Assembly (NCBI GenBank): GCA_018267385.1
Contig: JAFDYN010000007.1
Location: 248,001 to 312,000 of the forward strand
Origin: Bacteroidota bacterium
GTDB lineage: Bacteria; Bacteroidota; Bacteroidia; Chitinophagales; LD1
Direction: 5' to 3'
DNA: 64,000 nucleotides
The position numbers were made by a program, and so were the translations under genes. Below, one piece after another: positions 1 to 64,000 of the stretch. Position 1 is the stretch's first letter, and the number at the start of each line of letters is the position of its first letter. Under the pieces are notes generated by a model. The model made no database searches. It was not told the origin of the DNA and was given only the letters and a program-made list of their open reading frames with translations.

Positions 1-415
1 GGGTCAGGTTGATCACGATCTGGTCGTTGAATAACTTTGCAGAGCTTTTCGGATTGTCGTGATAGAAGATATTGATGCGGAAGGAATGTTTGCCTATCAC
101 CAGGATCTCGCCGTTTGTGTATTTGCGCTGCGGGAGGTAGTCCAGCAGTTGCGGGTTCTTGTCCAGTTTGGTCTTGGCCCACTTCAGGAAGTTGTCTATG
201 TGCTTTTTCTTCTCCTCTATAGACTGGTTGGCCGCTATGCGGATCAGTACGCCGTTGGCATTGACCATGATCCGGTTATTAAACCTTTTCTCCTCCTGTA
301 TGCGCACCGGCACGATCCGCCCATTGACCTCCAGCTCAAAGTTTTCCAGCTTCTTTGGCGCTTCAGGTTTCGGCTTCTTCTCCTCAAACAGATTATCAAA
401 CAGTGACAGCAGCAT
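1..415 (-). CDS. YgjP/DUF45-type metallopeptidase, N-terminal part (cut by window edge)
   Basis: Reading leftward from an ATG at 413-415, an open frame of 138 codons runs off the left edge without a stop. It begins MLLSLFDNLF and has a domain start (ENFELEVNGRIVPVRI) followed by a region with IRIAANQS and a helical IDNFLKWAKTKL segment. This resembles the N-terminal half of YgjP-like (DUF45, M48-related) zinc proteases. The HExxH metal site expected in this family would lie beyond the edge, so catalytic competence cannot be judged. It is divergent from clpP. The family call rests on overall pattern recognition; that the frame is coding is much surer. Confidence 0.65.
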   Translation of the reverse strand, partial: MLLSLFDNLFEEKKPKPEAPKKLENFELEVNGRIVPVRIQEEKRFNNRIMVNANGVLIRIAANQSIEEKKKHIDNFLKWAKTKLDKNPQLLDYLPQRKYTNGEILVIGKHSFRINIFYHDNPKSSAKLFNDQIVINLT

Positions 416-516
416 ATTTACTCGTCCAAAAGTCGCTAAAAACGGGCTAACGTTTTGGCGCTATTTGTCAACAAAACCTAAAGAGAAACTCCTGGCATCA
501 TGGTATCTCTGTGAGA

Positions 517-546
517 TTGGCTGTGATAAAATTTATTCTATTTTTG
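517..546 (+). promoter_or_regulatory. Bacteroidota-type promoter of clpP
   Basis: A -33 type TTG at 517-519 is followed after exactly 19 bases by a -7 box TATTTTTG at 539-546, matching the TAnnTTTG consensus of Bacteroidota primary sigma factor promoters. The clpP start codon is 26 bases further on. Confidence 0.7.
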
Positions 547-572
547 AACGTCTATACATCAAATAGTTAATC

Positions 573-1181
573 ATGAACATAAGAATGGAAGAGCCACAAG
601 TACCTGGCAAACCGGATGAGCTGATCGAGAAGTTTGCCGGAGGTGCCAAGTTTGACAATAAATTTCTGGAGCAGCGCAGGGTATTCCTGTGGGGGCCGGT
701 CACAGATGAATCTTCGGAGCGGGTGGTAAACAGGCTCCTGTTTCTGGAGGCCAACGATCCGGGCAAGGACATATTTTTTTACATCAACTCGCCGGGCGGC
801 GTGGTGACATCAGGCATGGTAGTGTATGACGTGATGAAGATGATCTCGTCTCCCGTACATACTATCTGCATGGGCCTGGCTGCCTCTATGGGCTCGATCC
901 TGCTCAGTGGCGGTGTGAAGGGTAAAAGACTGATCTGGCCACACGGCAGGGTGATGATACACCAGCCATCTATAGGTGGCATGTACGGTCAGGCTACGGA
1001 TATCGAGATCACAGCGCGTGAGATAGACAAGACCCGCCTGATGAGCGCCGAGATACTGGCTGAGAATACCGGCAAGAGCGTAGAGCAGATCCTCGCAGAC
1101 TTTGACCGTGACTACTGGATGAGCGCCAAGGAGGCTGTGGCATACGGTATAGTAGACGGCATAGCAGACAAGCTGATCTAA
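573..1181 (+). CDS. clpP: ATP-dependent Clp protease proteolytic subunit ClpP
   Basis: Serine peptidase (family S14) that forms the two-ring proteolytic chamber fed by ClpX or ClpA/C-type unfoldases in the cytoplasm. The 202-residue length is normal. The catalytic triad is visible: Ser105 in GLAASMGS, His130 in VMIHQPS and Asp180 in DFDRDYWMS. The N-terminal start is supported by a -33/-7 promoter 26 bases upstream. No clpX or tig follows, unlike the common tig-clpP-clpX order. This may therefore be a second, stand-alone ClpP copy of the kind found in many Bacteroidota, or clpX may simply lie elsewhere. A strong hairpin terminator follows at 1204-1251, so it is probably monocistronic. Confidence 0.95.
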
Positions 1182-1203
1182 ACTGATTTGATAATACCCG
1201 TAG

Positions 1204-1251
1204 ACCGCAGGTGACGCCGGCATCCAGCCTTTTGTCAGCTGCGGTTTTTTA
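1204..1251 (+). terminator. Rho-independent terminator after clpP
   Basis: ACCGCAGGTGAC (1204-1215) pairs with GTCAGCTGCGGT (1234-1245), a 12-bp stem with one mismatch, followed directly by a run of T at 1245-1250. It separates clpP from the next gene. Confidence 0.8.
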
Positions 1252-1265
1252 TTTCTTATTTTCAC

Positions 1266-1682
1266 ATGAAAAGTAGTATGGCGCTCAACGACCAGAATAT
1301 AGAGATCGCAAAACTCCAGAAGGATATCATCAGCCGTCTGGGTATCAGCCAGGAGAATGCGATATTCAACTTCAAGCAGAAAAATGATGTGGTCCGCTTT
1401 GACCTCGTGACCATCAATCCGAAGCATGAGCAGTCATTCCTCTTCCACACCGTACACGGCACGGACAAGGTAGACGCCCTGCGCAAGATGCTCGAATACA
1501 TCAATGAGCACTATGCCAAAGAAGGCAGCATGACCATCCAGTGGATCAAGATAGGCGACAATAAGCTCCATACATCCTACTTCCGCGCCAAGAATATGTA
1601 CGACGCCCTGGACAAATTCTACTATGAGCGCGATATGAACCAGTACAAGATCTTCTCGATCACACTGAATCCTGTCAGCTAA
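1266..1682 (+). CDS. Hypothetical protein, 138 aa
   Basis: I do not recognise a named family. The protein is small, soluble and rich in charged residues. It has an N-terminal amphipathic helix (DQNIEIAKLQKDIISRLGIS) and then alternating strands, for example VVRFDLVTINP and SMTIQWIKIG. There is no signal peptide, membrane segment or clear metal site. Base composition matches its neighbours and the frame is clean from ATG to TAA, so it is very likely a real gene. An alternative start at the Met five codons in (MALNDQ) is possible. It ends just before a hairpin that serves the convergent gene. Confidence 0.75.
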   Translation: MKSSMALNDQNIEIAKLQKDIISRLGISQENAIFNFKQKNDVVRFDLVTINPKHEQSFLFHTVHGTDKVDALRKMLEYINEHYAKEGSMTIQWIKIGDNKLHTSYFRAKNMYDALDKFYYERDMNQYKIFSITLNPVS

Positions 1683-1719
1683 ATAAAAAGCCCCAGCCTC
1701 TCTCGGGAAGAAACTGGGG
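1681..1719 (-). terminator. Terminator for the leftward hypothetical gene
   Basis: CCCCAG at 1691-1696 and CTGGGG at 1714-1719 form a stem. Read on the minus strand it is followed by CTTTTTATTT (1690-1681). It lies between two convergent genes and mainly serves the gene ending at 1745. Confidence 0.7.
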
Positions 1720-1744
1720 AGTCAATACAAGTTTATTGTTTATC

Positions 1745-2176
1745 TTAAAATAGCCCTGCCGCTACCGGCTGTGCCTCTACAGGCTTCACAGCGTCTATGA
1801 AGAAAAGGTTGGTATTGTAGTCTACTTTCCACTCACCCACTTCATTTTCGTAGAAAGAGCGGTCCAGCTTCAGCATGCAGTGCTGCAGGCATACGGCCTT
1901 GCCAAAAATGTGCTTCAGGTTCAGGTTGACCGGTACGGCGTGGGGGCGCTTGAAGGCATCCATGATCAGGTAAATGATCTCCTGGCCTACCTTGCCGGAG
2001 TGCTTCAGCAGCTGGTAGAGATTTTTCTTATTGGTGATATACTGAGCGAACTCAGTTTTGCCATTGATCTCTATCTCGCCGATCAGCGTGACTTCTTCAG
2101 ATGTAAAGAACTCTATCTCAGAGAAATGGATCTTATTCCTGACGATGGACGGTTGCTTTTGTTCTATGGCTTTCAT
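1745..2176 (-). CDS. Hypothetical protein, about 143 aa
   Basis: No family recognised. I chose the ATG at 2174-2176 (MKAIEQKQPS). The frame stays open to 2224, but the extra residues look non-coding. The protein has mixed alpha/beta character (FFTSEEVTLIGEIEI; EFAQYITNKKNLYQLLKHSG) and two cysteines in a KAVCLQHCMLKLD segment. It has no signal peptide or membrane span. It could be a small cytoplasmic beta-barrel-like domain, but this cannot be settled from sequence alone. Its terminator is the hairpin at 1681-1719. Confidence 0.65.
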   Translation of the reverse strand: MKAIEQKQPSIVRNKIHFSEIEFFTSEEVTLIGEIEINGKTEFAQYITNKKNLYQLLKHSGKVGQEIIYLIMDAFKRPHAVPVNLNLKHIFGKAVCLQHCMLKLDRSFYENEVGEWKVDYNTNLFFIDAVKPVEAQPVAAGLF

Positions 2177-2441
2177 CTCGATTAGTTTTAAATGATAACA
2201 CGAAATAACAAGCACACTACGCAATCAATTTGCGCAGTAAAAAATTTATTTTAATTTTCTTCGGTTCCCGTCCACCTATGTACGACAAGGCAGGTGCCAA
2301 AGGCTGGGGAATGTGTACATTACATATGCACAGCCTGATGAAACTTTTTTTGAAAACCTGTTTGGATTGATTATATTCTACAGTAGTGCGGTACTAGAAT
2401 AGACGGCCACACCGACTAAACCTGACAAGAGATACACTGAT

Positions 2442-3440
2442 ATGTCACTCAATAAAGATGCCTTTGCCAGATACCGGCTGATAGACGAGCGTATGCGCAA
2501 AAAGCCAGATCCAAGACTGGAGGACCTGATCAGATATGTGAGCGAGCACCTGGATAAACCGGTCTCCCGCCGCACCATCCAGCTGGATATACAGGAGATG
2601 CGCTACAGCCAGGCGCTGAAATTTATGGCGCCTATCGTATTTGACCGCGGGGCGCATAGCTACCGCTACTCAGATGCTACCTATTCTATCAATAACCTGC
2701 CCGTGACGGCAGATGACCTCCACGGCCTTGAGTTTGCCATCAGCCTGCTCGACCAGTTCAAAGAGCTGCCGGCCATCAAAGAGTTTGAAGAGGCCATCAT
2801 GAAGATAGCCGAGACGGTACGCTTCAATAAGCAATCGCGCGGAGAGGACAAGATCATCCAGTTTGACCGGCCCAATAGCTATCGCGGCATAGAGTACTTT
2901 GAGCCGCTGGTGCGCGCCATCCGCGAGCGCCGCAGGGTGAGGCTATCGTACCGCAAGTTTGATGATGAAAAGGCCAAAGAGCACATCATAGAGCCATACG
3001 TACTGCGGGAGTCAAAGGGGCGCTTCTATCTATTAGGCAATGTGAATGAAGGCAAAATAGCTAAGGTGAAGACCTACGCGTTTGATCGCTTCGCAGGTTT
3101 GCAAGTGACAGACAAGACCTTTGATGGCAAGGCCTTTGACAGCGAGAAGTACTTTCAGAATGTCTATGGTATCTCCGAGGGTGCCGGCAAGGCGGAGACG
3201 GTCGTGCTGGCCTTCACACCAGTGCAGGCGAAGTACATACAGTCGCAGCCGCTGCACCACTCACAGCAGGTAGTAAGGGAGACGAAAACAGAGACACACA
3301 TCAGCCTCAGTGTGATGGTCAATCATGAGCTGGTGAGCCAGCTGCTCAGCTATGGTGCCAATGTGCGCGTGCTACGCCCAGCCTCACTGGTAGAAAAGGT
3401 TAAAGCGGAGTTAAAAAAATCTCTGGATCAATATCCCTAG
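2442..3440 (+). CDS. WYL-domain transcriptional regulator with N-terminal winged helix
   Basis: Predicted DNA-binding regulator of the YafY/WYL type. Residues 10-60 form a winged helix-turn-helix with a recognition segment SRRTIQLDI at 42-50. Residues about 150-330 form the WYL sensor domain, with RRVRLSYRKFDD followed by RFYLLGN at 194-200, the equivalent of the WYL tripeptide. WYL regulators often bind nucleic acid or nucleotide ligands and frequently control stress or defence genes, but no target is visible. The next gene (TerB-like) starts 38 bases after the stop on the same strand, so the two may be co-transcribed. Length of 332 aa is typical. Confidence 0.88.
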   Translation: MSLNKDAFARYRLIDERMRKKPDPRLEDLIRYVSEHLDKPVSRRTIQLDIQEMRYSQALKFMAPIVFDRGAHSYRYSDATYSINNLPVTADDLHGLEFAISLLDQFKELPAIKEFEEAIMKIAETVRFNKQSRGEDKIIQFDRPNSYRGIEYFEPLVRAIRERRRVRLSYRKFDDEKAKEHIIEPYVLRESKGRFYLLGNVNEGKIAKVKTYAFDRFAGLQVTDKTFDGKAFDSEKYFQNVYGISEGAGKAETVVLAFTPVQAKYIQSQPLHHSQQVVRETKTETHISLSVMVNHELVSQLLSYGANVRVLRPASLVEKVKAELKKSLDQYP

Positions 3441-3478
3441 ATGGAAATATTGTTTAATTTACTCTCAAAATCACCACC

Positions 3479-3841
3479 ATGCCAAACGGAAGAAAAAACA
3501 AGCCCATAGCAGGATACCATATCCTGATGCTACTGTCTGCAGTAGATCATAAATTCAGCGTGGCGGAGGACCGCATCATAGCGGAGTATGTAGCAGAGAA
3601 CTTCCCCATACCAGTGAGTCTGGATAAGGAACTCGAGTATATCAGCGCGCTGAAAGAAGAGGACTACATGCTGCACTTCCAGAAGTGCATGGATGATTTC
3701 TACGAAGACTCTACAGATGAAGAGCGCCTGCACCTCATTGATTTTGCTATCAAGCTGACCAAAGCTACCCGACCTATCACCAAAGAAGAAAACATCTACC
3801 TCAGCGAACTCTACAATGAATGGACTGAGACGGTAGAATAA
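3479..3841 (+). CDS. TerB-like small protein
   Basis: A 120-residue, almost all-helical soluble protein. The pattern HILMLLSAVDHKFSVAEDRIIAEYV near the N-terminus, a middle helix-rich linker and a final LTKATRPITKEENIYLSELY helix resemble the TerB/DjlA N-terminal helical fold, in which acidic residues in repeated D-x-x-x-x-x-E/D turns bind metal. Assignment is by pattern only. It sits between the WYL regulator and a secreted protein, all on the plus strand, and may belong to a short operon (gaps of 38 and 10 bases). Confidence 0.6.
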   Translation: MPNGRKNKPIAGYHILMLLSAVDHKFSVAEDRIIAEYVAENFPIPVSLDKELEYISALKEEDYMLHFQKCMDDFYEDSTDEERLHLIDFAIKLTKATRPITKEENIYLSELYNEWTETVE

Positions 3842-3851
3842 ACCATCATAC

Positions 3852-4610
3852 ATGCACCGGCTGAGAACTGCCATACTCCTGCTGACGCTCTCAGCATCGC
3901 CGGCGCTATATGCCCAGACTAAAAGTACGTCTGCCGCTATCAAAGGCACCACAAAGATCAATAGTGAGATATACATCCCCCTGCGCGAGCGCGAGGAGGT
4001 GCAGGTGATCCCCCTGGTAGATACGCTGGACTGCGAGAAGGAATACCTCTTTCGCCTCCGGTTTGCTAGCAAGTACACTTTCTCCGAGCTTTTCTTTGAC
4101 AAGGGGCTGGCTACGCGGGTAGACTCCTTCCTATCTATCAGGCCGCGATCGGCCCGCACAGAGGGCGTAGATACTGCCACCCTGCGCATCATCGGTTTCT
4201 CAAACAATAACCGCATCCTATTGTATCACAGGTTTATCCTGCTGCCACATGTCAGGGTGTTCCCCGTTTTGAATCCCAATAAGGATAACAATATCACTGT
4301 AGGCCATCTGGCCCTGGAGCGGGATATGATCTACAGCAAGAAGGACTTTCCGGATAAGTGTTCATTTGGCTATGAAGAGAATGGAAGGTTCAACAAGGAC
4401 AATGTGATCACAGGCATCACCATCTCTCTGGTCAATAGGCACCTGTCCAAAAATTTCTATGTGAAAGGAGATGTACCGACGGAGGAGATGATACGGGAGG
4501 TACACAAAGTAGGCAGGGGTACTACCATGTACATACGCCTGGATATCAAAAATGGCCGAAGGGCAAAAAGCGTCTGGACACGCTTCACTCTGGATGACGG
4601 CGGGCAGTGA
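3852..4610 (+). CDS. Secreted hypothetical protein
   Basis: The protein begins with a clear signal peptide (MHRLRTAILLLTLSASPALYAQ, cleavage expected after about residue 22). The mature part is about 230 residues, rich in beta strands, and carries no motif I recognise. It contains segments such as TLRIIGFSNNNRILLYHRFILLP and a basic C-terminal half. It is probably a periplasmic or surface protein. It begins 10 bases after the TerB-like gene and ends 5 bases before the stop of the convergent exonuclease gene, so the two genes nearly touch tail to tail. Confidence 0.75.
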   Translation: MHRLRTAILLLTLSASPALYAQTKSTSAAIKGTTKINSEIYIPLREREEVQVIPLVDTLDCEKEYLFRLRFASKYTFSELFFDKGLATRVDSFLSIRPRSARTEGVDTATLRIIGFSNNNRILLYHRFILLPHVRVFPVLNPNKDNNITVGHLALERDMIYSKKDFPDKCSFGYEENGRFNKDNVITGITISLVNRHLSKNFYVKGDVPTEEMIREVHKVGRGTTMYIRLDIKNGRRAKSVWTRFTLDDGGQ

Positions 4611-4615
4611 TGCTC

Positions 4616-5956
4616 CTAGAAGTTGATGATCTTAAGGCCTTTGCCCTTGCGTAGTTCCTGACGGATGATCTTCTGTATCTCCAGGTCATCCTCATATGGT
4701 GTGATACTGGCCCGCAGGCTCTCCGTATTGACAGGCGTCAGCTCAGGGCAGATATAACCCATACCGAGGTAGACGCTGTTCTCGACGCAGATCACGGAGT
4801 TTTCATCCGGGCGGCGGCCATCACCTACTATGAAGAAGTTAGAGTTCTTGTACAGGTATTTCCTGACAGCCTTATCGATCTTCTCGTTGTATGACTTTTT
4901 GAAATTCTCCCGCTGCTCCGGTTCGGTTATTTTTTTCAGCAGTGAAAACTGTACCTGCAGGTGGCCCTCTACTATGATCTTGTGCAGTACTTTCTGCGCA
5001 GTGCCCCGGCTCTGAAACTTCAAAGTGACCTCACCGCCCGCAAATTCTATTTTCTCTACACGCAGGTGCTTGAATCCCTCCTGGTCTGTAGTGATAAAGA
5101 TGGCAGATGTGAGCTTGTATTCTTTGGGCCGCTTGTTGAATTCCGGCAGCAGTTTCTTGACCTCATGATAGGCGCCAAGGCGCGCCATCAGTTCATTGCC
5201 GGTAGGCTGGTAGTCTATCTGTGTGATAGCCTCCTGGGCCCGCTGCCGCTCCGGGAGACCCTCCGCCTTATTGAAAAATTTGATCACCTCCCTGCGTACA
5301 TTCTTAGAGGCTTCGATGAATAGGATCTTATCTGTGGCATCTTTGAGGTAGAAATAGCCCGGCTCCTCCGGCAGCTTTTCTATCTCGCCGAGTGTGATAT
5401 TGGGAGGGAGGATAGACGGATCGATGCCGTGGTTCATCTCTATCTCCAGATACTTTTTGGCATTGCTCTGCTTGAGTATGAGGCTGAGCAGCTTGACTGT
5501 GGCCTCTACGTCTCCCAGTGCGCGGTGGCGGTTCTCGATGGTGATACCCAGCGACTCACACAGGGAGCCGAGGCTGTAGGACGTAAAGCCCGGCAGGACT
5601 TTGCGTGAAAGATTGACGGTGTCGACCTGTTTGCGTACAAAGTCGATACCCAGCCGCTTGTACTCGCTGCGCACCATGCCATAGTCAAACTTGACATTGT
5701 GCGCTACAAATATCTTCTCGCGGGTGATCTCCAGTATTTTCTCCTGTATCTCCTCAAAAGAGGGTGCGTGACGCACCATTTTATCTGTGATACCGGTCAG
5801 CTGGGTCACATATTTGTCTATATTGCGATGCGGATTGACCAGTGAGGAATATTGCTCCAGGATATTTTCACCGTCAAAGACGATGACAGCGATCTCTATG
5901 ATCCTGTCTACAGAGGGGCTGCCCCCGGTGGTCTCGACATCTATGACGGCGTACAT
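4616..5956 (-). CDS. DnaQ-family 3'-5' exonuclease fused to a decayed GIY-YIG-like domain
   Basis: Residues 1-165 are a DEDDh exonuclease of the PolIII epsilon type. All five acidic/His ligands are present: Asp6 and Glu8 (DVETTGG), Asp91 (HNVKFDYG), His144 and Asp149 (RHRALGDVEA). From about 195, LPEEPGYFYLKDATDKILFI aligns by eye with the UvrC/Cho GIY-YIG start. The usual GIY reads GYF, YIG reads FIE, and the catalytic Arg/Tyr/Glu set is not obvious, so this domain is probably non-catalytic. The remaining 200 residues are of unknown fold. Such DnaQ-UvrC-like fusions occur in other bacteria and suggest a repair role. A TACGTTTG promoter box lies 7 bases before the ATG. Confidence 0.85.
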   Translation of the reverse strand: MYAVIDVETTGGSPSVDRIIEIAVIVFDGENILEQYSSLVNPHRNIDKYVTQLTGITDKMVRHAPSFEEIQEKILEITREKIFVAHNVKFDYGMVRSEYKRLGIDFVRKQVDTVNLSRKVLPGFTSYSLGSLCESLGITIENRHRALGDVEATVKLLSLILKQSNAKKYLEIEMNHGIDPSILPPNITLGEIEKLPEEPGYFYLKDATDKILFIEASKNVRREVIKFFNKAEGLPERQRAQEAITQIDYQPTGNELMARLGAYHEVKKLLPEFNKRPKEYKLTSAIFITTDQEGFKHLRVEKIEFAGGEVTLKFQSRGTAQKVLHKIIVEGHLQVQFSLLKKITEPEQRENFKKSYNEKIDKAVRKYLYKNSNFFIVGDGRRPDENSVICVENSVYLGMGYICPELTPVNTESLRASITPYEDDLEIQKIIRQELRKGKGLKIINF

Positions 5957-5963
5957 CGGGGGG

Positions 5964-5971
5964 CAAACGTA
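5964..5971 (-). promoter_or_regulatory. -7 promoter box directly before the exonuclease gene
   Basis: On the minus strand TACGTTTG (TAnnTTTG consensus) is followed by only 7 bases before the ATG at 5956. No convincing -33 TTG is seen at 19-21 bases. If used, the transcript would have almost no leader. Confidence 0.5.
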
Positions 5972-6109
5972 CGGAATAATAAGAACCGCAGACCGTCCGA
6001 TTGTTAAGATTGGTTGAAAAAAATGTACTTTAGGAGTATTGACTGGACAGTAGGAGCATTATTGAAAATTTGCGATTTATCTGTTTATCAATGATTTATA
6101 TTTTTCAAG

Positions 6110-6823
6110 GTGAATCATAACCACATATCAAAACTGCTGGCGGTCCTCGGACTGATATTATGGATACCTGCCGGGCACCTCTGCGCTCAGGCGGATTCTA
6201 CCTACCGCTCGGTACAGCGTCAGGTAGACAGCCAGCCGGATTCCACCCGCAATGGGTTTTTTCACGCGGCCCGCTTTCATAGCTCTTTTCATGTCCAGTT
6301 TGAGGGTGATGCGGCGTATATGTTCCGGGAGGTAGGTGCGGTCACGGGCTTTCAGGTGGCCTGGGTCATCAATCACAAGATCTCCATCGGCGCTGCCTTT
6401 AGCATCCTGACGTCCAATAATGTGACTCTGAATCAGTACGTCAATAGCAATGCCGCCATAGGCGTGATACCCAATAATATCACGCCTCAGCTCATGTCAG
6501 CCGGCCTGACGGGAGGCTATATCTTCAGATCAGGCAAAAAGCTCTCCTTTGAGCCGCAGCTGGGCCTCGGCTGGGCCTATATCCACTTCACTGATCCACG
6601 CGCGGGATGGGCAGACCCAGCAGCAAGCAAGAGCGAGACATATACCGGCCACTATGCCTGTATCAGCCCGTCTGTCAGCATGATCTGGAATGCTACCAAG
6701 GTATTCCGGCCCGGTATAGTAGTAGGTGGCAATGCGGTCTTTGGCCAAAACTACCTAGATGTGAAGAGCTATAATGTAGGCTCTGTCTACGGTGGCGTCT
6801 TCCTGCGCTTTGGCACTTTCTAA
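6110..6823 (+). CDS. Outer-membrane beta-barrel-like protein (GTG start)
   Basis: It starts at GTG 6110, the only start that keeps the signal peptide (HISKLLAVLGLILWIPAGHLCAQ). No ATG is available in frame upstream. The mature part has alternating hydrophobic strands (VGAVTGFQVAWVINHKISIGAAF, LSFEPQLGLGWAYIHF) and ends in a terminal aromatic strand (VYGGVFLRFGTF, last residue Phe). This is the hallmark of an outer-membrane barrel recognised by BAM. At 237 aa it probably has 8-10 strands. The substrate is unknown. A shared terminator at 6825-6860 separates it from the convergent TPR-like gene. Confidence 0.75.
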   Translation: MNHNHISKLLAVLGLILWIPAGHLCAQADSTYRSVQRQVDSQPDSTRNGFFHAARFHSSFHVQFEGDAAYMFREVGAVTGFQVAWVINHKISIGAAFSILTSNNVTLNQYVNSNAAIGVIPNNITPQLMSAGLTGGYIFRSGKKLSFEPQLGLGWAYIHFTDPRAGWADPAASKSETYTGHYACISPSVSMIWNATKVFRPGIVVGGNAVFGQNYLDVKSYNVGSVYGGVFLRFGTF

Positions 6824-6824
6824 A

Positions 6825-6860
6825 TAAAAAAGGGCCGGTATCTGCCAGCCCTTATATTCT
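6825..6860. terminator. Bidirectional terminator
   Basis: AAGGGC at 6830-6835 pairs with GCCCTT at 6848-6853. The stem is flanked by an A-run on the left and a T-rich stretch on the right, so it can stop transcripts from both convergent genes. Confidence 0.65.
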
Positions 6861-6875
6861 CTTTTTATATCGTTC

Positions 6876-8216
6876 TTATATCTTCTTCAGATAGACGTCC
6901 TTCACCTGTGTGGTAGACTTGGTCAGCTTCACAGCAAAGGTCTGCTTATCGAGTACTTTGCCTACAGCAGGATAATCCAGGAAACGCTTCATGAGCATCT
7001 TCTTCAGCTCAGGATTGCTGATGGCCATTACATTTTTTGAGATGATACCGCACTGGTCAGATATCTGGTCTTTCAGCACTTTGTAATAGTCTACGAGCAT
7101 TTGCTCATCTTTGGTAGCGACTTTGTATTTATTGGTCTCGGGGTCGATCTCTATAGATACCGGCGGCTGCTGCTTCACCCAGTCATCAAACTGCATTTTG
7201 ACATCCCTCAGCGCGTTCAGGTTTTTGCTATTAGCATCTATCGCCTTGATGAGGCCGGCCTGGTCAGTGCCCTGCAGCAGCTCTTTGGCGCTGTCCAGAT
7301 CCAGGTTCATCAGGCTGTAAAGACCATGATATTTTTTGGCAGCATTGAGGTTGCCAGCCTTGTCATAGATCCTGGATGCAAATCCATAATTCATGACAGA
7401 GACATTTTCCTGTGCCAGTTTTTCGATGGCTTCGGTATTAGCTGTTTTGGTATAAGACTCCACCATTTTCAGGTAGATATTCTGCGCCTCGCTCTCCTGG
7501 CCCAGGGAGTAAAACTGCTCGGCACATTTCCTCATACCCTCGGTCACCTCGCCGGTGGAGTAGGCATCGTATGCTTTGAGGTATTGCTTATTATCCCATG
7601 CCAGATCTCCGGCTTTTTTGTAGAGGCCTGAGCGCTTGTACAGTTCAAAAGCCTGATTGACGCCTTCTGTAGTGCCTTGCTTCTCATAGTCGCGCGCTAC
7701 CTTGGTCACAGATGGTGTGTCCTGCGCGCGGAAGTAATAATCTACAGCCTTAGGGTAGTACTTCTCCCCACGCTCATAAAATTTATCACCTATGCCTGTA
7801 GCACCATCCTTGGCTTTACCTGCTTTGGTATAGTCTTTCATGGCTTTGTCGAGCATCTTGGTCTCTTGTTTTTCATCGCCCATGGCCTGCTCTACCCATG
7901 CATCACCTACTTTGGCCAGGCCTTCTGCCTTGCCGGCTTTATCAGCGCTGCCGTACTTCGTCTCAGCCTGCTGTAGCTCTCCATGCTCCAGAAATGCATC
8001 TCCCAGTATCACGTTGATCTCTTGCTGCTTGAGGCCCCCTTTCTGAAAGGTCTCCATAGCCTTCTGTATCATTTCATTTTTCTTGGCATTGTCTTTTTGA
8101 GAGAAAGCTTCTTTCAGCTTTTCTTTACCTTTTTCTACATCTTTCTGTGCAAAGGCACCGGTACAGGCAAATAGCAGCACTATGCAGCAGCATATATGGG
8201 TCAGTCTGATATTCAT
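6876..8216 (-). CDS. Periplasmic TPR-like repeat protein
   Basis: A signal peptide (MNIRLTHICCCIVLLFACTGAFAQ) is followed by about 420 residues of helical repeats. The repeats are of degenerate tetratricopeptide type, for example GDAFLEHGELQQAETKYGSADKAGKAEGLAKVGD split over two helices, then AFELYKRSGLYKKAGDLAWD. Such repeats act as protein-protein scaffolds. The C-terminal 100 residues lack repeats (KKMLMKRFLDYPAVGKVLDKQ) and may be a separate domain. No enzyme motif is seen. It stands alone between convergent and distant neighbours, so context says little about its partner. Confidence 0.75.
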   Translation of the reverse strand: MNIRLTHICCCIVLLFACTGAFAQKDVEKGKEKLKEAFSQKDNAKKNEMIQKAMETFQKGGLKQQEINVILGDAFLEHGELQQAETKYGSADKAGKAEGLAKVGDAWVEQAMGDEKQETKMLDKAMKDYTKAGKAKDGATGIGDKFYERGEKYYPKAVDYYFRAQDTPSVTKVARDYEKQGTTEGVNQAFELYKRSGLYKKAGDLAWDNKQYLKAYDAYSTGEVTEGMRKCAEQFYSLGQESEAQNIYLKMVESYTKTANTEAIEKLAQENVSVMNYGFASRIYDKAGNLNAAKKYHGLYSLMNLDLDSAKELLQGTDQAGLIKAIDANSKNLNALRDVKMQFDDWVKQQPPVSIEIDPETNKYKVATKDEQMLVDYYKVLKDQISDQCGIISKNVMAISNPELKKMLMKRFLDYPAVGKVLDKQTFAVKLTKSTTQVKDVYLKKI

Positions 8217-8395
8217 GATTTGGATTTTTTGGTCGTACCAATCTAAAGAGTTTATCTCTAAATCATAATAAACCCATCAAAAAAATTGCAAATCCATGGC
8301 TGACTTTACCAAACGATGGTTGGCATCACATCCGGCATGTGTAAATTTATAGCCGGAGTGATTTATACCGACCGAAGGGAAAGATATATAACCGG

Positions 8396-9055
8396 CTATC
8401 TAGATAATATAAACGGGGCAGTGAAATCATCATTGCAGACTACCACATCGGCGTGGCTTTGAGGCGTATTTTCGGATAGATAAATATTCTGGCCCGGTTT
8501 ATATCTTTCGTTAAAACGCGCGATCAATTGTTCCAGATGTTTCGGATCGTTTTTGCGAGGATCTCGGTCAATATTCCGCTGTAGATGGGTCTTCTCCGAT
8601 ACGTCTAAAAATATGCTGTAATCCCAAAATGAAAGTAACTGGGTACGATGAAGGAAAATACCCTCTACGATCAAGACTGAAGCCAGCGGAACGACCATAG
8701 GCTTTGCCTCGCTCTTGCAGTCCGAATCCACATCAAATATACTGGTGTAGTATAGCCCGCCATTCTGAAAAGGTTTAATGACCTTTTCAATAAATGCGTC
8801 ATAATCATAGGAATCTGAATAATATCCTAGGGGGGAATTAGCTCCGAGACGATATCGTATAGCACGCGGGTGGTGAAAGCCGTCTATGCCGACTACTACT
8901 ACGGTTTTGCCCGCCTTTTCCAACGATGCTCTCAGCTGATGGGCAAAGTGCGTTTTCCCGGAGCCGTCGACACCATCTACGGCTACAAGGACAGGTGCCT
9001 GCTTTTGTACTTTAAGAATGGCAGCACTAAGCTCTTGAAAAAGTGAATTGCTCAT
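8396..9055 (-). CDS. Uridine kinase-like P-loop NTPase
   Basis: A P-loop phosphotransferase of the uridine kinase/phosphoribulokinase superfamily. A Walker A motif GVDGSGKTHFAHQL lies near residue 28. It is followed by VVVVGIDGFHHPRAIRYRLG, matching the substrate-binding D-x-F-x-x-P region of uridine-kinase-like proteins, and by a Walker B-like SVLIVEGIFL. A lid-like basic stretch RNIDRDPRKND follows. I chose the ATG at 9055 (MSNSLFQ); an alternative TTG lies three codons upstream. Bacteroidota carry many such paralogues, so the true substrate (nucleoside, pantothenate or another small molecule) is uncertain. It sits 49 bases downstream of the mutase gene on the same strand. Confidence 0.8.
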   Translation of the reverse strand: MSNSLFQELSAAILKVQKQAPVLVAVDGVDGSGKTHFAHQLRASLEKAGKTVVVVGIDGFHHPRAIRYRLGANSPLGYYSDSYDYDAFIEKVIKPFQNGGLYYTSIFDVDSDCKSEAKPMVVPLASVLIVEGIFLHRTQLLSFWDYSIFLDVSEKTHLQRNIDRDPRKNDPKHLEQLIARFNERYKPGQNIYLSENTPQSHADVVVCNDDFTAPFILSR

Positions 9056-9104
9056 GGGTGTCAACGTGGCGCTAATGTCATATCCGATCTATGCTCCCCG
9101 GCAC

Positions 9105-11045
9105 CTACATACTACGCCTGTACTGCCCGCCTACCTCATACAGCGCATGGGTGATCTGGCCCAGGGAGGCATGCTTGACCGTCTCTATCAGCTCGGCAAA
9201 GATGTTACCGTTGTCCATCGCCACCTGCTGGAGCCTGCGCAGCGCTGTGGCAGAGGTAGCTGCATGGCGCTGCCAGAAAGTATCCAGCGCCTGTATCTGG
9301 TACTCCTTCTCCTCTGTGGTAGAGCGGATCACCTCACCGGGTATGATAGTCGGTGAGCCATTCTTGCTGAGGAAGGTATTGACACCCACTATGGGGTACT
9401 CGCCGGTGTGCTTCTGGTGCTCGTAGTACATAGACTCCTCCTGTATCTTATTGCGCTGGTACATCCGCTCCATAGCGCCCAGCACGCCGCCGCGGTCTGT
9501 GATGCGTTTAAACTCATTCAGCACAGCCTCCTCTACCAGGTCTGTGAGCTCCTCTATCAGAAAGGAACCCTGATTGGGATTCTCATTTTTAGCAGTGCCC
9601 AGCTCGCGGTTTATGATCAGCTGTATAGCCATGGCGCGGCGTACACTCTCCTCTGTAGGTGTGGTGATCGCTTCGTCATAGGCATTGGTATGCAGGGAGT
9701 TGCAGTTGTCATAGATAGCATACAGCGCCTGCAGGGTGGTACGGATGTCATTGAAATCTATCTCCTGGGCGTGCAGGCTGCGGCCCGAGGTCTGGATATG
9801 GTACTTCAGCTTTTGCGAGCGGTCGTTACCCTTGTATTTGTACTTGATGGCCTTGGCCCAGATGCGGCGCGCCACGCGGCCTATCACGGAGTACTCAGGG
9901 TCCATACCATTGCTGAAGAAGAACGACAGGTTTGGCGCAAAGTCATCTATATGCATGCCCCTGCTCAGATAGTACTCTACATAGGTGAAGCCATTGGATA
10001 AGGTAAATGCAAGCTGAGAAATAGGATTGGCCCCGGCCTCGGCTATGTGATAGCCGGAGATGGAGACAGAGTAGAAGTTCCGTACTTTCTGCTCGATGAA
10101 ATACTGCTGCACATCTCCCATCATCTTCAGCGCAAACTCTGTCGAGAAGATGCAAGTATTCTGCGCCTGGTCCTCCTTCAGGATATCTGCCTGTACGGTA
10201 CCACGTACAGCAGAGAGAGCCTTGGCCTTCAGCTGTGCATATACATCAGCAGGCAGTACCTGATCTCCCGATACGCCAAGCAGTGAGAGGCCGAGACCGT
10301 TATTGCCCTCTGGTAGTGGGCCATTGTACGCCGGCCTGCCGGTAGCCTTGAATATATCATCCAGCTTCTTCGCTACTTCTTTTTCCAGCCCCTTTTCCTT
10401 GATGTATTTCTCACACTCCTGGTCTATGGCGGCATTCATAAAGAACGCAAGGAGCATAGGCGCAGGACCATTGATGGTCATAGATACCGAGGTCTTCGGA
10501 TCGCAGAGGTCAAAGCCGCTGTAGAGCTTCTTAGCATCATCTACAGTAGCGATGCTCACACCGCTATTGCCTACCTTGCCATAGATATCAGGGCGGTGTG
10601 CAGGGTCCTCTCCATAGAGTGTCACCGAGTCAAAGGCCGTAGACAGACGGATAGCCGGCTGGCCGAGAGATACGTAGTGGAAGCGCCTGTTGGTCCGCTC
10701 CGGGCCACCCTCTCCGGCGAACATCCGCGTAGGGTCTTCACCTTCACGCTTGAGAGGGAAGACACCAGCAGTATAGGGAAATTCGCCGGGTACATTCTCC
10801 TGTAGCTGCCAGGTCAGGATATCGCCCCAGTCGCTGTACTTAGGCAAGTATACTTTACGGATAGAGGTGCCAGAGAGGCTTTTATAAGTGAAGGGCAGTT
10901 GTATTGTTTTATCTCGCACACCGAAAGCAAATGTCTCGCCTGAGTATTTCTCTTTGGTGGTATTCCAATTATCGAGGAGAGCTTTACACTCGGGGTGAAG
11001 GCGGAGTTCCAGCTCTTTGTATTTATTGCGGAGTTCTGTCAGCAT
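9105..11045 (-). CDS. Acyl-CoA mutase catalytic chain, isobutyryl-CoA mutase (IcmF-like) type, without B12 domain
   Basis: Catalytic TIM-barrel part of the methylmalonyl-CoA mutase family, which rearranges acyl-CoA carbon skeletons using adenosylcobalamin. Motifs [27 protein letters not shown] and [11 protein letters not shown] (catalytic His333) are clear. Two specificity positions match isobutyryl-CoA rather than methylmalonyl-CoA mutase: Phe109 (MFAG, where MCM has Tyr) and Gln295 (EDQAQNTC, where MCM has the carboxylate-binding Arg). The usual fused B12-binding domain (DxHxxG) and GTPase domain of IcmF are absent, so a separate B12 subunit must be encoded elsewhere. The start at 11045 is chosen because TAATTTTG lies 5 bases before it; the frame stays open to 11108. 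Confidence 0.88.
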
Positions 11046-11050
11046 AGGGT

Positions 11051-11058
11051 CAAAATTA
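11051..11058 (-). promoter_or_regulatory. -7 promoter box directly before the mutase gene
   Basis: TAATTTTG on the minus strand matches TAnnTTTG and lies 5 bases before the chosen ATG, supporting that start codon. No good -33 element is visible. Confidence 0.5.
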
Positions 11059-11139
11059 GACGAAATGTGCAGACTACGAAAATGAGAAGATGCAAGACAA
11101 TATTTCAAAACAAGGCTCGTTTAGCATCAAATTTTACGC

Positions 11140-11802
11140 ATGAAAACTCCACGGGCCTTGTTGTTTTTTATCATCACTATAGCAACGCTGGCGGGCTGCA
11201 AAAAGAAGGCAGATCTACTGGTCATCACCCCACCTGTCCACACACCTAAATATTTTCCTCTTAAGCCAGGTAGCTACTGGATATACCGTCGCGCCTGGAA
11301 GGATACTACGGGTGCCGATGTGGCAAACAACCCGATCGAGTTTGATAGCTGCTATGTAGAAAAGGATACCATCATAGACTTCGTAAAGTACGCGAAGTTT
11401 TACTCAGTCAATGTCTATGGATCGGCGCAGGTATTGTATCTCAAAGATTCATTTGGATACATTATCAGTAATTGGAACTATGTATTCCTGACGGATATAC
11501 GTAGTCCGCAGATTTTGCCTCCTTTCTTCGAGGGATATTCCGACTCAGATACCATGTATAAAGTAACAACCCAGATATACGCTGATCTAGCCCCGATATC
11601 CACTCCGGCAGGTTTTTTTATGGCCAGGGATATCTCGTCGACTTTCAATTTCCTTCCATGGCGTCAGAGTTCATTTGAGGGTAGGAGTTATCATACTTAT
11701 TATGCGGATTCTGTGGGCCTGGTATTGCAGCAGGGCATAGGATACATGGACGGTCCACCATACTACTCAGAGCATCGCCTCGTACGGTACCATGTGCAGT
11801 GA
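11140..11802 (+). CDS. Hypothetical lipoprotein
   Basis: A type II signal peptide with lipobox LAGC (Cys20) followed by KKK marks an exported lipoprotein. The remaining 200 residues begin KYFPLKPGSYWIYRRAWKDT, a beta-rich opening that I have seen in several bacteroidete lipoproteins of unknown function. No catalytic motif is visible. The gene is divergent from the mutase gene, and its stop codon directly abuts the stop of recX on the other strand (11802/11803). Confidence 0.75.
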   Translation: MKTPRALLFFIITIATLAGCKKKADLLVITPPVHTPKYFPLKPGSYWIYRRAWKDTTGADVANNPIEFDSCYVEKDTIIDFVKYAKFYSVNVYGSAQVLYLKDSFGYIISNWNYVFLTDIRSPQILPPFFEGYSDSDTMYKVTTQIYADLAPISTPAGFFMARDISSTFNFLPWRQSSFEGRSYHTYYADSVGLVLQQGIGYMDGPPYYSEHRLVRYHVQ

Positions 11803-12255
11803 TCAGAGCACAGCCTTGATCACACGGCTCACTATCGTGCTCTCATATCCTTTCCCCATCAGAAAGCGCATCAGTTTCAGCCGGTGGTCTTGAGGTGATT
11901 TAGATTTGATGGTCGGATTCTTCTTTTCTGCCAGCCTGAGCGCTGCGGCGTAGTACTCCTCCTGGTCCAGGTCCTGCAGGTAGGGGCGATAGATCGTGTC
12001 CTTAATGCCCTTGGCAGATAGTGCCGCACGGATCTTGGCAGCGCCCCATTTCTTATTATTGAATTTGCTTTCTACAAAACCCCTGACGTAGCGTTTCTCA
12101 TCCAGAAAACCTGACCGCTCCAGCTGGTCTATATAGGGCTGCATCTCTCCCTTAGCGATCTTGAGCGCGATGCACTTCCTGACCACATCAAACCTGCAGC
12201 GCTCCTGGTACTCGCAGAAGTGGCAGAGCTTTTCATATAGGAGTTTGTCGAGCAT
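11803..12255 (-). CDS. recX: Regulatory protein RecX
   Basis: RecX inhibits RecA filament extension and recombinase activity. The 150-residue protein has the three-repeat helical architecture of the family. Diagnostic segments are YIDQLERSGFLDEKRYVRGFVESKFNNKKWGAAKI (split over two helices) and the C-terminal LMRFLMGKGYESTIVSRVIK. The N-terminal part has CEYQERC, slightly cysteine-rich but otherwise normal. RecA is not encoded nearby. The start ATG at 12255 has no obvious promoter. The 160-base gap upstream holds only a G/T-rich stretch. Confidence 0.85.
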   Translation of the reverse strand: MLDKLLYEKLCHFCEYQERCRFDVVRKCIALKIAKGEMQPYIDQLERSGFLDEKRYVRGFVESKFNNKKWGAAKIRAALSAKGIKDTIYRPYLQDLDQEEYYAAALRLAEKKNPTIKSKSPQDHRLKLMRFLMGKGYESTIVSRVIKAVL

Positions 12256-12416
12256 ATGTTCAGGTGACGCGTGGCGGTTATCGGGTGGCAGTTGTCTGGT
12301 GGCGGTTGGCTGGAATACAAAACAGCAGGAAATGCCTGATAGTCGAAAATAGATAAAGAAAAGGGATTTGTATACAGTGATGACCAGCCATGAGCGAGCC
12401 CATCACTACCACCAGC

Positions 12417-13709
12417 TTAGTCGAACTTACGCTTCTGGAACCACACGTTATTCAGCGTGAAACCAAAGTTGATGCGATAGTAGCTCTCTGCTATGAGGCT
12501 TTTGGTGCCCGGAGTACGCGCTCCGATATCAGCGTTGAAATGGAAACGTGCAGCCTCCCGGTACTGTACTGCCATCGGTATCGGTATCGGCATACTCAGA
12601 CCCACTGTGCCGCCGTATTCGGTCAGCTGGATACCCTGATAGATCACTTCGCTCTTGCCATAGTAGCCTCCCACCTTGTACTGTACGCGGTCCAGAAACT
12701 TCTTTGAGTCATAGTTTGGCACGATGCTCGCACCGGCCATCAGGCGCCAGCTATTGGCCAGCTTATTGGTATTCAGATCATAGGCAAACTGGCTCCAGCC
12801 GGCATAGCGGAAATCTGCCCCTACCAGCCACCAGTTCTCATTGCCCACCGTAAAGCCCGCAGAGAAATTATACGGTATCACCATTTTGCTGCGCTTCTCA
12901 GCATAGCTCAGGGGGGTATCTACTATGGTCTGCACATCAGAGATATTGATGTAGCGCTCCCACTGGCTGGAGGTACGCGCATTGACTTTCACATTTGATG
13001 AACCTTGCGCACCTACAGTAAAGAACACATCTGTTTTCAGCGTGTTTTGAGTGGTCTTTTTCAGTATCCGCTTTTTGTATTGCACGCCTACATTGTACAT
13101 AAATCCGCTCACCCTCAGTGACGTCGCATTTTGAACATTGAATGCATCAATAGAGTCGGTAAAAGCAAAGCCACGGGTATAATCGAGCCTGCCAAATAAA
13201 TAGGCAGCATTGACACCAATGGAGAAACCCTTGATCTGGTAGCCTGTACCGAGATAAAACTGATAGAGAGATCCCTGGCCGGTATAGACCTTATTGGTAT
13301 CTACATCGTTATTGGTGAAGTTGTAATTCAATATGCTGTAGGGCAGCAAGCCGAAACTCAGGCCTAACCTGTTGCGCAGCAGCGGCACGCCTATAGCTAT
13401 GTGATTCACGGCGCCATTCACCCCGTTGTACAGGGAGTCTTTGGTCCGCACGGTCGCAGCATCGGCATTGACTCCTATCTCAAAAGTAGTAGAGGTCAGC
13501 TCCGAATAGGAGGCGGGATTATTATGATTGATATGTATGGGGCTGGAGTAGCCGGTAGCTATACCACCCATACCCTTGGTCACCGAGAAAACATCAGAGT
13601 TGAGGTAGCCGAGGCCATAGCGTGAAAACGGGGAAAACACCTGTGCGTAAGCGGCGCCCGAGGAGCATAAGAGGAGCACCATAACAAGAGCCGAAAAGTA
13701 TTTACGCAT
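12417..13709 (-). CDS. Outer-membrane beta-barrel protein (FadL/porin-like, Bacteroidota type)
   Basis: A signal peptide (MRKYFSALVMVLLLCSSGAAYAQ) is followed by FSPFSRYGLGYLNSDVFSVTKG and a long series of amphipathic strands. An N-terminal HINHNNPASY segment is typical of bacteroidete outer-membrane proteins that resemble FadL transporters. It overlaps the end of coaX by 8 bases and is therefore co-transcribed with it. The same coaX-outer membrane protein pair occurs in other Bacteroidota. Cargo is unknown. The C-terminus ends NNVWFQKRKFD rather than in a clean terminal Phe. Confidence 0.82.
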   Translation of the reverse strand: MRKYFSALVMVLLLCSSGAAYAQVFSPFSRYGLGYLNSDVFSVTKGMGGIATGYSSPIHINHNNPASYSELTSTTFEIGVNADAATVRTKDSLYNGVNGAVNHIAIGVPLLRNRLGLSFGLLPYSILNYNFTNNDVDTNKVYTGQGSLYQFYLGTGYQIKGFSIGVNAAYLFGRLDYTRGFAFTDSIDAFNVQNATSLRVSGFMYNVGVQYKKRILKKTTQNTLKTDVFFTVGAQGSSNVKVNARTSSQWERYINISDVQTIVDTPLSYAEKRSKMVIPYNFSAGFTVGNENWWLVGADFRYAGWSQFAYDLNTNKLANSWRLMAGASIVPNYDSKKFLDRVQYKVGGYYGKSEVIYQGIQLTEYGGTVGLSMPIPIPMAVQYREAARFHFNADIGARTPGTKSLIAESYYRINFGFTLNNVWFQKRKFD

Positions 13710-14421
13710 TGTGTAATAAAATATAATTCAATCCCTCCAGTACCATATCAGGGCCGGCAAATATGCCATTTTTAAGATTCTTTACCAAAAAGGCCATGTC
13801 ACCGCCGGTCACTGCTACACGGAGTCCGCTATAACGGCGCTCGTACTCTTCTATTGTGCCGCTGACCTCCTGTATCACGCCCTCCAATACCCCGCTGAGG
13901 ATAGAGCTGGTGGTATCAGTACCTATAAGGCCGTCAAATGCGTCGTGCCGGTAGGCATCCCAGTCTACATAGGGCAGGCGAGAGGTATAGTGCTGCAGCG
14001 CACGAAAGCGCATGGTGATACCGGGAGAAATAGCACCGCCGCGGTAGCCGGCAGTATCTACCAGATTGTAGGTAATGCAGGTGCCTGCTGCTATGACCAG
14101 GGCCGGCACGCCTATTGTCTTTTGCGCTGCTACTGCCAGTGTCAGCCTGTCAGCTCCGAGTGTCTCGGGAGTACCGTATAGATTTGCTATGGGCAGGCTG
14201 GTAGCAGGAGATAGCAGGTCATAGGGGATATTATATTTTTTTAGCAGATCTGTCACCGCCGTGTGCTCAGACACCGATGCTATAAGGCAACGGACAGGCA
14301 TAGGGCCAGCGCTCAGATGCTGCTCCAGCGCCGCGACCCCGGTGCCGGAGTAGCGCATCTGCTCACCCTCAAAGGAGGCAAATTTGATGGCTGTATTGCC
14401 TATGTCTGCTACGAGCTGCAT
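13702..14421 (-). CDS. coaX: Type III pantothenate kinase
   Basis: CoaX phosphorylates pantothenate in the first step of coenzyme A synthesis. It has the ASKHA-fold signatures: DIGNTAIK at residues 6-13, the pantothenate-binding GADRLTLAV at 89-97, and GTCITYNLVD at 113-122 with GYRGGAISPGI after it. Length of 239 aa is slightly short but within the family range. It is the first gene of a two-gene unit with the outer-membrane protein (8-base overlap). A near-consensus -7 box (TATTTTAG) lies 7 bases before the ATG. PanD, an upstream step in pantothenate synthesis, is encoded at 34.4 kb. Confidence 0.92.
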   Translation of the reverse strand: MQLVADIGNTAIKFASFEGEQMRYSGTGVAALEQHLSAGPMPVRCLIASVSEHTAVTDLLKKYNIPYDLLSPATSLPIANLYGTPETLGADRLTLAVAAQKTIGVPALVIAAGTCITYNLVDTAGYRGGAISPGITMRFRALQHYTSRLPYVDWDAYRHDAFDGLIGTDTTSSILSGVLEGVIQEVSGTIEEYERRYSGLRVAVTGGDMAFLVKNLKNGIFAGPDMVLEGLNYILLHNA

Positions 14422-14544
14422 ACCCCGGCTAAAATACTAGGTTTTGCGGAAAGCGTATCAGGGCAGAAGCCGGCATACAATGCCGCCAGCAGAGGTTCGT
14501 TTACATAAGGAGCACTTGTCGCCGTCTTTTTTAATTTTACTCCC

Positions 14545-15243
14545 ATGTATCGATATAACTCCGGCAATAATCCGATCAATACCAACAGCGCAGTATTTTA
14601 TCTGATCGTAGCCAATATTGCCCTCTTCGCTTTTACCAATATTCTGCCGGGTATCCTGCCGCTCGGCCCGGGTATGCTGGCTATGCACTATCCGTCTTCA
14701 GAGTATTTCCGGCCGTGGCAGATCATCACCTACATGTTCATGCATGCCAATATAGGCCACATTTTCTTCAATATGTTCGGCCTGTATATGTTTGGCGAGA
14801 TACTGGAGCGTGTCTGGGGGCCAAAACGCTTTACTGAGTTTTACTTCATGACAGGTTTTGGCGCGCTGGCTATACACACGCTGGTGCAGGCTATCCAGAT
14901 CTATCAGCTCACGGGCTCCTTCGCTCCGGCCAATCTGCTGGTGATGCCCGGCTCACAGGCCTGGGAGATCATCAATACACCTGTGCTCGGTGCCTCCGGT
15001 GCTGTGTTTGGTGTCTTGACCGCGTTTGCATTGCTATTCCCCAATACGGAGCTGTACCTCATGTTTGTGCCTATACCTGTCAAAGCTAAATATGCCATAG
15101 GCGGCTATGTGGTGTTTGAGCTGCTCAGCGGCGTGAGCAATAGCCCCTCAGACAATGTAGCCCACTTTGCGCATCTCGGTGGTGCGTTGTTTGGTTTTAT
15201 CATCGTGCGGATCTGGAACAGGAACCGCAACACGCTTTATTGA
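14545..15243 (+). CDS. Rhomboid family intramembrane serine protease (first of a tandem pair)
   Basis: Intramembrane protease that cuts single-pass proteins within the lipid bilayer. Six hydrophobic segments are visible. The motif HANIGHIFFNMFGLYMFG covers the conserved HxxxN of TM2. The catalytic Ser151 lies in LGASGAVFG and the catalytic His210 in AHLGGALFG. The next gene is a second rhomboid whose ATG begins 3 bases after this stop, so the pair is one operon. A near-consensus -7 box TAATTTTA lies 5 bases before the ATG. Confidence 0.92.
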   Translation: MYRYNSGNNPINTNSAVFYLIVANIALFAFTNILPGILPLGPGMLAMHYPSSEYFRPWQIITYMFMHANIGHIFFNMFGLYMFGEILERVWGPKRFTEFYFMTGFGALAIHTLVQAIQIYQLTGSFAPANLLVMPGSQAWEIINTPVLGASGAVFGVLTAFALLFPNTELYLMFVPIPVKAKYAIGGYVVFELLSGVSNSPSDNVAHFAHLGGALFGFIIVRIWNRNRNTLY

Positions 15244-15245
15244 TC

Positions 15246-16124
15246 ATGCTGAAAAGTTTCTGGGAAGATATTGTGCATCAGTTTCGCATGGGCAGCGTTA
15301 TTATCAGGCTCATCATTATCTGCATTGCCATTTTTGTCTGCATGGAGACGCTTCATCTCATCCTGTGGAGCAGTCAGCGTGATGCACTATATGCCACTAT
15401 TTACCATTGGGTAGCACTGCCATACGACCTTACCGTATTGATCCGCAAGCCATGGACTATCATCTCCTATATGTTTGTGCATGCGGGGGTAGGCCACCTT
15501 CTATACAATATGCTCTGGTTATATTGGTTTGGCGAGATATACCAGCTATACATGCGCGACCGGAGGGCGCTGGCTGTTTTCTTTGGTGGTGGCCTGGCGG
15601 GTGCAGCGCTTAGTATCACAGCTTACCATATACTGCCACCGCTCCGGCCGCTCGTGCCTGAGGCTACGCTGGTGGGTGCATCTGCCGGCATAGAGGCTAT
15701 TATGTTTGCAGCTACGGCGCTCAATCCGGACCACAGGATACGTTTGTTTTTTATCGGTGAGGTACCTCTCAAGTTCGTAGCTTTGGGCATATTCATTTTG
15801 AATTATGTCGCTATCACATACGGCAATCCGGGAGGTGAGATAGCCCACATAGGCGGCGCGATCTTTGGTTTCACATATATCAAGTCTCTGCAGTCCGGAG
15901 TAGATTGGTTCGCACCACTGGACCGGGTATCCCGCCTTTTCAGCCGGAGCGGCAGGAATATGAAAGCCACCCATGTCAGCAGGGGGGCCACGGCCACGCA
16001 GCCGGAGCGCCCGTCGTCAGAGCAGAAACGGCTGGATGAGATACTGGACAAGATATCTAAGTCAGGCTACAGCAGCCTATCCAAAGAAGAAAAGGACTTC
16101 CTCTTTAAGTACAGCAATAAGTGA
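15246..16124 (+). CDS. Rhomboid family intramembrane serine protease with C-terminal cytoplasmic tail (second of pair)
   Basis: The same fold as its upstream neighbour but longer (292 aa). HAGVGHLLYNMLWLYWFG gives the TM2 His/Asn motif. Ser146 in VGASAGIEA and His201 in AHIGGAIFG make the catalytic dyad. After the last membrane segment there is a soluble tail of about 75 residues ending in a helical SLSKEEKDFLFKYS segment, which is conserved in bacteroidete rhomboids. I chose the ATG at 15246 over a TTG at 15240. Its stop abuts the stop of the convergent sulfotransferase gene. Confidence 0.9.
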   Translation: MLKSFWEDIVHQFRMGSVIIRLIIICIAIFVCMETLHLILWSSQRDALYATIYHWVALPYDLTVLIRKPWTIISYMFVHAGVGHLLYNMLWLYWFGEIYQLYMRDRRALAVFFGGGLAGAALSITAYHILPPLRPLVPEATLVGASAGIEAIMFAATALNPDHRIRLFFIGEVPLKFVALGIFILNYVAITYGNPGGEIAHIGGAIFGFTYIKSLQSGVDWFAPLDRVSRLFSRSGRNMKATHVSRGATATQPERPSSEQKRLDEILDKISKSGYSSLSKEEKDFLFKYSNK

Positions 16125-17141
16125 TCATCGCGCAGGTCTGTCACGCAGCTTTTTCATAAAATCTGCCTGCGGCTTGCGCAGAGCCAGGTCATGAGGATCT
16201 GCTGTGAGTATGGCATCTTCTTTCAGCTGGGTATTTTCGGCGTCAAATATGGCCAGTTCCTTTTCTGAAAACACACGGCGCTCTTCGGGCCTGGTGGTCA
16301 GCTCAAAGCCCAGCCGCTCCAGCATATCGCCGGCTACGCTCTCATAGATCACCAGGTCTTCATGGCTCATTTCTTTTAGGAATTTGCCGGAGTTATCTTT
16401 CATGATAGGTTTGGCCACATTTTCCCACATGTGCCCTGATACAGCTGTTCTTTTTGATTCTTCAGATTTGTAGTAATCCAGGATGCTGTCACTATATGGC
16501 AGCGAAAACTTATCGCAGATATGGTGGATATATGCCGTCGGCTCAGCTATCAGGTCCTTATAACTTAGCGTTACAAGACGATCAGCGGAGATGGTTTCCA
16601 GAAAATCCAATGCCTGCTGCTGATCCTGGCGCCACTTGCGGGCGAGATGATAGAAGTGCTTTTCTCCTACTATAGCCTTGCGGAATGACAAAGCCACATC
16701 CCTGCCATCGCGGTAGAGATAGATGATATATGGGTACACCCCCTCCGCAGCATAGTGGTCTATATGTGCCACGGTCTCCAGGCTCTTGCAGCACCAGGTA
16801 TTCAGGCCGTGGACTATACACTGCAGTTCATGGATGCGTATAAATACTTCCAGTAGCGACCTGCGCCGGCACATATCCCATATCCGGGCCCGGTCCAGCA
16901 CAGCACCCTCCCATGGTACAGGGTTGAGCTCTACCACGTGGCAGACATCATCTATGAGCTGACTAAAGTTTTCATCACGCTCCAGATCGCCATAGCGGTC
17001 CATGAGTGGATAAAAGTTTAGCATAATGTGCGGTGGATGTGGTGCAAAAACGCCCGGCAACTGGCTGAGCATGAGCCGGAGGAGATTGGAGCCTGATCGT
17101 TGGGTGCCGATCATTTGAATGGCTTTGATGTGAGAGGGCAT
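16125..17141 (-). CDS. Sulfotransferase family protein
   Basis: Predicted PAPS-dependent sulfotransferase. The 5'-phosphosulfate loop is GTQRSGSNLLRLML near the N-terminus, and the 3'-phosphate motif is YLYRDGRDVALSF. The start is the ATG at 17141 (MPSHIKAIQMIG); a TTG five codons earlier also keeps the frame. At 338 residues the size fits. The last 60 residues are charged and helical. The acceptor could be a glycan, lipid or protein, and no glycan operon is nearby to decide. It is convergent with the rhomboid pair. Confidence 0.85.
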   Translation of the reverse strand: MPSHIKAIQMIGTQRSGSNLLRLMLSQLPGVFAPHPPHIMLNFYPLMDRYGDLERDENFSQLIDDVCHVVELNPVPWEGAVLDRARIWDMCRRRSLLEVFIRIHELQCIVHGLNTWCCKSLETVAHIDHYAAEGVYPYIIYLYRDGRDVALSFRKAIVGEKHFYHLARKWRQDQQQALDFLETISADRLVTLSYKDLIAEPTAYIHHICDKFSLPYSDSILDYYKSEESKRTAVSGHMWENVAKPIMKDNSGKFLKEMSHEDLVIYESVAGDMLERLGFELTTRPEERRVFSEKELAIFDAENTQLKEDAILTADPHDLALRKPQADFMKKLRDRPAR

Positions 17142-17324
17142 TACTATCAAATTCAATATACGATTCTAAACAAAAAATGATTTAAGGGCATAACATATCG
17201 ATGAATGGGATATTTTTGTGTACCAATAGATTGCAATTAGTATTTAACATAACCTCACTTAATCTTAATATATTATTTAAGATACCGTGAAACGCAAAAA
17301 TGACTGAATGATGAAGATGCATTC

Positions 17325-17355
17325 TTTGCACAAATGGTTGCCTGAGGTATATTTG
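17325..17355 (+). promoter_or_regulatory. Promoter of gldA, full -33/-7 match
   Basis: TTTG at 17325-17328, a 19-base spacer, then TATATTTG at 17348-17355. The gldA ATG follows after only 4 bases (CCGT), so the mRNA should be leaderless or nearly so. Confidence 0.75.
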
Positions 17356-17359
17356 CCGT

Positions 17360-18274
17360 ATGTCTATCAAAGTCACAGGTCTCACTAAAGTATATGGCGC
17401 CCAGCGCGCTGTAGATGATATTTCCTTTGAGGTAAATAAAGGGGAGATACTCGGCTTCCTCGGGCCCAATGGTGCCGGCAAGTCTACTACGATGAAGATA
17501 CTGACCTGCTTCATCCCACAGACCACCGGCCATGCGCTGGTCTGTGGCCGGGATACCATGACAGACTCTATCGAGGTGCGCAAGAAAATAGGCTACCTGC
17601 CAGAGAGCAACGCACTCTACTACGATATGTATGTGCAGGAGTACCTCGAGTTTATGGCGGGCCTGCACAAACTGGGAGATAAGACCCAAGAGCGGATAGA
17701 GGCGATGATAGAGGCTACCGGCCTCACGGCCGAGCGCCGCAAGCTGGTAGGCCAACTGTCAAAAGGCTACAAACAGCGCGTAGGCCTGGCGCAGGCCATG
17801 CTGCATGACCCTGAGGTACTGATACTGGATGAGCCGACCTCAGGCCTCGACCCAAACCAACTCATAGAGATACGCGAGCTGATCCGCAGCCTGGGCCGCA
17901 ATAAGACCGTGATCTTCTCCTCGCATATCATGCAGGAGGTGCAGGCGGTAGCTGACCGGATCATCATCATCAATAAAGGCAAGATCGTAGCCAATGATAC
18001 CGCTGCTGCGCTGCAAAATAAGCTCAATAATGAGATCACCGTCATAGCAGAGTTTAAGCAGAAAGTGGAGCGCGCTCTGCTGGGCGAGCTGAAAGGTGTC
18101 AAGCACTATGAGCAGATGAAGGATGGCCGATGGAGCTTCGTATCTGGTGGCAAGGGTGATCTGCGCGAAGAGATATTCCTCTTTGCCAAAAATAAGAACC
18201 TGACCCTGCTCGGCCTCGAGCGTGAGCAGTTCTCTCTGGAGGAGGTGTTCAAACAAGTGACGCAGAAGAATTGA
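17360..18274 (+). CDS. gldA: Gliding-motility-type ABC transporter ATP-binding subunit
   Basis: ABC ATPase of the GldA family, which works with GldF and GldG in the gliding machinery of flavobacteria. Walker [10 protein letters not shown] is at about 35-43, the signature is [15 protein letters not shown], Walker B is [13 protein letters not shown], and the switch His lies in SSHIMQEV. The sequence [18 protein letters not shown] and the 304-aa length are typical. The two membrane subunits are not adjacent, so they must be elsewhere. A DUF2256 micro-gene overlaps the stop by 4 bases. GldA-like ATPases also occur in non-gliding relatives, so motility is not proven. Confidence 0.85.
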
Positions 18275-18411
18275 AAAAGCAGGATCTCCCGCAGAAGGTA
18301 TGCGCGGCCTGCGGCAGGCCATTCACCTGGCGCAAAAAGTGGGAGCGCGTATGGGACGAGGTCAAATACTGTAGTGACCGGTGCAGAAAGGCAAAGAAAC
18401 CTCAGCCCTGA
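18271..18411 (+). CDS. DUF2256 zinc-ribbon-like micro-protein (46 aa, TTG start)
   Basis: A short frame starting at TTG 18271 and ending at TGA 18409-18411 encodes a 46-residue protein with paired cysteines (VCAACGRPF ... KYCSDRCRK) and the core [17 protein letters not shown]. This matches the DUF2256 family, short proteins with a treble-clef or zinc-ribbon look. The start overlaps the gldA stop (TTGA), so it is translationally coupled to gldA. It also overlaps the last 10 bases of the leftward SRPBCC gene. It is easy to miss because of its size and non-ATG start. Function is unknown. Confidence 0.82.
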
Positions 18412-18866
18412 TACCTGCCAAAACGCTCCTCTAGTACCTTGTATCGATAATCAAATATTCCTTCCAGCTTATTCCTTACGAAGAGTGCGTGTGCTACATT
18501 GCCCAGTATGCCCAGCGGTAGTTTGTAGTCCACCACATCCCGCATCTCTACGCCGCCCGGTATCGCTTTAAAGAAGTGCTTGTGATGCCAGAAGGCATAA
18601 GGGCCAAAGCGCTGCTCATCTACGAAGTACTCACCCTCGCGCACATGCGTGATCTCCGTCATCCAGAAGAGCGGGATGCCCAGTACAGGACTGATATAGT
18701 AGCGGATGATCTGGCCTTCATACATCCGCTCTGCGGCGCTGAGCTGGCGAAACTTGACATCAGGTGGAGTGATCGCATCCAGATTATCAGGAGCGGAGAA
18801 AAAATCCCAGGCCGTGGGTATATCTATCGGTAGTTTTTGTACGCGGGTGAGTATATAAGAGCCCAT
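18402..18866 (-). CDS. SRPBCC (START-like) ligand-binding protein
   Basis: A 154-residue polyketide-cyclase/START-like fold protein. The pattern [29 protein letters not shown] is the typical first strand-helix unit of bacteroidete SRPBCC proteins. Later strands include [28 protein letters not shown]. No signal peptide is present. These proteins bind hydrophobic ligands, but none can be predicted here. It overlaps the 3' end of the DUF2256 gene by 10 bases, tail to tail. Confidence 0.82.
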
Positions 18867-18901
18867 ATGATCTAAAACAAGCTCCGGGGTAAGAAGTTCA
18901 C

Positions 18902-19723
18902 CTACATCAGTATCATACTGCCCTCACCCAGGGCTGTTTTCAGCTTCTCAGAGTCGAGATGGGTGCTTTTGATATTGATGTAGCGCAGGCCCTGTATGGC
19001 GGGTATGGCTGTCAGGTTTTTATTGAAGCTGATATCCAGCACATCCAGAGATAGCTGGCTAAACTCATCCTGCAGCTTCGTAAAGTTATTGTAGCTCAGG
19101 TCCAGGTTATTGAGGCTTGCCATTTTGAAGAAGGCGGGAGGGAAGGTCGTGATCAGGTTTTTGGTCAGCACCAGCCGCTTGAGGTGGCTCAACCGGTCTA
19201 TATCTTTAGGCAGTTCTCTGATCGTACCGTAGCCCAGGTCCAGGTCGGTCAGGTGCGAGAGCTGCAGTAGTTCTGCCGGGAATGAGTTGATCTTATTGGC
19301 CGAGAAATTCAACTCTGCCAGTGTTGCTATCGTGGCTACTTTTTTCAGCTCTGCAGCGGGTGATGTGAATGGATTGGCATCGAGGCGGATGATGACGAGT
19401 GAAGAGAGCCCTGACATATCTGCCGGTAGCGTGGTCAGTGCATTGTTGTTGAGGTACAGTTTTTTCAGCTTCTTGAGCTTGAAGAGCTGCGGAGGGAGCG
19501 CTGTAAATTCATTGTAGGATAGATCGAGCGACTCCAGGTTGACCAGTCTGGCTATATCCTCCGGTAGCTGCTTCAGCTCCTGCCCCTTCAGGCTGAGGCT
19601 GGTCACCGCCGGGGCGCTGGCCAGGGCCTGAGGCAGATTGGTATAGACCTTCTCTACGCTACCCGCACTGACGCGGACGGCACAGGCAAATAGCAAAGCA
19701 ACGAATAGTAATTTTCTGGCCAT
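18902..19723 (-). CDS. Exported leucine-rich repeat protein
   Basis: A signal peptide (MARKLLFVALLFACAVRVSAG) is followed by about nine leucine-rich repeats of the 23-residue bacterial type, such as LVNLESLDLSYNEFTALPP and LSHLTDLDLGYGTIRELPK. The repeat array spans almost the whole 273-residue protein, so it is a pure binding solenoid with no enzymatic domain. The C-terminus has no T9SS sorting domain, suggesting it stays periplasmic unless anchored in some other way. The partner is unknown. Confidence 0.85.
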   Translation of the reverse strand: MARKLLFVALLFACAVRVSAGSVEKVYTNLPQALASAPAVTSLSLKGQELKQLPEDIARLVNLESLDLSYNEFTALPPQLFKLKKLKKLYLNNNALTTLPADMSGLSSLVIIRLDANPFTSPAAELKKVATIATLAELNFSANKINSFPAELLQLSHLTDLDLGYGTIRELPKDIDRLSHLKRLVLTKNLITTFPPAFFKMASLNNLDLSYNNFTKLQDEFSQLSLDVLDISFNKNLTAIPAIQGLRYINIKSTHLDSEKLKTALGEGSMILM

Positions 19724-19854
19724 GATCTTTCAGATCATACGTGAAAACGGGCATCAATGTTTCACAAGAGATGTCAACATAGGCGGCCTCATGCCGTTAG
19801 TTAAAAGAGATCGCCAATTCCCACAATTTGTTTGTTTTGCCCACCGTGAAGTGG

Positions 19855-21021
19855 ATGAGACTCAGCCTTGTGGCCCTTTTATTTCTGACAGTGGTTTGCT
19901 CTTGTGGTGATCATACCCGGCCTAAGACTGCCGCTACAGTAGTGCCTGTGTGCAATAGCCCCGAATGCCTGGATTCGCTGAAAGTATCACAAGGGCTGAT
20001 GTATCATCGTCTCGATAGTCTCTTCATGCGCAGGCACAAGGCCGGATTCAATGGCAATGTCCTCATCCTGAAAGGTAACAGGGTAATATACAAAGCATGC
20101 TTCGGCTACTGCAACTACAAAGACAAAGATACCCTCACTGCACAGACACCATTTCAGATAGCCTCGTCCAGCAAACCCTTCACTGCGAGCGCTATCCTGC
20201 GCCTGGCTGACGAGGGCAAACTCAACCTGACAGACACGCTCGGCAAGTTTTTTCCGGGCTTTCCCTATCACCACATCACTGTGGCCATGCTCCTGTCACA
20301 TCGCAGCGGTTTGGCCAACTACCTCTATTTTGGTGACAAGCTCTGGAAGAGCAAAGAATACCTGACCAATGACGGCCTGATAGACCTCTTTATGAAGAAC
20401 CCGAAAATAGAGGGTACCTCAAAGGCGGGTACACACTTCCAGTATAATAATAGCAACTATGCCCTGCTGGCATCTATCGTAGAGCGTGTCACAGGACAGA
20501 AGTTTCCGGAGTATATGAAGGCGACTTTCTTTGAGCCGCTGGGTATGAAAAATACCTGGATACGCGATGTGACCAATGACACCTCAGAACGCAAACATGC
20601 GATCAGCTACAACTCTCAATGGCAGGTGCAGCACGAAGATCCCTACGATGGCATCTATGGCGATAAAAATGTTTTCTCTACGGTAGAGGATATGATGATC
20701 TGGGACCATGCCTTCTACGAGCATACCAACCTAAGTGCCGCTATGCAGGAGGAGGCCTACACACCGCGCAGCCTGGAGCACAAGGGCGTGCGCAACTATG
20801 GCTACGGCTGGCGCCTGATGAAGCAGCCCGACGGCAGCAGCCTGATCTACCACAACGGCTGGTGGCATGGCAATAACACCGTCTTCTACCGCTACCTGCC
20901 TGACACCCTGGCCGTCATCATCCTCAGCAATCGCTACAACCGTGGCGTGTATGATATCCAGCCGGTCTTTAATATCCTGAGTGCGCGCAATGATACTGCC
21001 GCGTGGAAGGAAGAGGAGTAA
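19855..21021 (+). CDS. Beta-lactamase-fold serine hydrolase, probable lipoprotein
   Basis: Class C beta-lactamase/penicillin-binding-protein-like esterase family. With start ATG 19855 the signal reads MRLSLVALLFLTVVCSC, which offers a lipobox ending at Cys15 or Cys17. The active-site SxxK is Ser104-Lys107 (IASSSKPF), the second motif lies in FQYNNSNYALL, and the third, HNGWWHG, replaces KTG. This combination is typical of broad-specificity esterases or D-aminopeptidases rather than true beta-lactamases. A TTG nine codons upstream is a less likely start. The next gene downstream is markedly more AT-rich. Confidence 0.85.
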   Translation: MRLSLVALLFLTVVCSCGDHTRPKTAATVVPVCNSPECLDSLKVSQGLMYHRLDSLFMRRHKAGFNGNVLILKGNRVIYKACFGYCNYKDKDTLTAQTPFQIASSSKPFTASAILRLADEGKLNLTDTLGKFFPGFPYHHITVAMLLSHRSGLANYLYFGDKLWKSKEYLTNDGLIDLFMKNPKIEGTSKAGTHFQYNNSNYALLASIVERVTGQKFPEYMKATFFEPLGMKNTWIRDVTNDTSERKHAISYNSQWQVQHEDPYDGIYGDKNVFSTVEDMMIWDHAFYEHTNLSAAMQEEAYTPRSLEHKGVRNYGYGWRLMKQPDGSSLIYHNGWWHGNNTVFYRYLPDTLAVIILSNRYNRGVYDIQPVFNILSARNDTAAWKEEE

Positions 21022-21027
21022 AAAAGC

Positions 21028-21060
21028 TGAGTTTATTATTTTAGTAAACTAATAAACTCA
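21028..21060. repeat. 11-bp perfect inverted repeat before the AT-rich ATPase gene
   Basis: TGAGTTTATTA (21028-21038) and TAATAAACTCA (21050-21060) are perfect reverse complements separated by 11 bases. The arm ends 18 bases before the ATG at 21079. There is no T-run after it, so it looks more like an operator or an insertion-associated palindrome than a terminator. Confidence 0.6.
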
Positions 21061-21078
21061 CTACTATAACTTTTACTT

Positions 21079-22929
21079 ATGAAACTCAAGTTTTTAAAGC
21101 CATATCTCTCAGTCAAAGACTTTGCCGATATAGAGGTTGAATCTTTTTCACTTTACACTGGCCTTAATGGCGCAGGGAAAACACATTTGTTACAAGCAAT
21201 TAAGGCAGGTAACATTCAAGTGAGCGATTTCGGAGCAAATGAAATTGTATATTTTAATTATAATGATTTCATTGTAAATACCGAGGCTAAAAGCCATTCA
21301 AGTATTCAGCCGCAACATTTAAGGACTAATATAGATGCATCCAGGCTCGCACGGCTAGCTGAATATCGAAATCATGTTATGAGATTAGGTGACGAACTTG
21401 GGAATGATCCTATAGATCGAACTATAATATATTTTCTAATTCATGCTAGTATCAATGAGTCTTCGTTCGAGGAGATTTTTGGTTCTCCGAAAGACTACGA
21501 GCTATTGGAGAAAGAAAAAATAAGAAATGAAGGCCGTGTAAATACAAATATGCTCAACGGCTCGGTAAGCCAAGCATTCACGAATTTTATAAGTAACTAT
21601 CATAGCAGGGGAGGATACGCGTATGACTGGGATTATGAAAGTATAAAGGGAAAAGTTAAATATTGGGAGGAGGATTTAACCCAAAAAGTTTTGGACTCAG
21701 GCAATGAATACTTCGATTTTTTAAAGCGCACACTTCCTAAAAGTAAGAGTATCATAGGCCTCTCTTATAATGATTTCGAGCATATAAATTTATTTGAATC
21801 AGATCTATCTCATGAAATTAAACTCTATATTATTAGAGAATCTCAAAATGCCTTGCAAAGGTTCAAGTCCGAAAGACAAACCGGAGTTCATTTTTTAAGT
21901 AATGAGGAGTTCTTGTTGAAGTGGGGAAAATCGCCTCTAATTCTGATGAATGAAGTTTTGGAGGAATACGATTGCAATGGTTACTATCTACATACTGAAT
22001 GGAGTCCTGAATATAGCGATGCTCACATGCAAAAAACAATACCAATTGAAATTAGGCATAGGAGGGAACCGTATATAACTAATTTCTCTCATTTGTCATC
22101 GGGAGAACAGACTTTACTTGCGATAGCCTTGATGGTATACAAGGCAAGAAAGGGATGTGTTTTTCCTAGAATGCTGTTGTTAGATGAGATTGATGCTGCA
22201 TTGCATCCATCGATGATAAAGCGGTTGCTTGGTGTGTTGCAAAAGGTATTTTACGAAGATAAGGGACTTAAAATTATGATGGTAACGCACTCTCCTACAA
22301 CTGTTGCTTTATTCCCTTCAGAAATAGTTTATGTGGTAGACAAGAATTCAGAGCCTTTTATTCAAAAAAAACAAAAGGCCGAAGCAATTGAATTTTTATC
22401 AGAGGGTTTTGCAACTCTGGAAGAAGGAGTAAAACTATTAGATCAAATAGGCAAGTGTAACATTTCAATAATAACCGAAGGGAATAATACAGAATACTTG
22501 AAACGGGCCAATTCTATATTTGGAAGCGATGATATCGAAATAGTTGAAGGTTTGGAGAGCAAGACGGGTAAAGATCAGTTAAGGTCATTATATACCTTTT
22601 TTTCAAAGGTGCCACATGATAAAAAAGTTGTGATAGCATGGGATTATGATGCTAACAACTTTTCCTCTCTTACATCAACTAACAAAACTTACCCATTTAT
22701 CTTTACGAAGAACGAATTGAATAATAAAATCAAACGTGGAATTGAAAACCTGTTTCCAGAAAGTTTATTTGATGCTCGATTCTACAAACTCGACCCAGAT
22801 GATGAATACGGAGGAAGGCATACCACCTTTGATAAAAAAGCATTCAAGAAGTATATAATTGACAATGGTACTCAGCAGGACTTCATCAATTTTAAACCTT
22901 TTTTTGATTTTATTAAATCAATAAAATAA
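21079..22929 (+). CDS. AT-rich ABC-type ATPase with C-terminal TOPRIM domain (OLD-like)
   Basis: Residues 1-410 form an ABC/SMC-like ATPase: Walker A GLNGAGKT at 28-35, signature LSSGEQ at 339-344, Walker B MLLLDEID at 365-372 and switch His in MVTHS at 401-405. A TOPRIM nuclease-like domain follows: Glu467 in IITEGNN and the DxD pair Asp522/Asp524 in AWDYDAN. This ATPase-TOPRIM order is that of OLD-family nucleases, several of which act in phage defence, alone or with a helicase partner (GajA/GajB). No helicase is adjacent here. Base composition is visibly more AT-rich than both neighbours, which suggests horizontal gain. The role is inference. Confidence 0.8.
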   Translation: MKLKFLKPYLSVKDFADIEVESFSLYTGLNGAGKTHLLQAIKAGNIQVSDFGANEIVYFNYNDFIVNTEAKSHSSIQPQHLRTNIDASRLARLAEYRNHVMRLGDELGNDPIDRTIIYFLIHASINESSFEEIFGSPKDYELLEKEKIRNEGRVNTNMLNGSVSQAFTNFISNYHSRGGYAYDWDYESIKGKVKYWEEDLTQKVLDSGNEYFDFLKRTLPKSKSIIGLSYNDFEHINLFESDLSHEIKLYIIRESQNALQRFKSERQTGVHFLSNEEFLLKWGKSPLILMNEVLEEYDCNGYYLHTEWSPEYSDAHMQKTIPIEIRHRREPYITNFSHLSSGEQTLLAIALMVYKARKGCVFPRMLLLDEIDAALHPSMIKRLLGVLQKVFYEDKGLKIMMVTHSPTTVALFPSEIVYVVDKNSEPFIQKKQKAEAIEFLSEGFATLEEGVKLLDQIGKCNISIITEGNNTEYLKRANSIFGSDDIEIVEGLESKTGKDQLRSLYTFFSKVPHDKKVVIAWDYDANNFSSLTSTNKTYPFIFTKNELNNKIKRGIENLFPESLFDARFYKLDPDDEYGGRHTTFDKKAFKKYIIDNGTQQDFINFKPFFDFIKSIK

Positions 22930-22960
22930 GAAGCCCCCACGGTGATCCCGCGGAGGCTTC
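22930..22960. terminator. Terminator hairpin between convergent genes
   Basis: GAAGCC (22930-22935) pairs with GGCTTC (22955-22960), and the stem extends inward with GC pairs. On the minus strand it is followed by TTATTTTATT, so it chiefly ends the leftward globin transcript. Confidence 0.6.
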
Positions 22961-22982
22961 CTACATTTATTAAACAAACAAC

Positions 22983-23558
22983 TTACTGCTGCACTACCTG
23001 GCTGCGTGTGGTATTGACCACGCGCCCCACTTGCCCTATGAGCTGAGAGGAGAGGCCGCATTTGGTCGCGCCTGTCACCAGGTCATTGACAAATACATCA
23101 AAGTCATGACTGTCGGCTTTGCCGTTCATACGGGAGTTTTGAGCGGGGTCGTGTGCGGCTGTCATACTCTTGCCAGTATAGGTATAGTGCTGAGCGCCTG
23201 TAGCTACACAGAAGAAATCTGTCAAATTCTTGCTCAGAGCAGTCAGGCCGCTTGTATTGCCAGAGGTCACCTCGGTGAGCAGCACCGTGAAGAAGCCATT
23301 GATAGCAGTGTCTGCGGCTATCACAAAAATGGTACTGTCTACTACAGAGCGGATGCCGAGGCGGCCCTTCTCTATCATCGTGCCGGGATTGGCAGGGTCA
23401 TTGACCATCGTAGTGCCGCCCAGTGAGTCGTAGAGCGTCATGGCAGCAGTAGTGTTGTCGTTTTTCTTGCACGACTGCATGGTAGGAGCGAATGCGAGTA
23501 CGATCACTGCCAGCAGCAGCGCTGTGATGATACCGGTCTTTGTGGTTGTCTTTTTCAT
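22983..23558 (-). CDS. Group I truncated hemoglobin-like lipoprotein
   Basis: A lipobox MQSC (Cys30) after a hydrophobic stretch marks a membrane-anchored lipoprotein. The mature part matches truncated globins: LYDSLGG, then IRSVVDSTIFVIAADTAING FF-like B/E helices, FFCVATGAQHYTYTGKSM, and a proximal heme-ligand candidate His136 in AAHDPAQ. The usual globin is cytoplasmic, so an exported lipidated form is unusual. A linker (TTMVNDPANPGTMIEKGR) is inserted after the LGG motif. It is 20 bases downstream of the HMA-like gene and surely co-transcribed with it. Possible roles are NO/O2 handling or electron transfer at the envelope. Confidence 0.75.
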   Translation of the reverse strand: MKKTTTKTGIITALLLAVIVLAFAPTMQSCKKNDNTTAAMTLYDSLGGTTMVNDPANPGTMIEKGRLGIRSVVDSTIFVIAADTAINGFFTVLLTEVTSGNTSGLTALSKNLTDFFCVATGAQHYTYTGKSMTAAHDPAQNSRMNGKADSHDFDVFVNDLVTGATKCGLSSQLIGQVGRVVNTTRSQVVQQ

Positions 23559-23578
23559 TTGGAGTTGTTTGCGAGAGG

Positions 23579-24004
23579 TTAGAGAATATGCTTTATGGTA
23601 CTATATATCTTATAGCTGAGGGAATGATCGCCCACGGGGCAGCCGCTCATCATGGCTTTCTGGTCGGGCATGTAGCGCACGCCATTATAGTGTAGCTGGG
23701 AGCGGAGGTCGGCGGCTATCTGGTCTGCAGATGCTTTGACGGGGTGGAACGTGAATACTGCGGTTTCCGTTTGTGCATTGCACAATACGTGGTCTACACC
23801 CTTCTGGTGCGACAGCCAGGCTGTGATCTGGTCTGCATCCTGCCGGGTGATATCTTGTTTAAAGTCTATGCGCGCCATAGCTACCGTAGAGGCATCTGCC
23901 CTGGGCCGGGTCACTACCATGATGTGTATCACGAGTGCTGCAGCCAGCAGGAGGGTGGTACCTCCGAGCGCCAGGATTGTCCGTTTGATTGTTTTGCTTT
24001 TCAT
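23579..24004 (-). CDS. Membrane-anchored HMA-like (ferredoxin-fold) protein
   Basis: Start ATG at 24004 (MKSKTIKRTILALGG); an upstream GTG seven codons earlier also fits. One N-terminal membrane segment (about residues 8-30) is followed by a heavy-metal-associated-like babbab fold: ARIDFKQDITRQDADQITAWLS, VDHVLCNAQTETAVFTFHP, and ASADQIAADL. The classical CxxC copper site is missing; only one Cys (VLCNAQ) lies near that region and another in SGCPVGDH. It is probably not a standard copper chaperone. It is the first gene of a two-gene unit with the globin lipoprotein. Confidence 0.65.
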   Translation of the reverse strand: MKSKTIKRTILALGGTTLLLAAALVIHIMVVTRPRADASTVAMARIDFKQDITRQDADQITAWLSHQKGVDHVLCNAQTETAVFTFHPVKASADQIAADLRSQLHYNGVRYMPDQKAMMSGCPVGDHSLSYKIYSTIKHIL

Positions 24005-24217
24005 GTCATCAGCGTTTACAGCCACATTTGCGACCTATTAACAATTACGACAATTCTGTGACAATTGGATTTCGGGGAAAGGTTATTTCGTGTAATGTAT
24101 GATGTATAGCATTGATTCACTGGTCAATAAAAACGCTTGACCGGAAAGCTTTCCCAGAAGTAAGTATTCTGCTTTCGGGAATTGAGATTTCTATTATTTT
24201 CGCGCAAATTATACGGA

Positions 24218-27064
24218 ATGCCACGTGACACCTCGATCAAGTCTGTCCTCATCATCGGCTCCGGCCCCATCGTTATAGGACAAGCCTGCGAATTTGACTA
24301 CTCCGGCTCCCAGGCAGCCCGCAGCCTCCGCGAAGAAGGCATAGAAGTCACTCTCCTCAACTCCAACCCCGCCACTATCATGACCGACCCGGTAGTAGCA
24401 GATCATGTGTACCTGCTGCCTATCAATGTACAGTCAGTGGTCAAGATACTGGAGGAGCAGAAGATAGACGCTGTGCTGCCTACCATGGGCGGCCAGACCG
24501 CGCTCAACCTCTGCATGGAGGCCTATGAGCTGGGTATCTGGGAGAAGTATAATGTACGCGTACTCGGTGCAGACTTCAAGGCGATAGAAAAGACGGAGAA
24601 CCGCGAGGAATACCGCAAGTGGATGGTAGAGCTGGGCATCGGCACCTCTCCGGCCATCACTGCCAATTCGTTTCTGGAGGGCAAAGAAGCCGCTCAAAAG
24701 ATAGGCTATCCGCTCGTGATCCGCGCGTCCTATACACTCGGTGGTGCGGGTGGCGGCTTCGTACATACCAAAGAGGAGTTTGACGAGAAGCTGCAGCGCG
24801 GCCTCGATGCCTCTCCTACGCATGAGGTCATGATAGAGAAGGCAGTCCTCGGCTGGAAGGAATACGAGCTGGAGGTGATGAAAGACTCCGTGGGCAATTT
24901 TGTAGTGATCTGTACGGTAGAGAACTTTGACCCGATGGGCGTGCATACCGGAGACTCTATCACGGTAGCGCCTGCCATGACCCTGAGCGATACTGCCTAC
25001 CAGCGCATGCGCGAGTACTCCAAGAGGATGATCACAGACCTCGGCAGTTTTGCCGGAGGCTGTAATATACAGTTTGCCATAGACCCTGTGACTGAGGATA
25101 TCATCTCCATAGAGATGAACCCGCGTGTATCGCGCTCCTCTGCGCTCGCATCTAAGGCTACGGGCTACCCGATAGCCAAGATCGCTGCCAAGCTGGCCAT
25201 AGGCTACACGCTGGACGAACTGAAAAACCAGATCACAAAGACCACGTCAGCCTTCTTTGAGCCGGCGCTGGACTATACTATAGTGAAGATACCGCGCTGG
25301 AACTTTGACAAGTTCCTCGGCGCTGATGATAGCCTGGGCCTGCAGATGAAGGCCGTGGGAGAGGTGATGGCCATAGGCCGTAGCTTCCAGGAGGCGCTGC
25401 AGAAGGCCTGCCAGTCACTCGAGAATAACCGCATAGGCCTCGGCGCCGACGGCAAGACCTGGGTGAGTGCAGACAATATGCTGCAGGGTATCAAGGTGCC
25501 ATCATGGGATCGTATCTTCAGGATATATGACGCGCTGAAGCTCGGCGTGCCGATGAAGACCATACAGGATATCACGCGCATAGACCCGTGGTACCTGCAT
25601 CAGATCATGGACCTGGTAGAGACCGAGCGCAAGATCCGTAAGATGAACCTGCATGATATAGATGCAGACCTCATGCTGGAGCTGAAGCAGAAGGGCTACT
25701 CTGACCTCCAGATCGCCTATATGACCTCTACTACTGAGGATGAGGTGTATGAGTATCGCGCCAAGCAGCAGAACATCCGCCGCATCTATAAGCTGGTAGA
25801 CACCTGCTCGGCAGAATTTCAGGCGCAGACGCCATACTACTACTCGAGCTTTGAGAAAGGTGCAGAGAGCGGCGGCGCCAATGTGCCGACCAATGAGTCT
25901 CCATCTACCAATAAGAAGAAGGTGATCGTACTCGGCTCGGGACCTAACCGTATCGGCCAGGGTATCGAGTTTGACTACTGCTGTGTGCATGGCGTACTGG
26001 CTATCAAGGAGGCCGGCTACGAGGCCATCATGCTAAACTGTAACCCTGAGACGGTATCCACTGACTTTGACATAGCTGATAAACTGTACTTCGAGCCCGT
26101 ATTTTGGGAGCACCTGCGAGAGCTGATAGAGCATGAGAAGCCGGAGGGTGTGATCGTGCAGCTGGGCGGGCAGACGGCGCTGAAGCTGGCCAAGAATCTG
26201 CAGGATGCCGGTATCAAGATCATCGGTACTTCATACGACAGTATGGATATAGCAGAAGACCGTGAACGCTTCAGTGATATGCTGAAGTCGCTGAATATAC
26301 CATACCCTGAGTATGGCGCTGCCAAGAATGCAGAAGACGCACTGGAGGTAGCGCACAAGATCGGCTATCCGGTCCTTGTACGTCCATCCTACGTACTGGG
26401 TGGCCAGCGCATGCGTATCGTGATAGACGATGAGGAGCTGACCAAGGCGGTACTCAAGATCGTGAAGCACTTCCCTGACAATAACATCCTGATAGACCAC
26501 TTCCTGGATCGTGCAGAGGAGGCAGAGGTAGATGCGATATTTGACGGGGAGACGGTAGAGATCATGGGCATCATGGAGCACATAGAGCCAGCCGGTATCC
26601 ACTCAGGCGACTCTAACGCCGTACTCCCGCCATACAATCTCTCTGAGAAGGTGATCCAGCTCATGCGCGAGTACACCGAGAAGATAGCCCGCGCACTCAA
26701 CATCCGCGGCCTGATCAATATCCAGTTTGCCATCAAGAATGAGAAGGTGTATGTGATCGAGGCCAACCCTCGTGCATCCCGTACTACGCCATTCATCTGC
26801 AAGGCCTACGACATACCATACCTCAACTACGCTACGAAGGTCATGCTGGGTGTAAACAAGATACAGGACTTCACCTACTTCAAGCGCCTGATAGGCTACG
26901 CTATCAAGGAGCCGGTGTTCTCTTTTGACAAGTTCCCGGGCGTATCACGCGAGCTGGGTCCTGAGATGAAGAGTACAGGTGAGGCCATCTACTTTATCAA
27001 AGACCTCTACGACCCGCACTTCAGGAATCTGTACAAGAAGAAGAGCATGATGCTGAGTAAGTAG
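24218..27064 (+). CDS. carB: Carbamoyl-phosphate synthase large subunit, without C-terminal allosteric domain
   Basis: CarB makes carbamoyl phosphate from ammonia (from CarA), bicarbonate and two ATP for arginine and pyrimidine synthesis. Start ATG 24218 gives MPRDTSIKSVLIIGSGPIVI. Two ATP-grasp halves are present, the second starting near KKVIVLGSGPNRIGQGIEFD. Of the four classical regions (E. coli: two synthetase units, oligomerisation, and allosteric residues about 934-1073), the last is missing: the protein stops at about 948 residues after FIKDLYDPHFRNLYKKKS. I recall other Bacteroidota CarB proteins of this length, so it may be a lineage trait. CarA is not in the window. The next gene downstream is AT-rich and unrelated. 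Confidence 0.95.
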   Translation: MPRDTSIKSVLIIGSGPIVIGQACEFDYSGSQAARSLREEGIEVTLLNSNPATIMTDPVVADHVYLLPINVQSVVKILEEQKIDAVLPTMGGQTALNLCMEAYELGIWEKYNVRVLGADFKAIEKTENREEYRKWMVELGIGTSPAITANSFLEGKEAAQKIGYPLVIRASYTLGGAGGGFVHTKEEFDEKLQRGLDASPTHEVMIEKAVLGWKEYELEVMKDSVGNFVVICTVENFDPMGVHTGDSITVAPAMTLSDTAYQRMREYSKRMITDLGSFAGGCNIQFAIDPVTEDIISIEMNPRVSRSSALASKATGYPIAKIAAKLAIGYTLDELKNQITKTTSAFFEPALDYTIVKIPRWNFDKFLGADDSLGLQMKAVGEVMAIGRSFQEALQKACQSLENNRIGLGADGKTWVSADNMLQGIKVPSWDRIFRIYDALKLGVPMKTIQDITRIDPWYLHQIMDLVETERKIRKMNLHDIDADLMLELKQKGYSDLQIAYMTSTTEDEVYEYRAKQQNIRRIYKLVDTCSAEFQAQTPYYYSSFEKGAESGGANVPTNESPSTNKKKVIVLGSGPNRIGQGIEFDYCCVHGVLAIKEAGYEAIMLNCNPETVSTDFDIADKLYFEPVFWEHLRELIEHEKPEGVIVQLGGQTALKLAKNLQDAGIKIIGTSYDSMDIAEDRERFSDMLKSLNIPYPEYGAAKNAEDALEVAHKIGYPVLVRPSYVLGGQRMRIVIDDEELTKAVLKIVKHFPDNNILIDHFLDRAEEAEVDAIFDGETVEIMGIMEHIEPAGIHSGDSNAVLPPYNLSEKVIQLMREYTEKIARALNIRGLINIQFAIKNEKVYVIEANPRASRTTPFICKAYDIPYLNYATKVMLGVNKIQDFTYFKRLIGYAIKEPVFSFDKFPGVSRELGPEMKSTGEAIYFIKDLYDPHFRNLYKKKSMMLSK

Positions 27065-27127
27065 AGGACGGACGTTTTTTTAAAAGAAGGGCCCGTAGGA
27101 GGAGTATTTCTTTATAAATAGTGTGCT

Positions 27128-28597
27128 GTGACATCCATAGAACAATATATTAAGGATCAAGGAGGTATACTGTCTGGGGATTTAGAAAAATATCTTGTGC
27201 AGAGGGACGGTATTGCATCCCCAACTGCACGGAAGAGAATCGAAAGATTAAAAAGTCCTGTACATAAAATATCGGGATTGTTTTCCGAGAGCCAATCATT
27301 TATTTATCATTCAGACAATTACAGGAAAGAGGCCTTTTACGAAAATTTTAAAAACGCCCTTTCGGTAGCTGGCAAAAGACATTTTGCTATTCTTATAGCT
27401 CTTAATTTTCATCAGGGACTAATTAAAAAAGAGGATTTAGGAAATTATACTTTTAGCCCTGTTACTAAACTTAAAGGCCATCAATCGCTTTCCACCATCG
27501 TAGGTAATTTGCTGAAAAACAATATTATAAGCGATTATGATCAGGACCATTATCAATTAAATCCTTATTTGATAGATGGATTAGGAGCTGATATCAAGGC
27601 GTATAAAGCTATTGAGTTTTCAAAGGACCTTGTTTTAAACCAGTTCAATGTTTGGAGTAGGAATATTGGCATAGGATCGTTTAACAAGGGGAAGTTTAAT
27701 TCTGAGGTAGGAGGGTTTCAATTCGCGTATAGCGCCCCATCATATATAACAGGATTCGTACAATATAAAGGAGGAAATCCTAAACCTGGCTTTCTTGTAG
27801 CTGATGTTTTAATAGGGAATAAAGTTGATTTGCTCCAAGTTGATTTTTTCGTTCAAAAAATTAATGCAATCAAAGCTTCAAATATTTCTCTGAGACTATT
27901 TCCTGTTTTAATTGTTCACGGTGTAGAATTGGAAGCGCTTAATCTTTTAAAAAAGACAGGCATTGTTGTTGGTACGATTAAGGAGATTTTTGGTGAAAAT
28001 TATGATGAACTACTTAGATCTCTTATCAATACTATTAAAAACGCTGGCGAGATACTTAGAACCAAGCCCGAGGAATATATACAATTGATGATTGGTCTGA
28101 CGAAGTTGGTTGATGGCCAGACTAATAATTTGAGAGGTGATTTATTTGAATTAGCGGTTGGTTATTATCATGGTCAATTTTGTAAATTCTTAGAAATAGG
28201 GAAAAAGATAAAAGTTGAAAGTGATTTTAAAGAGTACGACGCTGATGTTTTTGCTATTTATGAAAATGAATTACATATAGCAGAATGTAAAGGCTACAAT
28301 TATCCTATAGATGACAGGTATATTATAAAATACTTGAATGAAAAATTACCTACTTTTAGAAATTGGGTTTTAGCAAGTAGTTATAAGGAAAAAGCCTTAA
28401 TTTTTGAAATATGGCGTACTGGAGGATTCACAGCTGAGGCACAGCAATTATTAGAGAAAGTGAATACCTCTAAGTATAGAGTTGAATTTTATGATAAGGA
28501 AAGGATTCTGAAAAAGGCGAAGGAATTAAAGTCTCCAAAATTTACGACAATATTAAGAGACTATTATTTTAAAAAAGATCAAAGTACACCATTTTAA
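27128..28597 (+). CDS. AT-rich uncharacterised protein with N-terminal winged helix and C-terminal PD-(D/E)XK-like nuclease motif
   Basis: GTG start at 27128. The first 150 residues look like one or two winged-helix units (SPTARKRIERLKSP; LSTIVGNLLKNNIISDYDQDHYQLNP). Residues 200-300 hold a Rossmann-like or decayed nuclease segment (SLRLFPVLIVHGVELEALNL ... KEIFG). The C-terminal part fits a PD-(D/E)XK core: Glu341 in GDLFELAVG, Asp371/Asp373 in EYDADVF and Glu386-x-Lys388 in AECKG. This resembles a widespread, uncharacterised family rather than a known restriction enzyme. The gene is much more AT-rich than carB before it and the lipoprotein after it. A single-gene defence role is plausible but unproven. 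Confidence 0.7.
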   Translation: MTSIEQYIKDQGGILSGDLEKYLVQRDGIASPTARKRIERLKSPVHKISGLFSESQSFIYHSDNYRKEAFYENFKNALSVAGKRHFAILIALNFHQGLIKKEDLGNYTFSPVTKLKGHQSLSTIVGNLLKNNIISDYDQDHYQLNPYLIDGLGADIKAYKAIEFSKDLVLNQFNVWSRNIGIGSFNKGKFNSEVGGFQFAYSAPSYITGFVQYKGGNPKPGFLVADVLIGNKVDLLQVDFFVQKINAIKASNISLRLFPVLIVHGVELEALNLLKKTGIVVGTIKEIFGENYDELLRSLINTIKNAGEILRTKPEEYIQLMIGLTKLVDGQTNNLRGDLFELAVGYYHGQFCKFLEIGKKIKVESDFKEYDADVFAIYENELHIAECKGYNYPIDDRYIIKYLNEKLPTFRNWVLASSYKEKALIFEIWRTGGFTAEAQQLLEKVNTSKYRVEFYDKERILKKAKELKSPKFTTILRDYYFKKDQSTPF

Positions 28598-28813
28598 ATT
28601 GATCAATTGTAGGATTCATAAGCGCTGTACTTAATCGCGAAATTGAGTTTAATCTGCTCGTCTTCCTATACCCAGATACTACCCACGCAGGCGATCTACC
28701 ACCTAAGCCCCAGATACAGGTATATGGTTTACCCTGGCCATTATCATTTTGCTGTCTTTGGCATGAACCCCTCATAACCAGATATTTATCGTTCTTTTTA
28801 GAAGTATCTTTCG

Positions 28814-28821
28814 TAGCTTTG
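28814..28821 (+). promoter_or_regulatory. -7 promoter box of the lipoprotein gene
   Basis: TAGCTTTG matches TAnnTTTG and lies 20 bases before the ATG at 28842. No clear -33 TTG. Confidence 0.45.
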
Positions 28822-28841
28822 TTAAAACCAATAACCAAGTT

Positions 28842-29996
28842 ATGAAGAGATCAATACTCATCCTCGCCGCGCTGGTAGGCATACTCACCGGCTGCAAGAA
28901 AGATAATACGAATAGCACCTCCTGCGCTACCCATTCGCCGGTAGTGATCGTAGATGGCAGCTTTGACTTTACGCAGCCCGTCACGCTGCACTCGTGCACT
29001 ACCTATTATTTCAACTGGTCCAGCCAGTACTCTATAGAAAACACCCTCACGATAGAGGCCGGTGCTATTTTGAAGTTTCCTAATACCGGCATACCGTTCG
29101 TCCTGCAGGCCAGCGGCAATGGCAAGATCCTCTCCAATGGCACGAAGGACAATCCCGTCATCTTCACCTCAGACAAAGATGATACGCACGGCGGCGATGC
29201 GAATGGGGATGGTACAGCTACCACACCCACAGCCGGAGATTGGTCGTACATCGTGATCAACTCTCAGGGCAGCCAGTTCAAGTACACGCAGTTCCTATAC
29301 AATGGTAGTGGCAATGACCTAGCGCTGTTTGAGATCACAGCAGACGGCATCGTGTTTGACCACTGCACCTTTGCGCACTGCAAGGGTGATGCTGCCATCA
29401 CAGGCCGCGGTGTGCTCTCCTATAGCGGTGGTGCCACGGTAGCTCCGGTTACCAACTGTGTTTTCTATGACAATATAAAACCGTGGTCTATCAATGAAGC
29501 TACCAGCGTAGACAGCTCTAATACCTTCCACAACCCTGATAATCCATCACAAAAAAATACCTACAATGGTATCTTCGTTTCGGAATATTCTACGGGCACC
29601 GGCAGCTCCCTGAGCTGGCTGGAAAATGAAGTACCCTTTGTATTCTACGCCTACTATCATACCCAGTTTATGGACGCTGCCCACAATGCAGCTACCAGCC
29701 CGGTCACCGTCACCGTAGGTCCCGGTGTGATCATCAAGTTTGCCTCCTCTAATCCTGGTGACTATGCACCCGGGATCCGTATCCGTAGTGACAACTCTCA
29801 GATAGCAGGCAAAGACCTGGCCGGAGTTTACTTTACAAGCTACAAGGACGATGCGCACGGCGGTGATACGAATGGCGATGGTTCTGCCACCTCGCCTGCA
29901 CAGGGAGACTGGGATGGTGTCTATGATGCCGCCGCCCTGATCAATCCGCCTACCTATTACTACAGCTGGGCCAATATCCTTTACGCAGCCAATTAG
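28842..29996 (+). CDS. Hypothetical lipoprotein with repeated Ca-binding-like motif, probable beta-helix
   Basis: Lipobox LTGC (Cys18) shows lipidation. The 384-residue protein has a pattern of short strands (ITADGIVFDHCTFAHCKGDA; GGATVAPVTNCVFYDN) that suggests a right-handed parallel beta-helix. Two nearly identical segments, HGGDANGDGTATTPTAGDW and HGGDTNGDGSATSPAQGDW, lie about 220 residues apart. Their DxNxDG core looks like a calcium-binding turn. This points to an internal duplication of a carbohydrate-binding or adhesin-type domain. No catalytic residues are recognised. Confidence 0.75.
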   Translation: MKRSILILAALVGILTGCKKDNTNSTSCATHSPVVIVDGSFDFTQPVTLHSCTTYYFNWSSQYSIENTLTIEAGAILKFPNTGIPFVLQASGNGKILSNGTKDNPVIFTSDKDDTHGGDANGDGTATTPTAGDWSYIVINSQGSQFKYTQFLYNGSGNDLALFEITADGIVFDHCTFAHCKGDAAITGRGVLSYSGGATVAPVTNCVFYDNIKPWSINEATSVDSSNTFHNPDNPSQKNTYNGIFVSEYSTGTGSSLSWLENEVPFVFYAYYHTQFMDAAHNAATSPVTVTVGPGVIIKFASSNPGDYAPGIRIRSDNSQIAGKDLAGVYFTSYKDDAHGGDTNGDGSATSPAQGDWDGVYDAAALINPPTYYYSWANILYAAN

Positions 29997-30072
29997 GGTT
30001 CGCCCCTTTCCTGCATGACAAAAGTCATAAGTCCACGGCAAAGTAGTCATGGCATGGCTGCTATGACCCTGT

Positions 30073-30080
30073 TAGCTTTG
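30073..30080 (+). promoter_or_regulatory. Possible -7 box upstream of a leader with hairpin
   Basis: TAGCTTTG matches TAnnTTTG. A transcript from here would start about 30087, run into the hairpin at 30115-30150 and then reach the CoA-transferase ATG at 30171. Confidence 0.35.
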
Positions 30081-30115
30081 CATCGGTTTTAAACAGATAC
30101 GGTTAGTTTTGAAAG

Positions 30116-30149
30116 AGAGGTCGTAAGATAAGCTACGACCTCTTTTTTA
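30116..30149 (+). terminator. Strong intrinsic terminator upstream of the CoA-transferase gene
   Basis: AGAGGTCGTA (30116-30125) pairs perfectly with TACGACCTCT (30134-30143) and is followed by a T-run to 30148. It lies 120 bases after the lipoprotein stop and only 22 bases before the next start, so it could end the lipoprotein mRNA, end a tiny RNA, or act as an attenuator. Confidence 0.8.
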
Positions 30150-30170
30150 TTTTAGAGGAAAGCTATACAG

Positions 30171-31445
30171 ATGAAATATACCTCAGCAGAAGGGGCCATG
30201 GCCACAGTGAAGAGTGGGCAGCGCGTGTTTATACAGAGTGCAGCAGCGGCACCACAGCTACTCGTAGAGGCACTCACGGCCCGTCACCCCGAGCTGCGCG
30301 GCGTAGAGGTCACACACATGCATACAGAGGGTGCTGCGCCCTATGCGCGACCTGAGCTGGCAGAGGCCTTTCATGTCAATGCATTTTTTGTGGCCGGCAA
30401 TATAAGGCCCTACATAGAGCATACGAATGTGCAGTACATCCCGATGTTTCTCAGTGAGATCCCGTTGTACTTCCGTAGTGGCAGGTTTCCGCTGGATGTG
30501 GCCCTCATACAGGTCAGCCCTCCTGATGCCCATGGCTTCTGCTCGCTGGGCATCTCTGTAGACATCACGCGGGCGGCCTGTGATGTAGCCCGCACCATCA
30601 TAGCCCAGGTCAACCCTAATATGCCCCGTACGCTGGGAGATGGCCTGATACATGAGTCCCGCATCAGTGCTGCGGTATGGACGGAGCAGCCTATCATCAG
30701 GGTAGATGAGGCGCCGCTATCGGAGCGTGAGCTGGCTATAGGCCGCTACGTCTCAGAGCTGGTGCAGGACGGCGCCACGCTACAGATGGGTATAGGTGGT
30801 ATACCCAATGCTGCGCTGAAATTTCTGGATGGGCACAAAGACCTCGGTATCCATACGGAGATGTTCTCTGATGGTGTGCTGCCGCTGATAGAGAAGGGAG
30901 TGATCAATGGCAGGCTGAAGCGCCACAACAATGGTAAGATAGTTTCCTCCTTTGCTATGGGTAGCAAAAAGCTGTATGACTTCATCAATGACAATCCTAT
31001 GGTAGCCATGATGGATGTAGCCTATGTGAATGATACCACTGTGATCCGTGGCCATGATAAAATGACCGCGATCAATACGGCAGTGGAAGTAGATATCACC
31101 GGGCAGGTCTGTGCAGACTCTATAGGCCCGCGCATCTATAGCGGGGTAGGAGGGCAGATGGACTTCATGCGCGGGGCAGCTCTCAGCCTGGGTGGCCGCC
31201 CTATCATCGCCATGCCGGCTACTACGGGCAGCGGTATTTCCAAGATCGTACCGACACTCAAACCGGGAGCGGGTGTGGTCACTACGCGCGCGCATATACA
31301 CTACGTGGTCACAGAGTACGGCGTGGCAGACCTCTATGGCCGCAACATAGCCCAGCGGGCAAAGGCGCTCATAGATATCTCGCACCCGGACCACAGAGCG
31401 GAGCTGGAGCGCGCCTCTTATGAGCTGTATGGCAAATGCTGGTAG
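30171..31445 (+). CDS. Acetyl-CoA hydrolase/transferase family CoA-transferase
   Basis: Class I CoA-transferase of the acetyl-CoA hydrolase / 4-hydroxybutyrate CoA-transferase type, moving CoA between carboxylic acids through a glutamyl-CoA thioester. The catalytic Glu is Glu230 in GIHTEMFSDG. The oxyanion-type loop MGIGGIPNAAL (206-216) and the C-terminal GSGISKIVPTLKPGAGVVTT and HYVVTEYGVADLYG signatures are all present. Length of 424 aa is normal. Donor and acceptor (acetate, butyrate, 4-hydroxybutyrate) cannot be told from sequence. A strong hairpin lies 22 bases upstream of the start, so expression may depend on a promoter inside that gap or on read-through. Confidence 0.88.
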   Translation: MKYTSAEGAMATVKSGQRVFIQSAAAAPQLLVEALTARHPELRGVEVTHMHTEGAAPYARPELAEAFHVNAFFVAGNIRPYIEHTNVQYIPMFLSEIPLYFRSGRFPLDVALIQVSPPDAHGFCSLGISVDITRAACDVARTIIAQVNPNMPRTLGDGLIHESRISAAVWTEQPIIRVDEAPLSERELAIGRYVSELVQDGATLQMGIGGIPNAALKFLDGHKDLGIHTEMFSDGVLPLIEKGVINGRLKRHNNGKIVSSFAMGSKKLYDFINDNPMVAMMDVAYVNDTTVIRGHDKMTAINTAVEVDITGQVCADSIGPRIYSGVGGQMDFMRGAALSLGGRPIIAMPATTGSGISKIVPTLKPGAGVVTTRAHIHYVVTEYGVADLYGRNIAQRAKALIDISHPDHRAELERASYELYGKCW

Positions 31446-31498
31446 CCCGGTCTAAGGGGAGTCCGCCGCAATCACTATACTTGTGGTCCTAAACCACT

Positions 31499-32884
31499 AT
31501 GCTGTCACCTCTCTACCGCGCCAGAATAAAGGAGGCACTGTCCCTCGCCCTGCCTATCATAGCAGGCCAGCTGGGGCAGGTGTTGATGGGCTTTTTTGAT
31601 ACAGTGCAGATAGGCGGACTGGGCCACGAGTATATAGCAGCCTCAGGTTTTGCCAATGGCATCTACTGGATGACGGTCCTCCTGGGCTTGGGCGTGATGT
31701 ATGCAGTATCACCCCTCGTGAGTGAGGCCTTTGGTGAAGGCAATGGCCACAAAAGCATCGGTGCGCTCATCTCCAGTCTCGTAATAGCTGTAGGCATGAC
31801 GGTCATCTTTATGATCGTGATACAGGCCCTCTCGTGGAATATTGCCGTCTTCCGGCATACGGATATGGATAACGAGCTGGCCTCCCGCTTTCTTAATATC
31901 GTGAACTGGTCTACCGGATTTCTCTTCCTTTTTATGGCGGGCAAGCAGTTTCTGGATGGTATGGAGCGCACGCGCATAGGCATGTATATCACACTCGGCG
32001 GCCTGGTCATCAATATCTTTCTCAACTGGGTACTGATCTATGGCCATCTGGGTGCACCAAAGCTGGGTATAGCCGGTGCTGCCATAGCTACCTCTACCGC
32101 CCGTGTGCTGATGGCTGCCACGATCCTGATCTTCATATGGCGAGATGCACAGGTGCGCCAGCTGCGCAGGGAGTTTAAGCAGTATGCTGACCCCGCGCTG
32201 GCCCACGTACGCCCTATCCTGGCTATCGGCCTGCCCGTGGGCTTTCAGTTTTTTGCAGAGGTGGCAGCCTTCAATGGCGGCCAGATCATGAGCGGCTGGA
32301 TCAGCACTACTGCTGAGGCGGCACACATGATCGCTATAGGCCTGGCCTCTATTACATTTATGGTCGTCACGGGATTTTCATCTGCAGGTACGATCATGAT
32401 AGGCTATGCCTATGGAGCCAGGGACCGTGAGGGTATCCGCCTGGCGGGCAATACGGTCTTTATCCTGGTGGTCATCCTGGAGGCTTTTTTCGCCCTGCTC
32501 TTCCTGGCTTGCCACCATCTGCTGCCGCAGCTCTATACAGACAATGCTGAGGTGATCTCTATCGCATCTACTATGCTCATTTTCGCAGCTATCTTTCAGG
32601 TCAGTGATGGGCTGCAGTCTGCCGCTGCCGGAGCGCTGCGCGGTATGCAGGATGCATCATTCCCGGCAGTCATCGCATTCTTATCTTACACAGTCGTGAT
32701 GATCCCCGGCTGCTACCTCCTGGCATTTCATTATCATATGGGGCTATCAGGTATCTGGATCGGATTTATCATCGGCCTTTTCATAGCTGCTGTGCTGCAG
32801 TTGGCGCGCTTCCGCTGGCTGGTACGCCGCGGCGACCTTTTTGATCATGTAGATCCCAATAAAAAAAAAGTAGGAGCACACTAA
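31499..32884 (+). CDS. MATE family multidrug/Na+ (H+) antiporter
   Basis: A 461-residue inner-membrane protein with 12 predicted hydrophobic segments in two similar halves, for example SLALPIIAGQLGQVLMGFFDTVQIGGLG at the N-terminus and AIGLPVGFQFFAEVAAFNGGQIMSGWI at the start of the second half. These are MatE domain hallmarks of the NorM-like type. Such proteins expel cationic drugs or flavonoid-like compounds against Na+ or H+. There is no regulator next to it. It starts 53 bases after the CoA-transferase stop with a partial -7 box TATACTTG 15 bases before the ATG, so it probably has its own promoter. Confidence 0.9.
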   Translation: MLSPLYRARIKEALSLALPIIAGQLGQVLMGFFDTVQIGGLGHEYIAASGFANGIYWMTVLLGLGVMYAVSPLVSEAFGEGNGHKSIGALISSLVIAVGMTVIFMIVIQALSWNIAVFRHTDMDNELASRFLNIVNWSTGFLFLFMAGKQFLDGMERTRIGMYITLGGLVINIFLNWVLIYGHLGAPKLGIAGAAIATSTARVLMAATILIFIWRDAQVRQLRREFKQYADPALAHVRPILAIGLPVGFQFFAEVAAFNGGQIMSGWISTTAEAAHMIAIGLASITFMVVTGFSSAGTIMIGYAYGARDREGIRLAGNTVFILVVILEAFFALLFLACHHLLPQLYTDNAEVISIASTMLIFAAIFQVSDGLQSAAAGALRGMQDASFPAVIAFLSYTVVMIPGCYLLAFHYHMGLSGIWIGFIIGLFIAAVLQLARFRWLVRRGDLFDHVDPNKKKVGAH

Positions 32885-32930
32885 GCTGCGCAGCACGTGT
32901 AGCCCGCCCTTCTGGCAGATGGGAGAGGTG

Positions 32931-34181
32931 CTATTCCAGCTCCCCCAGCACAAATTTCCTCAACAGGTTCAGTGCCGTCACTGACGATATCCTGATATTC
33001 TCCATTCTCCGGGGGAAGAACTGAAACGTCTTTGTCACGATCCTGTTCCTATCGCCTACGGCGAAGCAAACCGTACCTACAGGTTTCTCCGGCGTACCGC
33101 CATCGGGCCCCGCTATACCGGATACAGAGACGCCATAGTCAGCCTTGCTTATCTTCAAAAGGCCCTCCAGCATTTCGCGCACGCACTGCTCGCTCACGGC
33201 ACCCTGCTGCTCCAGTGTCTCTGGTTTCACACCCAGTATCGTCTGCTTCATATCATAGGAGTACGTCACCGTAGACCCCTCAAAATACTTAGAGCTGCCT
33301 GCTATGCTAGTAACCAGATGCCCAGCATAGCCGCCGGTGCAGCTCTCCGCCAGGGCAAAAGTCTTGCCCCGCTCCAGAAAGAGCTTGCCTATCAGCTCCT
33401 CCAGCTTGATATCCTCCTCTGCGTAGGCGTATTCCTTCAGGATCGCCTTCATCTCTGTGTAGAGCGCGTCTATCTCCGCCTCACCCTCTGCAGTGGTCAC
33501 CTCGTAGGCAGATAGGCGCAGCTTCAGTATGCCGAGGTCGGGCAGGTAGGCCAGCTTGATATGCTGCGGCAGTTTATTTTCAAATTCATCCAGCAGTTTG
33601 GCAGCGCTGGACTCACCTATGCCACATAGCATCAGGTTGCGATGTATGATATGTGGAAATTTGAACTGCGCCGCCAGCCTCGGCAGCACATAGTTGGTCA
33701 CCATATGCTTCATCTCATGCGGCACGCCGGGCATAGATACGTAGATGGTACCCGCCTCGTCAAACCACATACCCGGTGCGGTGCCGCGCTCGTTTGGTAC
33801 TACCTGACAGTTAGACGGCAGCAGCGCTTGCTTCTTATTAATATCCAATACTTCACGACCACGCTTCGCAAATATCGTTTTCAGGTTTTCAAAAATATCC
33901 TCATGAAAGACCTCACCGACCTCAAAGTAGTCACAGAGGGTTTTCTTTGTGATGTCGTCTTTGGTAGGGCCGAGGCCTCCGGTGATCAGCACGATCTCAG
34001 ACTGGCGGGCGGCGCGGCGCAGGCCATCTTTTATGTGATCAGCATTGTCGCTCACTGAGATGATCTCGTGTACTTTGGCGCCTATACCATTGAGCTGCTG
34101 GCCTATCCAGGCAGAGTTGGTATCTACGGTCTGGCCTATGAGTATCTCATCGCCTATGGTGAGTATGGTGCAGAGTGGCAT
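32931..34181 (-). CDS. cinA: CinA-family nicotinamide-nucleotide amidohydrolase / competence-damage inducible protein
   Basis: N-terminal MoCF/MPTbd domain (LTIGDEILIGQTVDTNSAWIG, SEIVLITGGLGPTKDDIT) and C-terminal PncC domain (FALAESCTGGYAGHLVTSIAGSS, VSVSGIAGPDGGTPEKPVGT). The C-terminal part deamidates nicotinamide mononucleotide to recycle pyridine nucleotides, and the N-terminal part has ADP-ribose pyrophosphatase activity in characterised homologues. At 416 residues it is full length. It is divergent from panD, and the 175-base gap between them contains an 8-bp inverted repeat (34215-34233). Confidence 0.92.
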   Translation of the reverse strand: MPLCTILTIGDEILIGQTVDTNSAWIGQQLNGIGAKVHEIISVSDNADHIKDGLRRAARQSEIVLITGGLGPTKDDITKKTLCDYFEVGEVFHEDIFENLKTIFAKRGREVLDINKKQALLPSNCQVVPNERGTAPGMWFDEAGTIYVSMPGVPHEMKHMVTNYVLPRLAAQFKFPHIIHRNLMLCGIGESSAAKLLDEFENKLPQHIKLAYLPDLGILKLRLSAYEVTTAEGEAEIDALYTEMKAILKEYAYAEEDIKLEELIGKLFLERGKTFALAESCTGGYAGHLVTSIAGSSKYFEGSTVTYSYDMKQTILGVKPETLEQQGAVSEQCVREMLEGLLKISKADYGVSVSGIAGPDGGTPEKPVGTVCFAVGDRNRIVTKTFQFFPRRMENIRISSVTALNLLRKFVLGELE

Positions 34182-34316
34182 TTTGATTTCGGATTTCGGA
34201 TGTTTGATTTCGGTAAAATAGCCATGCTATTTTGCGAAGCGAAGATAGTATAAGGTCAATGTTTTACCGCTGTATATTTTATTGGTTTTTGATGGCCGGA
34301 CCGTGGTTTCTGCCGA

Positions 34317-34348
34317 TTGGCAATATTTTAAAAATAAGTCTACTTTTG
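34317..34348 (+). promoter_or_regulatory. Promoter of the panD operon
   Basis: TTG at 34317-34319, a 21-base spacer, then TACTTTTG at 34341-34348. The panD ATG follows after 8 bases, giving a very short leader. Confidence 0.6.
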
Positions 34349-34356
34349 CCCGCGCT

Positions 34357-34707
34357 ATGACTCTTACAGTATATAAATCAAAGATACACCGTGCTACGGT
34401 GACGCAGGCAGACCTCAACTATATCGGCTCTATCACCATAGATGAGGACCTGATGGATGCTGCCAATATCTATGAGCACGAGCGTGTACAGATAGTGAAT
34501 GTAAACAACGGCGAGCGCCTGGAGACCTACGTGATCAAGGGCGAGCGCGGCTCGGGTATCATGTGCCTGAATGGTCCTGCTGCCCGCAAGGTATCTCTGG
34601 GTGATATCATCATCGTGATCTCCTACTGCCAGGTCACACTGGATGAGTACAAGGCCCACAAACCTGTGACCATCCATGTCAATGCATCTAACCAGGTGAC
34701 AGACTAA
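34357..34707 (+). CDS. panD: Aspartate 1-decarboxylase proenzyme
   Basis: PanD makes beta-alanine from aspartate for pantothenate synthesis. Starting at ATG 34357 ([20 protein letters not shown]), the self-cleavage site is Gly24-Ser25 (NYIGSITID), where the new Ser25 becomes the pyruvoyl cofactor. The frame is open further upstream, but that start would give a wrong N-terminus and lose the canonical site numbering. At 116 residues it is standard. It leads a four-gene unit with small gaps (25, -4 and 3 bases), of which only panD has an obvious link to CoA synthesis. Confidence 0.95.
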
Positions 34708-34732
34708 GGTCTGCGCCCCAACAGGAACGCCC

Positions 34733-35755
34733 ATGTCTAAAACCCTCAGCAACGTACTGAAACTCGTCGTATCCCTCGGGCTGGGCATCCTGATCGTATG
34801 GCTCACAGTGAGGCAGCTCACGGCTGCTGATATCGAGGTGGTGAAGGGTGTTTTTCGCAGGACTCAGTATCACTGGGTCATCATAGGGGCCTTAGTCGGT
34901 ATGCTGAGCAATGTAGCGCGAGCCGAGCGGTGGAAAATGCTTCTCAACTCCATTGGTTATACCCCAAAGAGGTCCAATGTCATTTACAGCGTTTTTGTAA
35001 TGTATGCTGGCAACCTGCTTTTCCCGCGTCTGGGAGAGGTGTCACGTTGCACTATTCTATACAATACAGATCGCGTGCCTGTAGACAAGTCTATTGGAAC
35101 TATGGTTCTGGAGCGTGTAGTAGACGTCGTATGCATGCTGTCTATAGGCCTCATAGCCCTGATATGGCAGTACGACCTTCTCATGGGGCTACTGCAAGAC
35201 AAATTCCTTTCCCACATTTCTATCAAGGGAGGAAGTTTCCTGACTTCTTATATCTTTCTATTTATCGTTCTGCTTTTAGTAGCCTTGATAGGTGGTGTAC
35301 TCTATCTCTTTTTCAGGATGAGGAGCCATCCTTTTGTGGTAAAAATTGAAGGCTTTATCAGGGGCATGATAGACGGCCTCCTGTCTATCCGCCGCCTGCA
35401 AAATCCGCTGCTCTTCATCTTTTACTCTATCCTGATCTGGGGTATGTACACCTATATGCTGGTCATCTGCTATCACTCGCTGCCAGAAACCTCGGATCTC
35501 GGACTCGCATCCGGACTTGCTATTGTTTTTTTCGGCGGTATAGCTTTTATCATTTCACAGGGAGGTATAGGGGCATACCCACCTGTAGTGGCGCTTGTAC
35601 TTCAGCTTTATGGCATATCTTATGAAGTGGGATTTGCTTTCGGCTGGCTCGTATGGTCGCTCCAGACTGCAGCAGTGATACTTTTTGGAGTGGTTAGCTT
35701 TATACTAGTGAGTAGAAATTTTCATTTTCATACCGACAAAACCCAAGTACAATGA
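34733..35755 (+). CDS. UPF0104-type membrane protein (flippase/lysylphosphatidylglycerol synthase TM-like)
   Basis: A 340-residue polytopic membrane protein of the YbhN/AglD2-like family, with about 8 hydrophobic segments. It has the conserved patterns GNLLFPRLGEVSRCTIL (about residue 93) and FFGGIAFIISQGGIGAYPPVVALVL. Members are thought to flip polar lipids across the inner membrane. The stop overlaps the next start (ATGA, 35752-35755), so it is translationally coupled to a sugar nucleotidyltransferase. That suggests a shared envelope-polysaccharide or lipid role, but no substrate is evident. Confidence 0.82.
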   Translation: MSKTLSNVLKLVVSLGLGILIVWLTVRQLTAADIEVVKGVFRRTQYHWVIIGALVGMLSNVARAERWKMLLNSIGYTPKRSNVIYSVFVMYAGNLLFPRLGEVSRCTILYNTDRVPVDKSIGTMVLERVVDVVCMLSIGLIALIWQYDLLMGLLQDKFLSHISIKGGSFLTSYIFLFIVLLLVALIGGVLYLFFRMRSHPFVVKIEGFIRGMIDGLLSIRRLQNPLLFIFYSILIWGMYTYMLVICYHSLPETSDLGLASGLAIVFFGGIAFIISQGGIGAYPPVVALVLQLYGISYEVGFAFGWLVWSLQTAAVILFGVVSFILVSRNFHFHTDKTQVQ

Positions 35756-36756
35756 ACATCATCATACCCATGGCAGGATGGGGCACTCGCCTGAGGCCGC
35801 ATACGCTCACCATTCCCAAACCTATGCTGCCCATAGCCGGCAAGCCGATCGTGCAGCGCCTCGTAGAGGACCTGATACAAGCTACTGACGAGAAGATCGA
35901 CAATATCGTTTTTATCATCCGTGAGGATTTCGGAGATAAGATCAAGAATCAACTCCTGGCCCTGTCTGAGACGCTGCAGGTAGCCTGCCACGTACGCTAT
36001 CAGGAGGAGCCGCTGGGTACCGCCCACGCTATCCTTTGCGCCGGTGACTTCCTGCATGACAAGGTGATCGTAGCCTTTGCCGATACACTCTTCCGCCTCA
36101 ATTTCAAGCTGAAAGCAGAGAAAGAGGGCATCATCTTTGTACAAAAGGTGGAGGACCCACGCGCCTTTGGTGTAGTGAAGCTGGATAAGGATGGCATCAT
36201 CACTGATTTTGTAGAAAAGCCGCAGGAGTTTGTATCAGACCTGGCCATCATCGGCATCTACTACTTCCGCGATGGCAAGAAGCTGCGCGAAGAGATGCAG
36301 TACCTGATAGATAATGACATCCGTGAGAAGGGCGAATACCAGCTCACCAATGCCATGGAGAATATGAAGCGGAAAGGAGCCCGCTTTGAGCAGGGTACGG
36401 TACTGGACTGGCTCGACTGCGGCAATAAGAACGCGACCGTAGATACCAACGCCCAATACCTCAACTACCTGAAGGGCACAGAACTCGTGCACAAGTCTGC
36501 CCAGATCGTAAACTCGGTGATCATAGAGCCATGCTTCATAGATGAAGGGGTCAAGATCACCAACTCTGTAGTAGGCCCGTATGTCTCAGTGGGCAAGGGA
36601 ACTGAGATAGAGAACACTGTGATTAGAAAAAGCATCATTCAGGGCAATACTGTTTTGAAAAATAAGTTAATAGAAAACAGCATGGTAGGGAATAATGCTA
36701 AATTGGTCGGTAAAATGGACGACCTCAGCATAGGCGACTATGTGGTGATAAACTGA
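35752..36756 (+). CDS. Sugar-phosphate nucleotidyltransferase (GlmU/RmlA-like) with left-handed beta-helix tail
   Basis: N-terminal nucleotidyltransferase domain: IIPMAGWGTRLRPHTLTIPKPM contains the G-x-G-T-R-L-R-P signature and the catalytic Lys. Asp110 in AFADTLFR is a likely metal ligand. The last 90 residues have hexapeptide-type repeats (IVNSVIIEPCFIDEGVKITN; TNSVVGPYVSVGKGTEIENT) of a left-handed beta-helix, as in GlmU/GlgC-type enzymes. It probably makes an NDP-sugar for envelope glycans. Which sugar cannot be told. Coupled to the flippase-like gene upstream. Confidence 0.87.
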   Translation: MNIIIPMAGWGTRLRPHTLTIPKPMLPIAGKPIVQRLVEDLIQATDEKIDNIVFIIREDFGDKIKNQLLALSETLQVACHVRYQEEPLGTAHAILCAGDFLHDKVIVAFADTLFRLNFKLKAEKEGIIFVQKVEDPRAFGVVKLDKDGIITDFVEKPQEFVSDLAIIGIYYFRDGKKLREEMQYLIDNDIREKGEYQLTNAMENMKRKGARFEQGTVLDWLDCGNKNATVDTNAQYLNYLKGTELVHKSAQIVNSVIIEPCFIDEGVKITNSVVGPYVSVGKGTEIENTVIRKSIIQGNTVLKNKLIENSMVGNNAKLVGKMDDLSIGDYVVIN

Positions 36757-36759
36757 TAC

Positions 36760-38505
36760 ATGAACGTACTCCTCAGATATATAGCCTGTGGCCTGGTGGT
36801 CGCACTCCTGACTACCGGTTGCAAAACAAAAAGCGCCGCTACCAAAGATAGTGCAGCCGATCAGGGCACCAGCCGCCTCACTCCTGCCCAGCGGGATACG
36901 GTAGACCGTATCTTTATGGATGCGCAGCGCGCCAAGGCGATAGAGGACTATGATGAGGCCCAGAAGAAGTTTGAGGAGCTCCTGAAAGTGGACCCTAAAA
37001 ACGCAGATGCCCACTATGAGATGAGCAGCCTGTACTTCAATGCCAATAAATTTGAAGAGGCACAGACAGAGGCTGAGACAGCCGTCAAGCTCAATCCCAA
37101 TAACAAATGGTACCTGGAGCAGCTCGCTACAGTACACATGAAGCGCAACAACGCCAAAGACGCCATAAAAGACTATGAGCAACTGATCAAGCTCAGCCCC
37201 GGTGATCCTGACAGCTACTTTGACCTCGGCTATCTCTATCTCCAGACCAATCAGCCTGACCAGGCTATCAAGGCCTATGATCTCTTTGAGAAAAACTATG
37301 GCCTGGAGGAGAGCGTAGTGCTGCAAAAGGAGCGCATCTACCTGAAGCAAAACAAATTTGACAATGCCGCTGCCGAGGTGCAGAAACTGATAGACGCCTA
37401 TCCCGGAGAGGTGCAGTATATGGGCATGCTGGCAGAGCTCTATGCGCTGAATAATAAGAAGGACAAGGCCAATGAGATCTACCAGAAGATACTCGAGATA
37501 GAGCCTGACAATGCACAAGCCCTACTCGCTACTGCAGACATCAGTGCCGCCAAAGGCGATAGTACGGCGCGCCTGGAGAGCATGAAGAAGATCTTTGCCA
37601 ATCCTAAGCTGAGCATAGATACCAAGATCAAAATGCTGTATCCATATGTACAGTACTATGACATCAAAAAGGATAAGATAGGCGATGCTTTTGAGCTGGC
37701 AAAGATACTGGTAGAGACACACCCCGCAGAGGCCAAAGCCTACGCCATACAGGGCGACCTTTACTTCATAGACAAAAAGGACAGCCTCGCGCTGCCTGCC
37801 TATCTCAAAGCGCTGGATCTGAAGAAGGATGTCTTCACGGTATGGCAGCAGGTCATGCTCATCTACAACGCTGAGCGCGACTGGACCAGGCTGAACGATA
37901 TAGCTACCCAGGCCATGGAGCTTTTCCCCAATCAGGCGGTCATCTACCTCTTTAAGGGTGGTGCCGAGTTTCAGATGAAGGAATATGCGAAGTCTGTCAA
38001 GACCTTCTCCAAGGCAGAGCGCATGGCTAATGACAATGCGCCGCTGAAAGCACAGATCTTTGCCGATCTGGGTGATGCCTACCATAGCCTCGACAACAAC
38101 GCAGCCTCTGACAGCGCCTATGAGAAATCTCTCAAGCTGGACCCGGAGAATGCCTACGTGCTGAATAACTACAGCTACTACCTCTCCGTGCGCAAGGAAA
38201 ACCTCCAGCGTGCCAAGCAGATGTCTGCCTATGCCAATAAGCTGGACCCTGACAATGACTCTTTCCTCGATACTTATGCCTGGATACTCTTCCAGCTCGG
38301 CGAGTACACCGAGGCAAAGACCTTCCAGGACCGTGCAGTGCTCAAGAACCCTACCAATCCTACACTGCTCGAGCACTACGGTGATATCCTCATCCAGCTG
38401 GGCGAGAAAGATAAGGCTGTAGAGTACTGGAATAAGGCAAAAGCCGCCGGCTCAGACTCTAAGACGCTGGACAATAAGATCGCTCAGATGAAGTATATCG
38501 AGTAA
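36760..38505 (+). CDS. TPR-repeat lipoprotein
   Basis: A lipobox near Cys21 (ALLTTGC) and about 550 residues of tetratricopeptide repeats, such as DYDEAQKKFEELLKVDPKN, DPDSYFDLGYLYLQTNQPDQ and NPTNPTLLEHYGDILIQLGE. The array covers nearly the whole 581-residue protein. It begins 3 bases after the nucleotidyltransferase stop and is the last gene of the panD unit. Outer-membrane TPR lipoproteins of Bacteroidota often scaffold envelope complexes. There is no enzyme motif. Confidence 0.88.
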   Translation: MNVLLRYIACGLVVALLTTGCKTKSAATKDSAADQGTSRLTPAQRDTVDRIFMDAQRAKAIEDYDEAQKKFEELLKVDPKNADAHYEMSSLYFNANKFEEAQTEAETAVKLNPNNKWYLEQLATVHMKRNNAKDAIKDYEQLIKLSPGDPDSYFDLGYLYLQTNQPDQAIKAYDLFEKNYGLEESVVLQKERIYLKQNKFDNAAAEVQKLIDAYPGEVQYMGMLAELYALNNKKDKANEIYQKILEIEPDNAQALLATADISAAKGDSTARLESMKKIFANPKLSIDTKIKMLYPYVQYYDIKKDKIGDAFELAKILVETHPAEAKAYAIQGDLYFIDKKDSLALPAYLKALDLKKDVFTVWQQVMLIYNAERDWTRLNDIATQAMELFPNQAVIYLFKGGAEFQMKEYAKSVKTFSKAERMANDNAPLKAQIFADLGDAYHSLDNNAASDSAYEKSLKLDPENAYVLNNYSYYLSVRKENLQRAKQMSAYANKLDPDNDSFLDTYAWILFQLGEYTEAKTFQDRAVLKNPTNPTLLEHYGDILIQLGEKDKAVEYWNKAKAAGSDSKTLDNKIAQMKYIE

Positions 38506-38512
38506 GCATCTT

Positions 38513-38540
38513 TGTCATTCTGAGCGACAGCAAAGGACCT
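38513..38540. repeat. Intergenic repeat fragment (CATTCTGAGCG type)
   Basis: TGTCATTCTGAGCGACAG at 38513-38530 resembles a short element that I recall as recurring in many Bacteroidota intergenic regions. Only one copy was seen in this window, so the label rests on memory. Confidence 0.35.
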
Positions 38541-38642
38541 TTACTTTTTATCTAGCACAAATAGCATCCTCCATAAAGATACCGCATCAGTGCCTTTCTA
38601 TGGCTCTATGTGATCTATGTAGTTCAAAATGCACTTGCATTG

Positions 38643-38674
38643 AAGTCTCCCCTTATTCACGGGAGATTTAGAGG
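38643..38674 (-). repeat. Dispersed palindromic repeat copy A (TCTCCC...GGGAGA)
   Basis: TCTCCC at 38646-38651 and GGGAGA at 38661-38666 form a hairpin flanked by AAG and TTTAGAGG. Read on the minus strand it is CCTCTAAATCTCCC followed by GGGGAGACTT, the same core and flanks as copies at 51166 and 59889. It sits between convergent genes. Confidence 0.6.
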
Positions 38675-38697
38675 AGCTATATACTAGAGCGACACAC

Positions 38698-39492
38698 CTA
38701 TAGTATAGACCGCACCAATCCTCCTTCTGCACGTAGCGAAGCACCATTAGTAGCTGATGAGAGCGGGCTGGCTACATATGTCACCATATTCGCTATCTCC
38801 TCTACGGAGGCAAAGCGATTGAGCAATGACGATGGTCGCGCCGTCTCAAAAAACTCCTTCTCCATCTGCTCTGTTGTGATGCCGCGGCTTTTAGCCAGGT
38901 CCTCTACGAATGTGCCGACACCCTCGGAGCGGGTAGGGCCGGGTAATACGGAGTTTACGGTCACGTTTGTGCCTTTGGTCAGCTCTGCCATGCCACGGCT
39001 GATGGCTAGCTGCGCTGTCTTCGTCATGCCGTAGTGGATCATCTCAGAGGGGATCATGATAGCAGACTCACTGCTGATAAAGATGATACGGCCCCAGTTT
39101 TGCGCCAGCATCAGCGGCAGGTAGTGGCGCGAGAGGCGCACACCACTCAGCACATTCACCTCGTAGAAGCGCAGCCAGTCTGCGTCAGGGATATCTTTAA
39201 AGTCTTTTGGCTCAAATATGCCGACGTTATTGACCAGTATGTCTACTGTGGGTATCGCTTTCAGCAGCGCATCGATTTCATTCACTTTGGTGAAGTCTGC
39301 GGCTACACCTGCCACCTGTGAGCCGGGCACTTCTGCCTGTAATTTCTTTATCGCCTCATCTACCCGCGCCTGCGAGCGGCCGTTGATGTATACTTTTGCG
39401 CCTTCGGCCAGCAGTTGTTTGGCTATCGCATAGCCTATGCCCGCAGTAGATCCGCTTACCAGGGCTGTCTTATTCTTTAGTTGGAGATCCAT
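38698..39492 (-). CDS. Short-chain dehydrogenase/reductase (SDR)
   Basis: Classical SDR oxidoreductase. Nucleotide-binding SGSTAGIGYAIAKQLL replaces the usual TGxxxGIG start, DILVNNVGIF is the NNxG motif, Ser142 region IFISSESAIM and the YGMTK catalytic Tyr/Lys are present. The C-terminal segment (RPSSLLNRFASVEEIANMVTYVASPLSSATNGASLRAEGG) is split across the usual SDR tail. The substrate is unknown. It is transcribed toward a repeat-rich gap and has a partial -7 box (TAGCTTCG) about 30 bases upstream of the ATG. Confidence 0.88.
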   Translation of the reverse strand: MDLQLKNKTALVSGSTAGIGYAIAKQLLAEGAKVYINGRSQARVDEAIKKLQAEVPGSQVAGVAADFTKVNEIDALLKAIPTVDILVNNVGIFEPKDFKDIPDADWLRFYEVNVLSGVRLSRHYLPLMLAQNWGRIIFISSESAIMIPSEMIHYGMTKTAQLAISRGMAELTKGTNVTVNSVLPGPTRSEGVGTFVEDLAKSRGITTEQMEKEFFETARPSSLLNRFASVEEIANMVTYVASPLSSATNGASLRAEGGLVRSIL

Positions 39493-39615
39493 TTGTTTTC
39501 TTTTTATGATGGATAAGACGAAGCTAAAGCATTAATATTTCGCCATCGATAAGTATAGAAAAGATAGTAGGTGGGGATGGGCTACAAATTGCTCTTAGTT
39601 CTTATCTTTCACTCT

Positions 39616-39987
39616 ATGAATCAGAGAACCCGCATCTTCACCCTCACTTTTTTCGCAGCCGCATTCATAGCTGTTTGTGTCATGACCTGCCGTAGCTTTC
39701 TCTCAGCAGACCACCCTACAGTGAGATCTACAGATCTTAAGTGCCACATCCGGCTTTCGCAGCAGCAGCTGTACGTAGATCTGGGAGGTGCCGGCCATAT
39801 CTCTCAGGTCCGTATCCAGCGTCCGGACGGTACCCTTGTAGCCACTCACCCCGGCTGCGGCACCTCCCAGTGCAACTACAGCATCGCCCACCTTCCCAGC
39901 GGTATCTATCATATCACAGTGCTTTCCACCACAGCCAGCTTTGATGGCGACATAGACTGGCACTCTCCGCTCGAAGCCAAGCCATAG
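39616..39987 (+). CDS. Small exported or membrane-anchored hypothetical protein
   Basis: I chose ATG 39616 (MNQRTRIFTLTFFAAAFIAV), because the extra upstream residues look non-coding and a partial -7 box TATCTTTC sits 5 bases before it. A single hydrophobic segment at residues 8-25 ends in VCVMTC, a possible lipobox-like Cys. The mature part is a beta-rich domain of about 95 residues (LYVDLGGAGHISQVRIQRPD; LPSGIYHITVLSTTASFDGD) resembling T9SS C-terminal or Ig-like strands. Two cysteines (GCGTSQC) are close together. Function unknown. Confidence 0.65.
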   Translation: MNQRTRIFTLTFFAAAFIAVCVMTCRSFLSADHPTVRSTDLKCHIRLSQQQLYVDLGGAGHISQVRIQRPDGTLVATHPGCGTSQCNYSIAHLPSGIYHITVLSTTASFDGDIDWHSPLEAKP

Positions 39988-40170
39988 TCTTTCTTAGCAG
40001 ATCTCTATAGTCTCCCCGCAGTCAGACAGAGCGAAAAGCAGCCATTCAGTCTACGGTCACCTGCCAGCAGTGCAGGTTTCATGCTTCTTGGAGATAGGCC
40101 AAACTTTCGGATGGAGATTCCCAGTGAACACACTTGACCATTACGCCACCCAAATAAATCTCCTCAAAAA

Positions 40171-40216
40171 TTTGCGCAGTCAAGTGGCTGCATTATATTT
40201 GCAGTCAAATAACTGC
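40171..40216 (+). promoter_or_regulatory. Promoter and twin operators of the ArsR-type gene
   Basis: TTTG (40171-40174), a 19-base spacer and TATATTTG (40194-40201) form a complete promoter. Two related 16-base sites, GCAGTCAAGTGGCTGC (40176-40191) and GCAGTCAAATAACTGC (40201-40216), start 25 bases apart and flank the -7 box. Each has GCAG...CTGC ends with dyad symmetry, as expected for an ArsR dimer blocking RNA polymerase. Confidence 0.72.
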
Positions 40217-40573
40217 ATGATGGAAACCCGCAGAGATGTATTTCAGGCTATAGCCGATCCCACGCGCAGGGCTATACTGGCCCTCGTGGCGCTGAATGCC
40301 ATGACGCCTGGCGCCATAGCTGAGCGCTTTGACTCCTCGCGCCAGACTATATCGAAGCACATCAGCATCCTGCAGGAGTGCGACCTGCTCACGCAGCGCC
40401 AGTCCGGCCGCGAGATACACTATCACTTTAATGCACAGCGCATGAAGGAGGTAGCTGTGTGGCTGGAGCCATACCGCAAACTATGGGAGGACAGGCTCGA
40501 TGCGATGGACGACCTGCTGGCAGAGATGCAGGGCCAGAAACCTAAATCAAAAAGGAAATTCAATAAAAAGTAA
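40217..40573 (+). CDS. ArsR/SmtB-type winged-helix transcriptional regulator
   Basis: A 118-residue regulator starting at ATG 40217 (MMETRRDVFQAIADPTRRA; the second ATG at 40220 is equally possible). The ADPTRRAILALVAL helix and the RFDSSRQTISKHISILQE recognition helix are typical of the non-metal ArsR group that is found with AHSA1/SRPBCC and VOC genes. The C-terminus is basic (KPKSKRKFNKK). No Cys-based metal site is present, so it probably does not sense arsenic. Twin palindromes overlap its promoter, indicating autorepression. Confidence 0.88.
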   Translation: MMETRRDVFQAIADPTRRAILALVALNAMTPGAIAERFDSSRQTISKHISILQECDLLTQRQSGREIHYHFNAQRMKEVAVWLEPYRKLWEDRLDAMDDLLAEMQGQKPKSKRKFNKK

Positions 40574-40584
40574 AACCAACACAA

Positions 40585-41010
40585 ATGGCAAAACCAATGT
40601 ATCCCTGCATATGGCTGAAAGATCAGGCCAGGGCAGCAGCAGATTTTTACTGCGATATTTTCCCACACTCCAGGATCATAAGCGACTCGGGCCTGGTGGT
40701 CATGTTTGAGCTGGATGGCAGCACCTTCATGGCGCTCAATACCAACGACAATCCTACTTTCACCGAGACCGTATCGTTTGTCATACCCTGCGAGGACCAG
40801 CAGGAGATCGACCACTACTGGTACTCGCTCACTGCTGATGGCGGCGTAGAGAGCCAGTGCGGCTGGTGTCGCGATAAGTTCGGCCTCTCATGGCAGGTGG
40901 TACCTGCTAACCTCGGCCAGCTCATGTCTGACCCTAAAAAAGGTCAAAAGGTCGTCCAGGCATTTATGAAGATGAAGAAGTTTGATATCGCCACTTTGGA
41001 AAACGTTTAA
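40585..41010 (+). CDS. VOC-family (PhnB/glyoxalase-like) protein
   Basis: A 141-residue vicinal-oxygen-chelate fold protein of the PhnB-like type. It opens MAKPMYPCIWLKDQARAAAD and has the paired babbb units and a final GWCRDKFGLSWQVVP strand. This is the pattern of the family often labelled 3-demethylubiquinone methyltransferase-like, but no methyltransferase activity is expected. It starts 11 bases after the ArsR gene and is part of its operon. The natural substrate is unknown. Confidence 0.85.
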   Translation: MAKPMYPCIWLKDQARAAADFYCDIFPHSRIISDSGLVVMFELDGSTFMALNTNDNPTFTETVSFVIPCEDQQEIDHYWYSLTADGGVESQCGWCRDKFGLSWQVVPANLGQLMSDPKKGQKVVQAFMKMKKFDIATLENV

Positions 41011-41061
41011 ACCACCTACAGCACAAGCATTACCTAAGATGCTTGTGCTTTTCACATCATT

Positions 41062-41538
41062 ATGGCAAAGCAAATAGAAGTCATCAGGACACTCCGCGCA
41101 CCTATAGACATGGCCTGGAGAGTATGGGTCGAGCCGGAACTGGTCAAGCGCTGGTGGGGGCCGAGGCATTTCACCTCACCGGTGGCTATCATGGACTTCC
41201 GCGAGGGAGGCAGGTCGCTGGTCAGTATGCAGGCCCCGCCTGAGATGGGCGGCCAGGTGTATTACTCGATATGGGAGTATGTGCGTATTGTACAGCACGT
41301 GTCCATTGAGTTTATCCAGAGCCTGGCAGATACAGATGGTCAGCTGATCGACCCCACTACAGTCGGCATGCCCGCAGACTTTCCCCGCGATGTGAGGACG
41401 GTCGTCACCTTCCGCGCACTATCTGCTACGGAGACAGAGATGACCATCACAGAGTACGCAGAGTTTGGCTCTATCAGCCACTTCGCACAGCTAGGCCTCG
41501 AGCAGAGCATGGAGAAGATAGCTGCTATCTTCAGCTAG
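41062..41538 (+). CDS. AHSA1/SRPBCC domain protein
   Basis: A START-like fold with the AHSA1 signature: EVIRTLRAPIDMAWRVWVEP, then ELVKRWWGPRHFTSPV, and EGGRSLVSMQAPPEMGG. The family binds hydrophobic ligands. ArsR-AHSA1-VOC trios are widespread in Bacteroidota and Proteobacteria, and the small-molecule signal is unknown. It starts 51 bases after the VOC gene and closes the operon. Length of 158 aa is standard. Confidence 0.87.
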   Translation: MAKQIEVIRTLRAPIDMAWRVWVEPELVKRWWGPRHFTSPVAIMDFREGGRSLVSMQAPPEMGGQVYYSIWEYVRIVQHVSIEFIQSLADTDGQLIDPTTVGMPADFPRDVRTVVTFRALSATETEMTITEYAEFGSISHFAQLGLEQSMEKIAAIFS

Positions 41539-41639
41539 CAGGCAGTAGTCCTGGCTTTAAATCCTCTATGGAGTTGCGATCAGCTAAAGCTATGCCGTAA
41601 AATATTTGTATCACCAGCTGCCAGCGTGTATCAGACAGC

Positions 41640-42893
41640 TTACCCCTCGTACTTCTTGAAGATGGCCGCCGCATTGTGACCGCCAAAGCCGAACGTGTTT
41701 GACACAGCGGCACGTACGGTGCGGTGCTGGGCCTTATTCAGCGTCAGGTTCAGGCGTGGATCAATTTCCGGATCGAGGTTGAAGTTATTGATCGTAGGAG
41801 GTACGATATCGTTCTTGATAGCCAGTACAGTAGCGATAGCCTCTATGGCACCGGCTGCACCTAGCAGGTGGCCTGTCATAGACTTCGTACTGCTGATGTT
41901 CATCTTATAGGCCTGCTCGCCAAAGACCTTCTCTATCGCCTTCAGCTCCGCCACATCACCCAGCGGAGTAGAGGTACCGTGCGTATTGACGTAGTCTATC
42001 TGGTCAGCACTCATCTCCGCATCCTGCAGTGCAAACTCCATTACCTTGATCACGCCCAGTCCCTCCGGATGTGGCGCTGTGAGGTGGTAGGCATCTGCTG
42101 TCAGGGCACCACCGGCCAGCTCGCAGTAGATCTTGGCGCCGCGGGCCAGAGCATGGTCCAGAGACTCTAGTACCAGCGCACCGGCACCCTCACCGAGCAC
42201 AAAGCCATCACGGTCCTTATCATATGGACGAGAGGCAGTAGCAGGGTCATCATTGCGCTCGCTCATGGCCTTCATGGAGCTGAAGCCACCGATACCGCTG
42301 TAGGTCACAGCAGCCTCAGAGCCACCGGCCACCATGATGTCGGCTTTATTGAGACGGATAAAGTTGAATGCGTCTATGAGGGAGATGGTAGAGGAAGCAC
42401 AGGCAGCTACAGCGGCATAGTTAGGGCCGCAGAGGCCGTACTTCATAGAGATATGGCCTGCGGCGATATCTGCTATCATCTTGGGGATAAAGAATGGGTT
42501 GAAGCGTGGCGTACCGTCACCCTTGGCAAAGGCCGTCACCTCCTCTTCAAACACACTGAGCCCGCCGATACCTGACGACCAGATCACTCCGGCGCGGTAC
42601 TTGTCTATCTTCTCCAGGTCTATAGCCGCATCGGCCATGGCCTCGGCAGCAGCTACCATGGCATACTGGGAGAAGAGGTCCTGCCTCTTGGCTTCCTTGC
42701 GGTCCATGTGCTTGCTGATGTCAAAGCCCTTGAGCTGACAGGCAATTTTGGTTTTGAGCTTGGTGATATCCAGGTTGGTGATGGTAGCGCATCCGCTTAC
42801 ACCATTGACCAGTCCGTCCCAGTAGGCCGGGACATCAAGACCTATAGGAGTCAGGGCTCCCAGTCCGGTGACTACTACTCTCCTGAGCGTCAT
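41640..42893 (-). CDS. fabF: Beta-ketoacyl-ACP synthase II
   Basis: Condensing enzyme that elongates fatty acids by joining malonyl-ACP to acyl-ACP. The catalytic Cys165 lies in AAVAACASSTIS. The two His residues are in NTHGTSTPLGD and SMTGHLLGAAGA, and the terminal NTFGFGGHNA loop is present. It follows acpP by 15 bases in the same unit, the standard acpP-fabF order. In many relatives rnc (RNase III) comes next, but here the leftward neighbour is the convergent AHSA1 gene 100 bases away. Length of 417 aa is normal. Confidence 0.96.
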   Translation of the reverse strand: MTLRRVVVTGLGALTPIGLDVPAYWDGLVNGVSGCATITNLDITKLKTKIACQLKGFDISKHMDRKEAKRQDLFSQYAMVAAAEAMADAAIDLEKIDKYRAGVIWSSGIGGLSVFEEEVTAFAKGDGTPRFNPFFIPKMIADIAAGHISMKYGLCGPNYAAVAACASSTISLIDAFNFIRLNKADIMVAGGSEAAVTYSGIGGFSSMKAMSERNDDPATASRPYDKDRDGFVLGEGAGALVLESLDHALARGAKIYCELAGGALTADAYHLTAPHPEGLGVIKVMEFALQDAEMSADQIDYVNTHGTSTPLGDVAELKAIEKVFGEQAYKMNISSTKSMTGHLLGAAGAIEAIATVLAIKNDIVPPTINNFNLDPEIDPRLNLTLNKAQHRTVRAAVSNTFGFGGHNAAAIFKKYEG

Positions 42894-42908
42894 GTAAAGT
42901 GGGATTTA

Positions 42909-43148
42909 TTAGGCAGTAGCCGTCTTCTCGAGGTAGGCGATAGCCTGACCTACGGTAGTGATAGTCTCAGCCTGCTCATCAGGGATAGAGATATTAAACT
43001 CCTTCTCAAACTCCATGATCAGCTCTACTGTATCGAGGGAGTCAGCGCCCAGGTCTGTGGTAAAGCTGGCCTCGTTAGTGACCTGGCTTTCTTCTACACC
43101 CAGTTTATCTACGATTATCTTTTTTACCCTTTCAGCTATTGTTGCCAT
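42909..43148 (-). CDS. acpP: Acyl carrier protein
   Basis: A 79-residue acidic four-helix carrier. The 4'-phosphopantetheine attachment site is Ser37 in [20 protein letters not shown]. It carries growing acyl chains for FabF and other fatty-acid enzymes. A perfect bacteroidete promoter lies upstream (TTG-N19-TATTTTTG), leaving about 26 bases to the ATG. Strong expression is expected. It is the first gene of the acpP-fabF unit. Confidence 0.97.
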
Positions 43149-43174
43149 GTTTAGTTTGGTTAGATTTTGAGCAG

Positions 43175-43204
43175 CAAAAATACAATAAAACCCATATTAG
43201 ACAA
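43175..43204 (-). promoter_or_regulatory. Promoter of acpP-fabF
   Basis: On the minus strand TTG (43204-43202) is followed by exactly 19 bases and TATTTTTG (43182-43175), a full match to the -33/-7 consensus. Confidence 0.75.
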
Positions 43205-43422
43205 GTTAATTTTGAACTCTCTGATAGTCAGTTTGTTTTGGGGTATTTTGACCCCTATTTTGCAGGGGCAAAGTATCAGTCAACGGTGTTTTTGCAGAAG
43301 GCCAACAGATAGTGCTTCATATGATTAATATCAGTGCACAGGCAACGGTCCACGGTCAATGAAATGCTGCTATGACTGTCATCCTTGTTGGCGATGGACC
43401 GCAGACCGTCGTTGATTAACGC

Positions 43423-43430
43423 TATCTTTG
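43423..43430 (+). promoter_or_regulatory. -7 box directly before the IPExxxVDY gene
   Basis: TATCTTTG, then CGCT, then ATG at 43435. No good -33 element at 19-21 bases. A leaderless mRNA is implied if used. Confidence 0.5.
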
Positions 43431-43434
43431 CGCT

Positions 43435-43899
43435 ATGGCCGCCGATAAGAAGATCACATCAGAGCCCGACCGCAACTTCAAGCTCATAGGGATAGCCACC
43501 CCTGAGCGCGACTACCGCCTGTGCTATATGCTCAGCGAGGCGCTGGACTGGGATCTCGTGCGCCTGCCCAATCATGAGGTAGAGCTCAAAGAGCGCTCTC
43601 TCAAGATGTCGCTTAGCGTCTTTCGCGGTTTTCACCAGCTCACGCATACTACCTTTTATCTCTTTGCCAATAAGAATATGGGCGAGCTGCTGCTGCCCGA
43701 GGCGGGCAACTTTGACTACCTGCTCAAAATGGAGCCGGAGTACAAGGGCACCAAAGACCTGCTCAAAAAGATCAAGCAGATAGATGCTGTGATCGCCGCC
43801 TCAGAGATCACCGTCAAGACGCTCAAGAACTACGCCCGCCTGGGCTACGAGGAGCCGGTAGAGAAGCCGGAAATAGAAGTAAAACGAAAAGGAAAATAA
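43435..43899 (+). CDS. IPExxxVDY family protein
   Basis: A Bacteroidota-restricted small protein. The family name motif appears as LLPEAGNFDYLLKM near residue 85, with Leu for Ile and Phe for Val. In other genomes it usually sits beside acpP, fabF, rnc or pyk; here it is divergent from acpP across a 287-base gap, which preserves that neighbourhood. At 154 residues, it has no signal peptide. Function unknown. The stop TAA overlaps the next start (TAATG), so it is coupled to the Nudix gene. Confidence 0.85.
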   Translation: MAADKKITSEPDRNFKLIGIATPERDYRLCYMLSEALDWDLVRLPNHEVELKERSLKMSLSVFRGFHQLTHTTFYLFANKNMGELLLPEAGNFDYLLKMEPEYKGTKDLLKKIKQIDAVIAASEITVKTLKNYARLGYEEPVEKPEIEVKRKGK

Positions 43900-44432
43900 T
43901 GACAGAACTCTGGGACATCTATGATGAAAACGCCAAGCCTACCGGCGAGGTAGTAGAACGAACTGATGCTATACTGCCTGCTGGCAAATACCACATCGTA
44001 GTACACATCTGGCTCTATAATGATAAGGGCGAGGTGCTGATACAGCAGCGAGCTCCGCACGTCTATTGGATGCCCGGCAAATGGGCCACTACAGGAGGCT
44101 CCGTGATCAGCGGCGAGGATAGCAAAACAGGCGCCGTGAGAGAGGTACAAGAAGAACTCGGCATCACGCTGCAGCCGTCTGACCTGAAGTTTATCTCCCG
44201 CGTGAAGCGTAAAAGCGCCCTCACAGATATCTATGTGGCCAAGACCAATGCGACACTCGCCACCATGAAACTGGAAGATGCCGTAGATGCAGTGAAGTAC
44301 GTCAACGTGATGGACCTGCATGAGATGATAGACTACGGCACCTTCGTAGACTACATGGAGACCGAGTGCTATACGGCGCAGGTCATGCAGCGGATATTTG
44401 ACAAGGTAGAAAGCCGGAAGACATCCCTCTGA
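43899..44432 (+). CDS. Nudix hydrolase (Idi-like)
   Basis: The Nudix box is complete: GGSVISGEDSKTGAVREVQE followed by ELGI matches G-x5-E-x7-REUxEExGU. The opening MTELWDIYDENAKPTGEV and HIWLYNDKGEVLIQQRAP are typical of the isopentenyl-diphosphate-isomerase-like subgroup that hydrolyses small nucleoside diphosphate compounds. The substrate is unknown. The start codon overlaps the stop of the IPExxxVDY gene. The 160 bases after its stop hold only two short related strings (GGCACACCCTATC and GGCACGCCCTATC). Confidence 0.9.
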   Translation: MTELWDIYDENAKPTGEVVERTDAILPAGKYHIVVHIWLYNDKGEVLIQQRAPHVYWMPGKWATTGGSVISGEDSKTGAVREVQEELGITLQPSDLKFISRVKRKSALTDIYVAKTNATLATMKLEDAVDAVKYVNVMDLHEMIDYGTFVDYMETECYTAQVMQRIFDKVESRKTSL

Positions 44433-44594
44433 GGCGGCTACTTTGACGAGAGCCCCATGCGGCACACCCTATCACCATTTTAGCGCGACCTTTTCCGGCT
44501 GAGACTACGGACGAAATTAGGGCACGCCCTATCCTAAGCTTTCTATAAGGAAAGGCTTTTGGCGATACTGTCGCTGATTTATCCCGGCTACATA

Positions 44595-44987
44595 CTATTC
44601 GCCAAAGGAGACCGTCTCCGCACGGGCGGCACCTGTTTTAGGGATCAGGATGGTAGAGCAGGCGTTGTCCGTTTTGCGGATCACCCAGGGATGGGTCAGG
44701 TACGTGGGCACGGTCCATGACTCGCCATCTGCCAGGTCTTTGTAGCTCACCTCGCTGCCGCTGTAGTCCAGCCAGTTGATGTGCAGGGTACGCTTGCAGT
44801 GGTTGGTAAAGGTCACGTCTACCGGGCTTAGGGAGTTCTGAGACTTGAGGCCGGACATCTGGTCGCAGCTCGTCTCTGTGAAGGAAGATGCATTGTAGAT
44901 CGCCTTCACGGTGAGGATGTCCTTGACCTTGGAGCAGCCGCCGGCTATGAGGCCGGTGATCATGGCTAGAAGTAGTAGCTTTTTCAT
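44595..44987 (-). CDS. Small hypothetical lipoprotein
   Basis: Signal peptide MKKLLLLAMITGLIAGGC with lipobox at Cys18. The mature part is about 110 residues with beta-strand character (VTFTNHCKRTLHINWLDYSG; DGESWTVPTYLTHPWVIRKT) and a few cysteines that could form disulfides. The pattern resembles a von Hippel-Lindau beta-domain-like or immunoglobulin-like exported domain, but I do not claim it. The base composition is normal. Confidence 0.7.
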   Translation of the reverse strand: MKKLLLLAMITGLIAGGCSKVKDILTVKAIYNASSFTETSCDQMSGLKSQNSLSPVDVTFTNHCKRTLHINWLDYSGSEVSYKDLADGESWTVPTYLTHPWVIRKTDNACSTILIPKTGAARAETVSFGE

Positions 44988-45107
44988 TGGAGTTAGATTT
45001 ATGTGATCGTGCCTCCAAAATACGCCTATACGCGGACCGAGAACATCCGTGCTGGTACGGATGAGGGAGCATGGCGTTGGTTGTCGGTCAGGCGACCGAT
45101 AGCTGCT

Positions 45108-45130
45108 CTTTCGGATTTGTAATCCGAAAG
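45108..45130. repeat. REP-like hairpin 1
   Basis: CTTTCGGATT at 45108-45117 and AATCCGAAAG at 45121-45130 form a perfect 10-bp stem with loop TGT. GGATT-centred palindromes of this type are known as REP elements in Bacteroidota. Confidence 0.55.
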
Positions 45131-45133
45131 TAT

Positions 45134-45164
45134 GCTAACCGTGGATTTTAAATCCGCAGTTAGC
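45134..45164. repeat. REP-like hairpin 2
   Basis: GCTAACCGTGGATTT at 45134-45148 pairs with AAATCCGCAGTTAGC at 45150-45164 (15 positions, 13 Watson-Crick, one GU, one mismatch). It lies 3 bases from hairpin 1 and 20 bases from the end of the PHP-ATPase gene. Confidence 0.55.
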
Positions 45165-45183
45165 GGCGTTCGGGGCATGGGCA

Positions 45184-47910
45184 TCACCTAAAACCATATT
45201 TTTCCTCGCGCTTTTTAAATGCTTCCTTACCCCCTTCTACAATATCTGCAATATGTTCTCTTATACCCATAGATTTTAGCAAATTCTTTTCCCCTTCAAC
45301 GAAGGGATATGTGTTTTCTAAAGATCCATTGATATAGTCGAATCGATATGGGCTTGTTGTTTCGATATCCTCTTGACCTTTTTGGTTCGCGACAATAATA
45401 TTCTCAGCATCTGCGTTAACAACGACATTAGCGTTATGTGTAACCAATATGATCTGTCTATCTAGCTTCTTGTTCCTCAAATACTCAACTAAATCCTTTG
45501 TAATAGATCTGTTATCAAGATTATCCTCAGGCTGGTCAATAAGGATTGGTGCTTTTGATTTACTTAATCCCACGATTAGCATAAGTATTATAAAGCTAGC
45601 TTTACCTGCTGACATCTTCCTCAGGGTATCCCCTTTATATTCGATTTGCCAATAATCGAAAAAGAAGTCATTCAAAAGTAGACTAATAGTGCTTTTTACA
45701 GTTGCCTTACTTGTTATAACGTAATCCCCACTTTCAATAGCAGAAAATATGGATTTTATATCTTGAATAATCTCAGTCAATACGTAGTCACTCAAAGAAT
45801 CCTTATGATTGTCAAATATCCTATACTTTCCATATGATGCGCTTCTCCCATCACTTATATCAAGAATAGCTCTTCTGAATTTTGAAAAATTAAATTTTAC
45901 GATTCCATCAATTTTTAAACCATCTTTTTCAAGGTCAACGACTCGAGATTTCAAATCAAAAATAACCTGCAAATAAAGATTATAGTTTTCCTCATATAAG
46001 GCAAATAATTTTTCCTTTTCCCTCTCCAAAGCAATGCTATTACCTTCAAGTTCTTTAGTAAGTTGATCAATAGCCTGTTGAGTTGTCCTATCTTCACTTA
46101 TCGATGTGAGAATACTATCTATTTGCCTTTTAGTCTCCTCGCCTCTCAAATATGGCTTTATCTCTTCTGAGATGTTCATTCCTTCCTTATTTAGATTTGA
46201 AAAGATTTCCGATAACTCATTTGAGCTTTGTTCTTCTCCACATTCATCAACTGAAACCATAAATGCGGTCAATTCTTCAATAAAGCTATCCAGTGTGAGA
46301 TAAGCCTTATTAAAAATCTCTTTTATTGAATCATTCTCAAGGGACGCCTGTAAGAGACCTTTTCTAGTCTTAAGATTACTTAAATTCTCGAAGGCATCTT
46401 TGTTGAAATTGACTATCCTCAGACAATCATTTTCTGCTTTAGTTAGTTCTAATTTATTTCTATCTAGCCGCGATTGCAATTCGTTGTATTTAATGATTTG
46501 CTCCGCATCAAGCCCCGCCTCTTGATTCAATTCTGCAACTTTTTGAATATTAGATTCAATATTGCTCTTGAGTATATCTTTATGAGTCTTGGTCTTCAGT
46601 TGCTCATTAAGAAAGGCAATCCGATCTTTAATATCAAAATAGGCATCTATTATCGCCTCTCGCTTTCGATCATTAGCCTTTACTTGAGATACGAAGAAAT
46701 CATAAGTCCTACGAGAATCATTGTCTTCATTTATTAATTCTCTGATGATTTTATTTAAAGCATTGCCGGTCTTGTTTTTGTCTGGCTCGGCAAGCTTTAT
46801 TAGGTAGTTCTGAGGAATATATTTGATTTCAGGAATGATGCTATTCTCTGTAGATTCTCTATATAATCTTTGAGGAAATCCTCCTTTTGTAATTATCTCG
46901 AAGTTAAATTCAACATCATCAGATCTAAAGTCATATTTATTCTCAATTTTCTCTTTATTAAGTATGGACTTGTCGGCCAAAAGAGTTTTCGCTATATTAT
47001 AAAGCAAAATAGATTTTCCTGACGACTTCCCACCTATAATTACGTTTAAATTCTCACTAAGAAATATCGAATTACCGGGAAATGTGTTATTGGAAGAATG
47101 AAATTTGATTTCTTCAATAATTACCCGATCTTCTTTATAATCTGGCTTATCCTTTTGAATCCTAACTCTCGCCTCTGGCTCATATAATATCTGTTTTAAC
47201 CCCTCGAAGTTAGGCTCTGCTTTAATCCACAAATTTTGCTTTACCTCATATTCAGATATATTATGATTATCCGAACAAATAATCATAGGAATTAACTTAC
47301 CTATTGTTCTTTTTAGAAATGGAATTACGTGCGTTTTATAACCTGCTTGATCTGATTCCTTCCCAATTTCAAAAACATCGATATTTCTAGCTATATCCTG
47401 CTTTTGAGCAATATTATGTTCTAAGGAATTGGTAATGTTTTCAATACTATTTGATTTTTTACCTGCATGTATTGTTACTATTCCATTTAGCTCTTTGACT
47501 ATTTTAATTGTATCAATTAAGTCACAGTAAACTTGATTAGGATCCAGTCCTTCGCTATCTATCTTATGGATATTAGTTTTGTGCTTGATTTGCCCCCATA
47601 TATGCTCTAAATCGGCCTTTTCACTAAAAATTGCGATAAAATGAATTGGCTCTTGCCCTCGCGCATCTGCAAGAAACTCGATACCAGGTAAAACTGTAAG
47701 ACCTTTGGATGTACCAAGTTCTTGAAGTTCCCTAATTCTATCAACATCGATGATATGGTGATCAGTGATGGCTACTACGGAAACATTATTTGCCACTAGC
47801 CCATCTACAATCTGTTGATTTGTGAGATTCTTATTCCCATAGTCGTAAGATGATTGACTGTGAAAATGCAAGTCCCACCTGCGCCATTCAGAACCTTTAT
47901 TTTTATTCAT
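45184..47910 (-). CDS. AT-rich PHP-domain plus SMC-like ATPase protein (TrlF-like)
   Basis: The N-terminal 240 residues are a PHP phosphoesterase: DLHFHS (13-18), ITDHH (48-52), PGIEF (75-79), TIHAGKK (146-152) and CSDNHN (212-217) supply all metal ligands. An SMC/AAA-type ATPase follows: Walker A GGKSSGKS (293-300), a long coiled-coil stretch about 410-660, signature MSAGKAS (766-772), Walker B PILIDQPEDNLD (788-799) and VTHNAN (823-828). This is the TrlF-type architecture. PHP domains cut phosphodiester or phosphate bonds, so an ATP-gated nuclease is likely. AT-rich relative to neighbours and flanked by REP-like hairpins. The role in the cell is not established. Confidence 0.82.
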   Translation of the reverse strand: MNKNKGSEWRRWDLHFHSQSSYDYGNKNLTNQQIVDGLVANNVSVVAITDHHIIDVDRIRELQELGTSKGLTVLPGIEFLADARGQEPIHFIAIFSEKADLEHIWGQIKHKTNIHKIDSEGLDPNQVYCDLIDTIKIVKELNGIVTIHAGKKSNSIENITNSLEHNIAQKQDIARNIDVFEIGKESDQAGYKTHVIPFLKRTIGKLIPMIICSDNHNISEYEVKQNLWIKAEPNFEGLKQILYEPEARVRIQKDKPDYKEDRVIIEEIKFHSSNNTFPGNSIFLSENLNVIIGGKSSGKSILLYNIAKTLLADKSILNKEKIENKYDFRSDDVEFNFEIITKGGFPQRLYRESTENSIIPEIKYIPQNYLIKLAEPDKNKTGNALNKIIRELINEDNDSRRTYDFFVSQVKANDRKREAIIDAYFDIKDRIAFLNEQLKTKTHKDILKSNIESNIQKVAELNQEAGLDAEQIIKYNELQSRLDRNKLELTKAENDCLRIVNFNKDAFENLSNLKTRKGLLQASLENDSIKEIFNKAYLTLDSFIEELTAFMVSVDECGEEQSSNELSEIFSNLNKEGMNISEEIKPYLRGEETKRQIDSILTSISEDRTTQQAIDQLTKELEGNSIALEREKEKLFALYEENYNLYLQVIFDLKSRVVDLEKDGLKIDGIVKFNFSKFRRAILDISDGRSASYGKYRIFDNHKDSLSDYVLTEIIQDIKSIFSAIESGDYVITSKATVKSTISLLLNDFFFDYWQIEYKGDTLRKMSAGKASFIILMLIVGLSKSKAPILIDQPEDNLDNRSITKDLVEYLRNKKLDRQIILVTHNANVVVNADAENIIVANQKGQEDIETTSPYRFDYINGSLENTYPFVEGEKNLLKSMGIREHIADIVEGGKEAFKKREEKYGFR

Positions 47911-48179
47911 AGAGTAACAAATTTTCAGCCTAAATTAAAATAACTATAATATAATCCACGTGTGGTTGTTTTATGCTAATCCGAACACCCATCGTCAAGG
48001 AGTAGTTGATGATAACCCAAGATTACAGATGCTACCTATATGAGAGCCAAACAACCTGGCAAAGCTGAAGATTACTCCCCAAAATACCACCTCTACATTT
48101 CAGTTGATTTTCCCCTGCCTGCCGCAGACATATCTCAAAGGAGCCTTCTGATTTTAACCTTCCCGCAACCCACATCTCT

Positions 48180-48187
48180 TATATTTG
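48180..48187 (+). promoter_or_regulatory. -7 box directly before the phosphodiesterase gene
   Basis: TATATTTG, then CCGCT, then ATG at 48193. It supports the signal-peptide start rather than the longer frame from 48040. Confidence 0.5.
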
Positions 48188-48192
48188 CCGCT

Positions 48193-49029
48193 ATGAGAAA
48201 ACTACTGACGGGCCTGCTGCTGATGGCGGCAGCGATAGTATCTGCACAGTCTGTGGCTCCGGTCACCATACTGGAGAGCGGCCACTCGCACAATGACTAC
48301 ACGCATGAGCATCCGCTCTTTGATGCGCTGCAGTACGGGTATAAGTCTATAGAGATAGATGTATGGCTCCATAAGGGCAAGCTGATAGTGGACCACAACG
48401 GGCTGGCGCTGGATAGCGGCAAAAAGGACATAGAGGAGCTATACCTGCGCCCCATACAGGAGCGCATACAGGCCAATCAGGGGCAGGTGTACGCCGGAGA
48501 TACCACCCCCACCATCTTTATGGTCGAGTTTAAAAATGACCCCGAGGCCTGCTATGTGGTGCTAAAGGAGCTGATAGAGCGGTACAAGCCCATCCTGGCC
48601 GACCGGCTGGGCCGCGGCGGGCCTATCAAACTGCTGATCACGGGCAACAGGCCGTGGCGCAGCCTGCGCACCGACCGGGAGCTATACATCACCGCAGATG
48701 CTGACATCAGTCAGTCTGCAGACAGCCTGCCGCCGCATATCATAGAGCGCGTCAGTGATCCGTACGGCAGCCACTTCTCCTGGCGGGGGCATGGGACGAT
48801 GCCCGGGAAGCAACGTGCCAGACTGGATGCCCTGGTGAAGACCGCACACGACCACGGGCGCCAGATACGCTTCTACGCCGCGCCGCAGGATGAGCATGTC
48901 TGGCGTACGCTGCTGGACGCCGGGGTAGACTGGATCAATGCCGACGACCTGCCACGCTTCGCCATATTCTACAAAGATTATATACGTACTAACGGTAAAC
49001 CGAAAAACTGCCACTGCGTGCGGTGGTAA
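48193..49029 (+). CDS. Exported glycerophosphodiester phosphodiesterase/PI-PLC-like protein
   Basis: Starting at ATG 48193 gives a signal peptide MRKLLTGLLLMAAAIVSAQS. The mature protein has the GDPD/PI-PLC-like pattern HSHNDYTHEHPLFDALQYGY, SIEIDVWLHKGKLIVDHNG and FMVEFKNDPEACY, giving the His, Glu, Asp and His metal/catalytic ligands. These resemble AIM6-like phosphodiesterases. It is probably periplasmic and acts on phospholipid headgroups. The upstream frame from 48040 is longer but lacks a sensible start. Confidence 0.82.
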   Translation: MRKLLTGLLLMAAAIVSAQSVAPVTILESGHSHNDYTHEHPLFDALQYGYKSIEIDVWLHKGKLIVDHNGLALDSGKKDIEELYLRPIQERIQANQGQVYAGDTTPTIFMVEFKNDPEACYVVLKELIERYKPILADRLGRGGPIKLLITGNRPWRSLRTDRELYITADADISQSADSLPPHIIERVSDPYGSHFSWRGHGTMPGKQRARLDALVKTAHDHGRQIRFYAAPQDEHVWRTLLDAGVDWINADDLPRFAIFYKDYIRTNGKPKNCHCVRW

Positions 49030-49071
49030 ATATATTTGCCACAAAGCTTTATAGTCTGCCCAAATAGGTTT

Positions 49072-49079
49072 TAACTTTG
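49072..49079 (+). promoter_or_regulatory. -7 promoter box upstream of kup
   Basis: TAACTTTG lies about 100 bases before the kup ATG. A TTTA at 49048-49051 is at a suitable distance (20 bases). Any transcript would have a leader of about 95 bases with possible stem CCGCC/GGCGG near 49100-49130. Confidence 0.45.
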
Positions 49080-49179
49080 TGTAACCAAAATTAACACCGC
49101 CTGATGTATAGCTATGAGTGTCGTTCCGGCGGCTATGTTTTGATTCCCCCGTATTGTTCATTTACTATAGGAGCTATAC

Positions 49180-51120
49180 ATGTCAGACCATAATGACCTG
49201 CACAAACTAAGTGCTGCAGGTGTACTGATCACTCTGGGCATCATCTTCGGAGATATCGGTACCTCACCCATATACGTTCTCAGTGCCATCATACATGACC
49301 GCCATCTCACGCAGGAGCTGATCTTCGGCGGGGTGTCGTGCGTCTTCTGGACGCTCATGATCGTGACCTCCTTTAAGTATGTGTACCTCGCGCTCGACGC
49401 GGACAACCGTGGTGAGGGCGGTATCTTTGCACTCTATGCGCTCGTGCGCCGCTACAAGGTGCAGTGGACCATCTTCCCGGCGCTGATAGGCTGCGCGAGC
49501 CTGATAGCAGACGGCTTTATCACTCCGCCTATCTCTATCTCCTCTGCCGTAGAGGGCCTCCGCCTGATCAATCCTAACATCACTACAGTAGTGCCCATCG
49601 TGATCGCTATCCTGATCGGGCTGTTCGTCTTCCAGCAGTTTGGCACCCGCGTGGTGGGTGGCATCTTCGGCCCGGTCATGACCATCTGGTTTATCATGAT
49701 CGGCTCGCTGGGCATCATAGAGATCATCAAAAATCCGGTGGTGCTCAAGGCGCTGAACCCCTACTGGGCTATCCATCTGCTCACTGTGTATCCGGGCGGC
49801 TTCTGGCTGCTGGGGGCCGTCTTCCTCTGCACTACGGGCGGTGAGGCGCTGTACTCTGACCTGGGCCACTGCGGCAAGCTGAACATCCGCGTGAGCTGGG
49901 CCTTTGTACTGGTATGCCTGCTGCTAAACTACTTTGGCCAGTCGGCCTACCTGCTGGGATGCATGGACCACGGCTGCTCTACCGGGTCGCCTTTCTATGA
50001 TATGATGCCTAAGTGGTTTCTGCCGATAGGTGTGGCAGTAGCTACTATGGCTGCGATCATCGCATCTCAGGCATTGATCACAGGCTGCTTCACCCTGGTG
50101 AATGAAGCCATGAAACTGCGTCTCTGGCCAAACCTGAAAGTGATCTACCCTACGCAGCACCAGGGGCAGATGTACATCCCGTTCATCAACTGGTTCCTGT
50201 TCTTCGGCTGTGTGGCGGTGGTATTCATCTTTCAGGAGTCGGCCAAGATGGATGCGGCCTACGGCCTGGCCATCATGCTGAATATGCTCATGACCACCGC
50301 GCTGCTGGTCTACCTGAAATATATCCAGCGCAAACCGATGATCTGGGTAGTGGGCCTGGCCGTATTCCTCTATACTGTAGAGGGCGCCTTCTTCGTGTCT
50401 AACCTGGAGAAATTCCCGCACGGGGGCTGGTTCACCTTCCTCATAGCAGTGGTGCTGTTTGGTGTGATGTATATCTTCTATCAGGCACGCCTGCTGCGCA
50501 AGAAGCATACGGAGTTTGTAGAGGTAAAGGACTACGTGGCCCCGCTCAAGGACCTGATGAAGGATGAGTCTATAGCCAAGGAGGCCAATAACCTGGTGTA
50601 CCTGAGCATGGCCAATGACAAGAGCCACATAGATTCCAATATCGTGTACTCCATCTTCCGCAAGCGGCCTAAGCGGGCGGATATCTACTGGTTCGTACAC
50701 GTAGATATCACCAATGAGCCGTATGGTATCACCTACGGGGTAGACACGATCATACCGCGTCGTTGCTTCTTTGTGAAGCTGTCTTTTGGCTTTAAGGTGG
50801 AGCACAAGGTCAACCTGATGTTCAAAAAAATAGTGGAGGAGATGGTGGCGAGTGGCGAGGTAGATGAACTCTCTCACTATCCATCGCTGCGCAAATACAA
50901 CATGCCGGCAGACTTCAAGTTTATCATTCTCAATACGCGGGTGGCGATAGATGACGCGCTGACACCGTTTGAGCAGTTTGTGGTGAAGTTTTACCGCCTC
51001 ATCAAATCTATCAGCCTCTCCACACCGGAGGACTTTGGCCTGGAGCTGACCAACGTGGAGGAAGAGATGGTGCCTATCCGTATCAAGGGAGCCAAGCAGA
51101 TCAAGCTGGAGCGGGTGTAG
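49180..51120 (+). CDS. kup: Low-affinity potassium uptake transporter Kup
   Basis: KUP/HAK/KT family K+:H+ symporter. The opening SAAGVLITLGIIFGDIGTSP is the family hallmark. About 12 membrane segments follow, then a cytoplasmic domain of about 180 residues. An AGGAG-like ribosome-binding site sits before the ATG (AGGAGCTATACATG). Length of 646 aa is standard. It is the only K+ transporter in the window. Confidence 0.93.
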   Translation: MSDHNDLHKLSAAGVLITLGIIFGDIGTSPIYVLSAIIHDRHLTQELIFGGVSCVFWTLMIVTSFKYVYLALDADNRGEGGIFALYALVRRYKVQWTIFPALIGCASLIADGFITPPISISSAVEGLRLINPNITTVVPIVIAILIGLFVFQQFGTRVVGGIFGPVMTIWFIMIGSLGIIEIIKNPVVLKALNPYWAIHLLTVYPGGFWLLGAVFLCTTGGEALYSDLGHCGKLNIRVSWAFVLVCLLLNYFGQSAYLLGCMDHGCSTGSPFYDMMPKWFLPIGVAVATMAAIIASQALITGCFTLVNEAMKLRLWPNLKVIYPTQHQGQMYIPFINWFLFFGCVAVVFIFQESAKMDAAYGLAIMLNMLMTTALLVYLKYIQRKPMIWVVGLAVFLYTVEGAFFVSNLEKFPHGGWFTFLIAVVLFGVMYIFYQARLLRKKHTEFVEVKDYVAPLKDLMKDESIAKEANNLVYLSMANDKSHIDSNIVYSIFRKRPKRADIYWFVHVDITNEPYGITYGVDTIIPRRCFFVKLSFGFKVEHKVNLMFKKIVEEMVASGEVDELSHYPSLRKYNMPADFKFIILNTRVAIDDALTPFEQFVVKFYRLIKSISLSTPEDFGLELTNVEEEMVPIRIKGAKQIKLERV

Positions 51121-51165
51121 TTTTGTATTCTTAGCTAGTACGGTGCTGTGGCTCTGAGCTCCGAT

Positions 51166-51203
51166 TTACCCCTCTAGATCTCCCCTGTTTCAGGGGAGAC
51201 TTT
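51166..51203 (+). repeat. Dispersed palindromic repeat copy B (TCTCCCC...GGGGAGA)
   Basis: TCTCCCCTG at 51179-51187 and CAGGGGAGA at 51191-51199 form a 9-bp stem, preceded by CCCCTCTAGA and followed by CTTT. Same core and flanks as copies at 38643 and 59889. Confidence 0.6.
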
Positions 51204-51310
51204 AACAGCCTCTACCCTTATATATATTTCGCCCCTTTGGGGCTGCATGCAATTTTCTACACAAATATTGTGGCTTGGGCTTTGTATGACACGTTGTAAA
51301 ATGATGTGTC

Positions 51311-51778
51311 ATGAAGCGGCTATTCTTTCTCGGTTTATTGCTCTGTATGGTGTCTGTGGCATTTGCTCAGACGGGGCAGCGTTCCATTCTTTTCAGAGAT
51401 CATCACGAGTCTGTCATGGCTCTGACCACTCCTGCCCCGCTGAGTATGGTGCAGTGGGCAGACTCAGGCGCTCATCAGGCCAGCTACAATAGCTCAGAGT
51501 ATAAATTTGGACGCAGGCAGCGGAACGGAGGCATAGCGCTCACGGTGATAGGGGCCGTCTTTGCAGCCGGTGGCTCGGCGCTCCTGGCGGTAGGTGTACC
51601 CGCCCTGAAGCGCGACATCGGCGGAGAGAATACCCCTGTAGGAGATTATGTAGAGCATGGCGGCGAGGTAGGTGGTGGCGGACTGGCCCTGCTGGTGGGC
51701 ACGCCCCTGCTGATATCCGGTATCGTCAAGATCGTAAAGGGGTCAAAGGCTATGAAGCGGGCGGCACCGGGATACTGA
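51311..51778 (+). CDS. Small secreted/membrane hypothetical protein, tandem paralogue 1
   Basis: Signal peptide MKRLFFLGLLLCMVSVAFAQ, then a motif RSILFRDHHESVMAL and two hydrophobic segments (GGIALTVIGAVFAAGGSALLAVG; GGLALLVGTPLLISGIVKIV). It shares the order ILF-x-x-HH, the Arg/Lys-rich strip before the first membrane segment and the small glycine-rich hairpins with the next gene, so the two are ancient tandem duplicates. Function unknown. An inverted repeat TGACAC/GTGTCA spans its start codon. Confidence 0.7.
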   Translation: MKRLFFLGLLLCMVSVAFAQTGQRSILFRDHHESVMALTTPAPLSMVQWADSGAHQASYNSSEYKFGRRQRNGGIALTVIGAVFAAGGSALLAVGVPALKRDIGGENTPVGDYVEHGGEVGGGGLALLVGTPLLISGIVKIVKGSKAMKRAAPGY

Positions 51779-51882
51779 CTCCCTTTTTCAAAAAAAATTA
51801 TCTACGTACCAGTACGGATTTTGTAGAGCGGGATGTTTGATTAATTTGCAGTCATAATTTCTAACTCCATAAAATACTTACT

Positions 51883-52395
51883 ATGAAGCAATTCGTATTC
51901 TTCCTCGCGCTGGTGTTTTGCGCAGCGTTTTCCGGTCATGCACAGAGCACCGCAGACCACCACTCTATCCTCTTCAAATCTCACCACCTGCCAGAGCCGG
52001 GTTTGCAGGCATCACTGGTGACCATGAAGACTGAGCCCGCAGCAGTAGCGATGCTCGACCTCAATCTTCGCGAGCGTGCCAGCAGCAGCCGTCGCTACGA
52101 AAGTGCCAAGCACAAGCAAAAAGTGGGCATCGTACTCACAGCTATAGGTGGCACCTTTCTGGTGAGCGGTGTGACACTGCTGGCTGTAGGCGGTCATGGC
52201 CTGCACAATGATATCCTGTATGGTGATTCTGAGAGTGGCCTCTTCGGCTCTTCTACCCTGTCACACACGGTAGAGATAGCCTTTGGTACGATATTCAGTC
52301 TGGCGGGTACGGGTATGACCATACCGGGCGCGATACTGACAGCCAAGGGAACGCATGACATGAAGAAATTTAAAGCGTCGCAGTCTGTAAACTAA
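51883..52395 (+). CDS. Small secreted/membrane hypothetical protein, tandem paralogue 2
   Basis: Signal peptide MKQFVFFLALVFCAAFSGHAQ, then HSILFKSHHLPEPGLQ, the same ILF-x-x-HH motif as the upstream gene. Two hydrophobic glycine-rich segments follow (VGIVLTAIGGTFLVSGVTLLAVGG; IAFGTIFSLAGTGMTIPGAILTAKG). The 105-base gap between the two genes has a weak -7 box TTAATTTG, so they may be separately controlled. A strong terminator hairpin follows at 52409-52450. Confidence 0.7.
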   Translation: MKQFVFFLALVFCAAFSGHAQSTADHHSILFKSHHLPEPGLQASLVTMKTEPAAVAMLDLNLRERASSSRRYESAKHKQKVGIVLTAIGGTFLVSGVTLLAVGGHGLHNDILYGDSESGLFGSSTLSHTVEIAFGTIFSLAGTGMTIPGAILTAKGTHDMKKFKASQSVN

Positions 52396-52408
52396 GAGAC
52401 TACAAATC

Positions 52409-52450
52409 GCAATAAAAAGCGGCAGGCTTCCCTTGCCGCTTTTTTATTGC
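52409..52450. terminator. Long near-perfect terminator hairpin
   Basis: GCAATAAAAAGCGGCA (52409-52424) pairs with TTGCCGCTTTTTATTGC (52434-52450), with A- and T-runs on both sides. It can end transcription in either direction and isolates the giant gene that follows. Confidence 0.85.
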
Positions 52451-52520
52451 TATATACCTCCATGCAGGCAACCTCTTCAAACCTTTTGCCCTCTTTTTCA
52501 GTATATTCGCGGGTCAATTT

Positions 52521-55500
52521 TTGAATGTGAGTCAGCTACTTAGAAAGACATTTTTTGCCTTCGGCCTCTGGATCGCTTCTTCAGCAGTTTTTGCGCAGGT
52601 AGGTGCCTGTGATACTACTGCCATGAATGCCTACCTGAATCCCCTGGGATACTACCGCGTATGGGTGCCTACACAGCCCTGCAGTGCTTATTTTCATAGC
52701 CTGACGCCCAAAACCGGCATCGATGCACACCGCGACGCTGCCAATATAGGCATACCTCAGCTGATCATAGACAATGCTCAGGAGAATAGTGATGTGAGTG
52801 CTGCGCTGTGGGCACAGAATGTCTACCAGATCACAGGAGCGGGTTCGGCAGTGTGGCTGGGTATGACTGATAGCTCCACGACCTATAACTGGCGCATATT
52901 TGCCACCGGTGCTACGCCTACCTATTACAACTGGACCTCCGGAGAGCCTAATAACCTACGCCCCGGCTGCTACAACGGAGTGACAGGCTGCGCACTCTGC
53001 ACCGGTACCAATGCCTATTGGTGCTCCTATGGTGAAGACTGCGCGATCATGAATGCCAGCGGCCAGTGGCTGGATAATAGCTGCAATGGTACCACTACCG
53101 GCAACGCTGGCGGCCCACCTATACAACGCATCGTCGTACTCGAGATCAATACCTGCCCGGTCATCGCCAAACCTCACGATACGACCATCTGCGCAGGCAA
53201 CTCTGCTTCCCTTTCTACTTCCGTCATCACCGGAGGTACCTCACCATTTACCTATGCCTGGTCACCGGGAGGCCAGACTACGCAGAGCATCACAGTATCC
53301 CCTACTACCACTACTACTTATACTATAGAGGTATCTGACCGCTGGCACTGCAAGGCTGACTCTACAGGTACGGTCAATGTCTCTACTCCTACACCACCTA
53401 CCATCAATGTGGCGCCGGCTACCATCTGCAAAAATACAAACGCCAATGTCTCGCTCAATACTGTCTCAGGTACTGCGACCTATACCTGGAGCTTTGGCGG
53501 CGGTACGGCCTCATCCGGCTCAGGCGGAGGCCCCTATACCCTGCAGTGGGCTACAGGTGGTACCAAGACCATCTCGGTGACGGTATCAGACAACGGCTGT
53601 ACCACTTCAGCTACGCGTACGATCACTGTAGATTCTGCTGATGCGGCCTTTACGGTCAATCCGACCAGTACGTGTGTAGGACAGAATGTAGCTGTCACTG
53701 TGACCAATGTCTCAGGCACAGGTAGCTATAGCTGGAGTTTTGGTGGTGGCAATGTGGTGAGCGGTACAGGATCCGGGCCGTATGCTGTCAATTGGAGCAG
53801 CTCGGGGACAAAGACCATCAGTCTGACAGTGACGGACCACACCTGCACAGCTACGGCTACGTCCGGTGTTTCTGTCAATGCAGCTCCTGCCCCGGCATTT
53901 ACATTGAATCCATCTACTACGGCCTGCCAGGGCCAGCCGGTAGCGGTGACGCTCACCGGAGCGAGTTCACCTACTGCTACGTATACCTGGAATTTTCACG
54001 GAGGTACAGTGATCAGCGGGTCTGGCGCAGGCCCATACTCTGTGAGCTGGAATACTGCCGGCAGCCAAAGCGTGGACCTGACCGTGACAGATGGTGGCTG
54101 CTCCGGCAATGCAGCTACACAGACCATCACTATCACCGGCGGCATCACTGCCAATGCCGGACCTGATATACAGATATGCCCGGCAGTGCCCGGCCAGCTC
54201 GGCGCTGCACCGGTGTCAGGCTATACCTATAGCTGGTCACCTGCGCTTGGGCTGAGTAGCGCTACTGTAGCCAATCCTACTATCACTATACCAGTCAATC
54301 CCCTCGGTAGGCCGATAGATACTTTCTATGTGGTCACAGCTACATCCGGCTCTTGCTCCGCTACAGATACGGTGCGCGTCACGCTGTATCCTGCGCCTGT
54401 CAGCACCTTTACGCTCAATCCTACTAGTACCTGCGTGAATGTCAATGTGACTGCTACCTATGCAGGTACTGATAGCGGTACAGCTACGTACAGCTGGAAC
54501 TTTAACGGCGGCACGGTGGCCAGTGGCAGCGGTGCGGGTCCATACTCCGTCAGCTGGGCATCGCAGGGATCTTATAATGTCAACCTGACCGTGACGGACC
54601 ACGGCTGCCTGTCTAATAGCACCAATACAGTGACTGTCGGCAGCAGTCTCACTCCGGCCTTTACGATCAGTCCATCTACCGCCTGCGCAGGTCAGGCCGT
54701 GGCTGTCACACTCAGCGGTACACCGTCGGGTACTGCTACGTATACCTGGAACTTTAACGGTGGTACCGTGATCAGCGGCAGCGGCGCAGGACCTTACTCC
54801 GTGAGTTGGAATGCAAATGGTACGCAGACAGTAGACCTCACAGTGACCGATAATGGCTGCACAGGCAATGCCTCTCAATCCATCACGATAGCTAATACTG
54901 CCAGTGCTGACGCCGGCAGTGATATACAGCTATGCCCAGGCACTACAGGCAATCTGGGTGCCGCCCCTGCCGCCGGCTATACCTACAGCTGGTCACCTAC
55001 CTGGGGCCTGAGCAGCGCTACTGTAGCCAACCCTACCATTACGATACCAAGCAATCCTTCGGGCGCTACGATAGATACACTTTATATACTCACTGCTACT
55101 ACAGGTTCCTGTGTAGCTTATGATACCGTGCGGGTCACTATCTATCCGGATATAGACAATTCTTTTGTGGTCAGCTCTCATAGTGGCTGCGCCAATGATG
55201 TGATCACAGTGACATATGCAGGTACCGTGAGTCCTACTGCCACCTATACCTGGAGTTTCTCTGGGGCTACCGTGGTCAGTGGATCAGGGGCTGGTCCATA
55301 CCAGCTCAGCTGGCCATCGCAGGGTAGCTACAATGTATCGCTCGATGTGAGTGATAACGGATGTACCGGTACAGCGAGCTCTACCACTATCACGATCGGC
55401 ACACGGCCTACGGCTATTGCCGGCACCGATACCACAGTCTGCTCCGGCACCAATGTACAACTGGGCGCTGCGCCTGTGGCAGGTGTAGCCTACGCCTGGA

Positions 55501-56864
55501 GCCCTGCAGCAAATCTTAGTAATGCTACAATAGCCGACCCTGTTTTCTCACAGACCAATACCAGCGGCGCGGCAGTCGTGAATAACTACATGCTGATCGC
55601 CACCGGCGGCTGTGCAGATACTGCCTATGTCAATGTGACTGTCACACCGGTAGCGCCTATGTCTATCGTCGCCTCCGGACCTACCTCATTCTGCCAGGGC
55701 GATAGTGTGATGCTGAGTGACAATCTCGCACCGCAGTCAAACTATCTCTGGTCCAGTGGTGACACCACTGCTACCATCACAGTCAGGACATCAGGTACCT
55801 ACACCCTCACTGCTCATGATGCCGCAGGCTGCGCCTATATCAGCAATCCTGCCGTCACGGTCACTGCTAATGCAAACCCTGCTCCTGCGCTGGCAGCCAA
55901 CGGCGAAATAGACCAATCTTGTCCCGGCCTGAGTGATGGCAGCCTCACGGTGACCACCTCTACCGGTACTGCTCCATACACCTATACATGGAATACGACC
56001 CCGGCACAAAGCGGACCGACAGCCTCGGGCCTTGCTCCGGGTATCTACACCGTATCAGTATCAGATGCCAATAGCTGCACAGGCTCGATCTCCTACACCG
56101 TACAGGCCGCACCTGCTATAGCGCTGGATATAGATAGCGTTCAAAACCTCACCTGCAACAATCATTCAGATGGCAGCCTCCATGCAGCCGTGCTGGGAGG
56201 TACTGCTCCTGTGTCCTATCTATGGTCTACAGGCGCTGCCACAGCGGGTATCTATCATCTCGCGGCCGGCAGCTATACAGTGACCGCTACAGATGCGCAT
56301 GGCTGCACAGTAGACTCTACTGTGGCGATCACGCAGCCTCAGCCTATCACATTTACTACAGTCAGCCCGCTGCGCATCAGCTATGGAGGATCTGAGTCTA
56401 TACAGATCGACATCAGCCCATCGGCAAACTACCTCTACGCCTGGACCCCTTCTACAGGGCTTAGCTGTGATTTCTGCCCGGAGCCAGTGGCCTCTCCACT
56501 ACTGACTACGCGGTATATCCTGACCGTCACCGATCCTGTAGGAGGCTGCACAGGCAGTGATACCATCACCCTTTATGTAGATGCGGCCAAGCACTTCTTT
56601 ATACCTAATGCCTTTACGCCAAACAATGATGGCATCAATGATGTTTTCTATGTGTATCCTGCCGGCCCGGTCAAGGTTTTTGAGATCAATGTCTTTGACC
56701 GCTGGGGCGAGCATGTATACTTCTCTAATGATGTAGGCTCTGGCTGGGATGGCACATATCACGGTGTATATGTCTCCCCGGGAGACTACGTCTATACTGT
56801 CACCATTACCTTCGCTGATGGACAGACGCTGGCCAGCAAAGGCAGCGTGACTGTGATACGCTAG
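52521..56864 (+). CDS. Giant secreted C-type lectin/PKD/SprB-repeat protein with T9SS type B sorting domain
   Basis: The start is probably TTG 52521 or GTG 52527; no ATG is in frame. A signal peptide (about residues 1-25, SSAVFAQ) is followed by a C-type-lectin-like domain at about 30-212 (AVWLGMTDSS, YYNWTSGEPNN, GEDCAIMNASGQWLDNSC). A long array of about ten PKD/Ig-like units follows (ATYTWNFNGGTVISGSGAG), then two SprB-type repeats near 1120-1260 (CPGLSDGSLTVTTSTGTAPY). The last 90 residues are the gliding-motility/T9SS type B domain (IPNAFTPNNDGINDVFYV ... KGSVTVIR). It should be exported by T9SS to the surface as an adhesin, perhaps binding sugars. Its own terminator and spacing suggest a single-gene unit. 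Confidence 0.86.
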   Translation: MNVSQLLRKTFFAFGLWIASSAVFAQVGACDTTAMNAYLNPLGYYRVWVPTQPCSAYFHSLTPKTGIDAHRDAANIGIPQLIIDNAQENSDVSAALWAQNVYQITGAGSAVWLGMTDSSTTYNWRIFATGATPTYYNWTSGEPNNLRPGCYNGVTGCALCTGTNAYWCSYGEDCAIMNASGQWLDNSCNGTTTGNAGGPPIQRIVVLEINTCPVIAKPHDTTICAGNSASLSTSVITGGTSPFTYAWSPGGQTTQSITVSPTTTTTYTIEVSDRWHCKADSTGTVNVSTPTPPTINVAPATICKNTNANVSLNTVSGTATYTWSFGGGTASSGSGGGPYTLQWATGGTKTISVTVSDNGCTTSATRTITVDSADAAFTVNPTSTCVGQNVAVTVTNVSGTGSYSWSFGGGNVVSGTGSGPYAVNWSSSGTKTISLTVTDHTCTATATSGVSVNAAPAPAFTLNPSTTACQGQPVAVTLTGASSPTATYTWNFHGGTVISGSGAGPYSVSWNTAGSQSVDLTVTDGGCSGNAATQTITITGGITANAGPDIQICPAVPGQLGAAPVSGYTYSWSPALGLSSATVANPTITIPVNPLGRPIDTFYVVTATSGSCSATDTVRVTLYPAPVSTFTLNPTSTCVNVNVTATYAGTDSGTATYSWNFNGGTVASGSGAGPYSVSWASQGSYNVNLTVTDHGCLSNSTNTVTVGSSLTPAFTISPSTACAGQAVAVTLSGTPSGTATYTWNFNGGTVISGSGAGPYSVSWNANGTQTVDLTVTDNGCTGNASQSITIANTASADAGSDIQLCPGTTGNLGAAPAAGYTYSWSPTWGLSSATVANPTITIPSNPSGATIDTLYILTATTGSCVAYDTVRVTIYPDIDNSFVVSSHSGCANDVITVTYAGTVSPTATYTWSFSGATVVSGSGAGPYQLSWPSQGSYNVSLDVSDNGCTGTASSTTITIGTRPTAIAGTDTTVCSGTNVQLGAAPVAGVAYAWSPAANLSNATIADPVFSQTNTSGAAVVNNYMLIATGGCADTAYVNVTVTPVAPMSIVASGPTSFCQGDSVMLSDNLAPQSNYLWSSGDTTATITVRTSGTYTLTAHDAAGCAYISNPAVTVTANANPAPALAANGEIDQSCPGLSDGSLTVTTSTGTAPYTYTWNTTPAQSGPTASGLAPGIYTVSVSDANSCTGSISYTVQAAPAIALDIDSVQNLTCNNHSDGSLHAAVLGGTAPVSYLWSTGAATAGIYHLAAGSYTVTATDAHGCTVDSTVAITQPQPITFTTVSPLRISYGGSESIQIDISPSANYLYAWTPSTGLSCDFCPEPVASPLLTTRYILTVTDPVGGCTGSDTITLYVDAAKHFFIPNAFTPNNDGINDVFYVYPAGPVKVFEINVFDRWGEHVYFSNDVGSGWDGTYHGVYVSPGDYVYTVTITFADGQTLASKGSVTVIR

Positions 56865-56885
56865 GGGCAGTCTTCAGGAAAGCAT

Positions 56886-56893
56886 TACCTTTG
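56886..56893 (+). promoter_or_regulatory. -7 box before the small membrane protein gene
   Basis: TACCTTTG matches TAnnTTTG and is followed by 19 bases to the ATG at 56913. No clear -33 TTG. Confidence 0.45.
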
Positions 56894-56912
56894 CTGCGTA
56901 AATAAACAGGAC

Positions 56913-57149
56913 ATGAAATTTCTGGAGATACTGGAGCGGGCGTGGATGGTAGCTGCGATAGCTGCGCTGGCGCTGGGGGTATTCAATCTTATCAGCTACC
57001 AGAGATTTGACCGGCTGGTGTATTTCCCCATCATCTGTGCCGGCTTTTGTGTCCTGATCTATATGAATATACGCGGCCAGCGCCGTTTTCGCGAAAAAAT
57101 GCTCCAGGAGGAGGCGCAGCGCAAGGCTGATATGCCTAAAGGCGAATAG
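56913..57149 (+). CDS. Small membrane protein, 78 aa
   Basis: Two predicted membrane segments (VAAIAALALGVFNLISY; LVYFPIICAGFCVLIYMNI) with a short cytoplasmic loop and a charged C-terminal tail (KMLQEEAQRKADMPKGE). No family name is recognised. It ends 20 bases before the CorC/HlyC-type gene on the same strand and may be co-transcribed with it. Such tiny two-TM proteins next to GldE/CorC-type genes occur in related genomes, but I cannot support a function. Confidence 0.75.
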   Translation: MKFLEILERAWMVAAIAALALGVFNLISYQRFDRLVYFPIICAGFCVLIYMNIRGQRRFREKMLQEEAQRKADMPKGE

Positions 57150-57169
57150 CATTATATTTACACGCCCAG

Positions 57170-58435
57170 ATGGAAGTTTTCTTACTCTTACTTAGCCTTT
57201 TACTGATCGCCTTTTTCTCCGGCATAGAGATATCCTTTGTCTCTGCCAATAAGCTCCGTATAGAGCTGCTCAAGGAGAAATCAGGCAGTGCCCGTATCAT
57301 AGCTGGCTTCAATCAGGACCCCTCACGCTTTATCAGCACGATGCTCATCGGGCTCAATATCGTACTCGTACTCTTCGGCAGTATGATGTCCAAGATACTG
57401 ACGCCCGAGCGGCTGCCATTCCTGCCGCATGGCGAGGTGCCACTGCTCATGATACATACGCTGGTCACTACGGTACTGGTACTGATACTCGGAGAGCTGC
57501 TGCCTAAACTCCTCTTCCGGATCAATGCCGACAGGATGCTGCTGATCTTTGCCTATCCGGTGCGTGGGATCTATGTACTGCTCATGCCGCTGACCAATGT
57601 CTTTCATACTATATCGAGCAAGGTGATCAAGGCTGCCTCCGGCAAGGATTATCATGAGGGCAAACAGGACTTTACCGAAGACGACCTGGAGTACCTGATC
57701 AAAGAATCTGCCGCCAGCGAGGAGAAAGATGAAGATGAAACAGACAACCTCAACTCAGAGATATTTGAGCGTGCGCTCAATCTGAAAGAGGTAAAGGCCA
57801 AAAGCTGCATGGTGCCGCGTCCTGAGATATCGGCTATAGAGGCTGACGAGCCTATAGAGGAGCTGCGCAAGAAATTTCAGGAGACCAAACACTCCCGCCT
57901 GATAGTATATGATGACTCCATAGACAAAGTGATAGGCTACGTACATCATTTTGACCTGCTGAAAAACCCTGTATCGATCCGCCAGTTCATACGGCCTATA
58001 GAGGTAGTACCCGCATCTATGAATGCCCAGGACCTGATGGTACAGCTGGTCAAGGAGCGTAAAAGTATAGCCTGGGTGGTAGATGAGTACGGTGGCACCG
58101 CCGGTATCATCACACTGGAGGACCTGATGGAAGAGATCTTTGGTGAGATAGAAGACGAGCACGATGTAGAAGAGCTGACGGAGAAAAAGATCAGCAATAA
58201 GGAGTACATATTCTCCGGCAGGCTGGAGGTAGACTACCTCAATACGGAGTACGATCTTGATATCCCAGAGGGAGAGTATGAGACGCTATCCGGCTACATC
58301 GTAGCGCATCATGAGGATATACCGGAGCAGGGCGAAACGATCAATATCGATCACTTTGAGATCAAGATCATCAAGGCTACCGACAAGCGTATCATGCTAG
58401 TACAGCTGCGCATCGTAGAGAAAAAAGAAGAATGA
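57170..58435 (+). CDS. CNNM/CorC/HlyC family protein (GldE-like) with CBS domains
   Basis: The N-terminal CNNM (DUF21) membrane domain holds three to four helices (LLLSLLLIAFFSGIEISFVSANKLRIELL; ISTMLIGLNIVLVLFGSMMSK). It is followed by a CBS pair (MVPRPEISAIEADEPIEELRKKF; HSRLIVYDDSIDKVIGYVHHFDLL) and a C-terminal CorC/HlyC domain (EYIFSGRLEVDYLNTEYDLD). Family members transport or regulate Mg2+; in gliding bacteroidetes the related GldE is a motility factor. I do not assign the gld label because neither neighbour is a gld gene. Length of 421 aa is standard. Confidence 0.87.
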   Translation: MEVFLLLLSLLLIAFFSGIEISFVSANKLRIELLKEKSGSARIIAGFNQDPSRFISTMLIGLNIVLVLFGSMMSKILTPERLPFLPHGEVPLLMIHTLVTTVLVLILGELLPKLLFRINADRMLLIFAYPVRGIYVLLMPLTNVFHTISSKVIKAASGKDYHEGKQDFTEDDLEYLIKESAASEEKDEDETDNLNSEIFERALNLKEVKAKSCMVPRPEISAIEADEPIEELRKKFQETKHSRLIVYDDSIDKVIGYVHHFDLLKNPVSIRQFIRPIEVVPASMNAQDLMVQLVKERKSIAWVVDEYGGTAGIITLEDLMEEIFGEIEDEHDVEELTEKKISNKEYIFSGRLEVDYLNTEYDLDIPEGEYETLSGYIVAHHEDIPEQGETINIDHFEIKIIKATDKRIMLVQLRIVEKKEE

Positions 58436-58441
58436 TCCGGC

Positions 58442-59239
58442 CTACAGGCTGCCGGTCCTGCCACCGTCTACAGGTACATTGATGCCGCTGATATAGGCCG
58501 CAGCAGGCGTAGCCAGAAAGGCCACTGCAGCAGCCACTTCCTCCGGTTTGGCAAATCTGCCCAGTGGTATCTCGGCCAGCATTTCCTTCTCCACCTCGTC
58601 AGCTGCTATTTTTTGCTTCTCACTTTTATTGGCTACGATCTCTTTCAGCCTTTCGGTCTGTGTCGCACCTGGCAGTACATTGTTGACTGTGATACCATAT
58701 TCTCCCAGCTCATTGGCCATGGTCTTGGACCAGCTGGCTACCGCACCGCGTATGGTATTGCTCACACCTAGGCCTTTGAGCGGTATCTTCACCGAGGTAG
58801 AGATGATATTGATGATACGCCCGTAGCCATCCTTTTTCATTCCTTCCATCATCAGCGTCGTGAGGAGGTGATTACAGATCAGGTGATTATTGAATGCCGA
58901 GAGGAATTCGTCTTCTGTAGCATTGGTGATCTTGCCAGATGGCGGGCCGCCGGTATTATTGACGAGTATGTGATAGGTCTTATTGGTCTTGAGCATATGG
59001 CGCTCCACTGCTGCACGTAGTTTCTCAGGGTTAGAGTAGTCTGCTACCAGGTAGTCGTGCCGCTGCTCGGCACCCGCGCTGAAGCTAAGGTCTATCAGTC
59101 CCTGCATCAGGGCAGTTTCGGTGCGGGCTACCAGCGTCACATTGGCGCCGAGCCTGGCCAGCTCTGTAGCTACTGCCTTGCCTATGCCTTTGCTGCTGCC
59201 GGATACAAATGCATTCTTGCCTGAGAGATCGAGATTCAT
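58442..59239 (-). CDS. SDR family oxidoreductase (FabG-like)
   Basis: Classical SDR: SGSSKGIGKAVATELARLG at the N-terminus, HILVNNTGGPP for NNxG, and the catalytic region IINIISTSVKIPLKGLGVSNTIR in which the Tyr of YxxxK appears replaced (GVSNTIRGA). The usual Tyr/Lys active pair is therefore not clear and the enzyme may be a binding or regulatory homologue. The C-terminal end TPAAAYISGINVPVDGG is normal for SDR proteins. It is 6 bases from the end of the convergent CorC-type gene. A partial -7 box TAGTTTTC lies 13 bases before the ATG. Confidence 0.8.
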   Translation of the reverse strand: MNLDLSGKNAFVSGSSKGIGKAVATELARLGANVTLVARTETALMQGLIDLSFSAGAEQRHDYLVADYSNPEKLRAAVERHMLKTNKTYHILVNNTGGPPSGKITNATEDEFLSAFNNHLICNHLLTTLMMEGMKKDGYGRIINIISTSVKIPLKGLGVSNTIRGAVASWSKTMANELGEYGITVNNVLPGATQTERLKEIVANKSEKQKIAADEVEKEMLAEIPLGRFAKPEEVAAAVAFLATPAAAYISGINVPVDGGRTGSL

Positions 59240-59375
59240 GTGATATAGATTTGAAAACTACCGTGGTAAAGTAAATAAAAAATCAGATGGCGATCCGCCG
59301 GATAGCAGATAGGTGCAAAAGTCATTATTTTCTTCTGGCAGGATGTGTATTTTCACTTTACAAAAGCACACAGCC

Positions 59376-59888
59376 ATGATCACACCTGCTTTCAACTTTA
59401 AGAAATGGATAGATGAGCACCGCCACCTGCTGAAGCCGCCGGTGATGAATCAGGTAGTGTACAAAGACAGCAAGGACTTCATCGTAATGGTGGTAGGCGG
59501 GCCCAACAAGCGCAAGGACTTTCACGTGAATGGTACGGAAGAGTTCTTCTACCAGCTGGAGGGCAACATAGTAGTGAAGACAGTGCAGGATGGCAAGATC
59601 GTAGATGTGCCGATAGGCGAGGGGGAGATATTTCTGCTGCCTGCCGGCACGCCACACTCACCGCGCAGAACTGAGGGTAGCGTGGGGCTGGTGATGGAAG
59701 TGCCGCGCCCGGAGAGCCTGGAGGATGGCTTCCAGTGGTACTGCGAGAACTGCGGCAACCTGCTCTACGAGGTCAAAGTGCCCGTCAAAGACATCGTGAA
59801 AGACCTGCCGGTGGTCATGGATAAATTTTACGCTGACAAAAGCCTCTGCACCTGCCGGAAATGTGGTAGTGTAATGGAAAAGCCATAG
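59376..59888 (+). CDS. nbaC: 3-Hydroxyanthranilate 3,4-dioxygenase
   Basis: Kynurenine-pathway dioxygenase that opens 3-hydroxyanthranilate on the way to quinolinate and NAD. Start ATG 59376 (MITPAFNFKKWIDEH). The cupin metal ligands are His50 (KDFHVNG), Glu56 (GTEEFFY) and His94 (AGTPHSPRR). The second, rubredoxin-like iron site of bacterial enzymes is present as Cys123/Cys126 (WYCENCGN) and Cys160/Cys163 (CTCRKCGS). No other kynurenine gene is in the window. An upstream frame to 59313 adds 21 residues and is unlikely. Confidence 0.93.
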   Translation: MITPAFNFKKWIDEHRHLLKPPVMNQVVYKDSKDFIVMVVGGPNKRKDFHVNGTEEFFYQLEGNIVVKTVQDGKIVDVPIGEGEIFLLPAGTPHSPRRTEGSVGLVMEVPRPESLEDGFQWYCENCGNLLYEVKVPVKDIVKDLPVVMDKFYADKSLCTCRKCGSVMEKP

Positions 59889-59918
59889 CCCGTCTAAATC
59901 TCCCCAAAGGGGAGACTT
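59889..59918 (+). repeat. Dispersed palindromic repeat copy C (TCTCCCC...GGGGAGA)
   Basis: TCTCCCC (59900-59906) AAA GGGGAGA (59910-59916) flanked by CCCGTCTAAA and CTT. It fills most of the 39-base gap between two convergent genes and matches copies at 38643 and 51166. Confidence 0.6.
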
Positions 59919-59927
59919 GAACGTGAA

Positions 59928-60314
59928 TCAATTCAGAGCGAAGGTTGCCTCCAATTTGAAGAGCGGGATATTTACCTCAAATATCTCCTGGGTTGCTTTA
60001 TTCTGAAAGAAGTAAGAGCCCTCCATCGTGCCAAATGGTGTGATGAGATTGCAGCCCGATACGTACTCATGCATATCTCCCTTGTAGAGCACAGGCTGGC
60101 GTCCTACTACTCCTTCGCCCTCTACTATCTCTACACCGCCTATACCGTTGGTGATGATCCAACGCCTGGAGAGCAGCTGTACGGTATGATCATTGTGATT
60201 AGAGATGCTGATCTTGTAGGCAAACACAAAGCGATTCTCATCCGGTGCAGAGTGTCCATCCTGATACATTGTCTGCACGGAGACCTCTATACCTGCTGTG
60301 ATTTCTGAGACCAT
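59928..60314 (-). CDS. apaG: ApaG domain protein
   Basis: A 128-residue immunoglobulin-fold domain of the ApaG (DUF525) type: GIEVSVQTMYQDGHSAPDEN, FAYKISISNHNDHTVQLLSR, and YVSGCNLITPFGTMEGSYFF. In other bacteria apaG lies next to ksgA and apaH and affects Mg2+/Co2+ tolerance, but its biochemical role is not settled. Here it follows gmk across a 130-base gap that holds a striking imperfect inverted repeat (60392-60425). Complete and full length. Confidence 0.92.
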   Translation of the reverse strand: MVSEITAGIEVSVQTMYQDGHSAPDENRFVFAYKISISNHNDHTVQLLSRRWIITNGIGGVEIVEGEGVVGRQPVLYKGDMHEYVSGCNLITPFGTMEGSYFFQNKATQEIFEVNIPLFKLEATFALN

Positions 60315-60391
60315 GGCTGAGGGATTTATGACCCGAAGTTATAAACGGAAACGATATCGCCAAGGGTTCTGCAAAAAAATAAACGCAACAG

Positions 60392-60425
60392 ATATTGACA
60401 TGCATCTATGCATGAAAGTCAATAT
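60392..60425. repeat. Nested inverted repeat between gmk and apaG
   Basis: ATATTGAC (60392-60399) and GTCAATAT (60418-60425) are perfect arms enclosing ATGCAT-CT-ATGCAT (60400-60413) with a GAAA bulge. The total is a 14-bp stem with a 2-base loop. No T-run follows immediately, so a simple terminator is unlikely. Confidence 0.5.
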
Positions 60426-60444
60426 AGTACAGATGTGATTTTGC

Positions 60445-61059
60445 CTAGTGGGCAGGATGAGCCTCGGCTTTTTTCAGGAAGTTTGTGATCACATTCTTGA
60501 CATTCATAAATGCGATGTCAAAATCATCATTCACCACTACCTTATCTGCCTTGTCTCTGTAGGACAGTTCTTGTTCTGCTTTCCTGATGCGCTTCTTGAG
60601 GCTGTCTTTGCTTTCTGTATTGCGGTTCTCCAGGCGGCGCGCCAGTGTTTCTTTGTCAGGCGGTGCGATGAAGATCACCAGTGCGTCATTGCCGTAGGCC
60701 TTCTTGATATTCTCAGCACCTTTCACATCCATGTCAAAGAGGGCTATCCTCCTCTGGCTCCAGATGCGCTCTATCTCACTGCGCAGGGTGCCGTAGTGCT
60801 GACCCGGATATACCTCTTCGTGCTCTACCAGGTCACCCTTCTGCACGCGCTGCTGAAATTCATTGTGCGTCACAAAGTAGTAGTCCTTGCCATCCATCTC
60901 GCCTTCGCGCCGCTCACGGGTCGTGAGGGATATACTGAAAGCCAGGTCTATGCGCTGCTTGATCAGTTTGCGTACGATGGTAGACTTGCCGGCACCTGAC
61001 GGGGCGGTGATGACGATGATCTTTTTAGGAGGTACTACTACGTGAAAGTCGTGAGACAT
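60445..61059 (-). CDS. gmk: Guanylate kinase
   Basis: Phosphorylates GMP to GDP, an essential step in purine nucleotide supply. Walker A motif APSGAGKST starts near residue 19, and the GMP-binding segment STTREREGEMDGKDYYFV (TTRxxRxGE) is complete. The C-terminal REGTEE-like loop reads RNTESKDSLKKRIRKAEQEL. It follows yicC after 37 bases in the typical yicC-gmk order. Length of 204 aa is standard. Confidence 0.95.
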   Translation of the reverse strand: MSHDFHVVVPPKKIIVITAPSGAGKSTIVRKLIKQRIDLAFSISLTTRERREGEMDGKDYYFVTHNEFQQRVQKGDLVEHEEVYPGQHYGTLRSEIERIWSQRRIALFDMDVKGAENIKKAYGNDALVIFIAPPDKETLARRLENRNTESKDSLKKRIRKAEQELSYRDKADKVVVNDDFDIAFMNVKNVITNFLKKAEAHPAH

Positions 61060-61096
61060 AAGGCTATGATTTGGAGCCGCTAATTTGATAAAAAAA

Positions 61097-61975
61097 TCAG
61101 AGTATATTATTGATCTGCTCTTTGATCTTCTCGAGCTCGTCTTTCATATTGACCACCAGCTTCTGTATAGGGGCGTGGCTGGCCTTGGAGCCGAGTGTAT
61201 TGATCTCGCGGCCTATCTCCTGAGAGATAAAGTTCAGCTTGCGGCCCTTCATATCATCCTTGCCGGCCATCACCTCGCGGTAGTACTCGCAGTGAGCCTT
61301 CAGGCGGGTCAGCTCCTCGGTGATATCGAGCTTCTCGATATAGTACACCAGCTCCTGCTCCAGGCGGTTAGGGTCTATTTTGTCTTTGCCTACGGCAGCC
61401 TCTACGCTGGTCTCCAGGCGGGACTTGATCTCGGCTACACGCTCCCGGTCCATAGCGCGTACTTCCTGAGCATATTTGTCTATGAGCGCTATACGCTGCA
61501 GCATATCGTCCGCCAGTATCTTGCCCTCGTCCGCACGGAATCCATTTAACCCTTCCAGGGCCTGCATGATGGCTTTTTCTATCGCCTTCCACTCCTCTTC
61601 GTCAGACTCCTCTGCAGCGCTGGCGGCTATCTCCGGTAGCTGCAGGATGGTAGACAGGAGTTCATTGGAGGGCGCCCCTACCTCATCAGCTATCTGGCGC
61701 AGCTCCTGATAGTAGGCCTTGATCACACGCTTATTGAGCAGTACCTCCGGGGTGTGGTCTTCTTTCTCTATCGTCACATAGACATCTACTTTGCCGCGCT
61801 GCAGCTTATCCTGTATCAGCGTGCGCAGGTTGTACTCCTGCTCCCGAAACTGGGTAGTGAATTTCAGGGAGAGATCGAGGCCTTTCTGGCTATTGAGAGA
61901 ACGCACTTCGGCTATGATCGTCTTGTTTTTGAAGGCCACCTGGGCCTTGCCGAAGCCCGTCATGGAATACAGCAT
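61097..61975 (-). CDS. yicC: YicC family endoribonuclease-type protein
   Basis: Begins MLYSMTGFGKAQVAFKNK (start ATG 61975; a TTG six codons earlier is less likely), the YicC hallmark. The C-terminal DUF1732 region has QELVYYIEKLDITEELTRLK and NFISQEIGREINTLGSKASH. E. coli YicC has been described as an endoribonuclease acting on a small RNA. It is coupled with gmk, as in many bacteria. Length of about 292 aa is normal. Confidence 0.9.
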   Translation of the reverse strand: MLYSMTGFGKAQVAFKNKTIIAEVRSLNSQKGLDLSLKFTTQFREQEYNLRTLIQDKLQRGKVDVYVTIEKEDHTPEVLLNKRVIKAYYQELRQIADEVGAPSNELLSTILQLPEIAASAAEESDEEEWKAIEKAIMQALEGLNGFRADEGKILADDMLQRIALIDKYAQEVRAMDRERVAEIKSRLETSVEAAVGKDKIDPNRLEQELVYYIEKLDITEELTRLKAHCEYYREVMAGKDDMKGRKLNFISQEIGREINTLGSKASHAPIQKLVVNMKDELEKIKEQINNIL

Positions 61976-62007
61976 CGCAGATATTTTACGCAATATACAA
62001 ATGATTA

Positions 62008-62015
62008 TACTTTTG
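62008..62015 (+). promoter_or_regulatory. -7 box directly before the TPR gene
   Basis: TACTTTTG, then GGCT, then ATG at 62020. A TTTA at 61985-61988 lies 19 bases upstream as a weak -33. Confidence 0.5.
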
Positions 62016-62019
62016 GGCT

Positions 62020-63432
62020 ATGGCAAAAACGCTCCTATCCCTGCTCCTGGCGCTGGTGGCACTCACTGCTACGGCACAGGAGGCTATCGTCAATCAGGCT
62101 ACCCTGCTCATAGCTGAAGGCAAATACAAAGACGCCGAAGGCTACCTGGACTCTATCCTGCACGCAGAGCCAAAGAATGTCACTGCCCTGATGATGAAGG
62201 GCAATGTGCTGCTGAACTATGCACTCATAGAGACGCCGGCCCTGCATATCATCACTCCGGAAGATGAATCCATCCTCAGTCCTGACCTCGCTGGCCTGAG
62301 CGATAATGTGACCGTGGTACCACAGGCAGCTGCCCGGCAGATAGCCGGCCTGTGGCTACAGGGCATCGCTATAGACTCCTCGAGGCTGGACCTGCGCAAG
62401 GGCCTCTGCAGCCTTTACGCTATGGCGCTGATGCATGATGAGCTGATCGCCTACCTGCCTGTCATGAAGGCATACACACAGAATATAGGCGACAACTTTG
62501 CCTATACGCTGGCAGACTATGCACGGCTGCTGCATGAGCGTGGGGATACCGCGGGGGCTTACGGTGTTTATCGCAGTGTGATGTCGCTATACCCCAATGT
62601 GCAGGGGCTGAATTGTACCCTTGCCTCGCTGTACTTCTCCTCGGGAGACCTGACTAACGCTAAAACATATGCAGCGCGCGGCCTGTATAGCGCGGCTACT
62701 GATAGAGATGCCTGTACTGATGCCCGCGACATCTATACGCTCATCGCACCCATAGACTCTGTACCTGCCATGCTAGCTGCCACTGAGCCTGATACCGTAT
62801 ATGGAGATCATCTCTTCTACTCGGGCCTGTATAAGTACGCCCACCATGACAATGCGTGGAAGAAAGACATCAACGGCTACCTTGATAAGTTTCAGGTGGC
62901 TGCTGATAGCAACCAAGTATTTGAGGCCGCACTATACCTGGCCACTGACCCGGAGTCAGATACGTATCACGGGCTACTCTCCCTGCTCACCTATCATATA
63001 GGGGACTATGGTGCGCGGCTGGTCACTACCCGCCTGCGCCATGACTTCGCCGATAGTGTCCTGCCATACGTCGTAGAGGCGCAGGTACTGATCAACGATA
63101 AGCGGTACAAAGATGCGGCGACGCTTCTGGATGGCTACATGGCAAAGCACCGGCCCACTAACGATGTGCAGCTGTACTATGCCTACGCCCTATACCAGTC
63201 TGCTGAGTATAAAACATCGATCGCTGCGTGGTCTGTCTATATAGATCAGCAAAAGAGAGCCGGCAATACAGCGGATAGTACGCTGGCTGTTCCGTATTAC
63301 TATATAGGTCGCGCCTGCTGGCGCATGGGTGATAGGCAAAAGGCAGGAGACTACTTTGCTAAGATCCTGGCCGGCAAAGACGACTCAAAGTATGCATACC
63401 TGGCTAAACTCTCTCTGGAGGCGCTGAAATGA
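62020..63432 (+). CDS. Exported TPR-repeat protein
   Basis: Signal peptide MAKTLLSLLLALVALTATAQ, then tetratricopeptide repeats, clearest at the start (LIAEGKYKDAEGYLDSILHA) and end (LYYAYALYQSAEYKTSIAAW; RACWRMGDRQKAGDYFAKIL). The middle 200 residues are less regular, with several aspartate-rich turns. It is divergent from yicC and its stop abuts the stop of the convergent DUF502 gene. Probably a periplasmic scaffold; no partner is evident. Confidence 0.82.
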   Translation: MAKTLLSLLLALVALTATAQEAIVNQATLLIAEGKYKDAEGYLDSILHAEPKNVTALMMKGNVLLNYALIETPALHIITPEDESILSPDLAGLSDNVTVVPQAAARQIAGLWLQGIAIDSSRLDLRKGLCSLYAMALMHDELIAYLPVMKAYTQNIGDNFAYTLADYARLLHERGDTAGAYGVYRSVMSLYPNVQGLNCTLASLYFSSGDLTNAKTYAARGLYSAATDRDACTDARDIYTLIAPIDSVPAMLAATEPDTVYGDHLFYSGLYKYAHHDNAWKKDINGYLDKFQVAADSNQVFEAALYLATDPESDTYHGLLSLLTYHIGDYGARLVTTRLRHDFADSVLPYVVEAQVLINDKRYKDAATLLDGYMAKHRPTNDVQLYYAYALYQSAEYKTSIAAWSVYIDQQKRAGNTADSTLAVPYYYIGRACWRMGDRQKAGDYFAKILAGKDDSKYAYLAKLSLEALK

Positions 63433-64000
63433 TCAAAGTACCTCCCTGCCCTCTACCGGTGGTGTGGGCTGCGGCGCTTTATCTTCCGGTACCTCCATCA
63501 CGCCACCCGAGAGGATATACTTCATAGCATGAGCAGAGCCTACATGCGGCAGCGTTTGCACCAGGTCTTTGTCTACCACATACAGGTTGCCGGTGAAGCC
63601 ATACGAGTCAGGGCAGTATACTGCTACCTTATTCTTGATATCAAACTCATCCAGGTCATCCTGTGTGATGAAGCCCATGCGGTAGAGGCCTGTGGCCCTG
63701 CCCATCTCCATGATCACAGGGCGGTTGAACTTCTTCTTATTGCTGATAAAGGCGGAGATAAAGTCCTTGAAAGAGGAATAGATATCCTTGACCAGTGGCG
63801 TATGCTCCAGCAGGTTCTCTATGATCTCCATGAGCGGCCTGACGATCACCGTAGAGCCCAGGAAGCCTATCAGCGTGATGAACGCTACAAAAATGATGAT
63901 CCCGATACCGGGAAAGCTGAAATGCAGGAAGCGCTGAAAGAGTGGTTTGGTATTGCTGTCAAAGAGGTCAAATATCTGATAGATGGCCCAGAAGGTGAAG
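63433..64000 (-). CDS. DUF502 membrane protein, 3' part (cut by window edge)
   Basis: Frame open from the right edge to the stop at 63433. The visible N-terminal side holds a membrane segment (IGIIIFVAFITLIGFLGST). The soluble part has the DUF502 signature (EIIENLLEHTPLVKDIYSSF, KDFISAF, NRPVIMEM, TGLYRMGFITQD) and ends with a proline-rich tail (KAPQPTPPVEGREVL). The start lies outside the window. DUF502 proteins are inner-membrane proteins of unknown function that are widespread in Bacteroidota. A GTG inside the frame at 63849 should not be used as the start. Confidence 0.87.
   Translation of the reverse strand, partial: FTFWAIYQIFDLFDSNTKPLFQRFLHFSFPGIGIIIFVAFITLIGFLGSTVIVRPLMEIIENLLEHTPLVKDIYSSFKDFISAFISNKKKFNRPVIMEMGRATGLYRMGFITQDDLDEFDIKNKVAVYCPDSYGFTGNLYVVDKDLVQTLPHVGSAHAMKYILSGGVMEVPEDKAPQPTPPVEGREVL

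Follow-up and report, generated by a model that had tools for sequence, protein, structure and literature searches.

What is the strikingly AT-rich gene that lies directly downstream of carB in this Bacteroidota genome, and what might its product do? A sequence-only reading of the window (the whole stretch of DNA analysed, 64,000 nucleotides) had proposed that it encodes a single-gene nucleic-acid-cutting protein for defence or regulation, with winged-helix features in its N-terminal half and a PD-(D/E)XK-like residue set in its C-terminal half. We examined the site, the predicted structure of the protein, its homologues and their gene neighbourhoods.

A foreign gene at a variable site after carB

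The frame was exactly as that reading had it, an open frame of 489 codons on the forward strand at 27128-28597 running from a GTG start at 27128 to a stop codon at 28595-28597, and its product has 489 amino acids. The 56 window ORFs longer than 400 bp had a mean GC content of 0.510 (sd 0.048), whereas the gene itself had 0.332; only two other ORFs were as AT-rich. The AT-richness that had been described (33% GC against the 51% mean of the window genes) was thus borne out, and the gene is a foreign, AT-rich one. The gene and its surroundings are as follows.

27065..28690, no strand assigned: variable segment; past the carB stop codon homology to congeners is lost, and in congener G395 it resumes at 28691
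27128..28597, forward strand: whole gene, 489 aa, member of an unnamed family (frame, GC content, full-length homologues)

The gene begins 63 bases past the carB stop codon. A search with the family profile found no family gene in six congeners and 54 other relatives; two relatives gave short partial matches only, and in the window genus the gene was present in one species only. Four congeners were read further, and in each of them homology ended at the carB stop codon or right beside it: G395 carried two RlaP-family ORFs after carB and was 97% identical beyond them, G399 carried a 215-codon ORF, G400 carried other AT-rich ORFs, and in G398 carB was joined nearly directly to window position 30015. 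No integrase or repeat was seen at the post-carB site. The point after the carB stop codon (window 27065; L070, L071, L072 and L073 in the relatives) is a cargo exchange site in the genus. The placement of the gene directly after carB was right as a location, but a functional link to carB was rejected because the congeners carry other cargo at this swap site.

Two other genes of the window deserve mention. An AT-rich gene (35% GC) at 21079-22929 on the forward strand encodes a 616-aa ATPase that matches the retron type I-B ATPase-Toprim, AriA and the Retron Ec83 ATPase; it is missing at the matching place in the congeners, which have an FAD/Rieske oxidoreductase gene there instead, and it is probably another single defence gene. 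A third AT-rich outlier (34% GC) at 45184-47910 on the reverse strand encodes 908 amino acids with an N-terminal PHP domain and a C-terminal SMC/AAA_21 region (weak matches), and its product resembles the Ppl single-gene defence type (PMC12904381).

For the protein encoded at 27128-28597, no match reached gathering level in Pfam, NCBIfam or PADLOC, and PHROGs gave no significant one. Likewise, the PADLOC 2.0.0 system models gave no full-length match to it, only partial, weak ones (best 1.2e-4). Among family members, weak matches to PADLOC CARF_PDDEXK were obtained, and Pfam NERD matched weakly in 2 of the 15 members scanned (best E 2e-5), which agrees with the "NERD domain-containing" label on some plasmid copies. 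Searches of the open-licence literature for named families, a third gene of Gabija systems and phage defence by tiny plasmids turned up no account of this protein. The sequence-only reading could name no restriction enzyme type for it, and no Pfam, NCBIfam or PADLOC family spans it; the family is unnamed and is probably an undescribed anti-invader enzyme.

Predicted domains and catalytic residues

The AlphaFold2 (AF2) model of the protein, built with a 26-sequence alignment, had a pLDDT of 85.8 and a pTM of 0.73. In this model, two winged-helix-like modules are predicted at the N-terminus, and PD-(D/E)XK folds make up both the central and the C-terminal domain, as listed below.

27128..27310, forward strand: predicted winged-helix-like module 1, residues 1-61 (AF2 helices 4-11, 16-27 and 31-39; strands 45-48 and 58-61)
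27329..27577, forward strand: predicted winged-helix-like module 2, residues 68-150 (AF2 helices 68-81, 83-94, 101-107 and 121-130; strands 134-136 and 146-149)
27587..27991, forward strand: central PD-(D/E)XK-fold domain, residues 154-288 (folded alone; fold matches; residue counts)
27992..28117, forward strand: helical linker, residues 289-330, of lower confidence (AF2 model)
28118..28540, forward strand: C-terminal PD-(D/E)XK nuclease domain, residues 331-471 (fold and profile matches)
28148..28150, forward strand: E341, helix-A acidic residue (27/27 sequences)
28244..28246, forward strand: D373, metal-binding Asp (27/27 sequences)
28283..28291, forward strand: E386-C387-K388, ExK motif (27/27 sequences)

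The residues that had been picked out by eye (E341, D371, D373, E386 and K388) were all at the positions assigned to them. However, the pattern E-x25-45-D-x8-20-[DE]xK was present in 86% of shuffles of the same protein, and the catalytic motif in a single sequence was therefore rejected as evidence. The PD-(D/E)XK claim was upheld instead by invariance among homologues and by the predicted fold. In an alignment of the window protein with 26 chromosomal homologues (22-29% identity), E341, D373, E386, C387 and K388 were invariant in 27/27 sequences, as were A34, R35, R40, W176, D226 and K244, and the C-terminal catalytic residues were also invariant in a 15-member alignment of plasmid homologues. 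Because position 371 is Glu in 25 of the 27 sequences, D373 is taken as the catalytic, metal-binding Asp; the alternative D371 was dropped.

The best structural match of the C-terminal domain was AF1548 (Z 13.6, rmsd 2.1 over 120 residues), followed by VC1899, Cdn1, FokI, Card1 and Can2 with Z 8-10, and its profile matched Card1 with an E-value of 0.002 with one alignment and 0.012 with another. The invariant E341, D373, E386 and K388 and these fold matches place the domain in the PD-(D/E)XK superfamily. Foldseek with the whole model gave weak E-values (one only at or below 1e-3) with MspJI as the top match, and a fold search among viral proteins returned generic restriction-nuclease folds only. 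A predicted structure lacking a nuclease fold had been named beforehand as evidence against the sequence-only reading, and the AF1548-like C-terminal part shows that this did not occur.

The central domain (residues 154-288), when folded alone, reached a pLDDT of 92.7 and matched AF1548 (Z 11.2), NucS (Z 11.1 and 10.7) and Card1 (Z 9.0), with PD-(D/E)XK folds or relatives filling nearly all of its match list. Since it matches these nucleases by itself, the protein has two PD-(D/E)XK-fold domains, not the single one implied earlier. The fold is present, although the catalytic set is incomplete in the window protein: D226 is retained and K244 is a possible migrated lysine, while no (D/E)xK occurs and D200, kept in 26 of the 27 aligned sequences, is replaced by Ala. 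The central domain is thus probably inactive or structural in the window protein, and its relatives may have a migrated-lysine site. An origin of the two nuclease domains by recent internal duplication was unsupported by profile comparison (probability 11.7%). On the family tree the window protein forms a very long branch (4.16), with at most 30% identity to any relative, and because of this branch and the lost D200 its own activity may differ.

For the N-terminal half, the winged-helix proposal is matched by the helix and strand pattern of the AF2 model, on which the assignment is based; the structure searches were run with the whole model and listed no match over these modules, a result that says nothing on their fold. 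The invariant A34, R35 and R40 lie within and just past the third helix (31-39) of predicted module 1. A regulator that binds DNA and keeps its nuclease fold only as a relic would suit this winged-helix-like N-terminus and the central domain of the window copy, which lacks a usual acidic residue. The C-terminal catalytic set, in contrast, is complete and invariant in 27/27, unlike a relic, and no conserved target operon lies nearby, making such a regulator very improbable.

Spread of the family and its gene neighbourhoods

In tblastn searches against plasmids, 354 records matched the window protein, 319 of them covering at least 80% of the query and all below 60% identity. Scans of genome and viral contigs with the single protein found no relatives because it is too diverged, and an alignment of plasmid homologues was needed. 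Searching with this alignment recovered 31 loci in bacterial genomes, mostly of Pseudomonadota but including two Acidobacteriota, one Micavibrio MAG and others. Carriage by phages is unsupported, since both the alignment scan of viral contigs and tblastn on 50,697 phage records were empty. The family is widely spread by horizontal transfer as plasmid and island cargo.

The smallest carriers were ColE1-type plasmids of 3.2-4.7 kb in Klebsiella, E. coli and Salmonella, in which the family gene was the main or only cargo. Among 5,426 complete E. coli genomes, one type was found in 20 and a second in 71, nearly always plasmid-borne. A chromosome-sized E. coli record (NZ_CP093011.1, 5181494-5183011) also carried a copy of the small-plasmid type, which suggests an integrated or co-assembled small plasmid. 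On large enterobacterial plasmids the gene sat in a fixed cassette of a HEPN nuclease (PF18736), an unknown ORF, the family gene and a DUF4238 protein, and in a Pantoea replicon it lay among integrating-conjugative-element genes. The cassette in L014 (6482-10716), L015 and L016 consisted of a HEPN pEK499_p136 nuclease, an unknown 250-aa ORF, the family gene, a DUF4238 protein and a small ORF, and may be a multi-gene system that includes the family member. DUF2971-type proteins recurred near family members (L012 9578-10345, L016 2655-3431, L049 5716-6660). Broken copies of the family gene, with internal stops or insertion sequences, were found in L032 (9998-11683), L018 and L052, which is what one would expect if the gene is mobile and at times a burden.

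Most family records are plasmids, many of them conjugative or mobilizable, and this, together with the ColE1-type plasmids that carry the gene as main cargo, would suit a nuclease for plasmid competition or upkeep whose targets are not phages but rival plasmids or the single strands of conjugation. We regard this as quite unlikely, given that chromosomal island copies lie beside anti-phage systems and that the gene is not constantly linked to genes for replication, partition or transfer.

Chromosomal and megaplasmid copies adjoined defence genes. PD-T7-1 was directly upstream of the family gene in L037, and PDC-S15 (L047), type I restriction (L033), a Dsr1-like gene (L043), PifA (L013) and PDC-S06 (L006) were near it elsewhere. 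Some loci had ordinary neighbours, namely glycine dehydrogenase (L038 and L045) and glutamine amidotransferase/SIS (L048). The homologues were plasmid, ICE or defence-island cargo, and the conserved housekeeping synteny that would have spoken against a defence role did not appear. No cognate methylase or modification gene was found among the translations of the immediate window neighbours or among the annotated genes of the 3.3-4.7 kb plasmids. The earlier remark that neither methylase nor helicase lies beside the gene holds for the window and the small plasmids, but elsewhere the helicase-bearing Gabija pair often adjoins it.

Gabija adjoined the family gene at 12 of 40 loci, in about six independent associations; these loci were collected by two peptide patterns and are a non-random sample, and Gabija was possibly missed where a locus ended soon after the gene. 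GajA and GajB were identified by PADLOC for three tested neighbour pairs, with E-values down to 1e-225 (GajA) and 1e-274 (GajB), and clustering by blastp served to assign the remaining pairs; L005 had a shorter helicase partner. Five of 22 whole genomes had a strong match (E <1e-40) to the GajA profile PDLC00073, and in all five this was the sole such GajA of the genome and lay, by coordinate, within 6 kb of the family gene. The Roseobacter-type GajA (L029, L030 and L034) belongs to a different profile, and at least three different GajA profile types occurred among the Gabija-adjoining loci. On the family tree, the label "beside Gabija" required seven changes, at least six of them forced by well-supported branches, indicating that the association arose or was lost repeatedly.

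Two geometries were observed. In several lineages Gabija lay upstream on the same strand, GajB ending 167-206 bp before the family gene; in the other class it lay downstream on the opposite strand with gaps of 8 to 1424 bp (convergent at 8-11 bp in one clade). This looks like a repeated partnership or a shared address rather than one operon. Because Gabija occurs in two orientations, it may share a defence-island address with the family gene and yet not be functionally coupled to it, and defence genes cluster anyway.

The counts, profile types and tree changes given above, the close spacing and the five genomes whose only strong GajA is next to the family gene would all suit a Gabija-linked accessory whose main role is alongside GajAB, perhaps as a further nuclease that processes ends, its solitary copies using other host end-processing systems. 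We consider this unlikely: Gabija was not seen at 28 of the 40 loci, among them tiny plasmids that carry hardly any other gene, the orientation is not fixed, and a full GajA of the tested profile is missing from the window genome. The window protein showed no GajA or GajB homology in PADLOC and was rejected as a Gabija component on that ground, the link being one of neighbourhood only.

Proposed action and likeness to known systems

The nuclease fold and the mobile and defence-island context support the reading of a mobile, self-contained single-gene DNA-cutting defence nuclease, to which we give a probability of about two in three; both cutting and defence are inferred from fold and context. 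The winged helices of such an enzyme would bind a fixed feature of invading DNA. A34, R35 and R40 are invariant at only about 25% protein identity, which argues for a common cue and not for sequence specificities that vary from member to member. Candidates for this cue are DNA ends, the DNA backbone or a base modification. We prefer DNA ends, because the ends of phage DNA are the described site of action both of Gabija, the best-linked neighbour, and of Shedu, the functional analogue (PMC12904381). The alternative is a base modification, in view of the MspJI-type enzymes at the top of the Foldseek list, though they share no reader with the family. The central domain may then serve as an inactive clamp or pseudo-dimer partner, and the C-terminal domain, as its invariant active site suggests, would cut or nick the DNA. 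A methylase would be unneeded because the cue is not a sequence that the host must mask.

The repeated neighbourhood, and the work of Gabija at phage DNA ends, suggest that the family nuclease and Gabija may act in complementary ways on the same kind of target. That the family is an undescribed partner of Gabija, processing the phage DNA ends on which Gabija acts and functioning by itself where it is the single cargo gene of tiny ColE1-type plasmids, is put forward only tentatively. Gabija itself resembles the family as a recurrent next-door neighbour and not as a homologue, GajA being an OLD-type ATPase with TOPRIM and GajB a UvrD-like helicase.

In its general plan, a DNA reader joined to a PD-(D/E)XK cutter, the protein is like Shedu, Mrr or FokI; membership in none of them is established. 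Shedu resembles it in being a one-gene defence system whose protein joins a variable N-terminal part that engages DNA to a PD-(D/E)XK nuclease at the C-terminus, and SduA is described as an end-sensing nuclease (PMC12904381). The window model matched SduA (8ps5) with Z 7.3 over 135 residues, a value within the range of a merely shared fold. The window protein differs from Shedu in its tandem nuclease-fold domains and two predicted winged helices, and Pfam DUF4263 (Shedu) matched none of the 15 members scanned at E up to 1. Mrr-type enzymes, the type IV enzymes MspJI and AspBHI, and AF1548 likewise join a winged helix or other reader to a C-terminal PD-(D/E)XK domain. However, the window protein has no SRA reader and has an extra central nuclease-fold domain, and Mrr_cat gave a marginal match in one member only (E 0.0094). 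FokI and N.BspD6I carry winged-helix DNA-reading modules ahead of the PD-(D/E)XK domain and matched the nuclease part with Z of about 9, but the family differs in lacking a methylase partner and in having invariant reading-helix residues.

By profile (E 0.002-0.016), Card1 and Can2 are nearer to the C-terminal domain than any other solved proteins, and by structure (Z 7-9) they rank among the nearest, yet the similarity is confined to the nuclease. The PF09002-type PD-(D/E)XK domain of Card1 and Can2 scored 12.2 bits in the window protein against the curated cut-off of 26.4. No CARF domain was found in the window protein, whose N-terminal modules are predicted to be winged-helix-like and whose central domain is PD-(D/E)XK-like, and no CRISPR genes were identified beside the inspected family loci.

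On plasmids of E. coli, Klebsiella and Salmonella the family bears no annotation beyond "hypothetical" or "NERD domain-containing", and these results assign it an identity that can be tested. If the family is a defence enzyme, it would account for the cargo of some of the smallest natural plasmids, would add to the single-gene systems one whose nuclease has an unusual tandem architecture, and would open to direct experiment the question of whether Gabija has a recurrent nuclease companion.
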